36,609 bases of DNA, from the NCBI GenBank assembly GCA_937870635.1, contig CALMZP010000148.1, positions 1 to 36,609 on the forward strand. The letters are read 5' to 3'. The stretch comes from an uncultured Acidobacteriota bacterium. Its GTDB lineage: Bacteria > Acidobacteriota > Thermoanaerobaculia > Gp7-AA8. Below the pieces are notes generated by a model. That model saw only the letters and a program-made list of their open reading frames with translations. It was not told where the DNA came from and searched no databases. Shown here one piece after another: positions 1 through 36,609 of this stretch (the first letter of the stretch is position 1; every line of letters starts with the position of its first letter). The position numbers and the translations under genes were made by a program.

Positions 1-77
1 ACCGTTAACCGTTAACCGTTAACCGTTAACCGTTAACCGTTAACCGTTAACCGTTAACCGTTAACCGTTAACCGTTA
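1..77. repeat. Heptamer tandem array ACCGTTA x11
   Basis: Eleven exact copies of the 7-bp unit ACCGTTA run from the window edge to base 77, so the array may extend further left. The unit creates a GTTAAC palindrome at each junction. A second array of the reverse-complement unit lies at 238-279. No spacers separate the units, so this is not a CRISPR. It resembles in form the short tandemly repeated heptanucleotide (STRR) arrays known from heterocystous cyanobacteria. Confidence 0.97.
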
Positions 78-116
78 GAGAGCGTAACCGGTCCGTCCAA
101 CGCGTCAAGCCGCCAC

Positions 117-205
117 GTCATCCTGAGGCGCGAAGACGCCGAAGGATCTCAAGATGCGATTGCCGTAGTTTGAGACCCTTCGTCGTCTTCGCGGCTCAGG
201 GTGAC
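117..205. repeat. Inverted repeat nested between the heptamer arrays
   Basis: Bases 117-150 and 172-205 are imperfect reverse complements of 34 bp with a 21-base loop. The arm begins GTCATCCTGAGGCGCGAAG. The hairpin sits inside the larger ACCGTTA/TAACGGT inverted pair, giving a nested palindrome upstream of the response-regulator gene. The arm type looks like a dispersed intergenic element rather than a terminator, because no T-run follows either arm. Confidence 0.9.
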
Positions 206-237
206 GTCGGCACGATCCTCGCCAGCGCGAACCTCGG

Positions 238-279
238 TTAACGGTTAACGGTTAACGGTTAACGGTTAACGGTTAACGG
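238..279. repeat. Heptamer tandem array TTAACGG x6 (inverse of 1-77)
   Basis: Six exact copies of TTAACGG, the reverse complement of the unit at 1-77. The two arrays could pair into a stem of at least 42 bp closing over a loop of about 160 bases. The array ends 37 bases before the start codon at 317, so any promoter for that gene must lie within or just after it. Confidence 0.97.
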
Positions 280-316
280 GTTCCCGCCCGACCGTTTATC
301 ATGCCATCCATCACCC

Positions 317-1222
317 ATGCTTTCGCCTGACGAAACGCGGGTCCTCGTCGTCGAGGACAATGCGCTCGACCGGAAACTGCTCAACGTTCATCTCACGGCC
401 CATGGCTATCAGCCGAGGATCGTGACGGACGGCGTGGAGGCGTGGGACATCCTCGACCACGCACCCGATTCCGTCGACGTCGTTCTCCTGGACCGTTCCA
501 TGCCGCGCATGGGCGGCCTCGAGCTCCTCGGCAAGATGAAGGCGCACCCGAAGCTGCGTCTCGTCCCGGTCATCCTGCAAACCTCCTCCGCTGCGCAGGA
601 AGACATTCTCGAAGGATTGCGGGCCGGGGCTTACTACTACCTCACGAAGCCGTGGGACCCCGACGTCCTCATCGCCGTGGTGCGGACCGCGGCGGCGGAT
701 TACGTCGAGATCCGTGAGCTGCAGGATCAGCTGCGCAAAGGCCTCAAGAGCCTTCGGCTGCTGCGCGAAGCCGTGTTCACGCTGCAGACCATCGCACAGG
801 CCAAGGACATCGCGGCGATCATGGCCAACACCTGCCCCGATCCGCCGACCGCCGTGATCGGCCTGACCGAACTGCTCCTCAACGCCATCGAGCATGGCAA
901 CCTCGGCATCACCTACGACGAGAAGTCGAAGATGACGACGAAGGAAGAGTGGTATGCCGAGGTGGAACGGCGTCTGGCGTTGCCGGAGAACTCGGTGAAG
1001 AGGGTCGAGCTGCACTACCAGCGCACCGTTGACGAGATCCGTTTCGTGATCCGCGATGCCGGGAGCGGCTTCGACTGGAAGCGCTTCTTCGAGATCGGCC
1101 CGGAGCGCGTGTTCGATGCGCACGGCCGCGGAATCATCATGGCGCGAGCGCTGAGCTTCTCAACCGTGGAGTACCGGGGCCGTGGCAATGAGGTTCTGGC
1201 CACGATCAAGCTCGCGGCGTGA
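317..1222 (+). CDS. Response regulator with C-terminal anti-sigma-type ATPase domain
   Basis: The 301-residue protein has an N-terminal receiver domain (about 8-125) with acidic residues E13/D14, phospho-acceptor D59 in LLDRSMPRMGG and K111 in LTKPWDP. After a short helical linker comes a GHKL ATPase domain (about 175-300): N-box around N189 (LLLNAIEHG), G1 box DAGSGFDW and G2 box HGRGI. This C-terminal domain is of the RsbW/SpoIIAB type without a histidine phosphotransfer domain, so the protein is a receiver-controlled ATPase or anti-sigma-like switch rather than a sensor kinase. The partner protein is not in the window. ATG 317 gives the full receiver domain. The gene stands alone between repeats. 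Confidence 0.9.
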   Translation: MLSPDETRVLVVEDNALDRKLLNVHLTAHGYQPRIVTDGVEAWDILDHAPDSVDVVLLDRSMPRMGGLELLGKMKAHPKLRLVPVILQTSSAAQEDILEGLRAGAYYYLTKPWDPDVLIAVVRTAAADYVEIRELQDQLRKGLKSLRLLREAVFTLQTIAQAKDIAAIMANTCPDPPTAVIGLTELLLNAIEHGNLGITYDEKSKMTTKEEWYAEVERRLALPENSVKRVELHYQRTVDEIRFVIRDAGSGFDWKRFFEIGPERVFDAHGRGIIMARALSFSTVEYRGRGNEVLATIKLAA

Positions 1223-1229
1223 CCCCTCT

Positions 1230-1330
1230 GTCATCCCGAGCGTGAGCGAGGGGACCTGGGGAGCGGGCGGCACCAGGCATGAGGTTCGCGCCACCCGAAC
1301 CCCCAGGTCCCTCGCTACGCTTGGGATGAC
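1230..1330. repeat. Dispersed inverted repeat, family GTCATCCCGAGCGTGAG, copy 1
   Basis: Arms 1230-1260 and 1301-1330 are near-perfect reverse complements around a loop of about 40 bases. A second copy lies at 11590-11688. The loop of copy 2 is the reverse complement of this loop, so the whole element is present in opposite orientation. Size and structure suggest a non-autonomous palindromic element of REP or MITE type. Confidence 0.9.
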
Positions 1331-1389
1331 ACGTTTTCCGAGTGCCGCGCCCTCGGTTTCTTTTCTTCTCCCTCCCGCATCCAACCACC

Positions 1390-3468
1390 ATGCGAATTGA
1401 TCCGCGGTGGTGGCAGATCGGATCCCTGGCATCGCTCCTCACCTGGGGAATGCTCGTCCTCCACTTCGACGTGACGCCGGCGCGGGTCGCCGCGATCCTC
1501 GCCGCGGCGCTTGCCACGCAGTGGACGGCATCGCGGATCGCGGGCATCGCCTTCGAGTGGAAGAGCGCCGTCATCTCCGGCCTCGGCATCTCCTTCCTGC
1601 TTCGCAGCAACGCGCCGTGGCTCCTGATCGCGGCGATCGTCATCGCCGTGGCCAGCAAGTTCATCGTGCGATGGGACGGAAAGCACGTCTTCAACCCGAC
1701 GAACGGCGCGATGGTCCTGATGATGCTCCTGACCGATCGAGTCTGGGTCTCGCCTGGCCAGTGGGGCTCGACGGCATTCATCGCGTTCTTCGTGCTGTGC
1801 GCGGGAGGGCTCGTGGTCTACCGCTCCGCCCGCAGCGATGTGACGATCGCCTTTCTAGCGTTCTGGGCCTCCATCGTCCTCGGCCGCAGCCTGATCCTCG
1901 GCGACCCCCTGGCCGTGCCACTCCATCGCCTCGAGAACGGCACGCTCCTGATCTTCGCCTTCTTCATGATCTCGGATCCCAGGACCACTCCCAACTCGCG
2001 CACGGGACGCATCCTGTTCGCATTGCTCGTAGCCATCGGGGCGTGGTTCGTCCAGTTCCGTCTCTTCCGGACGAACGGCCTGCTCTGGTCTCTCGCCGCG
2101 GCCTCGCCGCTCGTTCCACTCATCGACCGTTACCTGCCGTCGGCACGCTTCGACTGGCGGCCGCATTTCAAGGAGATTTCCATGCAACGCGCAGCCATTT
2201 CCCTCGTCCTCGTCTTCTCGCTGGCTCTCGCACCGTCCGCGTCGGCGTTCTGCGGCTTCTACGTCGCCAAGGGCGACGCGAGGCTGTTCAACAAAGCTTC
2301 TCAGGTCGTTCTCGTCCGCGATGGCGACCGAACGGTCATGACGATGGCCAACGATTACAGGGGGGACCCGAACGAATTTGCCGTCGTCATTCCTGTCCCG
2401 GCTGTGCTCGAGCGCAGCCAGATCCGCGTGACGGACAAAGCACTGATCGATCACCTCGACGCCTACTCGGCGCCGCGCCTCGTCGAGTATCACGACGACG
2501 ATCCCTGCCGCCCGCGCGTGCTCGAAGCCATGAAGATGAGCGGAGTGGCCGCGCCGCGGGCTTCGTCCGTGTCAAGCCGGCGGGAAAGGTCGCTGGGCGT
2601 GACGATCGAAGCGCGCTACACAGTCGGCGAGTACGACATCCTCATCCTGTCGGCGAAAGAGTCGAGAGGCCTGACGACCTGGCTCACCGAGAACGGCTAT
2701 CGCCTCCCGCCCGGAGCGCGTGACGTCCTCGGCTCGTACATCGGCCAGAACCTCAAGTTTTTCGTCGCCAAGGTCAACCTCAAGGAACAGTCGCGCCTCG
2801 GCTTCAACTACCTCCGCCCTCTGCAGATCGCCTTCGAATCACCGAAGTTCATGCTGCCCATCCGCCTCGGCACCGTGAACGCCGATGGCGCTCAGGAGCT
2901 GTTCATTTACGCCCTCACGCGAAAGGGCCGCGTGGAGTCGACGAATTACCGCACCGTGAAGCTCCCCTCCGACATGAACCTGCCGGTCTCAATTCGCGAG
3001 CGCTTCGGCGACTTCTACCGGGCGATGTTCAGCGAGCAGGTGCGGAAACATCGCATGAGCACCGTCTTCCTCGAGTATGCGTGGGACATGAACTGGTGCG
3101 ACCCCTGCGCCGCGGATCCGCTCACCGCCGACGAGCTGCGCGGCCTGGGGGTCTTCTGGATTCAGGCTTCAAAGGGCCGCGGCCAGGCCGCCGAGGTCTT
3201 CGTCACACGTCTGCACGTCCGCTATGACGCGGAGCACTTTCCCGATGATCTCGTGTTCCAGGAGACCGGCGACCGGTCCAACTTCCAGGCGCGATACGTC
3301 CTGCACCATGTCTGGGCCGGCGAATCGAAATGCGCGGCGGCGGCCGAGTACGCCCGTATGGTCGCCACTCGGCAGTCCGAAGAAAGGGCGAATCTCGCCG
3401 AACTGACGGGATGGCGCGACAGGAAGCCGATCAAGCCCGTTCGGGAGAAGAAGTGGTGGGAGTGGTAG
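1390..3468 (+). CDS. RnfD/NqrB-like membrane domain fused in frame to a DUF2330 protein
   Basis: The 692-residue frame has two parts. Residues 1-264 form a polytopic membrane domain with several hydrophobic helices and an FNPTNGAMVL segment typical of the RnfD/NqrB family of electron-transport subunits. Residues 265-692 begin with a complete signal peptide (MQRAAISLVLVFSLALAPSA) followed by FCGFYVAKGDARLFNKASQV, the recognisable start of DUF2330 proteins of unknown function. An AAGGAG Shine-Dalgarno at 2170-2175 lies 6 bases before ATG 2182, so the second part can also be translated on its own. No stop codon separates the parts. They are either a true fusion or two genes whose first stop was lost. 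ATG 1390 is chosen because upstream sequence belongs to a non-conserved tail of the repeat. Confidence 0.8.
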   Translation: MRIDPRWWQIGSLASLLTWGMLVLHFDVTPARVAAILAAALATQWTASRIAGIAFEWKSAVISGLGISFLLRSNAPWLLIAAIVIAVASKFIVRWDGKHVFNPTNGAMVLMMLLTDRVWVSPGQWGSTAFIAFFVLCAGGLVVYRSARSDVTIAFLAFWASIVLGRSLILGDPLAVPLHRLENGTLLIFAFFMISDPRTTPNSRTGRILFALLVAIGAWFVQFRLFRTNGLLWSLAAASPLVPLIDRYLPSARFDWRPHFKEISMQRAAISLVLVFSLALAPSASAFCGFYVAKGDARLFNKASQVVLVRDGDRTVMTMANDYRGDPNEFAVVIPVPAVLERSQIRVTDKALIDHLDAYSAPRLVEYHDDDPCRPRVLEAMKMSGVAAPRASSVSSRRERSLGVTIEARYTVGEYDILILSAKESRGLTTWLTENGYRLPPGARDVLGSYIGQNLKFFVAKVNLKEQSRLGFNYLRPLQIAFESPKFMLPIRLGTVNADGAQELFIYALTRKGRVESTNYRTVKLPSDMNLPVSIRERFGDFYRAMFSEQVRKHRMSTVFLEYAWDMNWCDPCAADPLTADELRGLGVFWIQASKGRGQAAEVFVTRLHVRYDAEHFPDDLVFQETGDRSNFQARYVLHHVWAGESKCAAAAEYARMVATRQSEERANLAELTGWRDRKPIKPVREKKWWEW
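2170..2184 (+). promoter_or_regulatory. Internal Shine-Dalgarno and ATG for the DUF2330 part
   Basis: AAGGAG at 2170-2175 is followed by a 6-base spacer and ATG 2182-2184, which opens a canonical signal peptide. This indicates that the DUF2330 portion (2182-3468) is, or recently was, an independent gene. Confidence 0.7.
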
Positions 3469-3482
3469 GGGAAACGATGACG

Positions 3483-4124
3483 TCATCTCCGGTACAGCGT
3501 CGCCGTCGAGAGCGTGGAGATCTCGTGATAGACGATGCGGACGGACCCTACCTCCATGACGTCGCCGTCGGCCAGATCGACGGTGCCTTCCACCCGCACA
3601 CCCTCGTGGAACGTGCCGTTCTTGCTTTGCATGTCCTCGATCGTCGCTCGTGACTCCGTGATCACGACGACGGCGTGATGGGGCGAGATCGTTCTGTCGT
3701 CGATGCGGACGGCGGCGGTGACATCGCGGCCGATGATGTTACGTCCGGCAAACAGACATGCCTCCCCGTTGTCCCAGACGAGCCGTGCGACCGTCCCTGC
3801 CTGACTCGCTGGCGGCTTGGACAGCGGCGTGCCGCAGAACGCGTAACCGAATGCGTCGACGGTTCGAATGTACCTGGGTGCGTTCGCATCATCATCCAGC
3901 GCTCGCCGCAGCTCGTTCACGACGCTGGCAAGGTTCGAGTCAGCGACAAAAGTCGAGGGCCACACGCGGTCGAGGATCTGGGATTTCGACAGCGCGTTCG
4001 GACCCGCCTCGATCAGCAGCTGTAGGAGTTGCAGGGCCTTCGGAGAAAGACGCACTTCCTCGCCGCCCCGAAAAAGCTGGCGCCGATCAAAGTCGATCCG
4101 AAATGTCTCGAAATCGAGAAACAT
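3483..4124 (-). CDS. Winged-helix DNA-binding protein with FHA domain
   Basis: The 213-residue protein starts with an OmpR/CadC-type winged helix (about 8-95): LSPKALQLLQLLIEAGPNALS, then a recognition segment DSNLASVVNELRRALDD and the wing RYIRTVDAFGYAF. A FHA phosphothreonine-binding domain follows (about 118-200), with GRNIIGRD, the SPHH motif and SKNGTFHEG. The pairing suggests a transcription factor read out by, or recruited to, a Ser/Thr-phosphorylated partner. There is no receiver or membrane helix. It is convergent with the RnfD/DUF2330 gene (15-base gap) and has no obvious operon partner. Confidence 0.88.
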   Translation of the reverse strand: MFLDFETFRIDFDRRQLFRGGEEVRLSPKALQLLQLLIEAGPNALSKSQILDRVWPSTFVADSNLASVVNELRRALDDDANAPRYIRTVDAFGYAFCGTPLSKPPASQAGTVARLVWDNGEACLFAGRNIIGRDVTAAVRIDDRTISPHHAVVVITESRATIEDMQSKNGTFHEGVRVEGTVDLADGDVMEVGSVRIVYHEISTLSTATLYRR

Positions 4125-4300
4125 GGCCGATCACCCGGTTTGCCAAGCACGCCAACCGAGTGGATCCTATCTGAATCCACTGAACAGGGTTACTCAGGGG
4201 CCGTAAACTTCAGGCGAGGATTGATCCCCGAACAAGGCGGCACACGATCGCCTGGAGTTTATACAGTCAGATGCGACCCCAAGCCCTGCAGTGGGACCCT

Positions 4301-4552
4301 CTACACCTTCGGGACGGGAACCACGATTAGCCGGTAAACCTTGTGATCCGCCTCGATGATCGCGGCGGCGCCCGGCCCGCGCGGTTTGATGGAGCCGAGG
4401 ACCTCGCCGTGAACGGAGGTGGCGAAGGCGGCCAGCGCTTCGATCGCGTTCGTGGCCCGCACGCGGTGACGCGTCGAGTGTGCTCCGATGACGTCGTCGC
4501 CGTTCTCGTCCACGATGAGTTTTCGCTCGATGATGAAATCCAGGGCCTTCAC
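4301..4552 (-). CDS. Small hypothetical protein
   Basis: An 83-residue frame on a GTG start, lying 46 bases downstream of the serine hydrolase gene on the same strand. It is predicted soluble, with alternating charged and hydrophobic segments (IIERKLIVDENGDDVIG; HKVYRLIVVPVPKV). No family is recognised. The Shine-Dalgarno is poor, so the start is uncertain. The 175 bases between it and the winged-helix gene hold only a short palindrome (GTGGAT/ATCCAC near 4161-4179) and nothing else I can support. Confidence 0.5.
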   Translation of the reverse strand: MKALDFIIERKLIVDENGDDVIGAHSTRHRVRATNAIEALAAFATSVHGEVLGSIKPRGPGAAAIIEADHKVYRLIVVPVPKV

Positions 4553-4598
4553 GACCCTAGGTTCGATCGGGTGGCGTCGTCCCGGCGTTGCTGGAGCG

Positions 4599-5492
4599 TC
4601 AGCGATACGTGATTTCGAGGATGTTCCGTGTGATTTTCGGTACGAGCGTCAAGTCCCGCGCCTGCCCGCGGGTGAAAATCACCAGAACGAATTTCTGCCC
4701 GCCGGGCAGTTCGACGTATGCCGCATCGTGTCTCACTTCGCTGGTCCATCCCGCCTTCGACCACAGCTTCGAGCCGGCCGGGAGCGCCTCACCGATGAAT
4801 TCCTTCACCTGGTTTTCGTCCTCACGAACCGGATCGAGCTGACGATGGAGAAGCTCCATCATCGCAGTGGATCCCGGAGCGCGGCCACGCGCGATCCACA
4901 ACATCAGCGCGGCGGTGTCGTTGGCGGTGAGCCGGTTGCGGTTCACGCGCTTCTCGCCGAGGAGCTGGAGCTCGCGTCCGTAGGGACCGAAGCTCCAGGG
5001 CTTCATCATGGCGCTGATGTCGTAGCCTAGCTTTGAGAAGTGGCGATTGATGTTGCGGCGCCGTTCCGTGAAGCGGCGCAGCGACCGTCCCTGCAATTCT
5101 TCTCCTGGGCAGGTGTCCGCGAGGATGTCGACCAGATACGCCGTCGCATCGTTGTCCGACACGACGATCATCTCCTTCAGTGCTCGATCCACGTCGCCGA
5201 GGCTCTGCTGTTTCTGCAGGTAGATGTCGGCCATGAAGAAAATCTTGATCACCGACGCCGGATAGAACGGGACGTCGCCATTGAAGTCGGCGCGGCCACC
5301 GTTCAAGTCGATGAGACTGATGGCCAGGTCTTCCCGCTCGAGCTTCGGAAATTCAGCAAACGTCTGCTCAGCCGCGGCGCGCAGCTTCTGTTCGAGTGCC
5401 GCGTCCACAGGCCATCCGCGGAACTCGCGATAGTCGGCGCTGACGGAAACCGCGGCGAGGAGGAGCAGCAAGGATACGGATAGACGGCGCAT
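4599..5492 (-). CDS. Exported class A beta-lactamase-like serine hydrolase
   Basis: The 297-residue protein begins with a signal peptide (MRRLSVSLLLLLAAVSVSA) and carries the penicillin-recognising fold signature: SxxK at S80-K83 (PASVIK), SDN at 112-114 (VVSDNDAT) and a C-terminal K-A-G (WSKAGWTSE) in place of the usual KTG. It may be a beta-lactamase or another periplasmic serine hydrolase; the KAG box and the lack of a clear omega-loop ExxxN make the substrate uncertain. An in-frame ATG exists at 5501, but CCAAAATGA there matches the end of the second TTTTGGA repeat near trpB, so it belongs to the repeat and ATG 5492 is preferred. Confidence 0.8.
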   Translation of the reverse strand: MRRLSVSLLLLLAAVSVSADYREFRGWPVDAALEQKLRAAAEQTFAEFPKLEREDLAISLIDLNGGRADFNGDVPFYPASVIKIFFMADIYLQKQQSLGDVDRALKEMIVVSDNDATAYLVDILADTCPGEELQGRSLRRFTERRRNINRHFSKLGYDISAMMKPWSFGPYGRELQLLGEKRVNRNRLTANDTAALMLWIARGRAPGSTAMMELLHRQLDPVREDENQVKEFIGEALPAGSKLWSKAGWTSEVRHDAAYVELPGGQKFVLVIFTRGQARDLTLVPKITRNILEITYR

Positions 5493-5499
5493 CGTTCTC

Positions 5500-5587
5500 A
5501 TTTTGGATTTTGGATTTTGGATTTTGGATTGCGAGTTCATCTGGATTGGCTTTCAATCCAAAATCGAAAATCGCAAATCCAAAATCG
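5500..5587. repeat. TTTTGGA heptamer arrays in inverted orientation, copy 1
   Basis: A direct array of TTTTGGA units (about 5500-5530) faces an inverted, partly degenerate TCCAAAA array (5554-5587) across about 23 bases. It fills the gap between transketolase and the serine hydrolase and reaches both ends. A cleaner copy is at 28434-28520. Confidence 0.95.
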
Positions 5588-5589
5588 AT

Positions 5590-7701
5590 TCACTTCCACG
5601 CCCGGATCCGCTCCGCCATCTTCTCCGGCGTGAATCCCAGCTCCTCCGCGATGCGCTCGTACGGCGCAGAGGCTCCGAAGCGGTCGATCCCGATCACCAG
5701 CGCGTCGTGACTCACATACTTGTACCAGCCATCGGAGCGCCCGGCCTCGATCGCCACGACCCGGCTGCGGTTACCGAGGACGGAGTTCTGGTAGTCAAGA
5801 TCTTGACGATCAAAGAGGTTCAGGCTCGGTGCCGACACGACGCGCACGCTCGTCCCCTCTTTCCTGAGCAGGTCCGCCGTCTTGACGGCCAGCGGCACCT
5901 CGGATCCCGTCGCGACGAGGGTGATGTCGCCCTCGCGGTATCCATTGAGAAGATACGCGCCGCGCATCACGTCCTGCGGGTCGAATGACTCGTCGCGCGG
6001 AATCGGATCGATCTTCTGTCTCGTCAGCACGATCGCTCCCGGTCCCTCGGCGTGCTTCACCGCCCATGCCCACGCCATCGCCACCTCGGCGCCATCAGCC
6101 GGGCGCCACACGGTGAGGTTCGGGATCAGCCGCAGCGCCCACAGGTGCTCGACCGGCTGGTGCGTCGGGCCGTCTTCGCCCAGAAACACCGAGTCGTGCG
6201 TGTAGACGAAGATCGAGGGGATGTTCATCAGTGCGGCGAGCCGCACCGCCGGCCGCATGTAATCGGAGAAGATGAGGAACGTCGCGCCGTAGCAGCGGAA
6301 CGATCCGTACAGGGTCATGCCGTTGACGATCGCTCCCATCGCGTGCTCGCGAATCCCGAAGTGAAGATTGCGACCCCTGAATACGTCGAGCGCTGGATGC
6401 TTCCCTTCGGTACCCTTGCCTCGCTCGATGCTTCCCGCCTCTTTGATGAGCGTCGACGTCGACGGTGCCAGGTCGGCGGAACCGCCGACGACGAACGGCG
6501 CTACCGTGGCGAGTTTCTGGATCACCTGCCCTGACAGAGCGCGCGTTGCCGCGGCCTTGTCCGATTTCCCGGCAGCGAGCAGCGTCGCCTCGAATCCGTC
6601 CGGCACATGCTGCGACCAGTACCGATCCCATTCCTCGGCCAGCTCCGCATTCCGCGATCGCCACTCGGAGAATGATTTCTCCCATTTCTTCCGCTCGCGC
6701 GCCTGCTTCTTCGTCTTCCGCGCAAACTCGGCACGCACTTCGTCCGAGACGTAGAACGCCGGCTCGGCCGGCCAGCCCAGAGCGGCCTTCGTCGCCTTCA
6801 CCTCGTCTGATCCGAGAGGCTCACCGTGCGCGCGCGCCGTTCCGTGAAACTTCGGGCTTCCCCATCCGATGATCGTCTTCGCGATGATCAGAGAGGGCCT
6901 GTCGGCCACCTTCTGCGCCTTTTTGATCGCTTTGCGGATCGCATTGCGGTCGTGACCGTCGATCGTCTGCGTGTGCCAGCCGGCGGACTCGAAGCGCTTC
7001 TTCACATCTTCAGAGAACGCCAGGCGCGTCTCGCCTTCGATGGAGATGTTGTTGTCGTCGTAGAAGTAGATGAGGTTGCCAAGGCCGAGGTGACCGGCGA
7101 GTGACGCCGCCTCGGAGCTGATGCCTTCCATGAGGTCGCCGTCGGAACAGATCGAATAGATGTAGTGATCGACTGGCGAGAAAGCCGTATCCGTGTTGAA
7201 GCGGGCGGCCATCATCTTCGCCGCCAGCGCCATCCCGACGCCGTGTGCGAAACCCTGTCCCAGGGGTCCGGTGGTGACTTCGATGCCGGCAGCGTGGCCG
7301 TATTCGGGATGACCCGCCGTCCGCGATCCCCACTGCCGGAAATCCTCGAGCTCCTCGGTCGTCATCTCCGGATAGCCGGTGAGGTGCAGGAGCGAGTACA
7401 GAAGCATCGAGGCGTGACCGGCCGAGAGGATGAACCGGTCGCGATTTTTCCAGCCGGGGTGCAGCGGGTCGTGACGGAGGAACTCGGTCCACAGCACGAA
7501 GGCCATGTCGGCCATGCCCATGGGTGTTCCTGGATGTCCCGAGTGGGCCTTTTCCACCGCGTCGACGGCGAGGAACCGGATGGTGTTGACGCACTGCTCC
7601 TCGAGCTTGTCTTTGGTGCCCATCCGCGGCTGGTTGCTCTCTTCCGCGACGGCAATCGCGGTGGCGCCCTCGCGGGCGCTCTCGGGAATGTCCTGACCCA
7701 T
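5590..7701 (-). CDS. tkt: Transketolase
   Basis: The 703-residue thiamine-diphosphate enzyme transfers two-carbon ketol units in the pentose phosphate pathway. The sequence shows the N-terminal TPP domain with [27 protein letters not shown], and SDGDLMEGI followed by an NN pair, then the pyrimidine-binding domain with [11 protein letters not shown] and [19 protein letters not shown], and a C-terminal transketolase domain. Length is usual for the family. A longer open frame extends upstream to 7971, but ATG 7701 is preceded by GGAGGA with a 5-base spacer and gives the expected N-terminus. The gene is divergent from the DUF2378-like operon. Confidence 0.97.
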
Positions 7702-7752
7702 CGGTTCCTCCGTAAATGCTGGCCTTCGGACGAAGACCGCGCAGGGCGGTGG

Positions 7753-7760
7753 ATTATACT
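7753..7760. promoter_or_regulatory. Overlapping divergent -10 elements
   Basis: On the minus strand TATAAT occupies 7758-7753, about 50 bases upstream of the tkt start. On the plus strand TATACT occupies 7755-7760, 37 bases upstream of the ATG at 7798. The two hexamers share their core, as described for symmetrical bidirectional promoters. Good -35 hexamers are not visible on either side. Confidence 0.45.
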
Positions 7761-7797
7761 CGGCGGAAATTTCCAACCAGCGTGCGCGGGAGAGCGA

Positions 7798-8367
7798 ATG
7801 CCGACTGACGAAGTGGTCACCGTCAAGGGGACGCCGGTCCGCAGCCTTCAGAAATTCATCGAAGCGGACCTGACGCCGGAGCAGAGGGAGAAACTGTTTC
7901 AAGCGCTGCCGCCGGAGCCGGCCGCGCGATTCAAATCGGCCATCCTCCCAACCGAGACCATCCCGGTTCATCTTCTCAACAAGGTGACCGAGGAAGCGGC
8001 ACGGGTGAAGGGCGAGCCGCTCGAGAAGTTTGCACGGCGCGCCGGACGCGAGGGCGCGAACGACGCCGTGAAGGGAATCTACCGGTTCTTCGCGCTGGTC
8101 CTCACGCCTCCCGCACTCCTTTCGAAGGCCGGACAGATGTGGAGCTCGATTTACAACCGCGGGCAGCTGAAGGTCTCAGACCAGACGGCGAACAGCGCCC
8201 GCATCGCACTGGTCGATTTTCCGTCCGAGCTCGCGGGATGCCTGCGGTTCACAGGCTGGATCGACCGCATGGCGGAATTGACCGGCGCGAAGGATATCAA
8301 AGTGGAACAGGTCAAGTGCTTCAGCAAGGGCGACAAGCACTGTGAGTGGACGATCACGTGGAAATGA
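7798..8367 (+). CDS. DUF2378/V4R-like sensory-domain protein
   Basis: The 189-residue soluble protein has the layout of the DUF2378 (TIGR02265) family: a start [17 protein letters not shown], a helical middle and a C-terminal strand-rich end [20 protein letters not shown] followed by EWTITW. The G-D-x-x-C-x-x-x-I-x-W ending is also shared by V4R and HNOB-like small-molecule-binding domains. Function is unknown. It is the first gene of a tight operon with a cyclic-nucleotide-binding protein and a bacterioferritin. The open frame continues upstream to 7165, but that part is antisense to transketolase. ATG 7798 fits the divergent promoter at 7755. Confidence 0.75.
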
Positions 8368-8374
8368 GAACGAG

Positions 8375-8812
8375 ATGAACAAACTTTTTCCGATGCATTC
8401 CGATCACCCTCTGTTCCGCTATTTCACGGACGAAGAGAGGCAGCGCATCGAGCGCATCAGTGAGTTGAAAGAAGTACCCGAGGGGCGCTTCCTGATCCGG
8501 GCCGCCGATTACGACTCGAGGCTGTTCACGGTCGAGAACGGACATCTCGACATCCTCGCCATCCGTGACGGCAAAGAGACCGTGGTCGCCACGGTCGGTC
8601 CGGGCGATGTCCTGGGCGAAGTGGCTTTCATCGACGACTCGCCGCGCTCGGTCTCCGTGCGCGCCGGCGAAGAGAACGTGACCGTCCGCGCGTGGGATAA
8701 GCGAACGCTGTCCGAAGCGCTGGCCTTCGAGCCGCAGCTGCTGGCAAAGTTCGCGGTGGCCATGAGCGAGCTGCTGGTGGAGCGCCTGCGGGATACGGCA
8801 CGGCGCGTGTAA
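8375..8812 (+). CDS. Cyclic-nucleotide-binding domain protein
   Basis: The 145-residue protein is a single CNB (Crp-type) domain: LFRYFTDEERQRIERISELK, then EGRFLIRAADYDSRLFTVENG, the phosphate-binding-cassette region GDVLGEVAFIDDSPRSVSV and a C-terminal helix. There is no DNA-binding helix-turn-helix, so it is a stand-alone nucleotide sensor or structural module, not a transcription factor. The arginine of the cassette is present in PRSVSVRA. It starts 7 bases after the previous stop (GAGAACGAG before ATG), so the two are co-translated. Confidence 0.85.
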   Translation: MNKLFPMHSDHPLFRYFTDEERQRIERISELKEVPEGRFLIRAADYDSRLFTVENGHLDILAIRDGKETVVATVGPGDVLGEVAFIDDSPRSVSVRAGEENVTVRAWDKRTLSEALAFEPQLLAKFAVAMSELLVERLRDTARRV

Positions 8813-8823
8813 GGAGTGCGAGC

Positions 8824-9276
8824 ATGAGCTTCGATCAGAAAAACGTCGTTTCCCTTCTCAACAAGATCGTGGAGATGGAGCTGGCGGGCGTCGTCCGCTA
8901 CACCCACTATTCGTTCATGGTCTTCGGATACAACCGCATTCCCATCGTCTCCTGGCTGCGCGAGCAGGCCACCGAATCCATGGGCCACGCCCAGCAGGCC
9001 GGCGAGATCATCACCGCCCTCGGCGAGCATCCCTCCCTCGGCATCGGCCCGCTGCTGGAGACGCACAAACACGATGTCGGCGACATCCTTCGCGAGGCAC
9101 TCGACAACGAGCGCGCCGGCATCCAGCTCTACAAGGACCTGCTCGCCGCGGTCGAGGGCAAGTCCGTGTGGCTCGAGGAGTACGCGCGCAGCATGGTCAT
9201 GCAGGAAGAGATGCACGCGTTCGAAGTCGACAAGATGCTCCGCAAGCCGGGCGACATCAAATCGTTCAAAGCGTAG
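8824..9276 (+). CDS. Bacterioferritin-type ferritin-like protein
   Basis: The 150-residue four-helix protein carries diiron ligand motifs: E19 in VEMELAGVVRY, E51/H55 in ATESMGHAQQAGE, E96 in NERAG and E128/H131 in QEEMHAFEVDKML. It matches the bacterioferritin/Dps-like ferritin group that oxidises and stores iron. AAGGAG lies upstream of the ATG, 11 bases after the CNB gene. Being third in an operon with two putative sensory domains suggests that iron storage is tied to a nucleotide or small-molecule signal (inference). Its 3' end overlaps the facing peroxiredoxin gene by 11 bases. Confidence 0.87.
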   Translation: MSFDQKNVVSLLNKIVEMELAGVVRYTHYSFMVFGYNRIPIVSWLREQATESMGHAQQAGEIITALGEHPSLGIGPLLETHKHDVGDILREALDNERAGIQLYKDLLAAVEGKSVWLEEYARSMVMQEEMHAFEVDKMLRKPGDIKSFKA

Positions 9277-9760
9277 CGAGCTGCTCCCGCGGGTAGGCCT
9301 TCGGGTCTACCTTCGGGTGCGCTTCTTTGACCTTCCCCTGCTCGTCGATCAGGTATGCGACGCGGCGCGCGTACTCGTCCTTCGGACTGTCACAGGCGCC
9401 GTAGTGCATCCCGATCTTCCGGTCGGTGTCCGAGAGAAGCTTGAACGGGAAGCGGCCCCGGTCAGCGAAAATCCTGTTCTCTTCGAGAGAATCAAAGCTG
9501 ACGCCGAGGATCTCGGCGTTTTTTTCCTTGTACTTCGGCGAGAGGTCCCGGAACCCGGCACCTTCGGTCGTTCAGCCGGATGTGCCGGCCTTCGGATAAA
9601 ACCAGAGGACGACTTTCTTCCCGCGAAGGTCGGAGAGCTTCACCCGGCTGCCATCGTGGGCGGTTGCTTCGAAATCAGGGGCAGGATCACCAGGCGTGAG
9701 CATCGATGCACCTCCCGTGAGGGTCTTCCAGACGTAGCGAAATGCGCCGGTAAGGGACAT
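9266..9760 (-). CDS. Selenocysteine-containing peroxiredoxin (UGA at the peroxidatic site)
   Basis: Read through one in-frame TGA (9574-9572), the gene encodes a complete 164-residue BCP/AhpC-type peroxiredoxin that reduces peroxides. The N-part shows GDPAPDFEATAHDGSRVKL and VVLWFYPKAGT. The peroxidatic motif PxxxTxxC reads P57-KAG-T60-SG-U63, so the UGA replaces exactly the catalytic cysteine. The frame then continues intact with TTEGAGFRDLSPKYKEK, FKLLSDTDRKIG, YGAC (C123) and RRVAYLIDEQGKV to a normal TGA. The usual nearby resolving cysteine is absent, so C123 or an external thiol may resolve. ATG 9760 is used; M20 (MLTPGDPAP) is an alternative. Conventional calling splits this gene in two. 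Confidence 0.87.
9543..9574 (-). promoter_or_regulatory. Candidate bacterial SECIS element after the Sec UGA
   Basis: Counting from the base after UGA, nucleotides 9-12 (AGGT) pair with 26-29 (ACCT), one G-G mismatch follows, and 14-17 (CCGG) pair with 21-24 (CCGG). The apical loop is GUU at 18-20. A loop beginning with G about 16-37 bases downstream of UGA matches the published description of bacterial SECIS hairpins. Confidence 0.6.
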
Positions 9761-9777
9761 GAAGCGACATCATAGAC

Positions 9778-9839
9778 GAAGGATGAAGGATGAAGGATGA
9801 AGGGACCTCAACCGCTGTCATCCTTCATCCTTCATCCTT
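9778..9839. repeat. GAAGGAT heptamer arrays in inverted orientation
   Basis: GAAGGAT units run from 9778 to about 9802 and ATCCTTC units from about 9820 to 9839, separated by 17 bases. Another ATCCTTC array lies at 10133-10166, so the M16 peptidase remnant is bracketed by copies of this heptamer. Confidence 0.95.
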
Positions 9840-10131
9840 ATCGAGGATGAGGCCACGTCCGAGGCGGTCCGCTTCGATCTTCATTCGCCAGCTCGAGATT
9901 GTCCGCCGGCAGCGTCGAATAGCCGTTCCGAGAGCCGACGTGGTAGACCACCATGAACGTGAAGACCGGGCTCGAATGGTTCGGAACGAGGAGGATCGTC
10001 ATCCCGTTCGACTTCAGCCGGTACTGAGTGATGCCGCGGAACGTCTCCACCTCCTCGACATTCGGGGGGAGCTGGGCAACGGCGCTCAGCGCGCAGAGAA
10101 ACATTACCGCCAGAGTGATGAGTCGTCGCAT
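9838..10131 (-). pseudogene. Remnant of an M16 (insulinase-like) zinc peptidase
   Basis: The fragment starts normally with a signal peptide (MRRLITLAVMFLCALSAVAQ) and the M16 N-terminus TQYRLKSNGMTILLVPNHSS followed by MVVYHVGSRN. The segment that should follow, including the HxxEH zinc motif, is missing. The sequence jumps to YSTLPADNLELA, which in intact relatives lies well downstream. A frameshift then moves the conserved MKIEADRLGRGLILD into another frame, and everything after it is replaced by the GAAGGAT repeat. This is a decayed gene with an internal deletion, a frameshift and a 3' truncation. Confidence 0.75.
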
Positions 10132-10132
10132 T

Positions 10133-10166
10133 TCCTTCATCCTTCCGCCTTCATCCTTCATCCTTC
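10133..10166. repeat. ATCCTTC heptamer array
   Basis: Imperfect ATCCTTC units between the M16 remnant and the GNAT gene, reaching the GNAT stop codon. Same unit as 9778-9839. Confidence 0.85.
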
Positions 10167-10620
10167 ACTTCATCCACTCGAACGTCATGTAGTGATCGCC
10201 GTTCATTCCGAGGCGGCGATACACGTCCTGGGCGGCGGTGTTGGTGCGGTCGACGTAGAGACGGATACCTTTCACCGATTCGTTGCTCTCGGCGATCCGC
10301 TTCACGTGTTCGTACAGGCCGGCGTAGACCCCTTTGCGGCGGTCCTCGGGACGCACGTACACGCTCTGGATCCACCAGACCATGCCATTGCGCCAGTCGC
10401 TCCACTCGAACGTGATCATCAGCGACGCGATGAGGTCGGGCCCTGACTCAGCCACGAAGTAACGGCCCAGGTTGCGGTCTTCGAAGACCGCCTCCACGCC
10501 ACGGGTGCAGACGTGGCGGTTGAGCGTCATGTTCTCGGTTTCCTTCGCCATGGCGATCTGGAAATCGACGATGTCGAGGGCGTCCCGGCGGTTGGCGTCG
10601 CGGTAGAGGATGTCTGCCAT
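10165..10620 (-). CDS. GNAT family N-acetyltransferase
   Basis: The 151-residue single-domain protein has the GNAT fold: ILYRDANRRDALDIVDFQ (first strand and helix), GMVWWIQSVYVRPEDRRKGV (strand 4 and the acetyl-CoA pyrophosphate loop RRKGVY) and the C-terminal RLYVDRTNTAAQDVYRRLGM. The acceptor substrate cannot be inferred. ATG 10620 lies 44 bases from the divergent DMT transporter start. The stop codon abuts the ATCCTTC array. Confidence 0.88.
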   Translation of the reverse strand: MADILYRDANRRDALDIVDFQIAMAKETENMTLNRHVCTRGVEAVFEDRNLGRYFVAESGPDLIASLMITFEWSDWRNGMVWWIQSVYVRPEDRRKGVYAGLYEHVKRIAESNESVKGIRLYVDRTNTAAQDVYRRLGMNGDHYMTFEWMK

Positions 10621-10664
10621 ACAGCGCAGACGATATCCCGAAAATCGAATACGCTTCGGGGCGC

Positions 10665-11573
10665 TTGACCGAACGCCGCGCCACCCATCGGGCCCTCCTC
10701 CTCATGTTCGCGTCGGCGGCGATGTTCGGAGCCATGGCCTTTGCGGCCAAGCTCGCCTCGGCCCGACTGTCCGGACCGCAGGTGGCGATGATCCGCTTCG
10801 CCGTAGGACTCCTACCCGTTCTGCTGATTCCGCACGCGCGGCGTCTGGCGACGAAGTTCGAGCGGGTCGACCTCCTTCTCTACCGGGGCCTGTTCGGCGG
10901 AACGGCGGTACTCCTCTATTTCATCGCCATCGCGCACACGAGCGTCGGCGTGGCCACACTGCTCAATTACACGGCACCCGTGTGGTCAGGGATCTTCTCG
11001 ATGGTGTTCATCGGCGAAAAGTTCAGTCCGAAGGTGCTGATCGCCCTTCCGGTCGCATTCACCGGCGTGCTCCTCGTCGTCAATGCCAACGCTCGCCCGG
11101 GCGATGTCCTCGGCTTCGGCCCATGGGAACTCTGCGCGGCGCTGTCGGCAGTCGCCTCCGGCGCCGCCGTTACGGCGATGCGCGCGGCGCGGCGCGGGGA
11201 GAACTCGTGGTCGGTATACGGAAGCTTCTGCCTGCTCGGGCTTCTCGTGACGATGCCGCTCGGCATCTTCACGTGGAAACATCCCGTCGGCCACGAATGG
11301 CTGGCGCTGGCGCTGGCGTCGCTGCTGGCGATCGGCGCGCAGCTCACGATGACGTTCAGCCTGCGATGGGTGGACGCGATGACGGTCGGCGTCATCTCCC
11401 AGTTCGCCGTCCTCATGTCAATGGCCCTCGGCGCGATGTTCCTCAACGAAGTGATCACGGGAATGGAGGCGCTGGGGTCACTCCTGACGATCAGCGGCGT
11501 CGTCGGCGTGGTCTACATTACGTCGCTGACGAAGCCGAAGGCCGCGGCGGAGCAAGTGGTTCCGGAGGCGTGA
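10665..11573 (+). CDS. DMT superfamily (EamA) transporter
   Basis: The 302-residue membrane protein has about ten hydrophobic helices in two EamA halves. The second half holds MTFSLRWVDAMTVGVISQFA followed by MALGAMFLNE, a typical EamA signature. The substrate is unknown; relatives export amino acids or metabolites. The start is taken as TTG 10665; ATG 10704 is a possible shorter start that still keeps the first helix. The gene is convergent with the SulP permease across a palindromic repeat. Confidence 0.87.
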   Translation: MTERRATHRALLLMFASAAMFGAMAFAAKLASARLSGPQVAMIRFAVGLLPVLLIPHARRLATKFERVDLLLYRGLFGGTAVLLYFIAIAHTSVGVATLLNYTAPVWSGIFSMVFIGEKFSPKVLIALPVAFTGVLLVVNANARPGDVLGFGPWELCAALSAVASGAAVTAMRAARRGENSWSVYGSFCLLGLLVTMPLGIFTWKHPVGHEWLALALASLLAIGAQLTMTFSLRWVDAMTVGVISQFAVLMSMALGAMFLNEVITGMEALGSLLTISGVVGVVYITSLTKPKAAAEQVVPEA

Positions 11574-11589
11574 AGCGGCGCGGTCCACT

Positions 11590-11688
11590 GTCATCCCGGC
11601 GTGAGCGAGGGATCCGGGGGCCGGGTGGCGCCAACATCATGCCTCGTGCCGCCCATCCCCCAGGTCCCTCGCTCACGCTCGGGATGAC
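11590..11688. repeat. Dispersed inverted repeat, family GTCATCCCGAGCGTGAG, copy 2
   Basis: Inverted arms flank a loop that is the reverse complement of the loop at 1261-1300. The element separates two convergent genes and supplies the last codons and stop (KSVSSRA) of the SulP gene. Confidence 0.9.
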
Positions 11689-13367
11689 ACGCTTTTTCCG
11701 CCCATGGCCTCGATGCCGCGGTCGAGGGCTTCCTCGAACGTGCCGAAGATCTCGAAACCGGCCTTCCCGGAGCGCTCGAGGGCTCGCGCCGGCTGCTCGC
11801 GCACTTCGGTGAAGAAGACGATCGTTCCTTCGTGCCGCGATTTCTTCACCAGCTGATCGAGAGCGTGGATGCCGGTGGCATCGATTGCCGGGACGTTGCG
11901 CATGCGCAGGATGAAGACCCGCGGCGGCCGGCCCAGCTCCGACATCACGTCCTTCAGCTTGTCGGCCACGCCAAAGAAGAACGGCCCGTTCACTTCATAG
12001 ACATCGATGCCCGGCGGGATCTCGCGGCCGTGCAGCATGCGCTTCTTCTTCCTCACCTGCGTGATCTCGTCCGGGTCTTCCGCGGTCCGGTCCGTCACTT
12101 CGGCGGTGAGGCCTTCGATATTGGTGATTTCCGCCATGCGGCGCATGAAGAGCAGAGCCGCGGCCACGATTCCCACCTGCACCGCGACGGTGAGGTCCAC
12201 GAAGATCGTCAATCCGAATGTGAGCAGCAGCACCACCAGGTCGCTGCGCGGAGCCCGAAGCAGTCCGGCGAACGACTGCCATTCGCTCATGTGAAATGCG
12301 ACGACCACGAGGATAGCGGCCAGCGCCGCGAGCGGCACCATCGCCGCCCAGCGTCCGAGCATGAGGAGGATCAGCAGCAGCGTCACGGCATGAACCATCC
12401 CGGCCAGGGGCGTTCGACCGCCGGAGCGGATGTTCGTCGCCGTCCGCGCGATCGCCCCCGTCGCGGGAATGCCGCCGAAGATCGGGGAAAAGATGTTCGC
12501 CACTCCCTGGGCGACCAGCTCCATGTTCGACTTATGACGCGTCCCGATCATGCCGTCTGCGACGACGGCGGACAGCAGCGACTCGATCGCCGCGAGCAGC
12601 GCGACGGTCAGCGCCGGTGAGATGAACTGTTTCCACTGATGCCACGGAATGTCGGGCCAGCGCGGCATCGGGAGCGATGACGGCACGCCTCCGAAGCGCG
12701 AGCCGATGGTCTCGACCGGCAGGTCGAAGAGTTGCACGACAGCCGTCGCCAGTAGCATCGCCACGAAAGGACTGGGAACCATCTTCGAGAATCGTGGCCA
12801 TACCAGGAGAACGATCAGCGTGCCGGTGGCGATGAGCGTCGTCGGCAGATGGATCGTGCCGATCTTCTCGGCGTACGCGACCCACTTGTCCATGAACTCC
12901 GGAGGAACCTCTCCCATCTTCAGGCCGAAGAAGTCCTTGATCTGCGACGAGAAGATGATCACCGCGATGCCGGAGGTGAAGCCTGTCACGACTGGATACG
13001 GGATGAACTTGATGAGGCCGCCGAGCTTCGCGAGCCCGAGGATGACGAGGAACGCGCCCGCGAGAACGCTGATGATGACCAGCCCCTCGTAGCCGTACTT
13101 GTGGACGATCCCGTAGACGATGACCACGAAGGCACCCGTCGGCCCGCCGATCTGCACGCGGCTGCCGCCGAGGAGCGAGATCAGGAAGCCGGCGACGATC
13201 GCGGTGTAGAGGCCGCGCTCGGGCGGCACACCCGAAGCGATCGCGAACGCGAGCGCGAGCGGCAACGCCACGACTCCGACGACGACACCGGCGATGACGT
13301 CGCGCGTGACGCCGTCGCGGGTATACCCCTCGCGGAAGCAGACGATGGATTTGGGAAGAAAGTCCAA
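11673..13367 (-). CDS. SulP family anion permease with STAS domain
   Basis: The 564-residue protein has a SulP transporter domain (about 1-400) with the signature region DVIAGVVVGVVALPLALAFA, then GLYTAIVAGFLISLLGGSRV and GGPTGAFVVIVYGI, followed by a STAS domain (about 440-550) with YEVNGPFFFGVADKL and MRNVPAIDATGIHALDQL. The family carries sulfate, bicarbonate or dicarboxylates; the substrate is not decidable here. The last seven residues come from the palindromic repeat at 11590-11688. No carbonic anhydrase or sulfate-assimilation gene is adjacent. Confidence 0.92.
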   Translation of the reverse strand: MDFLPKSIVCFREGYTRDGVTRDVIAGVVVGVVALPLALAFAIASGVPPERGLYTAIVAGFLISLLGGSRVQIGGPTGAFVVIVYGIVHKYGYEGLVIISVLAGAFLVILGLAKLGGLIKFIPYPVVTGFTSGIAVIIFSSQIKDFFGLKMGEVPPEFMDKWVAYAEKIGTIHLPTTLIATGTLIVLLVWPRFSKMVPSPFVAMLLATAVVQLFDLPVETIGSRFGGVPSSLPMPRWPDIPWHQWKQFISPALTVALLAAIESLLSAVVADGMIGTRHKSNMELVAQGVANIFSPIFGGIPATGAIARTATNIRSGGRTPLAGMVHAVTLLLILLMLGRWAAMVPLAALAAILVVVAFHMSEWQSFAGLLRAPRSDLVVLLLTFGLTIFVDLTVAVQVGIVAAALLFMRRMAEITNIEGLTAEVTDRTAEDPDEITQVRKKKRMLHGREIPPGIDVYEVNGPFFFGVADKLKDVMSELGRPPRVFILRMRNVPAIDATGIHALDQLVKKSRHEGTIVFFTEVREQPARALERSGKAGFEIFGTFEEALDRGIEAMGGKSVSSRA

Positions 13368-13381
13368 GCTTCTTGCTGCGA

Positions 13382-14143
13382 TTATCGCACCTCGAACCTC
13401 ACCGTCAGCTCAAACCACGTGTCGACAGGCTGTCCGCGCAGCGTCCCGGGCGCGAATGTCCACTGCTGCACGGCGTCGATCACGGACTGGTTGAAGGGAG
13501 CCCACGAGCTCGTGATCACCTGCGGATCGCGGATCCGGCCTGTCCGGTCGATCACACAACGAACCGTGACGACGGCCGTCTTGCGAGCCGGCACAAACGC
13601 TGATGGGTAGCGCGGCTCGACGCGGCGAAGGACCTTCGCGGCGCGCACCTCGCCTCCCGGAACGAGCGGCCCGCCATCTCCCGGAGTACCCGTTCCGACG
13701 CCCGGATCATCGCCGATGCCCCCCGGCTGACCCAGCGGATGGCCCCCTCCGCCCTCACCCGTTCCCGTGTCACCACCCGCCGGGATCACGTCGGTTCCGG
13801 CGCCCGGCGTCGACAGCACCGGCGTCTCGTCCGGGATTTCGGCCGGCGCGGTCACTTCCTGCGGTTGTGGCTCTCGGGGCGGCGGCGTTACCCGCGGCTC
13901 CGGTTTCGGCTGCGCTTTCGGCGGCGGACCGCCCGGCCCGAATTCCGCAGGGAGAGCTACCGGTGTCATTGGCCGATAGATCTCCATCTGATCGGGCGAC
14001 TGCTCGGGAAACTCGACCGCGGCGATGCTCATCGCCACGGCGCCGAGGGCGACGGCGGTGTGGATGGCCACAGAAGCGGTAAGGAGACCGAAACGGCGGG
14101 GAGCGGCGATGCTGCGGGAACGAACGAGCGAAGTGTCGAACAT
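13382..14143 (-). CDS. TonB-like energy transducer protein
   Basis: The 253-residue protein has one N-terminal transmembrane helix (FGLLTASVAIHTAVALGAVA), a long proline- and glycine-rich periplasmic linker (about 65-165) and a C-terminal TonB domain (about 168-253) with RVEPRYPSAFVPARKTAVVT, VIDRTGRIRDPQV and AVQQWTFAPGTLRGQPVDTW. It would couple the proton motive force to outer-membrane transport. No ExbB/ExbD or TonB-dependent receptor is nearby, so it may use remote partners. It diverges from the PilT-like gene. Confidence 0.85.
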   Translation of the reverse strand: MFDTSLVRSRSIAAPRRFGLLTASVAIHTAVALGAVAMSIAAVEFPEQSPDQMEIYRPMTPVALPAEFGPGGPPPKAQPKPEPRVTPPPREPQPQEVTAPAEIPDETPVLSTPGAGTDVIPAGGDTGTGEGGGGHPLGQPGGIGDDPGVGTGTPGDGGPLVPGGEVRAAKVLRRVEPRYPSAFVPARKTAVVTVRCVIDRTGRIRDPQVITSSWAPFNQSVIDAVQQWTFAPGTLRGQPVDTWFELTVRFEVR

Positions 14144-14197
14144 GGCAGTGCCTCCTGGAAGTTGGACACGGCATCCGCCTCAGGAGAAACTACCGGG

Positions 14198-15424
14198 GTG
14201 ACCAAGAAGCTGATCCGCGATCCACAGCTCGACGACCTCGTGCGGGAGCTCAACCAGACCGGCGGTCGGACCGAGAGATTCGCAGACGACCGGACGGAGA
14301 CGCCTGCCGGCGAACCGCCGCCCGGTGATGTCCCTGCCGGAAACGACCTGGAGCCGCTCCTCGGCGAGATGCTCCGGCGCGGCGCCAGCGACCTTCTCCT
14401 GACCGCGGGCTCGCCGCCGGTCTTCCGCCTGGGTGGCGTCCTGACGCGCAGCACGAGCGCACCCCTTTCCAATGACGAGATCCACTCGCTCTTCGCGCCG
14501 ATCGTGACCGGCCGTCTCAATGCTCGCCTGAACGACGAAGGTGCGATCGACTTCTCGCTGCGCCTCAGCGCGCAGGTGTCGGAGGAGAACCGTCGTGCGC
14601 ATCGCTTCCGTATCAACGTTCATCGCCAGCGCGGCACGCTGGCAGCCGCGATCCGCGCCCTTCCGACCGAGATCCCTACACTCGCGCAGCTGAATCTTCC
14701 CCAGTCCCTCGCTGAGCTGGTGAAGCCGTCGCGCGGCCTCGTCCTCATCTGCGGTCCCACCGGTGCCGGCAAATCGACCACCCTCGCCGCCCTCCTCGGC
14801 GAGATGAACAAGAACGAAGCCCGGCACATCATCACGATCGAAGACCCGGTCGAATATGAGCACCGCAATATGAAATCGGTGATCGAGCAGGTGGAAATCG
14901 GACGCGACTCGCCGACGTTCGCCGGCGCACTGCGCGCGGCGTTGCGGCAGGATACGGACGTGATCCTGGTCGGCGAGATGCGCGACCTGGAGACGATGGC
15001 AACCGCGGTGACCGCGGCCGAGACGGGACATCTCATCCTTTCGACGCTCCACACGAGCGACGTCGCGAGCGCCATCAATCGAGTCGTCGACGTCTTCCCG
15101 CCGGAACAGCAGGCCCAGATCCGCAACCAGCTCGCGCTCGCGCTCAACGCCATCGTCGTGCAGCACCTCATCCCACGAAAGGATGGACAGGGACAGGTCG
15201 TCGCGGTCGAGTTGCTGCTCGCGAATCCGGCGGTGCGCAATCACCTGCGCAACAACAAACTGCAGAATCTCGCAAGTGAAATCACGCTCGGCAAGCGCGC
15301 CGGGATGATCTCCCTGGAGGATTCACTCTCGCGGTTCGTCCAGCAGGGTCTGATCACGATCGAAGATGCGCGAGCGCGATCGGCGCGGCCCGACGAGCTC
15401 GAGTCGGTCATGCGGCTGACGTGA
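14198..15424 (+). CDS. Type IV pilus retraction ATPase, PilT/PilU type
   Basis: The 408-residue hexameric ATPase has Walker A GPTGAGKST at about 186-194, the Asp box IITIEDPVEYEH, Walker B RQDTDVILVGEMRD and the His box LSTLHTSDV. The N-terminal part GASDLLLTAGSPPVFRLGG is typical of PilT. Residues 1-50 are a hydrophilic extension not usual in PilT, which explains the length above the usual 340-380. The GTG start at 14198 follows AGGAG after 11 bases; an open frame runs further upstream but is antisense to the TonB-like gene. No other pilus genes are present, so PilT and PilU cannot be told apart. Confidence 0.9.
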   Translation: MTKKLIRDPQLDDLVRELNQTGGRTERFADDRTETPAGEPPPGDVPAGNDLEPLLGEMLRRGASDLLLTAGSPPVFRLGGVLTRSTSAPLSNDEIHSLFAPIVTGRLNARLNDEGAIDFSLRLSAQVSEENRRAHRFRINVHRQRGTLAAAIRALPTEIPTLAQLNLPQSLAELVKPSRGLVLICGPTGAGKSTTLAALLGEMNKNEARHIITIEDPVEYEHRNMKSVIEQVEIGRDSPTFAGALRAALRQDTDVILVGEMRDLETMATAVTAAETGHLILSTLHTSDVASAINRVVDVFPPEQQAQIRNQLALALNAIVVQHLIPRKDGQGQVVAVELLLANPAVRNHLRNNKLQNLASEITLGKRAGMISLEDSLSRFVQQGLITIEDARARSARPDELESVMRLT

Positions 15425-15465
15425 CGTGGCGCCTGGAGCCGCGGGCGACCTCGCCCGCGAATTGC
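15424..15465. repeat. GCGGGCGA palindromic element, copy 1
   Basis: A GAGCCGCGGGCGACCTCGCC palindrome lies immediately after the PilT stop, followed by a second short palindrome GGCGTTCGAACGCC. Related copies occur at 16843-16865, 25797-25822, 31705-31730, 33162-33232, 35252-35324 and 36588-36609. Confidence 0.85.
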
Positions 15466-15532
15466 AGGCAGAGTGGCACGCAGGCGTTCGAACGCCGCGG
15501 CGATGTCGGCGGCCGCCCCGGGATGGAGGCGT

Positions 15533-17431
15533 TCACCACCCGATCCCGTAATCCTCCCCATGGTTCGACGACCCGCCCCAGAATGTGCCGTGCTTCCAGT
15601 CGAACTGGATGGCGTTGATCGGGCCTGAGGTTCGCGGCGAATCGGTGATCGTGTAGCCCATCTTCTGCAATTCGCCGCGGACCCAGGGAGGCGTCGACTC
15701 GTGCACGAGCAGCTGACCGGGCCGCGATTTGTGATCGCCGAGCCACGTCTTCATCTGCGAGCTGTTGATGTTCGCCGCCTCGGTCGCCTGCTGGACGGTC
15801 ATCCCGAATTCGACGACGTTGAGGAAGAACTGCAGGAGGTTCTGGTCCTGCGTGTCCCCACCCTGCACCGCGAACGCGAGATAGGGCGCGCCATCCTTCA
15901 TGGCCAGACTCGGTGTGAGCGTGACGTGCGGGCGCTTCCCCGGCTCGATCACATTGAAGGGATTCTCGTTGCGGTCGATCGTGAAGCTCTGCGCACGCTG
16001 GCTGAGGCCGATGCCGGTGCGACCGGCGACGACCGCGGGGATCCAGCCGCCGCTCGGAGTCATCGACACCACCCACCCTTCCTTGTCGGCGGCGACGACC
16101 GACGTCGTCCCGATGTCGGGATCGCGCTCCCCCCCGCCATCGCTCTTCGCCGTCTTCTTCAAAAGATCGAGGTATGGATTCTTCGAACGCTGATACGGGT
16201 AGGGATCACCCGGCCCGGCATTCGCGTCGTTGCGATTCGGATCGATCTGCTTCGCACGCTCGGCCGCGTACTCCTTCGACAGCAGTCCCAGCACCGGCTC
16301 TTCGGGTGGAAAGTATGGGTCGCCGTAGTAGAAGTCGCGATCCGCGAAGGCGAGGTTCATCGCCTGGTAAATCGTATGGATGTAGCGCGAGCTGTTGTAG
16401 CCCATGGCGCGCAGATCGAAGTTCTCGAGAATGTTCAGCGCCTGAAGCATCACCGGACCCTGCGTCCAGACGGTGAGCTTGTAGACGTCCACTCCCTTGT
16501 ACGTCGTCTTCACCGGCTCTTCGGTCTTCACCCGCCATTTCGACAGATCTTCCATCGTGAAGAGGCCGCCCTGTTCGCGCGTCGAGCGGACGATCTCCTC
16601 CGCGATGTCACCTTTGTAGAAGCGATCGTATGCGGCGTAGATCGCTTCTTTGCGGCTGCGCCCGCGCCTGAGCGCCTGCTGCTCGGTCTCGACCAGTTTG
16701 CGCAGCGTCGCGGCGAGATCGGGCTGCCGGAAGATCGAGCCCGGCTCAGGAGCTTCGCGACTGGAGGGGACGGCGCCCGTGACGACACGGTCGTGGTCGG
16801 GGGTCGCGGAGGTGGAAGTTGATGGGGATGACGTAGACGACGGCGCGGGCGAGGCCGCCCGCGCTCCACTTAGAAACAACGCGCGCGAATACGGCCACTG
16901 CTTCAGCCAGTTTTTCTGGCGCTCCATCGTATCGGCTGCCTGCGCTTCGATCGGATAGCCGTCAGCCATCTCGATCGCCGGCGCCAGAACATCTTTCAGC
17001 GACAGCTTTCCGTACTCGGCAACCATGACCATGAGGCCGCCGGGTGTGCCGGGTGTGACGGCAGCCAGCGGTCCGTACTCGGGTGGATAGGCGAGGTTTT
17101 TCGACCGATAAAAATCCGGCGTGGCTCCTGACGGTGCGGCGCCGAGCGCATTGATGCCAACGATCTTTTTCGTATTCGGGTTGTAGATGAGCGCCTGCGT
17201 CTCCCCTCCCCATCCGAGGGTGTCCCACATCGTGCAGGTGGCGGCGAGCATGGCGGCGGCGGCATCGACGGCATTGCCACCCTTCTGAAAAGTCATCGCG
17301 CCAGCGGTCGCGGCAAGCGGCTTGCCGGTGATCGCCATCCAGTGACGGGCGTGAAGTGGCGGTTTCTGCGTGCGTTGGCCGAAAAGCGGAAATGCGACGA
17401 GAAAAACGATCAGCAAGCGCGCAATTTGCAT
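15533..17431 (-). CDS. ggt: Gamma-glutamyltransferase family protein with repeat-derived insertion
   Basis: The 632-residue Ntn hydrolase precursor has a signal peptide (MQIARLLIVFLVAFPLFGQ), the large-subunit motifs GGNAVDAAAAMLAATCTMWD and TPGTPGGLMVMVAEYGKLSL, and the autoprocessing site GTTS, where T442 would become the nucleophile of the small subunit. QGGDTQDQNLLQFF marks the substrate-binding loop of the YwrD-like branch. It cleaves gamma-glutamyl bonds of glutathione-like compounds in the periplasm. Residues of about 189-225, rich in S, T and P, interrupt the conserved LFL...EAPEPGSIFR segment. The insertion begins with a copy of the GCGGGCGA palindrome. The frame stays open, so the enzyme may still work. 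Confidence 0.9.
   Translation of the reverse strand: MQIARLLIVFLVAFPLFGQRTQKPPLHARHWMAITGKPLAATAGAMTFQKGGNAVDAAAAMLAATCTMWDTLGWGGETQALIYNPNTKKIVGINALGAAPSGATPDFYRSKNLAYPPEYGPLAAVTPGTPGGLMVMVAEYGKLSLKDVLAPAIEMADGYPIEAQAADTMERQKNWLKQWPYSRALFLSGARAASPAPSSTSSPSTSTSATPDHDRVVTGAVPSSREAPEPGSIFRQPDLAATLRKLVETEQQALRRGRSRKEAIYAAYDRFYKGDIAEEIVRSTREQGGLFTMEDLSKWRVKTEEPVKTTYKGVDVYKLTVWTQGPVMLQALNILENFDLRAMGYNSSRYIHTIYQAMNLAFADRDFYYGDPYFPPEEPVLGLLSKEYAAERAKQIDPNRNDANAGPGDPYPYQRSKNPYLDLLKKTAKSDGGGERDPDIGTTSVVAADKEGWVVSMTPSGGWIPAVVAGRTGIGLSQRAQSFTIDRNENPFNVIEPGKRPHVTLTPSLAMKDGAPYLAFAVQGGDTQDQNLLQFFLNVVEFGMTVQQATEAANINSSQMKTWLGDHKSRPGQLLVHESTPPWVRGELQKMGYTITDSPRTSGPINAIQFDWKHGTFWGGSSNHGEDYGIGW
16759..16870. 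repeat. Repeat-derived in-frame insertion inside ggt
   Basis: This stretch encodes a low-complexity S/T/P-rich segment absent from the family consensus and contains the GCGGGCGAGGCCGCCCGCG palindrome (about 16845-16863) found at other gene ends in the window. It looks like an element insertion plus adjoining sequence that kept the frame. Confidence 0.7.
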
Positions 17432-17487
17432 CTGGCGAATATAGCCTCATTCTTGCAGTCTTCCCCGGATGAAAGGACTGATCAGTA

Positions 17488-17865
17488 ATGGCAAAACGAA
17501 CCTCGCTACTGCAGCGCGCAGCTTCGTCTCTGGCAAACGCTCTCACCCGCAGGGGTAAAACGAAATCGAGTGGCTCCGCGCAGGCGAAAGCCGGGAACGG
17601 GAACGGATCCGCGTCGAAGCAGCCGCGACGGATACGCCGGGAAGCCGACATCCCTCTCGCTCAGATCGATCAGACTTACTCACCGAATCAGACGAGTCTG
17701 AAGGGACCGTTCCGGGCATCCGGCGCCGATCACTCCAGCGATCAGGAGTATGCGCGCGGCTATTCGGACGATCGCTGGAACGACGAAGATCGGTATACGA
17801 ACAAGTCGGGCGATCCGCGCATCGGAACCCACGGCCGTACGTACGAACCGGGAGAAAAGGAGTAA
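17488..17865 (+). CDS. Small hydrophilic hypothetical protein
   Basis: The 125-residue protein has a strongly basic N-terminal half (many K, R, S, G) and an acidic, disordered C-terminal half rich in D, Y, G and R (SSDQEYARGYSDDRWNDEDR). No family is recognised. It stands 56 bases from the divergent ggt and directly precedes another small gene whose Shine-Dalgarno overlaps its stop codon, indicating an operon. Such charged disordered proteins are common in stress operons, but that is inference. Confidence 0.65.
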   Translation: MAKRTSLLQRAASSLANALTRRGKTKSSGSAQAKAGNGNGSASKQPRRIRREADIPLAQIDQTYSPNQTSLKGPFRASGADHSSDQEYARGYSDDRWNDEDRYTNKSGDPRIGTHGRTYEPGEKE

Positions 17866-17869
17866 TTCG

Positions 17870-18241
17870 ATGGAACAGTTCACACCAGCAACCGGAAACA
17901 CCGCCAATCCAGGCGTCACCACCGCCGCCGAGCATGAGACCTGCGCACACTGCGGCCAGCCCATCGGCGGGGGCAACCGCGGCGTCGAGCAGTTTCTCTC
18001 GAAGATCGGCATCACCAACGACATGATCGACGATCTCAAGAGCTCGATGCAGAACGTCGACATCGAGGAGTACCTCAACACGGCACGCGAATACCTGAAG
18101 ACCGCGGGCGACAAGGTCAAGACGGGCAGCGAGAAGGCCAGGGTCTACTCGAAGGAGCATCCCGGCAAGGTCGCCGCGGGCGTCGCCATCCTCGCCGTCG
18201 GCGCAGGGCTTCTCATCAACGCCATCAACAAAGATCGATAG
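17870..18241 (+). CDS. Small protein with CxxC motif and C-terminal membrane helix
   Basis: The 123-residue protein has an N-terminal CAHCGQPIGGG zinc-ribbon-like half site, a middle amphipathic region (VEQFLSKIGITNDMIDDLKS; YLNTAREYLKTAGDKVKTGS) and a C-terminal hydrophobic helix KVAAGVAILAVGAGLLINAI. The end resembles the glycine-zipper tails of DUF883/YtxH-like membrane-associated stress proteins. AAAAGGAG lies just before ATG 17870, overlapping the previous stop, so the two genes are translationally linked. Confidence 0.72.
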   Translation: MEQFTPATGNTANPGVTTAAEHETCAHCGQPIGGGNRGVEQFLSKIGITNDMIDDLKSSMQNVDIEEYLNTAREYLKTAGDKVKTGSEKARVYSKEHPGKVAAGVAILAVGAGLLINAINKDR

Positions 18242-18263
18242 CCGGGGATGAACAGGCCGCGTT

Positions 18264-18346
18264 AACCACAGAGGACACAGAGCGCTAAGAGAAACCACAG
18301 AGTTGTTCGCAGATTCTTCTCTGTGTCCTCTGTGTCCTCTGTGGTT
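18264..18346. repeat. AACCACAGAGGACACAG inverted repeat
   Basis: AACCACAGAGGACACAGAG at 18264-18282 faces the inverted sequence at 18319-18346, whose units have a period of nine. The element lies between convergent genes (the small membrane protein and rpsA) and may terminate both transcripts by forming a stem. Confidence 0.9.
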
Positions 18347-18372
18347 GCGTTCGTCTACGTCTGGAATGAACC

Positions 18373-19767
18373 CTAGTTCTTCTTTTCCATGGCGCGCTTG
18401 AAGGCCAGCGCCATCGCGCTCTCGCCCTCGTTGTCGCCGCGCTCGTCCATGAACTTCACGTACTCGTCGCGCTCGGCGGCCGCTTTGGCAGCCTCAGAGC
18501 TCAGCGAGATCCGCTTGCGGCTCGCGTCGACGCTCATCACGCGGACGACGACTTTGTCGCCCGGCTTGAGCTGCTTTTCTTCCGGTCCTGATTCGGAGTT
18601 CGGAATGAGTCCGGTAAGGCCCGGCTCGAGCAGCACGAAGATTCCCGGCGCGGCAACGTGGTCGATGGTTCCTTCGACGACGCGGCCGATCGAGTACTTC
18701 TGCTGCGCCGTTTCCCACGGATCGTTCGTCGCCACTTCACGGAGCGACAGGGAGAGGCGCTTCTTGGCCGGATCCACTTCGCGGATCCATCCGGTGACCT
18801 GCGAGCCGATGGCAACCGAGGCATCGCCGGCTTTGACGCCGAGGGGAAGCTGGGAGAGGTGGACGAGACCGTCGAGGCCAGGCTCGACTTCGACGAAGTA
18901 GCCGAAGTCCGTCGAGCGGACGATCCTGCCGTTGAACTGCGCCCCGACGGGATAACGGTCGGCGACGTCGCCCCACGGGTCAGGCTCCTGATCCTTCATG
19001 GAGAGGGAGATGCGCTTGCCGTCGTTGTCGACCTTGATAACCTTCACGGTCACCTCCTGGCCGATCTGTACGACTTCCTTCGGATCAGTGACGCGGCGGC
19101 GGCTCATCTCGGAGACGTGGAGCAGACCATCGACGCCGCCCAGATCGACGAACGCGCCGAACGGGGTGATGGTCTTGACGCGGCCGGTCAGCGTTGCTCC
19201 GGGGACCACCTTCACGCGGGCTTCCTGCGCGCGGGCAGCGGCCTCTTCCTTCATCAGCGCTGCGCGGGAGACGACCACGCGACGGCCGTCGTCCGACATT
19301 TCCGTCACGCGGAAATCGTAGGTCTGGTTGAGGAAGATGTCGGGGTTTTCGATCTTTCCAAGGGCGATCTGCGAAAGAGGGCAGAACGCGCGGACGCCGG
19401 CGACACTCACGTCGAAGCCGCCTTTGTTGCGGCCGGTGACTTTGCCCTCGACGGGCAGGTTGTTTTCGTACATCTGGCGGAGCTGGTCGAGGGAGGCCTT
19501 CCCTTTGAGCAGCTTCCTGGAGATTCGGATCTCCGGTGATGTCCGGACGACGGTCCCTTCGACCGTGTCGCCGACATCGAGCCCTTCCAGCTCGGCTGCA
19601 GCCATCACGGCTTCAGAGGGTCCGCCGTAGGAGACGAACGCGTCTTCGCCGGAGATGGAGACGATCTGCCCTTTCAGCAGTTCGCCCTGCGCCGGAGTCT
19701 TGAAATTCAGGCTCGCTTCAAACGCCTCGGCGAACGTCGCCTCAGCGTTGTCTCTCGATTGCGTCAT
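18373..19767 (-). CDS. rpsA: 30S ribosomal protein S1 (five S1 domains)
   Basis: The 464-residue protein holds five consecutive S1 RNA-binding (OB-fold) domains, roughly 28-92, 103-170, 190-258, 276-345 and 360-430. The third, GRVKTITPFGAFVDLGGVDG followed by LLHVSEMS, is the best conserved. It binds mRNA on the 30S subunit and helps initiate translation of weak-Shine-Dalgarno messages, which fits the many starts here without a strong site. Enterobacterial S1 has six domains; shorter forms are common elsewhere. The acidic N-terminal segment fits the ribosome-binding end. Confidence 0.85.
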   Translation of the reverse strand: MTQSRDNAEATFAEAFEASLNFKTPAQGELLKGQIVSISGEDAFVSYGGPSEAVMAAAELEGLDVGDTVEGTVVRTSPEIRISRKLLKGKASLDQLRQMYENNLPVEGKVTGRNKGGFDVSVAGVRAFCPLSQIALGKIENPDIFLNQTYDFRVTEMSDDGRRVVVSRAALMKEEAAARAQEARVKVVPGATLTGRVKTITPFGAFVDLGGVDGLLHVSEMSRRRVTDPKEVVQIGQEVTVKVIKVDNDGKRISLSMKDQEPDPWGDVADRYPVGAQFNGRIVRSTDFGYFVEVEPGLDGLVHLSQLPLGVKAGDASVAIGSQVTGWIREVDPAKKRLSLSLREVATNDPWETAQQKYSIGRVVEGTIDHVAAPGIFVLLEPGLTGLIPNSESGPEEKQLKPGDKVVVRVMSVDASRKRISLSSEAAKAAAERDEYVKFMDERGDNEGESAMALAFKRAMEKKN

Positions 19768-19867
19768 GGGGTGTGAAACCTTTCAAAGGATTGGATCTCG
19801 GTCCGCGAGGACGGTTGGGGTGCGTATCTTAGACGAAGTCGTCAATGTTTGCCATTCGGAGGGGTGC

Positions 19868-19930
19868 ATGAGGAGTGCCCGCCCTCGGGAAAATTATCCT
19901 GGCGGTGGCCTTGACGAAAACGTTCCGTGA
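19868..19930 (+). CDS. Possible 20-residue peptide with strong ribosome binding site
   Basis: GGAGG at 19858-19862 lies 5 bases before an ATG that opens a 20-codon frame (MRSARPRENYPGGGLDENVP) ending in TGA at 19928-19930. It is the only plus-strand frame with a good ribosome site ahead of the terminator at 20070-20102. No homologue is recognised. It could be a leader or micro-protein, or chance. Confidence 0.35.
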   Translation: MRSARPRENYPGGGLDENVP

Positions 19931-20102
19931 ACACAGATTGGATCTTGCCTTCAGTCCGAACGCGCCACGCACGCTGAAAACGGACTGATGCGTCGCTTCA
20001 ACGATGCGCTGGATCGGGAAGCGAAGTCGGTTCGGATGCCCTCTGGTGGCTGTCAACGGACCGAGAACGGGCCCGCGGGACCAGGGACCGCGGGCCTTTT
20101 TT
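19931..20102 (+). ncRNA. Candidate structured RNA ending in an intrinsic terminator
   Basis: Between rpsA and the next gene, which both lie on the minus strand, the plus strand shows two stems, TCAGTCCG/CGGACTGA (19951-19958 with 19981-19988) and TCGCTTC/GAAGCGA (19993-19999 with 20018-20024), followed by a strong terminator. No protein gene uses this terminator. It does not match 4.5S RNA, tmRNA, RNase P RNA or tRNA features that I can recognise. A TTGACG at 19911 could be a -35 box, but its -10 is weak. Confidence 0.4.
20070..20102 (+). terminator. Intrinsic terminator, plus strand
   Basis: A perfect 9-bp GC stem (GGCCCGCGG at 20070-20078 with CCGCGGGCC at 20088-20096) with a 9-base loop is followed by six T. 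On the minus strand no T-run follows, so it serves a plus-strand transcript. Confidence 0.88.
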
Positions 20103-20118
20103 CTTTCAGACGGGTGAC

Positions 20119-21621
20119 TCAATCCACGATGAACGTGATTCCCGCGAGCACCGGATCGTTCGGCGTGTAGGTCTTCAGGTTCTGGCCGCGGTCGAGGACC
20201 TGGAGGAACGAGACGCGCCACGTGCCGTTGGCGGCGAGGCGCGGGACGACGAGCCTGGCGGTCCACGTGGCGGGATCGCTCGACGGCGTGAAGGAGAAAT
20301 AGAGTCTCGGCGGCGCGCCGCCGGCCGCACTCGGAGGACCGGTCGCCTGTCCGCTGACGCTGAGCACGCCGCAGGCATCGTCGGTGAGAGCGACCGTCAC
20401 GGTGATCGTGCTCTGCTGCGCGCTGGACACGACGGGCGTGTCGAGCGCGATCGACTGCAGCGACGGCGGCGTCGAATCGCAGGCTTCCGATGCGATGTCG
20501 AGGCGGACGGCGGCAACGATCGGACTCTGCGCCGCGCGGAGCGTTGTCATGTTGTTCGCCTTGTCCTGCATCTGCAGCTGCTCGAGGTGCCACTCGCCGC
20601 AGTCGGCGCACGACGGAGCGTTGAGCTCGCAAGTCCACAAGCCGTCTCCGCTGGTACGGCAGACGAAGCCGACGCGCGCCACGCGCGAGGGGCTTTGAAA
20701 AATGCCGCTGACGAGATTCACGCCGGCCTTGTCATCCTGCGCACGGACGAAGATGAGGTTCTTCTCCCCTCCTCGCATCGAGCGCCGGTCGAGCCACACG
20801 GCCTCGAGCGACGGCCCTTCGGAATCAGGACGCATCGAGACGACACGGAAGCGCGCCGTCGGCGGCAACCCGCCGCGCTCAATGGTCAGGGCAGCGGCGT
20901 TGCTGGCGTGATCCATCAGGTTGAGATAGCTCACCATCCACTCGCCCTCGGCTGCTTCCTTCGGGACCATCACGCGGGCGATGTAGCGGTTCGTGTCGCC
21001 TTCGCGCTGACAGGCGAATCCCTGCACGGCGCCGCTCGGCGCGGTGATGGTTCCGGAGATGCTGCGAACACCTGACAGATCGTCGATTGCCTGGACGATC
21101 ATCATCGTCTCTTCGCCGTCGCTGATCTGGGGCGGCTGAAATTCGATGGAGCCGAGCTGAGGCGGCGTCGAGTCGGACGTGTCGTCTCTGGCCTCGTCCG
21201 GCTGCGGTTGCTGCTGCCGCGGTTGCGCCTGTTGCGGGCGATCCCGCTGTTGCTGCTGAGGCGGCGGGGCCGCGGATCGCGGTGGCGCCGTTGCAGAGCT
21301 TCCGACGGTTGCCGGTGCAGTTGCCGTCGGGATCGGTGGCGGCGATGTCGCCGTCCGGCGAGCTTCGACGATGCGGGTTGCCTCCTCGTCGAGCAGATCA
21401 GGACGCTCGAAGTCGGGAGGCGCGGGTGCTTTTCTGACTGACGGCGGCGGCTCGCCTGTCTGTGTCGCGCGCTCGAGGCTCGTCGCCGTGACGGCGACGT
21501 CGTCATCACTTGTATCGCCGACTGGATCGCTCGAATACGAGCGAATGCGCATGGCGACCGCGGCAACGAACACGACGCCGAGCGCGATGAAAAACATCGT
21601 AAGAAAATCCGGACGCTTCAT
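20119..21621 (-). CDS. Membrane-anchored protein with three beta-sandwich-like repeats
   Basis: The 500-residue protein has one N-terminal transmembrane helix (FLTMFFIALGVVFVAAVAMR), a P/Q/T-rich linker to about residue 155 (with a QQQQ stretch) and three repeats of about 115 residues. Each repeat opens with a segment like DSTPPQLGSI or EGPSLEAVWL, continues with I-V-A-DD-SGV-S-SG and ends with a W-V-S-L-D-N motif. These look like Ig-like/fibronectin-like extracellular modules. The function is unknown; an envelope or surface role is inferred. TATAAT on the minus strand (21638-21633) lies only 11 bases from ATG 21621, so the mRNA may be nearly leaderless. A TTG at 21633 would overlap that box. 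Confidence 0.72.
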   Translation of the reverse strand: MKRPDFLTMFFIALGVVFVAAVAMRIRSYSSDPVGDTSDDDVAVTATSLERATQTGEPPPSVRKAPAPPDFERPDLLDEEATRIVEARRTATSPPPIPTATAPATVGSSATAPPRSAAPPPQQQQRDRPQQAQPRQQQPQPDEARDDTSDSTPPQLGSIEFQPPQISDGEETMMIVQAIDDLSGVRSISGTITAPSGAVQGFACQREGDTNRYIARVMVPKEAAEGEWMVSYLNLMDHASNAAALTIERGGLPPTARFRVVSMRPDSEGPSLEAVWLDRRSMRGGEKNLIFVRAQDDKAGVNLVSGIFQSPSRVARVGFVCRTSGDGLWTCELNAPSCADCGEWHLEQLQMQDKANNMTTLRAAQSPIVAAVRLDIASEACDSTPPSLQSIALDTPVVSSAQQSTITVTVALTDDACGVLSVSGQATGPPSAAGGAPPRLYFSFTPSSDPATWTARLVVPRLAANGTWRVSFLQVLDRGQNLKTYTPNDPVLAGITFIVD

Positions 21622-21640
21622 TGAATTTTTCAATTATAGG

Positions 21641-21808
21641 TGCCCAGCTTGCAATTACGTGTCGTGCGAAGAGAACCTCCGCGACGAAGGCAGTTCATCC
21701 ATCGGCGCTTCGCTTTTGACGAAAGCCGCGGACCAGCTCGAATCGATCGGCTCGTCGCTCAACGGCAAGGATCTCGACGATGAAAGCGCTCAACGCGCTC
21801 AAGCGTGA
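21641..21808 (+). other. Possible coding remnant upstream of the DUF3618 gene
   Basis: In one frame this stretch reads CPACNYVSCEENLRDEG and then LLTKAADQLESIGSSLNGKD. The latter resembles the A-D-Q-x-E-x-x-x-x-L-x-x-x-D-L-D-D motif often seen in the gene next to DUF3618 proteins. It has no convincing start or ribosome site and soon hits a stop. It may be a decayed neighbour gene. Confidence 0.25.
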
Positions 21809-21856
21809 GCCGCTCGCACCGGTGAAGACGCAGACTCAGCTGAAGGAGACCAGAGC

Positions 21857-22693
21857 ATGGGCGAAAGAACAGATGCGGTGAGCGGCAACGACCGCACCGA
21901 CGAGATCAGGCGCGAGATCGAGCGCACCCAGCGGGAGATGAGCCGCACGATCGACGAGATCCAGCACAGGCTCTCACCGCACTACATGATGCCGCGAACG
22001 AAAGACTCAATGAGGGAGGCAGGCGTGAACGCTTCGCGGAGTTTCATCGACAAAGTACGTGACAATCCGATTCCGGCCGCAATGGTCGGTGTAGGCATGT
22101 GGCTTCTCATGCGCGACTCGGGCAGTGATCGTGGCGGGTACGAGGTCGAGTTCATCCCGGCGAACAGCGGATGGGATGCCGCCGGCAATCAGTACTCCTC
22201 GGTCGCCGAATATAGGGACTTCGAATACGAAGGGGCAGGACGGATGGCGGACGCTCGCGACCGCGCCGTTCATGTGGCGGAGGCCGCGCGCGAACGCGCG
22301 GCCCAGCTCGCCGACACGACCAGAGAGCGCGCCAGCCATCTCGCCGATCGTGCGCGCACACTCGGATCGAATGCCCGTTCCCGAATGAGCAGCGCCGGAC
22401 GACAGTCGCGCGACGTCCTCACCGACAATCCTCTGATGACCGGCCTGGCCGCCCTGGCAATGGGCGCGCTCATCGGCGCAATGATTCCGGAGACCGAAAA
22501 GGAACACGAGCTGATGGGAGCGACGCGCGACCGCCTCGCCCACCAGGCGAAGGACATCGCCCGCGAAGGCGTCGATCGCGCGCGCGGCCTCGCCACGACC
22601 GCCACTCACGCAGCTACCGACGCGTTAAAGAGTGAGGTCCGGAACCAGGCCCAGAAGGACGATGTCGGTCAGTCGGTGGGGATCCCTACGTAA
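21857..22693 (+). CDS. DUF3618 domain protein
   Basis: The 278-residue protein opens with the DUF3618 signature DEIRREIERTQREMSRTIDE followed by IQHRLSPHYMM. A hydrophobic segment NPIPAAMVGVGMWLLM follows. The middle contains repeated amphipathic LEA-like units (ARERAAQLADTTRERASHLA). A second segment NPLMTGLAALAMGALIGAMI precedes a helical tail. It is likely a membrane-associated stress protein of unknown function. AAGGAG lies 8 bases before ATG 21857. The next 150 bases contain a possible 8-bp stem (GAGAGCCT/AGGCTCTC at 22717-22758) that could end the transcript. Confidence 0.85.
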   Translation: MGERTDAVSGNDRTDEIRREIERTQREMSRTIDEIQHRLSPHYMMPRTKDSMREAGVNASRSFIDKVRDNPIPAAMVGVGMWLLMRDSGSDRGGYEVEFIPANSGWDAAGNQYSSVAEYRDFEYEGAGRMADARDRAVHVAEAARERAAQLADTTRERASHLADRARTLGSNARSRMSSAGRQSRDVLTDNPLMTGLAALAMGALIGAMIPETEKEHELMGATRDRLAHQAKDIAREGVDRARGLATTATHAATDALKSEVRNQAQKDDVGQSVGIPT

Positions 22694-22846
22694 AGGACAC
22701 TTGAGATCCTGACCTGAGAGCCTTGCTTTATGTGAAGTTCGCTTGACATACAGGAGGCTCTCATTACCGGACTTTCGCGATCGCGAGGGCGTTCGGGCGG
22801 CCCATCGAAGAAATCTTCACACCGAACGGAGATGGGAGATGAAGCT

Positions 22847-22935
22847 GGAGTGCGGCAGCGTTGCTGCCGCGTCGCGTAACGGGGCAGCAAGCTGCCCCGG
22901 CCACGGAAATCAGCGGCAGCAAGCTGCCGCACTCC
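22847..22935. repeat. GGAGTGCGGCAGC palindromic repeat, copy 1
   Basis: The element begins GGAGTGCGGCAGC and ends with the reverse complement. It contains three inner palindromes of the type GCGGCAGC-N-GCTGCCGC, near 22852, 22881 and 22913. A shorter copy lies at 33647-33699. Confidence 0.9.
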
Positions 22936-22944
22936 GTACAGCTT

Positions 22945-23007
22945 CTACTTCTTGTCTTTCTTGGGCTTCTTGGTTTCCTTCTTACGGGCGTTGTTGCCTT
23001 TGGCCAT
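22945..23007 (-). CDS. 20-residue lysine-rich micro-protein
   Basis: MAKGNNARKKETKKPKKDKK is encoded by a complete 63-base frame with GGAGG 6 bases upstream of the ATG. Very similar tiny K-rich proteins (MAKG-N...KKPKKDKK) occur in many bacteria as uncharacterised conserved proteins, from memory of such annotations. It is too short for most gene callers. Ten of its twenty residues are lysine or arginine or more, so nucleic-acid or ribosome contact is a reasonable guess only. Its gene sits just downstream of the M3 peptidase on the opposite side of a short gap, on the same strand. Confidence 0.75.
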   Translation of the reverse strand: MAKGNNARKKETKKPKKDKK

Positions 23008-23039
23008 GATGCCCTCCTTCGATCACACTATTGTACGCG

Positions 23040-24977
23040 TCACTTGCCGCGGATCCGATCGAAGAATGCTTCGGTTGAAACAGGGCGGCCCAGGAAGTTC
23101 TCGACGAGGGCGCGCGCAGGCTCTTCGCCGCCGCGGCTGAGGATCATCTCGCGCACGCGACGTCCCGCTTCACGATTCATGATGTCCGCGCCGAACACCG
23201 ACACCATGTCGAGAGCGATCGCTTTCGCCCACATGTACCCGTAGTAGCCCGCTGCATATCCGCTGGCGATGTGCTCGAAGGTGCCGGGGAACGACGTCCC
23301 CTCGACATAGCCCATCGGCGTCGCACCTTCCATCTGCTGCCATACCTGCAGGCAACGGCCGGGGTTCTCGCTTGAGAGAGCCATGTCGAATTCGGCGTAG
23401 AGCAGCTGGCGGCCGTAGTCGATTCCCGCGCCGAACTTCGCGGCCGCGTTCAGACGCTCGACGAGCGATCGATCGATCTCGGGGCAATCGGGGCAGTGTG
23501 AGCGCAGGAGTGAAAGACTCTCGTGACGGCTTGCCCATTCCTCGTACATCTGCGACGGAGCCTCGACGAAGTCGCGCTCCACGCTGGTTCCCGAATGCTG
23601 GTTGTACTCGGTGTGCGACAGCACGCCGTGCAGGACGTGACCGAATTCGTGCAGAAGAGTCTCGAGCTCGTCGTGAGTGAGCCCGTTGCGATCGAAGTTC
23701 GTGACGAGCACGCTGATTGCCTTCCGCCCCGCCTTGCGGCTCACTCCCCTCACCGGCCACGCCGCCGCATGCTTGTATTTTCCCTCGCGTGGATAGAGGT
23801 CGAGATAGATGCCGCCGATGAACTCACTCGTCGTCGCGTCGAGCACGTCGAGGTAGATCACGTCCTCGTGCCAGACGGGGACAGTGGCGCGCTCGAAACG
23901 CAGGTCGTAGAGACGCTCGCTGATGTCGAGCATCCATTCGACCGCCGGCCCGCTCGGGAAGTACTTGCGCAGCGCTTCCTGGTCGATGGCGAACCGCTGC
24001 TCGCGCAGCCGCTCGCGATAGAAGAGCATGTCCCACCGGTTGATGTCAGCCTTCTCGACTGGAATGCCGTCGAGCTCCGCCCTCACTTCACTCAACTGCG
24101 CCAGGTCCCGCACCTCGGCCTCGGTCACGACGCTCCGGACTTCATCGAGGAAGCGCAGGACCGTTTCCGGGTTCTCCACCATCCGGCGCTTGGTGACGTA
24201 ATGCGCATAGCTGGGGACCTCGTACAGGTCGGCGATCTCTTTCCGGAGACGCGTGATCTCGTCCATCACCTCGAGATTCCGCGGCGTGCCGCGGTTGGTG
24301 TACGCGAGGTAGTAGCGCCTGCGGGCGTCCGCGTGCCGCGAGTTGGACATGAACGGAACGTAATCGGGATAGTCGAACCCGACGACGATGTTGCCGTTCG
24401 CGTCGCGTTGCGCGCGGTCAAGCCAGGCCTGCGGCACACCTGCGCATTCTTCCGTCGTGAAGGTGATCATTTCCGCGTTTTCGCGGATGTTGCGCGCGAA
24501 CTCCTGCCCCAGCTCGGTCAGCCGGTCGGAGATCTCCTTGAAGCGGCGCCGGCGGTCGAGCGGCAACGACACGCCGCTGTCCTCGAATGCTTCGAGCAGG
24601 TCCTTCTGCAGCTGCTTTTCCGCGCTCGACCGCGGATGCACCCGCCGCACGCGTTCGTACAGCGCCTCGTTCTGAAAGACTTCGGTGAGGAAGCTCGATT
24701 CCTCGATGAGCGCCACGTCGGCCGCATCGCGTACGTCCTTCTCAGGGTGGACACTGTTGAGGAGAGAGATCGCGCCGAAGGCGTCTTCGATGATGATCGC
24801 CGTGCGATCCCATTCGTCGAGCACATTGGCGGACGTGACCTCTTCGGCCGGGATCGCTTCGATGCGCTCCATGCCCCGGCGGGCTTCGGCCAGAGCGCGG
24901 TCCGCGCGCGTCCTGACTTCCTCTGCGGTGAGAATCGGAATGGTGGGCCGCTCAGGCCCGGCGACGACTGTGGACAT
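23040..24977 (-). CDS. M3 family metallopeptidase (oligopeptidase)
   Basis: The 645-residue zinc peptidase cleaves short peptides in the cytoplasm. The zinc site HEFGHVLHG is present, with the M3 context HDELETLLHEFGHVLHGVLS and, after it, ERDFVEAPSQMYEEWA holding the third ligand glutamate. No signal peptide is visible. ATG 24977 (MSTVVAG) is preferred over an upstream non-ATG extension to 24998. No clear Shine-Dalgarno is seen. It lies downstream of the M23 peptidase on the same strand with a 36-base gap. Confidence 0.92.
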   Translation of the reverse strand: MSTVVAGPERPTIPILTAEEVRTRADRALAEARRGMERIEAIPAEEVTSANVLDEWDRTAIIIEDAFGAISLLNSVHPEKDVRDAADVALIEESSFLTEVFQNEALYERVRRVHPRSSAEKQLQKDLLEAFEDSGVSLPLDRRRRFKEISDRLTELGQEFARNIRENAEMITFTTEECAGVPQAWLDRAQRDANGNIVVGFDYPDYVPFMSNSRHADARRRYYLAYTNRGTPRNLEVMDEITRLRKEIADLYEVPSYAHYVTKRRMVENPETVLRFLDEVRSVVTEAEVRDLAQLSEVRAELDGIPVEKADINRWDMLFYRERLREQRFAIDQEALRKYFPSGPAVEWMLDISERLYDLRFERATVPVWHEDVIYLDVLDATTSEFIGGIYLDLYPREGKYKHAAAWPVRGVSRKAGRKAISVLVTNFDRNGLTHDELETLLHEFGHVLHGVLSHTEYNQHSGTSVERDFVEAPSQMYEEWASRHESLSLLRSHCPDCPEIDRSLVERLNAAAKFGAGIDYGRQLLYAEFDMALSSENPGRCLQVWQQMEGATPMGYVEGTSFPGTFEHIASGYAAGYYGYMWAKAIALDMVSVFGADIMNREAGRRVREMILSRGGEEPARALVENFLGRPVSTEAFFDRIRGK

Positions 24978-25013
24978 ACAGATTCTGCATTTGAGCAAAA
25001 TCTGTACAAAACG

Positions 25014-25607
25014 TCATCTGGCAGTCAGTAATGGATATGGATCGATCGCCTCACCCTTCCACCACTCCTTCGTCGGCGGGAGGCGCGTGACTGCGAAGTG
25101 AAGGTGCGGCGCACTGGGAGGCGCATTGCCGGTCGTGCCGACGTATCCGATCAGCGTCCCGGACTTGACGGGCATCCCTTCGCGGATGCCGGCCGCGTAA
25201 CGGTCGAGGTGGGCGTAGTAGAAACAGGTCTTCTCCGCCTCGTCATATTGATAGATGGTGAGACCGCCGGCTCTGCTGTTGAAGAGCTTGCGGATCGTAC
25301 CGTCCGCCACCGCGACGACGGGCGTACCTCGCGGCGCGAGGATGTCGAGAGCCTGATGGGAGCGTCCGCCGCTCCGCTTCTGGTCGAAGTCGCGGCGTAG
25401 GTTTTCGGGACGGATTCCCTCTACCGGGATCTGCAGGGGCGGGAGTCCTGTGGGCATGACGCTCGGCGGGGTCACGCCGGGCGCCGGCACGGATGCGCTC
25501 ACGGCCTCGTCCTTGAGGCGGGGGTTGGCCCGGGTCTCGGTGACCCACATGAGGACCCCGGTCGCCCCGAAAACGGCGCCGATCAGAAACGAGACAGTTG
25601 TACGCAT
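25014..25607 (-). CDS. M23 (LytM-type) peptidase with N-terminal membrane anchor
   Basis: The 197-residue protein has an N-terminal hydrophobic segment (TTVSFLIGAVFGATGVLMWV) and a C-terminal LytM domain: SHQALDILAPRGTPVVAVAD with zinc ligands H and D, and the HLHF motif in APHLHFAV. Such enzymes cut peptidoglycan cross-links or act as amidase activators. ATG 25607 is preferred over a longer frame to 25724, which would be antisense to the fpg fragment. Confidence 0.88.
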   Translation of the reverse strand: MRTTVSFLIGAVFGATGVLMWVTETRANPRLKDEAVSASVPAPGVTPPSVMPTGLPPLQIPVEGIRPENLRRDFDQKRSGGRSHQALDILAPRGTPVVAVADGTIRKLFNSRAGGLTIYQYDEAEKTCFYYAHLDRYAAGIREGMPVKSGTLIGYVGTTGNAPPSAPHLHFAVTRLPPTKEWWKGEAIDPYPLLTAR

Positions 25608-25630
25608 CACAGGCGGATAATTCTCAGACT

Positions 25631-25828
25631 GTGCCGGAACTTCCCGATGTGACCGCTTATCTGGAGGCGCTGGAGCAACGCCTGATGGGTCAACGACTTC
25701 GGCGCGTGCGTCTGCCCGGTTCATTCGTGCTCGGAACGGTCGAGCCCGCTCCGGAAGCCCTCGCGGGGCTACAGGTGACCGGTTTTCGCCCCATCGGGGC
25801 AGGGTCGCCCGCGGCTCCGTTTCCCTAA
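25631..25828 (+). pseudogene. fpg: Truncated formamidopyrimidine-DNA glycosylase
   Basis: From GTG 25631 the frame reads VPELPDVTAYLEALEQRLMG, the catalytic N-terminus of Fpg/MutM (normally starting at P2-E3). After about 57 residues it passes directly into the GCGGGCGA-type palindrome (from about 25797) and stops. The remaining 200 or so residues, including the H2TH and zinc-finger parts, are absent. The gene is therefore broken at a repeat junction. It is divergent from the M23 gene. Confidence 0.85.
25797..25822. repeat. GCGGGCGA palindromic element, copy at fpg breakpoint
   Basis: The sequence GGGTCGCCCGCGGCTCC followed by a short T/C run and CTAA matches the end of the copy at 31710-31737. 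It coincides with the point where fpg similarity ends. Confidence 0.75.
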
Positions 25829-26403
25829 AACGCGCGTTTGTACGTGAACACGAACGAACGCTTCACGCAGTTACGGACCGGCGCGATGAACTTCGCCGCG
25901 CGGATCTCGCGCTCCGCAATGGCTGCCAGAGCGGCGTCGCCGGTGTTGTTCGACACGACCTTCGTCGACGTCACTGCACCATCCGTATTGACGTTCGCGT
26001 CGACGACGACCAGGCCGTGGCGCCCGTCTTCGCTGAACGACGGCAGCGGTGACTTCTCGAACGCGTAGTCGGAATCGGGCGGACAACCTCTGCGACCGCG
26101 ACGAGGCGGCGGTGCACCCATGGCCACGTATTTCGACGAGACCCAGCCGACGCCGCCCGATGCCACGCGCACGCGATACCAGCCGTCCTTTTCCTCGAGC
26201 AGTTGCAGCGTCGCGCCGCGCCGAACCGTGGTCAGGATCGGAGCATCGGATGAAGGCTCCTCGCGGACGTTGAGCGCGGTCGCCGTCACATGCGCCGGCC
26301 CGAGCTCCCGCTGCGATTGCGGCGCCGGCGCGGCGACCGGCTCAGGCGGAGGTGGCGTCGAGCAGCCGGCGGCCAGGAGAACGCAGATGAGGAGCCGTTT
26401 CAC
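25825..26403 (-). CDS. Lipoprotein with SH3b domain and TonB-like C-terminus
   Basis: The 192-residue protein starts with a lipobox (LLAAGCS). A bacterial SH3 domain follows (about 38-95: VTATALNVREEPSSDAPILT, then GWYRVRVASGGVGWVSSKYV). The C-terminal part (about 125-192) resembles a TonB C-terminal domain, with VVVDANVNTDGAVTSTKVVS and AEREIRAAKFIAPV. SH3b domains bind cell-wall peptides. It starts on a GTG that overlaps the trpA stop in GTGA, so it is co-translated at the end of the trp operon. Why it is there is unclear. Confidence 0.82.
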   Translation of the reverse strand: MKRLLICVLLAAGCSTPPPPEPVAAPAPQSQRELGPAHVTATALNVREEPSSDAPILTTVRRGATLQLLEEKDGWYRVRVASGGVGWVSSKYVAMGAPPPRRGRRGCPPDSDYAFEKSPLPSFSEDGRHGLVVVDANVNTDGAVTSTKVVSNNTGDAALAAIAEREIRAAKFIAPVRNCVKRSFVFTYKRAF

Positions 26404-27194
26404 TGCCCCGAATGGTACACGATGGAACGGACCACATCGCCCGCGCGCTGTGGTGCTCCCACCGGATCGCCATCCGCGATCGCGCGAACGATCGCACTAC
26501 CTACGACCACGCAAGCGCACCGCTCCCGCAGTGCATCGTAGTGCTCGCGTTTCGAGATCCCGAAACCGACCGCCAGCGGCTTCCTGAGCCGGAGACGGAT
26601 CTCATCCAGGCGACCGAGCAGCGCCGGGTCGAGATCGCTGCGCGTCCCGGTCACCCCCGTCGTCGAAACGTAGTAGACAAAGCCGTCACTGGCGCGGTCG
26701 ATCATCGTGATGCGCTTCTCGCTCGACGTCGGCGCGAGGAGGAACACCAGTCCCAGGCCGTGATGATGGAGCGAGCGCTGAATCTCCCTCGCCGCTTCCG
26801 GCAGCAGGTCCGTGAGCAGCACGGCGTCGAAGCCCGCCGCGGCGCCATCCTTTCCGAACCGTTCCATGCCGAACCGGAGAAGCGGATTGAGATACGAGAA
26901 CGCGATCAGCGGAATCTGGCTCTTCTCGCGGATCGCTCGCGCCGCCCGAAACACATCCAGCAGCGTCGTGCCCCCCTCCAGCGCACGTTGCGCCGCAGCC
27001 TGAATGACCGGTCCGTCGGCGATCGGATCGGAGAACGGAACGCCGAGCTCGATTGCATCCGCGCCGGCGCGCTCCAGCTCCTCCACCACCCGGACCGTCG
27101 TATCGACATCGGGATCGCCGCACGTAACGTACGCGATCAGACCGCACCGCTTCTCGCGCTTCAAGCGTTTGAACATCGCATCGACGCGGTTCAT
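26400..27194 (-). CDS. trpA: Tryptophan synthase alpha chain
   Basis: The 264-residue TIM-barrel enzyme cleaves indole-3-glycerol phosphate to indole, which is passed to TrpB. Catalytic residues fall on E49 and D60 in [17 protein letters not shown], the same numbering as the Salmonella enzyme. [14 protein letters not shown] and [12 protein letters not shown] form the phosphate-binding end. ATG 27194 overlaps the trpB stop as ATGA, indicating translational coupling. The TGA stop overlaps the lipoprotein GTG. Confidence 0.97.
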
Positions 27195-28420
27195 GTGTGT
27201 CGCTGCTCCAGCGCTGCGATCTGCGGTACATCCTTGTCTCCCCTTCCGGAGAGATTCGCTACGACGACGGAACCGGTGGCGATGTCGTTCCCGTTCCGCA
27301 TCAGCCAACCGAGGGCGTGCGACGACTCGAGCGCAGGGATGATCCCCTCCTTCTCGCTCAGTCGATGGAACGCTTCCAGAGCCAGCTCGTCGCTGCAGTC
27401 GTGATACTCGATCCGTCCGACCTGCTGCAGATAGGCGTGCTCCGGTCCTACGGAGGGATAGTCGAGGCCGGCCGAGATCGAATGCGTCTCAGAGATCTGC
27501 CCGAACTCATCCTGCAGCACCATCGAGTGCGTCCCATGAAGAACGCCGGGCATCCCGCCGCTGAATCGCGCGGCGTGGTCGCCGAGTTTCGGCCCGCGCC
27601 CGCCAGCCTCAACGCCGATCATCCGGATCGACTCGTGTTTCAGCATCTCGTAGAACAGCCCGATGGCGTTCGATCCGCCGCCGACGCACGCGATCGCGAC
27701 ATCGGGCGTCTTTCCCACCCGCTTGCGCAACTGCACGAGCGCCTCCCGTCCGATCACCGATTGAAAGTCGCGCACGACCATCGGATAAGGATGTGGCCCG
27801 AGGACGGAGCCGAGGATGTAGTGGGTGGTGCGGACGTTGGTGACCCAGTCACGGATCGCCTCGTTGATCGCATCCTTCAGCGTCCGGCTTCCGCTCGACA
27901 CCGGCACCACCTCGGCACCCAGGAGTCGCATACGGAACACGTTGAGCTCCTGCCGGGCCATGTCCACTTCGCCCATGTACACGACGCACTGCAGGCCGAG
28001 GAGAGCGCAGGCCGTCGCGGTTGCGACGCCGTGCTGGCCGGCGCCCGTTTCCGCGATGATCCGCTTCTTCCCCATGTTCCTCGCGACGAGAGCCTGGCCG
28101 ACGGCGTTGTTGATCTTGTGCGCACCGGTGTGATTGAGATCTTCGCGCTTCAGAAACAGACGAAAGCGGCCGCACAGCTCCGCGAACCGAGGCGCTTCGG
28201 TGAGCGGCGTCGGCCGTCCGACGAACTCCGCGAGAATGCGATCGAGCTCGTGACGGAACTCGCGGTCGCGGCGCATTTTGCGATACGCCGCATCGAATTC
28301 ATCGAGCGCGGCGGTCAGCGTCTCCGGGACATAGCGGCCGCCGAAGTCACCGAAGTAACCGGCACGATCCGGGAGGGACTTGCTCGAAGTCGCTCTTGGT
28401 TTTCTTGGCTGCTCTGTCAT
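27191..28420 (-). CDS. trpB: Tryptophan synthase beta chain
   Basis: The 409-residue PLP enzyme condenses indole with serine. K102 in [14 protein letters not shown] is the Schiff-base lysine, and GGGSNAIG is the PLP phosphate loop. [15 protein letters not shown] marks the N-terminus. The open frame extends into the TTTTGGA repeat, but ATG 28420 gives the normal start. It is separated from trpF by that repeat, the only place in the trpD-to-trpA run where genes do not overlap. Confidence 0.97.
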
Positions 28421-28433
28421 TCTGGCTCGTTCA

Positions 28434-28520
28434 TTTTGGATTTTGGATTTTGGATTTTGGATTGAATTCTGGAGATGGCTGAATCTCAATCCAAAATCCA
28501 AAATCCAAAATCCAAAATCG
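28434..28520. repeat. TTTTGGA heptamer arrays in inverted orientation, copy 2
   Basis: TTTTGGA units (28434-28463) face TCCAAAA units (28487-28520) across 23 bases. The stem of about 30 bp lies between trpF and trpB, in the middle of the trp operon, and could act as an attenuator, processing site or polarity element. Confidence 0.96.
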
Positions 28521-28522
28521 CC

Positions 28523-29140
28523 TCATCCCCGCCTGACCCGATCAAATAGCGCCTCGATTTTCCCCGGGTCCTTCACTCCCGGCTCGCTCTCCACGCCGCT
28601 GGCGATGTCGATTCCGTTCGGGCGCACGAGACTGATCGCCGCGCCGATACTGTCCGGCGTCATACCGCCGGCGAGGAAGAAGGGTTTCGAGCGCGCGTAC
28701 GTCGTGAGCAGCGACCAGTCGAACCGCCGCCCCGTGCCGCCGGCGCGCCGCTCTTCGTAGGTGTCGAAGAGAAACCATTCCGCCGACGGATGCGCCGTCG
28801 TGTCAGGGAGCGCGTCACCCACGCGGAACGACTTGATGGCCGGGATCCCGATCGCGCGGATGTCTTCGTCCGTTTCCGATCCATGCAGCTGCACGAGGTC
28901 GAGGCCGGCCATCTCCGCAATCTGGCGGACGTATTCGACCGAGGCATCGCGGAAGACGCCGACGAATTTCGGCCGGCTGGGGCGGTCGCGTAGAACCCTC
29001 GTGATCTCCGCCGCCTTTTCCGGCTCGATGAATCGCGGTGTCGACGGCACGAAGATGAAGCCGAGAAAATCGGCTCCCTTGTCGGCGCTGAGCAGCGCGT
29101 CTTCCATGCGCGTCAGGCCGCAGATCTTGATCCTGGTCAT
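28523..29140 (-). CDS. trpF: Phosphoribosylanthranilate isomerase
   Basis: The 205-residue TIM-barrel protein opens with RIKICGLTRMEDALLSADKG, including the catalytic cysteine, and has FVGVFRDASVEYV and FFLAGGMTPDSI, followed by a phosphate-binding SGVESEPGVKDP. It converts phosphoribosylanthranilate to its carboxyphenylamino form. The ATG overlaps the trpC stop as ATGA. Confidence 0.96.
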   Translation of the reverse strand: MTRIKICGLTRMEDALLSADKGADFLGFIFVPSTPRFIEPEKAAEITRVLRDRPSRPKFVGVFRDASVEYVRQIAEMAGLDLVQLHGSETDEDIRAIGIPAIKSFRVGDALPDTTAHPSAEWFLFDTYEERRAGGTGRRFDWSLLTTYARSKPFFLAGGMTPDSIGAAISLVRPNGIDIASGVESEPGVKDPGKIEALFDRVRRG

Positions 29141-29919
29141 CTGTCTCCTCCCGTGAGGCGGCGGACGGCCGCGGAGCGGTCATCCTGCCGCAAGAGCGAC
29201 TCGCCTACCAGAAAGGCATCGAAACCCGCTGTCCGCAGGCGTTCCACGTCGCCGCGCTCGCGGATGCCGCTCTCCGCAACCTTGATTTTCCCTTCCGGAA
29301 TCTTTGCCCCCAGCCTTTCCGACGTCGCCAGATCGACAGCGAAGTTGCGGAGGTCGCGGTTGTTGACGCCGATCACGCGCGCGCCACCTTTGATCGCCCG
29401 CGCGAGCTCCTTCTCGTCGTGCACCTCCACGAGAGCGTCACATCCAAACCGCTCGAGCGTATCGATGTAGCGCCGGATCTTTCCCGCATCGAGCAACGAC
29501 GCCAGGAGCAGTACGGCATCGGCCCCGGCCACCACTCCTTCGAGGAGCTGCGCCTCGTCGATGATGAAGTCCTTCATCACGACCGGAAGCCCCGACGCCT
29601 GCCCCGCCCTTCTCAACCATTCCCGGTTCCCTCGAAAGAACTCGGGCTCGGTCACGACGGAGATCGCATGCGCGCCACCTTGGCGATACTCGGCTGCGAT
29701 CGCCTCGACGTCAGGGTTCTCCACGATCGTGCCGGCCGACGGCGATGCGGCCTTGATCTCGGCGATGACGCTGATCCCTTTCTGTGCCAGCGCGCGTGAG
29801 AATGCGTGCGGCTCGTGCTGGCGTGCCGCGATCGTGGCGCGGCCGAGAAGGTCCTCGCGATCCAGGGGCGCCGCTGCGAGGCGTGCGCGCGTGCGTTCCA
29901 CGATGTCGTCGAGAATCAC
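29137..29919 (-). CDS. trpC: Indole-3-glycerol phosphate synthase
   Basis: The 260-residue TIM barrel has the family signatures IAEIKAASPSAGTIVENPD, SVVTEPEFFRGN, VMKDFIIDEAQL and GVNNRDLRNFAVDL. It makes indole-3-glycerol phosphate, the TrpA substrate. The start is GTG 29919, overlapping the trpD stop as GTGA. Confidence 0.96.
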   Translation of the reverse strand: MILDDIVERTRARLAAAPLDREDLLGRATIAARQHEPHAFSRALAQKGISVIAEIKAASPSAGTIVENPDVEAIAAEYRQGGAHAISVVTEPEFFRGNREWLRRAGQASGLPVVMKDFIIDEAQLLEGVVAGADAVLLLASLLDAGKIRRYIDTLERFGCDALVEVHDEKELARAIKGGARVIGVNNRDLRNFAVDLATSERLGAKIPEGKIKVAESGIRERGDVERLRTAGFDAFLVGESLLRQDDRSAAVRRLTGGDR

Positions 29920-30929
29920 TGTCTGCGCGTCTCCTCGATCAGCTCCTGCAGTTTGTCCATCGCGCGCCCGTCGACAATCGCTGCGCGGGCCATCGCTGCG
30001 CCTTCCCGAAGCGTGCGCGCCTCTCCTGCCACGTAGAGCGCCGCGCCGGCGTTCGCGGCCACGACATCCTGTCCTCCCCCGGGTCGTCCGGAGAGGATGT
30101 CCCGCGCAATCTGCGCGTTCATTCGGACATCGCCGCCGGCCAGCGTCTTCACGTCGTGCGTGCCCACGCCAAAGTCATCCGGCGAGACCTCATACGACTT
30201 CACCTTTCCCTCGTGCACCTCGGCGACATGCGTCTTCGCGCTGACAGAAATCTCGTCCATCCCATCGCGGCTGTGAACGACCATCGCGTGGATCGCACCG
30301 AGGGCCACGAGGACATCGGCAACCACCTCCACCAGCTCATCGGAGTAGACGCCGAGAACCTGACGGCGCGCGAAGGCCGGGTTGGTGAGCGGACCGAGGA
30401 CGTTGAAGATGGTTCGGACGCCGAGCTCGCGGCGCACCGCGGCGACGGCACCCATGGCCGGATGGAGCTTCGGCGCAAACAGAAACGAAATCCCCACACG
30501 CCTCAGCACCCTTGCCATCGCCTCAACCTGCAGGTCGATGTTGACGCCGAGCTCGGCGAGGACGTCGGCGCTGCCGCATGACGACGACACCGCGCGATTG
30601 CCATGCTTGGCGACGTTCGCACCGGCCGCTGCCGCGACGATCGCCGCCACGGTCGAAATGTTGAACGTGCCTCGCCCGTCGCCGCCGGTTCCGCATGTGT
30701 CGACGAGCCGGTCGCGGTCGACATCGAGCGGCGTCACGCGCTCGCGCATGGCCATCGCGGCGCCGGTGATCTCCGCCGGCGTCTCGCCCTTCATGCGCAG
30801 TGCCACGAGGAGCGCGCTCTTCTGGACGTCGGTCGCCCGCCCGTCCATCACGTCGGAGAATACCTGATGCATCTCGTCTCGCGTGAGGTTCTGGCCGGAC
30901 ATCGTCCTTTTGATTGCGGCGGCGATCAT
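29916..30929 (-). CDS. trpD: Anthranilate phosphoribosyltransferase
   Basis: The 337-residue enzyme has the PRPP-binding loop VDTCGTGGDGRGTFNIST, then KHGNRAVSSSCGSADVLAEL, and GPLTNPAFARRQVLGVYSDE. ATG 30929 is preferred over the longer open frame because it gives the family start IKRTMSGQNLTRDEM and overlaps the trpG stop as ATGA. Confidence 0.96.
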   Translation of the reverse strand: MIAAAIKRTMSGQNLTRDEMHQVFSDVMDGRATDVQKSALLVALRMKGETPAEITGAAMAMRERVTPLDVDRDRLVDTCGTGGDGRGTFNISTVAAIVAAAAGANVAKHGNRAVSSSCGSADVLAELGVNIDLQVEAMARVLRRVGISFLFAPKLHPAMGAVAAVRRELGVRTIFNVLGPLTNPAFARRQVLGVYSDELVEVVADVLVALGAIHAMVVHSRDGMDEISVSAKTHVAEVHEGKVKSYEVSPDDFGVGTHDVKTLAGGDVRMNAQIARDILSGRPGGGQDVVAANAGAALYVAGEARTLREGAAMARAAIVDGRAMDKLQELIEETRRQ

Positions 30930-31492
30930 GACAACCCTCCGAGAAAATTCGCGATCAGGCGGTCGCCGGAGGACGTGCCGTACGACTCGGGGTGGAACTG
31001 GATGCCGAAAAGCGGCCGGCTCCGATGCGAGACGGCCATGATGACGCCATCGGGCGTTTCTGCGTCGACGACGAGATTGGAGGGCATCGAGTCGCGCTCG
31101 ATCACCAGCGAGTGATAGCGCGCGGTGTGCATCGGCCGCGGGCATCCGGCGAACAGCCGCTCACCTTCATGGCGCACTTCGGTGACCTTGCCGTGCACGG
31201 GGATGCCGCCGCGCACGATCCGCGCGCCGAACGCTTCGCCCAGCGCCTGATGCCCGAGGCAGACGCCGAGGAGGGGGATGGATGTGTTGGAGCGGATGAG
31301 GTCGAGGACCCTTCCCGCCCGGGACGGGGTTCCGGGCCCCGGCGAGATCACGATCGCCCGCGGCCGGGAATCGATCAGCTCAGCCGGCTCGAATGCGTCG
31401 TTGCGGACGACCACGAGCGGACGGCCGGAGAGCCGCTCGATCTGCTGGACCAGATTGTAGGTGAAGGAGTCGTAATTATCGACGACGACGAT
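30926..31492 (-). CDS. trpG: Anthranilate synthase glutamine amidotransferase subunit, start unclear
   Basis: The class I amidotransferase supplies ammonia to TrpE. The catalytic triad is visible as C in LLGVCLGHQALGEAFG and H/E in GIQFHPESYG. Coding similarity begins with IVVVDNYDSFTYNLVQQIER, the normal TrpG N-terminus, at the ATC codon 31492-31490. In this frame the first stop upstream is TGA 31537-31535, and the 14 codons between contain no ATG, GTG or TTG. The first standard start inside is GTG 31414, which would delete 26 conserved residues. Either a non-standard start is used or the 5' end is mutated. trpE, usually upstream, is replaced by a repeat. Confidence 0.85.
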   Translation of the reverse strand: MVVVDNYDSFTYNLVQQIERLSGRPLVVVRNDAFEPAELIDSRPRAIVISPGPGTPSRAGRVLDLIRSNTSIPLLGVCLGHQALGEAFGARIVRGGIPVHGKVTEVRHEGERLFAGCPRPMHTARYHSLVIERDSMPSNLVVDAETPDGVIMAVSHRSRPLFGIQFHPESYGTSSGDRLIANFLGGLS

Positions 31493-31594
31493 CGAATGAG
31501 GGACGGAGCCAAAGACGCTCCCGGAGAGTGGCGTTCATGGGATGGGGAGAATACCCCAAAACGGGGGAGCAGCGTGAACCTGTCCGAAAATCGA

Positions 31595-31674
31595 AATGTT
31601 GAATGTTCAATGTTGAATGTTCAATGTTGAAGACATTTCAACATTCAACATTGAACATTCAACATTCAACATTT
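31595..31674. repeat. AATGTTS heptamer arrays in inverted orientation
   Basis: AATGTTG and AATGTTC units alternate from 31595 to 31631, and the inverse CAACATT/GAACATT units run from about 31635 to 31674 with a loop of only a few bases. A near-perfect stem of over 30 bp results. It lies between rmuC and trpG, where trpE would be expected. Confidence 0.96.
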
Positions 31675-31704
31675 CACTTCTAACTTGCCAGGCGCCGGAC
31701 ACGT

Positions 31705-31734
31705 GCCGGCGGGATCGCCCGCGGCTCCACGTCT
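31705..31734. repeat. GCGGGCGA palindromic element next to rmuC
   Basis: GGCGGGATCGCCCGCGGCTCC with a trailing ACGTCTCTAA abuts the rmuC stop codon. The last bases match those at the fpg breakpoint, so they probably define one end of the element. Confidence 0.8.
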
Positions 31735-33054
31735 CTAACGCTCCATGGGCACGATGACCCCTTCCTCCTCTCCCTGCATGGTCAGCCGGAGCTTGGAGGA
31801 TTGGAGGGGGACGGCTTCGAGCTGAGCGGGGACGGCCAGCTCCTTGCCGCTGCCGGCCATGCGCTGCATCTCCTCGCCTTTCGGCCAGAGGCGAGTATCG
31901 ATGGAGCGGATCGCTTCGTTGTAGCGCTCGACCGTGGTGGCGAGAGCGTTGCCGACCTTGCTGATGTACTCCATCACCTTCACGAAGCGGTTGAAGAGGT
32001 CGACGCCCGCGTCGTGCATCTTCCGGGCGTTCTCTTCGGTTTTTTCCGCGTGCCATCCGGCGTTCACGGCGCGCAGGAGCGGCATGAGGATCATCGGCGT
32101 CGCGACGTAGACCTTGCGCTGGACGGCGTAGTCGAAGAGGTCGGCGTCGTTCGGGATGAACTGCTCGCCGGGCACGAACATGACCATGAAGTCGAGGCTC
32201 TCACCGATCGCGCCCTGGTAGTCCTTGCGGCTCAGAGTGTCGATGTGGCGGCGCATGTTGCGGGCGTGAGAGGCCAGGAGAGTCTTGCGCTGTTCTTCGT
32301 CGGTCACCTGCGCGGCTGCAGCGTAATCACCGGTCGGCGCCTTCGAGTCGACGGCGATGACGCGGTTGTTCGGGAGGCGGACGATCATGTCCGGGCGAAG
32401 ACGGCGGCCATCATCCCCTTCGATCGTTTCCTGCACGGAAAAGTCGCAGTACTCGGTCATGCCGGCCAGCTCGACGCAGCGGCGCAGCGAGATCTCGCCC
32501 CACGAGCCGCGGAAGACCGGCGACTGGAGCGCGTTGGCGAGGCGCGAGGTTTCGCGCTGGGCCGATTCCTGGACGGAGAAGAGAGCACGGATCTGCTCCT
32601 GCAGTCCGCCGTAGCTCTCCTTGCGAGCGGCCTCGCTGTGGATCAGCTCTCCGCGGTAGCTCTCGACCATGACGCGCAGAGGCGCGAGGAGAGCCTCGAT
32701 CTCCACTCTCTTCGTCTCGAGCGAGCCCTCCACCTGCTGCTTGTTCATCTGCACCAGGGTTTCAGAGACCTGCGAGAACGCGCGCTGAGCGAGCGCGGCG
32801 AAGGTCTCCTCGATCTGCTTATGGTTGGCGAGGAGCTTGTCGGTTTCGGAGGCGCGGGTCTCGGCGACCGCCTGGGCCCTCTGCGCCGCTTCGACGCGGC
32901 GCCGCATCTCGGCCACTTCGGCATCGATCCGGCGGCGCTCACCCTGGGCGAGGTCACGCTCGGCGTTCGCCCGCGCGACTCGTGCCCCGGCGGCCACCCA
33001 CCCCACCACCAGCCCCGCCCCCACCGCCACCACCGCGGCCAGGATCGTTGTCAT
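31735..33054 (-). CDS. rmuC: DNA recombination protein RmuC
   Basis: The 439-residue protein has an N-terminal membrane anchor (ILAAVVAVGAGLVVGWVAAG), a long coiled coil (about 28-190, with LAQGERRRIDAEVAEMRRRV) and the RmuC nuclease-like domain with RGSWGEISLRRCVELAGM, RPDMIVRLPNNRVIAVDSKA and FVPGEQFIPNDADL. The VIAVDSK core fits the PD-(D/E)XK fold. Family members limit DNA rearrangements between inverted repeats, which is notable in a window so rich in them, although proximity alone proves nothing. ATG 33054 is preferred over TTG 33057. Confidence 0.94.
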   Translation of the reverse strand: MTTILAAVVAVGAGLVVGWVAAGARVARANAERDLAQGERRRIDAEVAEMRRRVEAAQRAQAVAETRASETDKLLANHKQIEETFAALAQRAFSQVSETLVQMNKQQVEGSLETKRVEIEALLAPLRVMVESYRGELIHSEAARKESYGGLQEQIRALFSVQESAQRETSRLANALQSPVFRGSWGEISLRRCVELAGMTEYCDFSVQETIEGDDGRRLRPDMIVRLPNNRVIAVDSKAPTGDYAAAAQVTDEEQRKTLLASHARNMRRHIDTLSRKDYQGAIGESLDFMVMFVPGEQFIPNDADLFDYAVQRKVYVATPMILMPLLRAVNAGWHAEKTEENARKMHDAGVDLFNRFVKVMEYISKVGNALATTVERYNEAIRSIDTRLWPKGEEMQRMAGSGKELAVPAQLEAVPLQSSKLRLTMQGEEEGVIVPMER

Positions 33055-33140
33055 CAAAGGATGATGGAGTCAGGCGGCGAACGGGTCAAGCATGAAACGC
33101 GCTCGTGCGAGGCCGGGGGCCGTGACTCTACGAATTGTGG

Positions 33141-33232
33141 AGTCATCCCGAGCGCGGCGAGTGCAGCCGCGGGCGATCCCGCCCGCTGCTACGGGCACAG
33201 AAGGACGCGGGCGAGATCGCCGCGGCTCCACG
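33141..33232. repeat. Composite repeat: GTCATCCC fragment plus two GCGGGCGA palindromes
   Basis: A partial GTCATCCCGAGCG element is joined to GCCGCGGGCGATCCCGCCCG and then, after about 30 bases, GCGGGCGAGATCGCCGCGG. It reaches the stop codon of the DUF3617-like gene. Elements of two families have become nested or fused here. Confidence 0.75.
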
Positions 33233-33628
33233 TCAGGGCTTCGGGCAGTTGCCGAGCCGCTTGCCGGCGACAGTCGTGCCGTTGGAGCTCTTCGACTCGT
33301 ACCGGTCGCCGAAATAGCTCGTCGTGCTCGACACTTCCGTCTTGCCGCACACGAGCGCAACGGTCGCCGTGACGTCCTCGAGCTTGACGCTCTTCACCAG
33401 GCAGCGGCCCTTCGTGTTCGACGCGGTCGACTCCTCGAGATACTTCCGCAGCCCAGCCTCATCCCCGTTCATCGCCTTCGCCTCGGCCGCACCGATGCAA
33501 TACTTCGAGACCATCGGCTTGCCGGTCGCCATGGTGAGAGTGGTCTCCCACTGTCCGGCCTGCACGCGGTCCGCGGCATGGACGGCAAACGTGGCGAACG
33601 ACAAAAGGATCACGGCAAAAGTTTTCAT
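33233..33628 (-). CDS. Exported DUF3617-like protein
   Basis: The 131-residue protein has a signal peptide (MKTFAVILLSFATFAVHAAD), then the typical DUF3617 opening VQAGQWETTLTM, a paired-cysteine layout (YCIGAAEA; GRCLVKSV; LVCGKTE; GNCPKP) and an SNGTTVAGKRLGNC ending. Function is unknown, in the periplasm. ATG 33628 gives the best signal peptide. The stop codon abuts a composite repeat. Confidence 0.78.
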   Translation of the reverse strand: MKTFAVILLSFATFAVHAADRVQAGQWETTLTMATGKPMVSKYCIGAAEAKAMNGDEAGLRKYLEESTASNTKGRCLVKSVKLEDVTATVALVCGKTEVSSTTSYFGDRYESKSSNGTTVAGKRLGNCPKP

Positions 33629-33646
33629 CGGTTCCGGCATTCTACT

Positions 33647-33699
33647 GGAGTGCGGCAGCTCGCTGCCGCGTGGTGACAAGGCAGCAGGCTGCCTCACCC
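33647..33699. repeat. GGAGTGCGGCAGC palindromic repeat, copy 2
   Basis: GGAGTGCGGCAGCTCGCTGC and a following GGCAGCAGGCTGCC palindrome form a shortened copy of the element at 22847-22935. It lies between two minus-strand genes and starts about 20 bases upstream of the DUF3617-like start codon. Confidence 0.85.
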
Positions 33700-33700
33700 T

Positions 33701-34459
33701 TCACTTCCAGCCCCATTTTTCGAAAATCGCGCGCCCTTCCGCGGATTCGAGAAACGCGACGAAATCCTTTGCCTTCGCGCTGCCGCTCCCGCGTTTCGTC
33801 AACGCAACGCCGCAGTCGCGCCAGATCCGGAGGTCTGGCTCGATCTGCACCTGGTCTGCGATCGACTGGTTCGCCACTTCCCAGATGTTGTAGATGAGCC
33901 ATGCGTCGATCGAAGAGTCTTTCGTCCATCGTTCCTTTGCTTCCCCGCTGTTCGGAGCGAATTCGACGATGTTCGACCGGAACGAGCGGATCGCGTTGAC
34001 GTCGCCGAGGCGGCCGAGGATGTCTTCCCACAGGCCGATCTGGCCGGCGCCCTCCACCACCATGACACGCGCTCCCGGCTTCATCAGATCGCGGATGCCG
34101 GTGATGTTCTTCGGATTTCCCGGACGTACGAGGAGCGTTGCGGGACGGATGTAGATCGGACGGACCGTTCCTTCGAGAATCGTCCCTTTCATCGCCCGGA
34201 TGAAGGACGTCATCATGTTTTCCGATCCGCTGTAGATGACGTCAGCATCCTTCTTTGCCTTCGCCAGCCATTTGTCGTTCGGCCCCGCGGTGACATCAAC
34301 GCGGACGCCGGTCTTCTCCTCGAAGGCCTTCGCCGCATCCTTCATCGCCGGCGCCGGACCACCAGGTCCGTACACGCGGACGACTTCAGCGGCACGTCCG
34401 GTGACCACGATGAAAAACAGAATGAAGAGGGAGACAGAGAACGGCCGAATGAGACGCAT
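33701..34459 (-). CDS. AcfC-like extracellular solute-binding protein
   Basis: The 252-residue protein has a signal peptide (FSVSLFILFFIVVTGRAA) and the AcfC-family pattern VRVYGPGGPAPAMKDAAKAF, VTAGPNDKWLAKAKKDADVI, YSGSENMMTSFI and VVEGAGQIGLWEDILGR. It belongs to the type 2 periplasmic binding fold that carries oxyanions such as molybdate or sulfate in related proteins. The ligand here is unknown and no ABC permease is adjacent. ATG 34459 is supported by AAGGAG 8 bases upstream; an upstream GTG exists at 34468. Confidence 0.85.
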   Translation of the reverse strand: MRLIRPFSVSLFILFFIVVTGRAAEVVRVYGPGGPAPAMKDAAKAFEEKTGVRVDVTAGPNDKWLAKAKKDADVIYSGSENMMTSFIRAMKGTILEGTVRPIYIRPATLLVRPGNPKNITGIRDLMKPGARVMVVEGAGQIGLWEDILGRLGDVNAIRSFRSNIVEFAPNSGEAKERWTKDSSIDAWLIYNIWEVANQSIADQVQIEPDLRIWRDCGVALTKRGSGSAKAKDFVAFLESAEGRAIFEKWGWK

Positions 34460-34531
34460 GGACAACACTCCTTCGTCCGGGAATCAAGCAAGCAGAGTGC
34501 CGCCGTTCGTTTGGAATGAAGCGTCGCCGTC

Positions 34532-35224
34532 TTACGCTTCGACGGCTCGTTTCAGCGCCGCGCGCGCCAGAAGCCGCGTCGAATCGAGCGGCGGCAGCGG
34601 CGAATTCGCATCGTTCATGATCAGCGGGATCTCGGTGCAGCCGAGGATGACGGCGTCGCAGCCTTCGTTCTTCAGCCGGGTGATGACTCGCTGGAAGTAC
34701 CCAACGGCTTCGGGCTTGAAGAGGCCGTATACGAGCTCATCAAAGATGATCCGGTTGATCTCTTCCCGCTCCGCCGCCTCCGGCCTGATGAAATCGACGC
34801 CATGAGCTTCGAGAGCTTTCGGATACACATCGCTCTCAACCAGATAGCGCGTCCCGGTCAACGCCAGCCGCCTGAACCCTCTCTCCTTCGCCTCCCCCGC
34901 CACGACCTCGGCTATGTGCAGCCAGGGCCGAGGGAGCCGGTCATTGATGAAGGGCAGCGCCTGATGGATCGTGTTGTCCGGACAGATCAGAAAGTCTGCG
35001 CCGATCGACGCCAATCTTTCCGCCGAGTCGAGCATGAGCTGAGCGGCGCCCCGCCAGTCGTCGCGGTCGATGTATTTCATGTACTTTCCCAGCGAATGCG
35101 TGTGCATCGACACCTCGGGGTGATCATGAGGGCCGAGGAGTGTCGCGCCCTCGATGCAGATGGTGCGATAGCAGAGCGCGGCGCCCTCCGCGGAACAGGC
35201 GACGATTCCGATGTGCTGAGTCAT
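34532..35224 (-). CDS. Aspartate/glutamate racemase family protein
   Basis: The 230-residue cofactor-free racemase-type enzyme has both expected cysteines, in FLICPDNTIH and VILGCTEIPLIMND, plus the N-terminal GIVACSAEGAALCYRTI and the substrate loop LTGTRYLVESDVYPKALEAH. It probably interconverts D- and L-amino acids. It is transcribed with the AcfC-like gene on the same strand, 73 bases upstream, but the gap makes operon status uncertain. Confidence 0.88.
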   Translation of the reverse strand: MTQHIGIVACSAEGAALCYRTICIEGATLLGPHDHPEVSMHTHSLGKYMKYIDRDDWRGAAQLMLDSAERLASIGADFLICPDNTIHQALPFINDRLPRPWLHIAEVVAGEAKERGFRRLALTGTRYLVESDVYPKALEAHGVDFIRPEAAEREEINRIIFDELVYGLFKPEAVGYFQRVITRLKNEGCDAVILGCTEIPLIMNDANSPLPPLDSTRLLARAALKRAVEA

Positions 35225-35251
35225 GGAGAGATGTTAACCATGCCGAGTCTG

Positions 35252-35324
35252 GTGGAGCGCGGGCGACCTCGCCCGCGCCCCCTTACGGTCGAACCCGGCG
35301 CGGGCGGGGTCGCCCGCGCTCCAC
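35252..35324. repeat. GCGGGCGA palindromic element, full inverted copy
   Basis: GTGGAGCGCGGGCGACCTCG at 35252 faces CGGGGTCGCCCGCGCTCCAC ending at 35324. Each arm is itself palindromic, giving a nested hairpin of 73 bases. This is the most complete copy in the window and the best guide to the boundaries of the family (GTGGAGC to GCTCCAC). It lies between the divergent racemase and porin genes. Confidence 0.9.
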
Positions 35325-35414
35325 CAGCCACTGTAAGAATTCGGGAACCACGGCGTCATCTCTCCGCGGAACCTCCCACGGAGGCGGCCGCGAGGCAGTA
35401 GGATTCCGACTGGC

Positions 35415-36497
35415 ATGCCTCGCCTTTCGCCCCTCCCCCGGCTCGCTGCCGGCCTGATCGTGCTCTTTCTGAGCCCCCCGGCCGCTGCGCAGAACGCACC
35501 CGAGTGGTTCTCGAAGGTGTCGATCCATGGCTACGTGAACCAGGCGTACGCCGTCAGCGACGAGCATCAGATCTTCGGGATACCGACCGAAGGGACGACC
35601 GATTACCGCGATCTCGCGCTGCAGTTCCGGTTCGACCAGGATCGACGCAACGCGTTCGTCCTTCAGCTTCGCCAGGAGCGGCTTGGCGAGAGCCCGCGGC
35701 AGAGCGAAGACGTGGAACTGGACTGGGCGTTCTACCAGCGCAACGTCTCCGACCGCTTTGCCTTCAAGCTCGGCCGCATTCCCCTTCCCCTGGGCATCTT
35801 CAACGAGGCGGGCGGCGCGGCGGCTACGTCGCCGTTCTTCCGGCCTCCGAACGAGTTCTACGAGCGCCAGTACACGAGCAAGACGCTCGACGGAGCGCTC
35901 GCGACGGTTTCATTCGGAAAAGCCGGCGGCTGGAGTTTCGACGTCGACGGCTACTTCGGACAGTGGGCGCTCGATCAGTGGGAGAGCGGCCAGTCGGCGG
36001 ACGCGCGAAACGCGTGGGGCGGACAGGTGTGGGCGAACTCGCCGCGGACCGGAGTCCGGTTCGGCGGCGGCGCTTACCGATGCACGGTGGAACCCGGCTA
36101 CAAAGCCGCGGTCGATTACCTGATGCTGCATGGCTCGATCGAGGCGGATTTCGATCGCGTGCTGCTCGCGACCGAATATCTGACCGGCGATCTGGCCGAG
36201 TACGGGCGCTATCGCGCGTGGTACGGGCAGGTCGGCTACCGGTTCACTCCGCGGTTGAGCGTCCACGCGCGCGGCGCGGTGGCGCGGATCCATCTGCCGA
36301 TCAACGGCCACACGCTGGATGCGCCGCTCAGCGACGACGTCGGGCTGTCGATCAATTACGCGTTCCACCCGTCGCTGCTGCTGAAGGTCGAAGGCCACAC
36401 GAACGAGGGGCTGATGCGCGAGGACCGCCCCCGCAACCTGTACGCCTCCCCGGCAGAAACGAGATACTTCATCGCGAGCGTGGTGGCGAGCTTCTGA
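35415..36497 (+). CDS. Porin-like outer-membrane beta-barrel protein
   Basis: The 360-residue protein has a signal peptide (LPRLAAGLIVLFLSPPAAAQ) and then alternating amphipathic strands of a beta-barrel (VSIHGYVNQAYAV, LALQFRFDQDRRNAFVLQLR, FAFKLGRIPLPLGIF). It ends in the outer-membrane signal ASVVASF with a terminal phenylalanine. The LGRIPLPLGIFNE motif resembles phosphate-selective or diffuse porin families. The substrate is unknown. ATG 35415 lies close to the preceding palindromic repeat. Confidence 0.85.
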   Translation: MPRLSPLPRLAAGLIVLFLSPPAAAQNAPEWFSKVSIHGYVNQAYAVSDEHQIFGIPTEGTTDYRDLALQFRFDQDRRNAFVLQLRQERLGESPRQSEDVELDWAFYQRNVSDRFAFKLGRIPLPLGIFNEAGGAAATSPFFRPPNEFYERQYTSKTLDGALATVSFGKAGGWSFDVDGYFGQWALDQWESGQSADARNAWGGQVWANSPRTGVRFGGGAYRCTVEPGYKAAVDYLMLHGSIEADFDRVLLATEYLTGDLAEYGRYRAWYGQVGYRFTPRLSVHARGAVARIHLPINGHTLDAPLSDDVGLSINYAFHPSLLLKVEGHTNEGLMREDRPRNLYASPAETRYFIASVVASF

Positions 36498-36530
36498 TTG
36501 AGGCGCAGCACTACACTAGTGCCGCGTCGA

Positions 36531-36609
36531 ATGTTCCGCGCCCTCGTTCTCGCCGCCGTCATCCTCTTCCCCGCCATTCAGAGTTCGGCGGGCGAGATCG
36601 CCCGCGGCT
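36531..36609 (+). CDS. Start of an exported protein, cut by the window end
   Basis: From ATG 36531 (or GTG 36520 in the same frame) a signal peptide MFRALVLAAVILFPAIQSSA is encoded, with cleavage likely after SSA. The sequence then enters a GCGGGCGAGATCGCCCGCGG palindrome at 36588-36609 and leaves the window. Either the gene continues through the element or it is truncated by it, as happened to fpg. Confidence 0.5.
   Translation, partial: MFRALVLAAVILFPAIQSSAGEIARG
36588..36609. repeat. GCGGGCGA palindromic element at the window end
   Basis: GGCGGGCGAGATCGCCCGCG at the right edge, within the reading frame of the new exported protein. Confidence 0.8.

Follow-up and report, generated by a model that had tools for sequence, protein, structure and literature searches.

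The Missing Start Codon of trpG

How is a biosynthetic gene translated when no start codon stands ahead of its conserved N-terminus? The question is raised by trpG in a stretch of 36,609 nucleotides (the window) from an uncultured member of the Acidobacteriota. The gene body (30926-31492, minus strand, with its stop codon at 30926-30928) codes for the anthranilate synthase component II, a protein of 188 amino acids that matches the NCBIfam TrpG profile TIGR00566 at 183.9 bits against a cut-off of 121.05. It is the single close trpG copy in the window genome, the four remaining matches being only 25-37% identical. When the trpG frame is read back from the conserved N-terminus, no ATG, GTG or TTG is present between the stop TGA at 31537-31535 and the ATC codon at 31492. 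The absence of a standard start, which the original prediction had placed in this interval, was thereby borne out. The same was true of a second claim, that an out-of-frame ATG at 31538 opens a peptide of 20 codons that terminates inside trpG; the peptide reads MNATLRERLWLRPSFDRRRR and its frame ends at 31476.

The family to which the window genome belongs (Acidobacteriota, Thermoanaerobaculia/Gp7) was compared across 18 genomes, in which the window genome is designated G000. TrpG is present in all 40 genomes drawn as relatives, the window genome included. The comparison of this junction in close relatives, a check named beforehand, revealed five further family genomes without a trpG start, giving 6/18 in total (G000, G001, G002, G006, G007 and G014). 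The remaining 12 carry an ATG, GTG or TTG at codon -1, directly before the conserved isoleucine, and outside the family (22 genomes) an ATG or GTG was found at each of the 12 trpG loci read. A Shine–Dalgarno match of at least four bases within 20 nt precedes 11 of the 12 ordinary trpG starts; in the six start-less genomes the sole match is a GGTG in G014, 13 nt off. The six span five genera, and five of them are metagenome assemblies by title. The missing start is a real and conserved feature of this gene, beyond chance or base-calling error. As five more assemblies are built alike, a mutation (one of the explanations offered at the outset) or a sequence error in the window genome alone is excluded.

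Two peculiarities were recorded in this comparison. The trpG of G011 (locus L016) starts with TTG in the context GGAGAACGGACTTTGATT, which contains CTTTGA, either by chance or as a remnant. The TrpG of locus L042 (QHVY01000068.1; identical to L022) has 173 residues as against 188, with 15 missing after VVRND through a real deletion or an assembly fault.

A Conserved Word Between Two Reading Frames

All six start-less family genomes carry CTTTGGC 3-33 nt ahead of the DNYDS codons, and the other 12 lack it within 33 nt of these codons. The longest word common to the six leaders, taken as the last 70 nt before the conserved isoleucine, is the 9-mer CTTTGGCTC (31506-31514, minus strand, in the window). 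It contains the proposed +1 slip heptamer CTT_TGG_C (31508-31514, minus strand), with CUU in the P-site and UGG in the A-site, which is invariant in the six. Dinucleotide shuffling of the six leaders, done 2000 times and without regard to shared ancestry, gave common words of 5 nt at most. The start-less TrpG proteins are 70-78% identical in pairwise comparison, and fourfold third positions only 49-62%. In eight window genes, only 17 of 181 leucine codons are CTT, so its retention over CTC or CTG is not the default.

The reading frames on both sides of this word are maintained. The distance from the leader ATG to the CTT is 24 nt in the window and 48, 18, 21, 18 and 57 nt in the other genomes, and that from the TTT to the isoleucine codon is 21 nt in the window and 21, 12, 18, 18 and 9 nt elsewhere. 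All of these are multiples of three and the latter interval is stop-free throughout, so that both frames survive insertions and deletions. In each of the six, the CTT of CTTT lies in the frame of the upstream ORF, a C follows the A-site codon, and the gene body, without a start of its own, is kept in the +1 frame relative to the leader. As both flanking frames are kept despite their differing lengths, the frame switch must sit at the invariant word. In the window, the linker GGC TCC GTC CCT CAT TCG (31493-31510, minus strand) would be read as GSVPHS in the trpG frame after the shift. Of the explanations originally offered, frameshifting is therefore the one that gains support, since the 20-codon peptide has counterparts in five relatives and the switch falls at the conserved CTTTGGCTC.

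The Leader and Its Promoter-Like Box

The leader ORF (31476-31538, minus strand) constitutes the zero frame. A -10-like box, TATTCT (31548-31553, minus strand), fits the pattern TANNCT and lies 9 nt before the leader ATG. The box is found 9-10 nt upstream of the leader ATG in all six motif genomes, where the leader ATG was chosen as the one behind a TANNCT box; three leaders have more in-frame start codons upstream of the box, and L042 has a GTG within the leader. Among the 1017 ATGs of the window on both strands, one has TANNCT at this distance, namely the leader ATG. With the usual promoter geometry, a transcript begins within a few bases of the ATG when the box is 9-10 nt away. The position of the box suggests an almost leaderless mRNA, and with a 5′ end so close, ribosomes would meet the leader ATG before any other start codon. 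The ATG at 31538 is likely to be the true initiation site and no stray ORF.

Through the slip site, the leader peptides read MNATLRERLWL (window), MTSLRENESAISVDSRLWL, MSTPVRLWL, MNAPRDRLWL, MSSRDRLWL and MNTNSPLQENESLRSADSCLWL. Each of the six contains one tryptophan codon only, at the slip site and ahead of a tryptophan-synthesis gene. In 6/6 genomes, the A-site codon specifies the end product of the pathway. This link went unremarked when the peptide at 31538 was originally described. The stop codon of the leader lies 12-36 nt after the first base of the CTT in the six genomes; in L048 and L050 it begins 7 nt before the isoleucine codon, whereas in the other four it begins 11-14 nt past the first base of that codon.

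Distribution and Descent

Of 148 genomes of the class, six have the word CTTTGG near the codons of the TrpG N-terminus, all of them in the family of the window genome. In a sample of 396 genomes of the phylum it was found in one, the window genome itself, the other five motif genomes being outside that sample. A scan of a collection of 84,980 species, which covered CTTTGGCT only, gave 16 matches. Five, all in the same family, lack a start and carry the TTT in the frame of trpG; these are assemblies already among the six motif genomes, so the matches add no independence, and QHVS, QHVX and QHVY look like one project. In the other 11, the TTT is in a different frame and the DNYDS frame holds at least one start codon; not all of these 11 are trpG. 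The pattern CGNCTTTGGCTCG, which fits neither the window leader nor that of G001, is not enriched genome-wide, with 23 places in 14 of 18 family genomes versus 45 for the reversed control.

Free trees of TrpG and TrpE split the six motif genomes, with three changes on the careful tree, and many of the inner branches are weak. A single clade for the six is not rejected (p-AU 0.101). Six genomes make a small set and, as one origin is not rejected, they are not to be counted as six independent events.

Proposed Mechanism of trpG Expression

The proposal is that expression of trpG depends on an obligatory programmed +1 frameshift at CUU_UGG_C that senses tryptophan, a reading to which a probability of about 0.73 is given. 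That slippage is needed to make TrpG at all can be held with more assurance and, from the comparison with relatives, is very probable.

A promoter immediately upstream would yield an almost leaderless mRNA, on which ribosomes would initiate at the leader AUG (31538) and translate the short ORF up to CUU_UGG_C. With ample Trp-tRNA, the UGG would be decoded and the ribosome would end at the leader stop, yielding no TrpG by that route. Under scarcity of Trp-tRNA, the UGG codon would stay empty and hold the ribosome with tRNA-Leu on the CUU. This tRNA would then slip by one base from CUU to UUU, GGC would be read next, and translation would enter trpG. The predicted trans-frame product is MNATLRERL-GSVPHS-IVVVDNYDSF..., with RLGSVPHSIVVVDNYDSF as the junction peptide. 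Translation of trpD may follow by coupling, which is possible since its start overlaps the trpG stop.

Genes for tRNA-Leu(GAG) and tRNA-Trp(CCA) were found in the window genome. We infer that low Trp-tRNA would switch trpG on at the UGG because starved A-site codons cause slippage in published systems. In vitro, 70S ribosomes undergo a +1 shift at CUU when the UGU (Cys) codon that follows is starved, and a hairpin upstream stimulates this shift (PMC6321510). Tryptophan starvation provokes ribosome slippage in human melanoma cells (PMC8310308).

Elements that might stimulate the shift were also considered. In the window, the Shine–Dalgarno-like GGGAG (31518-31522, minus strand) is a possible stimulator, 3 nt before the CTT as in prfB; in the predicted fold, it is largely paired with bases 3′ of the slip site. 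Inspection by eye gave no evident element of this type at the prfB spacing in the other five leaders. Predicted hairpins end approximately 2-3 nt before the CTT in L041 and L053 and, in a small and weak form, in L042, and neither a Shine–Dalgarno-like element nor a hairpin was clear on inspection of motifs and folds in L048 and L050. The fold energies of the six leaders differ little from those of shuffles except in L053, with z values from 0.28 to -2.21, the latter in L053. These predictions point only weakly to a stimulator.

Alternative Explanations

The frame and motif evidence fits equally well with a +1 frameshift that is real but constitutive, setting a fixed low level of TrpG without any tryptophan response and with UGG as merely a slow codon. 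Such a reading is also favored by trpE, which has no such device in the 17 of 17 genomes parsed. It is nonetheless considered unlikely, as the A-site codon is that of the end product and the only tryptophan codon of the leader in all six genomes, and hungry codons increase +1 shifting at CUU in vitro (PMC6321510). The window TrpG has no tryptophan residue and neither has the window TrpD, which would suit synthesis under starvation. TrpG is free of tryptophan in all six start-less genomes, and also in most relatives, 9 of the 12 with an ordinary start, so this property is not specific to the motif genomes.

AUC is a very poor initiator codon. A start at the AUC at 31492 or another rare codon was among the original options. 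Initiation there or at some other near-cognate codon, by ribosomes that reinitiate while the leader is being translated or afterwards, is retained as a rival, albeit an improbable one. An ATC is the first conserved trpG codon in all six motif genomes and the leader stop is close by, at the distances given above. Against this, ATC is also the commonest codon at that place in the normal-start relatives (ATC in eight, ATT in four) and so is nothing special, there is no four-base Shine–Dalgarno sequence close ahead, and both the conserved CTTTGGCTC and the kept trpG frame from the motif to the isoleucine are left unexplained. A short leader ORF with a tryptophan codon upstream of a trp gene would equally be expected of a classical attenuation peptide, in which ribosome stalling at tryptophan codons sets the termination of transcription. 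There is, however, one such codon and no run. With the leader either overlapping trpG or stopping 4 nt short of the isoleucine codon, no room is left for a terminator. Moreover, trpG would remain without a start, and attenuation is very improbable here. Least probable of all is that the gene has decayed, or that sequencing or assembly introduced an error. Indels do occur in metagenome assemblies, and the trpG of L042 is 15 residues short, but the arrangement is repeated in six genomes of five genera, and the window trpG shows no other defect and has no second close copy in its genome.

It had also been suggested that insertion of a repeat moved the start. This is unsupported, as the repeat in question, an inverted repeat with 39-nt arms (31593-31675), lies upstream of the promoter-like box, between it and rmuC. 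Its arms are 92% complementary and contain TTGAATGTTGAATGTTCAATG-like units; it is possibly a terminator or a mobile repeat, and a short piece resembling it is also present upstream in L041. A trp leader or T-box RNA was sought with Rfam at 31300-31900 and rejected, with no match for either (for the T-box, none at E values up to 5). None of the 17 matches returned reached its gathering score; the AT-rich inverted repeat accounted for 16, and the remaining one, mir-3661, fell within trpG.

Relation to Known Systems

The tryptophan-sensing frameshift proposed here has its closest counterpart in prfB, the gene of RF2, whose classical +1 site is CUU_UGA_C (PMC12421855). In both, a U follows the CUU slip codon, the A-site codon is slow and begins with UG, a C comes after it and the gene body lies in the +1 frame, and both would work by negative feedback, with scarcity of the product leading to the shift. 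They differ in that the slow codon at trpG is UGG (Trp) in 6/6 genomes instead of a UGA stop, so that the quantity sensed would be Trp-tRNA and not RF2. In addition, what precedes the shift at trpG is a mini-ORF immediately downstream of a promoter-like box, and a Shine–Dalgarno-like element is clear only in the window. Since a sense codon replaces the UGA stop, the trpG site resembles prfB in its working without belonging to that family.

The prfB gene of the window genome carries CTATCTTTGAC with the same CUU slip, at the site CGGAGCTATCTTTGAC, and the genome presumably already uses CUU-to-UUU slippage. Sites of the prfB type have a Shine–Dalgarno-like AGGGGG 3 nt before the CTTT. In 15 of 20 prfB-search loci over the 18 genomes, CTTTGAC at the prfB place was followed by an open +1 frame. 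As to the other five, L104 and L106 are below the prfB cut-off, L102 is at a contig end, and L101 and L103 have none.

In the Ty1/ABP140 site of yeast, the AGG codon is slow because its tRNA is rare. Frameshifting at hungry codons has long been studied as an error, and in the attenuation of the trp operon the tryptophan codons of the leader peptide report the charging of tRNA-Trp. The trpG leaders resemble attenuation leaders in placing a short ORF with a tryptophan codon ahead of trp genes; unlike these, the output would be a choice of reading frame, there is one tryptophan codon, and leader and gene would form one fused product. The Ty1/ABP140 site, CUU_AGG_C, likewise consists of CUU, a slow sense codon and then C, as given in a 2016 review (PMC5009743), and differs in its eukaryotic ribosome, its genes and the lack of metabolite sensing. 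The likeness to experimental hungry-codon frameshifting (the work of Gallant, Cys-starved CUU_UGU and Trp-starved melanoma cells) lies in A-site starvation that causes a P-site tRNA to slip. Those experiments dealt with laboratory constructs or aberrant products, whereas the trpG site is conserved and would be the only evident route for translation of its gene.

It is probable, though somewhat less so than the mechanism itself, that trpG represents a natural amino-acid sensor that works by programmed frameshifting at a starved sense codon; it would be the first known case of hungry-codon slippage as a designed route to a protein. In the 2016 review, Atkins and colleagues considered that starvation-specific trans-frame products could exist, although “no examples are known” (PMC5009743). 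Among the papers listed in searches of the open-access literature, with subscription journals mostly outside its scope, neither a frameshift ahead of trpG nor a natural hungry-codon control seems to be described. The words trpG, tryptophan and starvation are absent from the main text of a survey of prokaryotic frame transitions (PMC3711429).

If the proposal is true, a conserved CUU_UGG_C before trpG would supply the missing starvation-specific example in an easily measured pathway, and would add, beside attenuation and T-box RNAs, a further way to read tRNA charging. It would explain a trpG start that annotation based on start codons must misplace, and would offer a simple part for the building of amino-acid sensors. 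It also suggests a search for other start-less biosynthetic genes preceded by a mini-ORF in which their product's codon occurs.

The trp Cluster and trpE

In the window, trpG is followed by a co-directional trp cluster identified with NCBIfam profiles, all on the minus strand: trpD (29916-30929; TIGR01245, 427.1 bits), trpC (29137-29919), trpF (28523-29140) and trpB (27191 to about 28420). The start of trpD overlaps the trpG stop as ATGA. An ATG or GTG overlaps the trpG stop in all six motif genomes, with a TrpD motif behind it in five.

The gene for the partner subunit is arranged differently. An ordinary start and no CTTTGG in the 120 nt upstream were found for trpE in 17/17 family genomes parsed, including all six motif genomes, and an ATG is visible at the trpE start of the 18th (L059). 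The device would therefore govern TrpG, and perhaps the genes behind it, but not TrpE. In the window genome, trpE is on a separate contig (G000:C107:15332-16657, L060), behind an apparent aroE end; it adjoins trpG in G003 and G005, and a trpE fragment does so in G012. Two further TIGR00564 matches, on contigs C30 (L077) and C132 (L173) of the window genome, were examined as candidate PabB partners that might share TrpG. On a reading of the ORFs, both look menF-like and each adjoins an apparent menD; when three frames of a stretch of the C132 gene were scanned for protein families, there was no match. Within the cluster, the trpB ORF has an upstream extension (about 28400-28501) that apparently derives from a short repeat between trpF and trpB, and the real trpB start is probably a downstream ATG.
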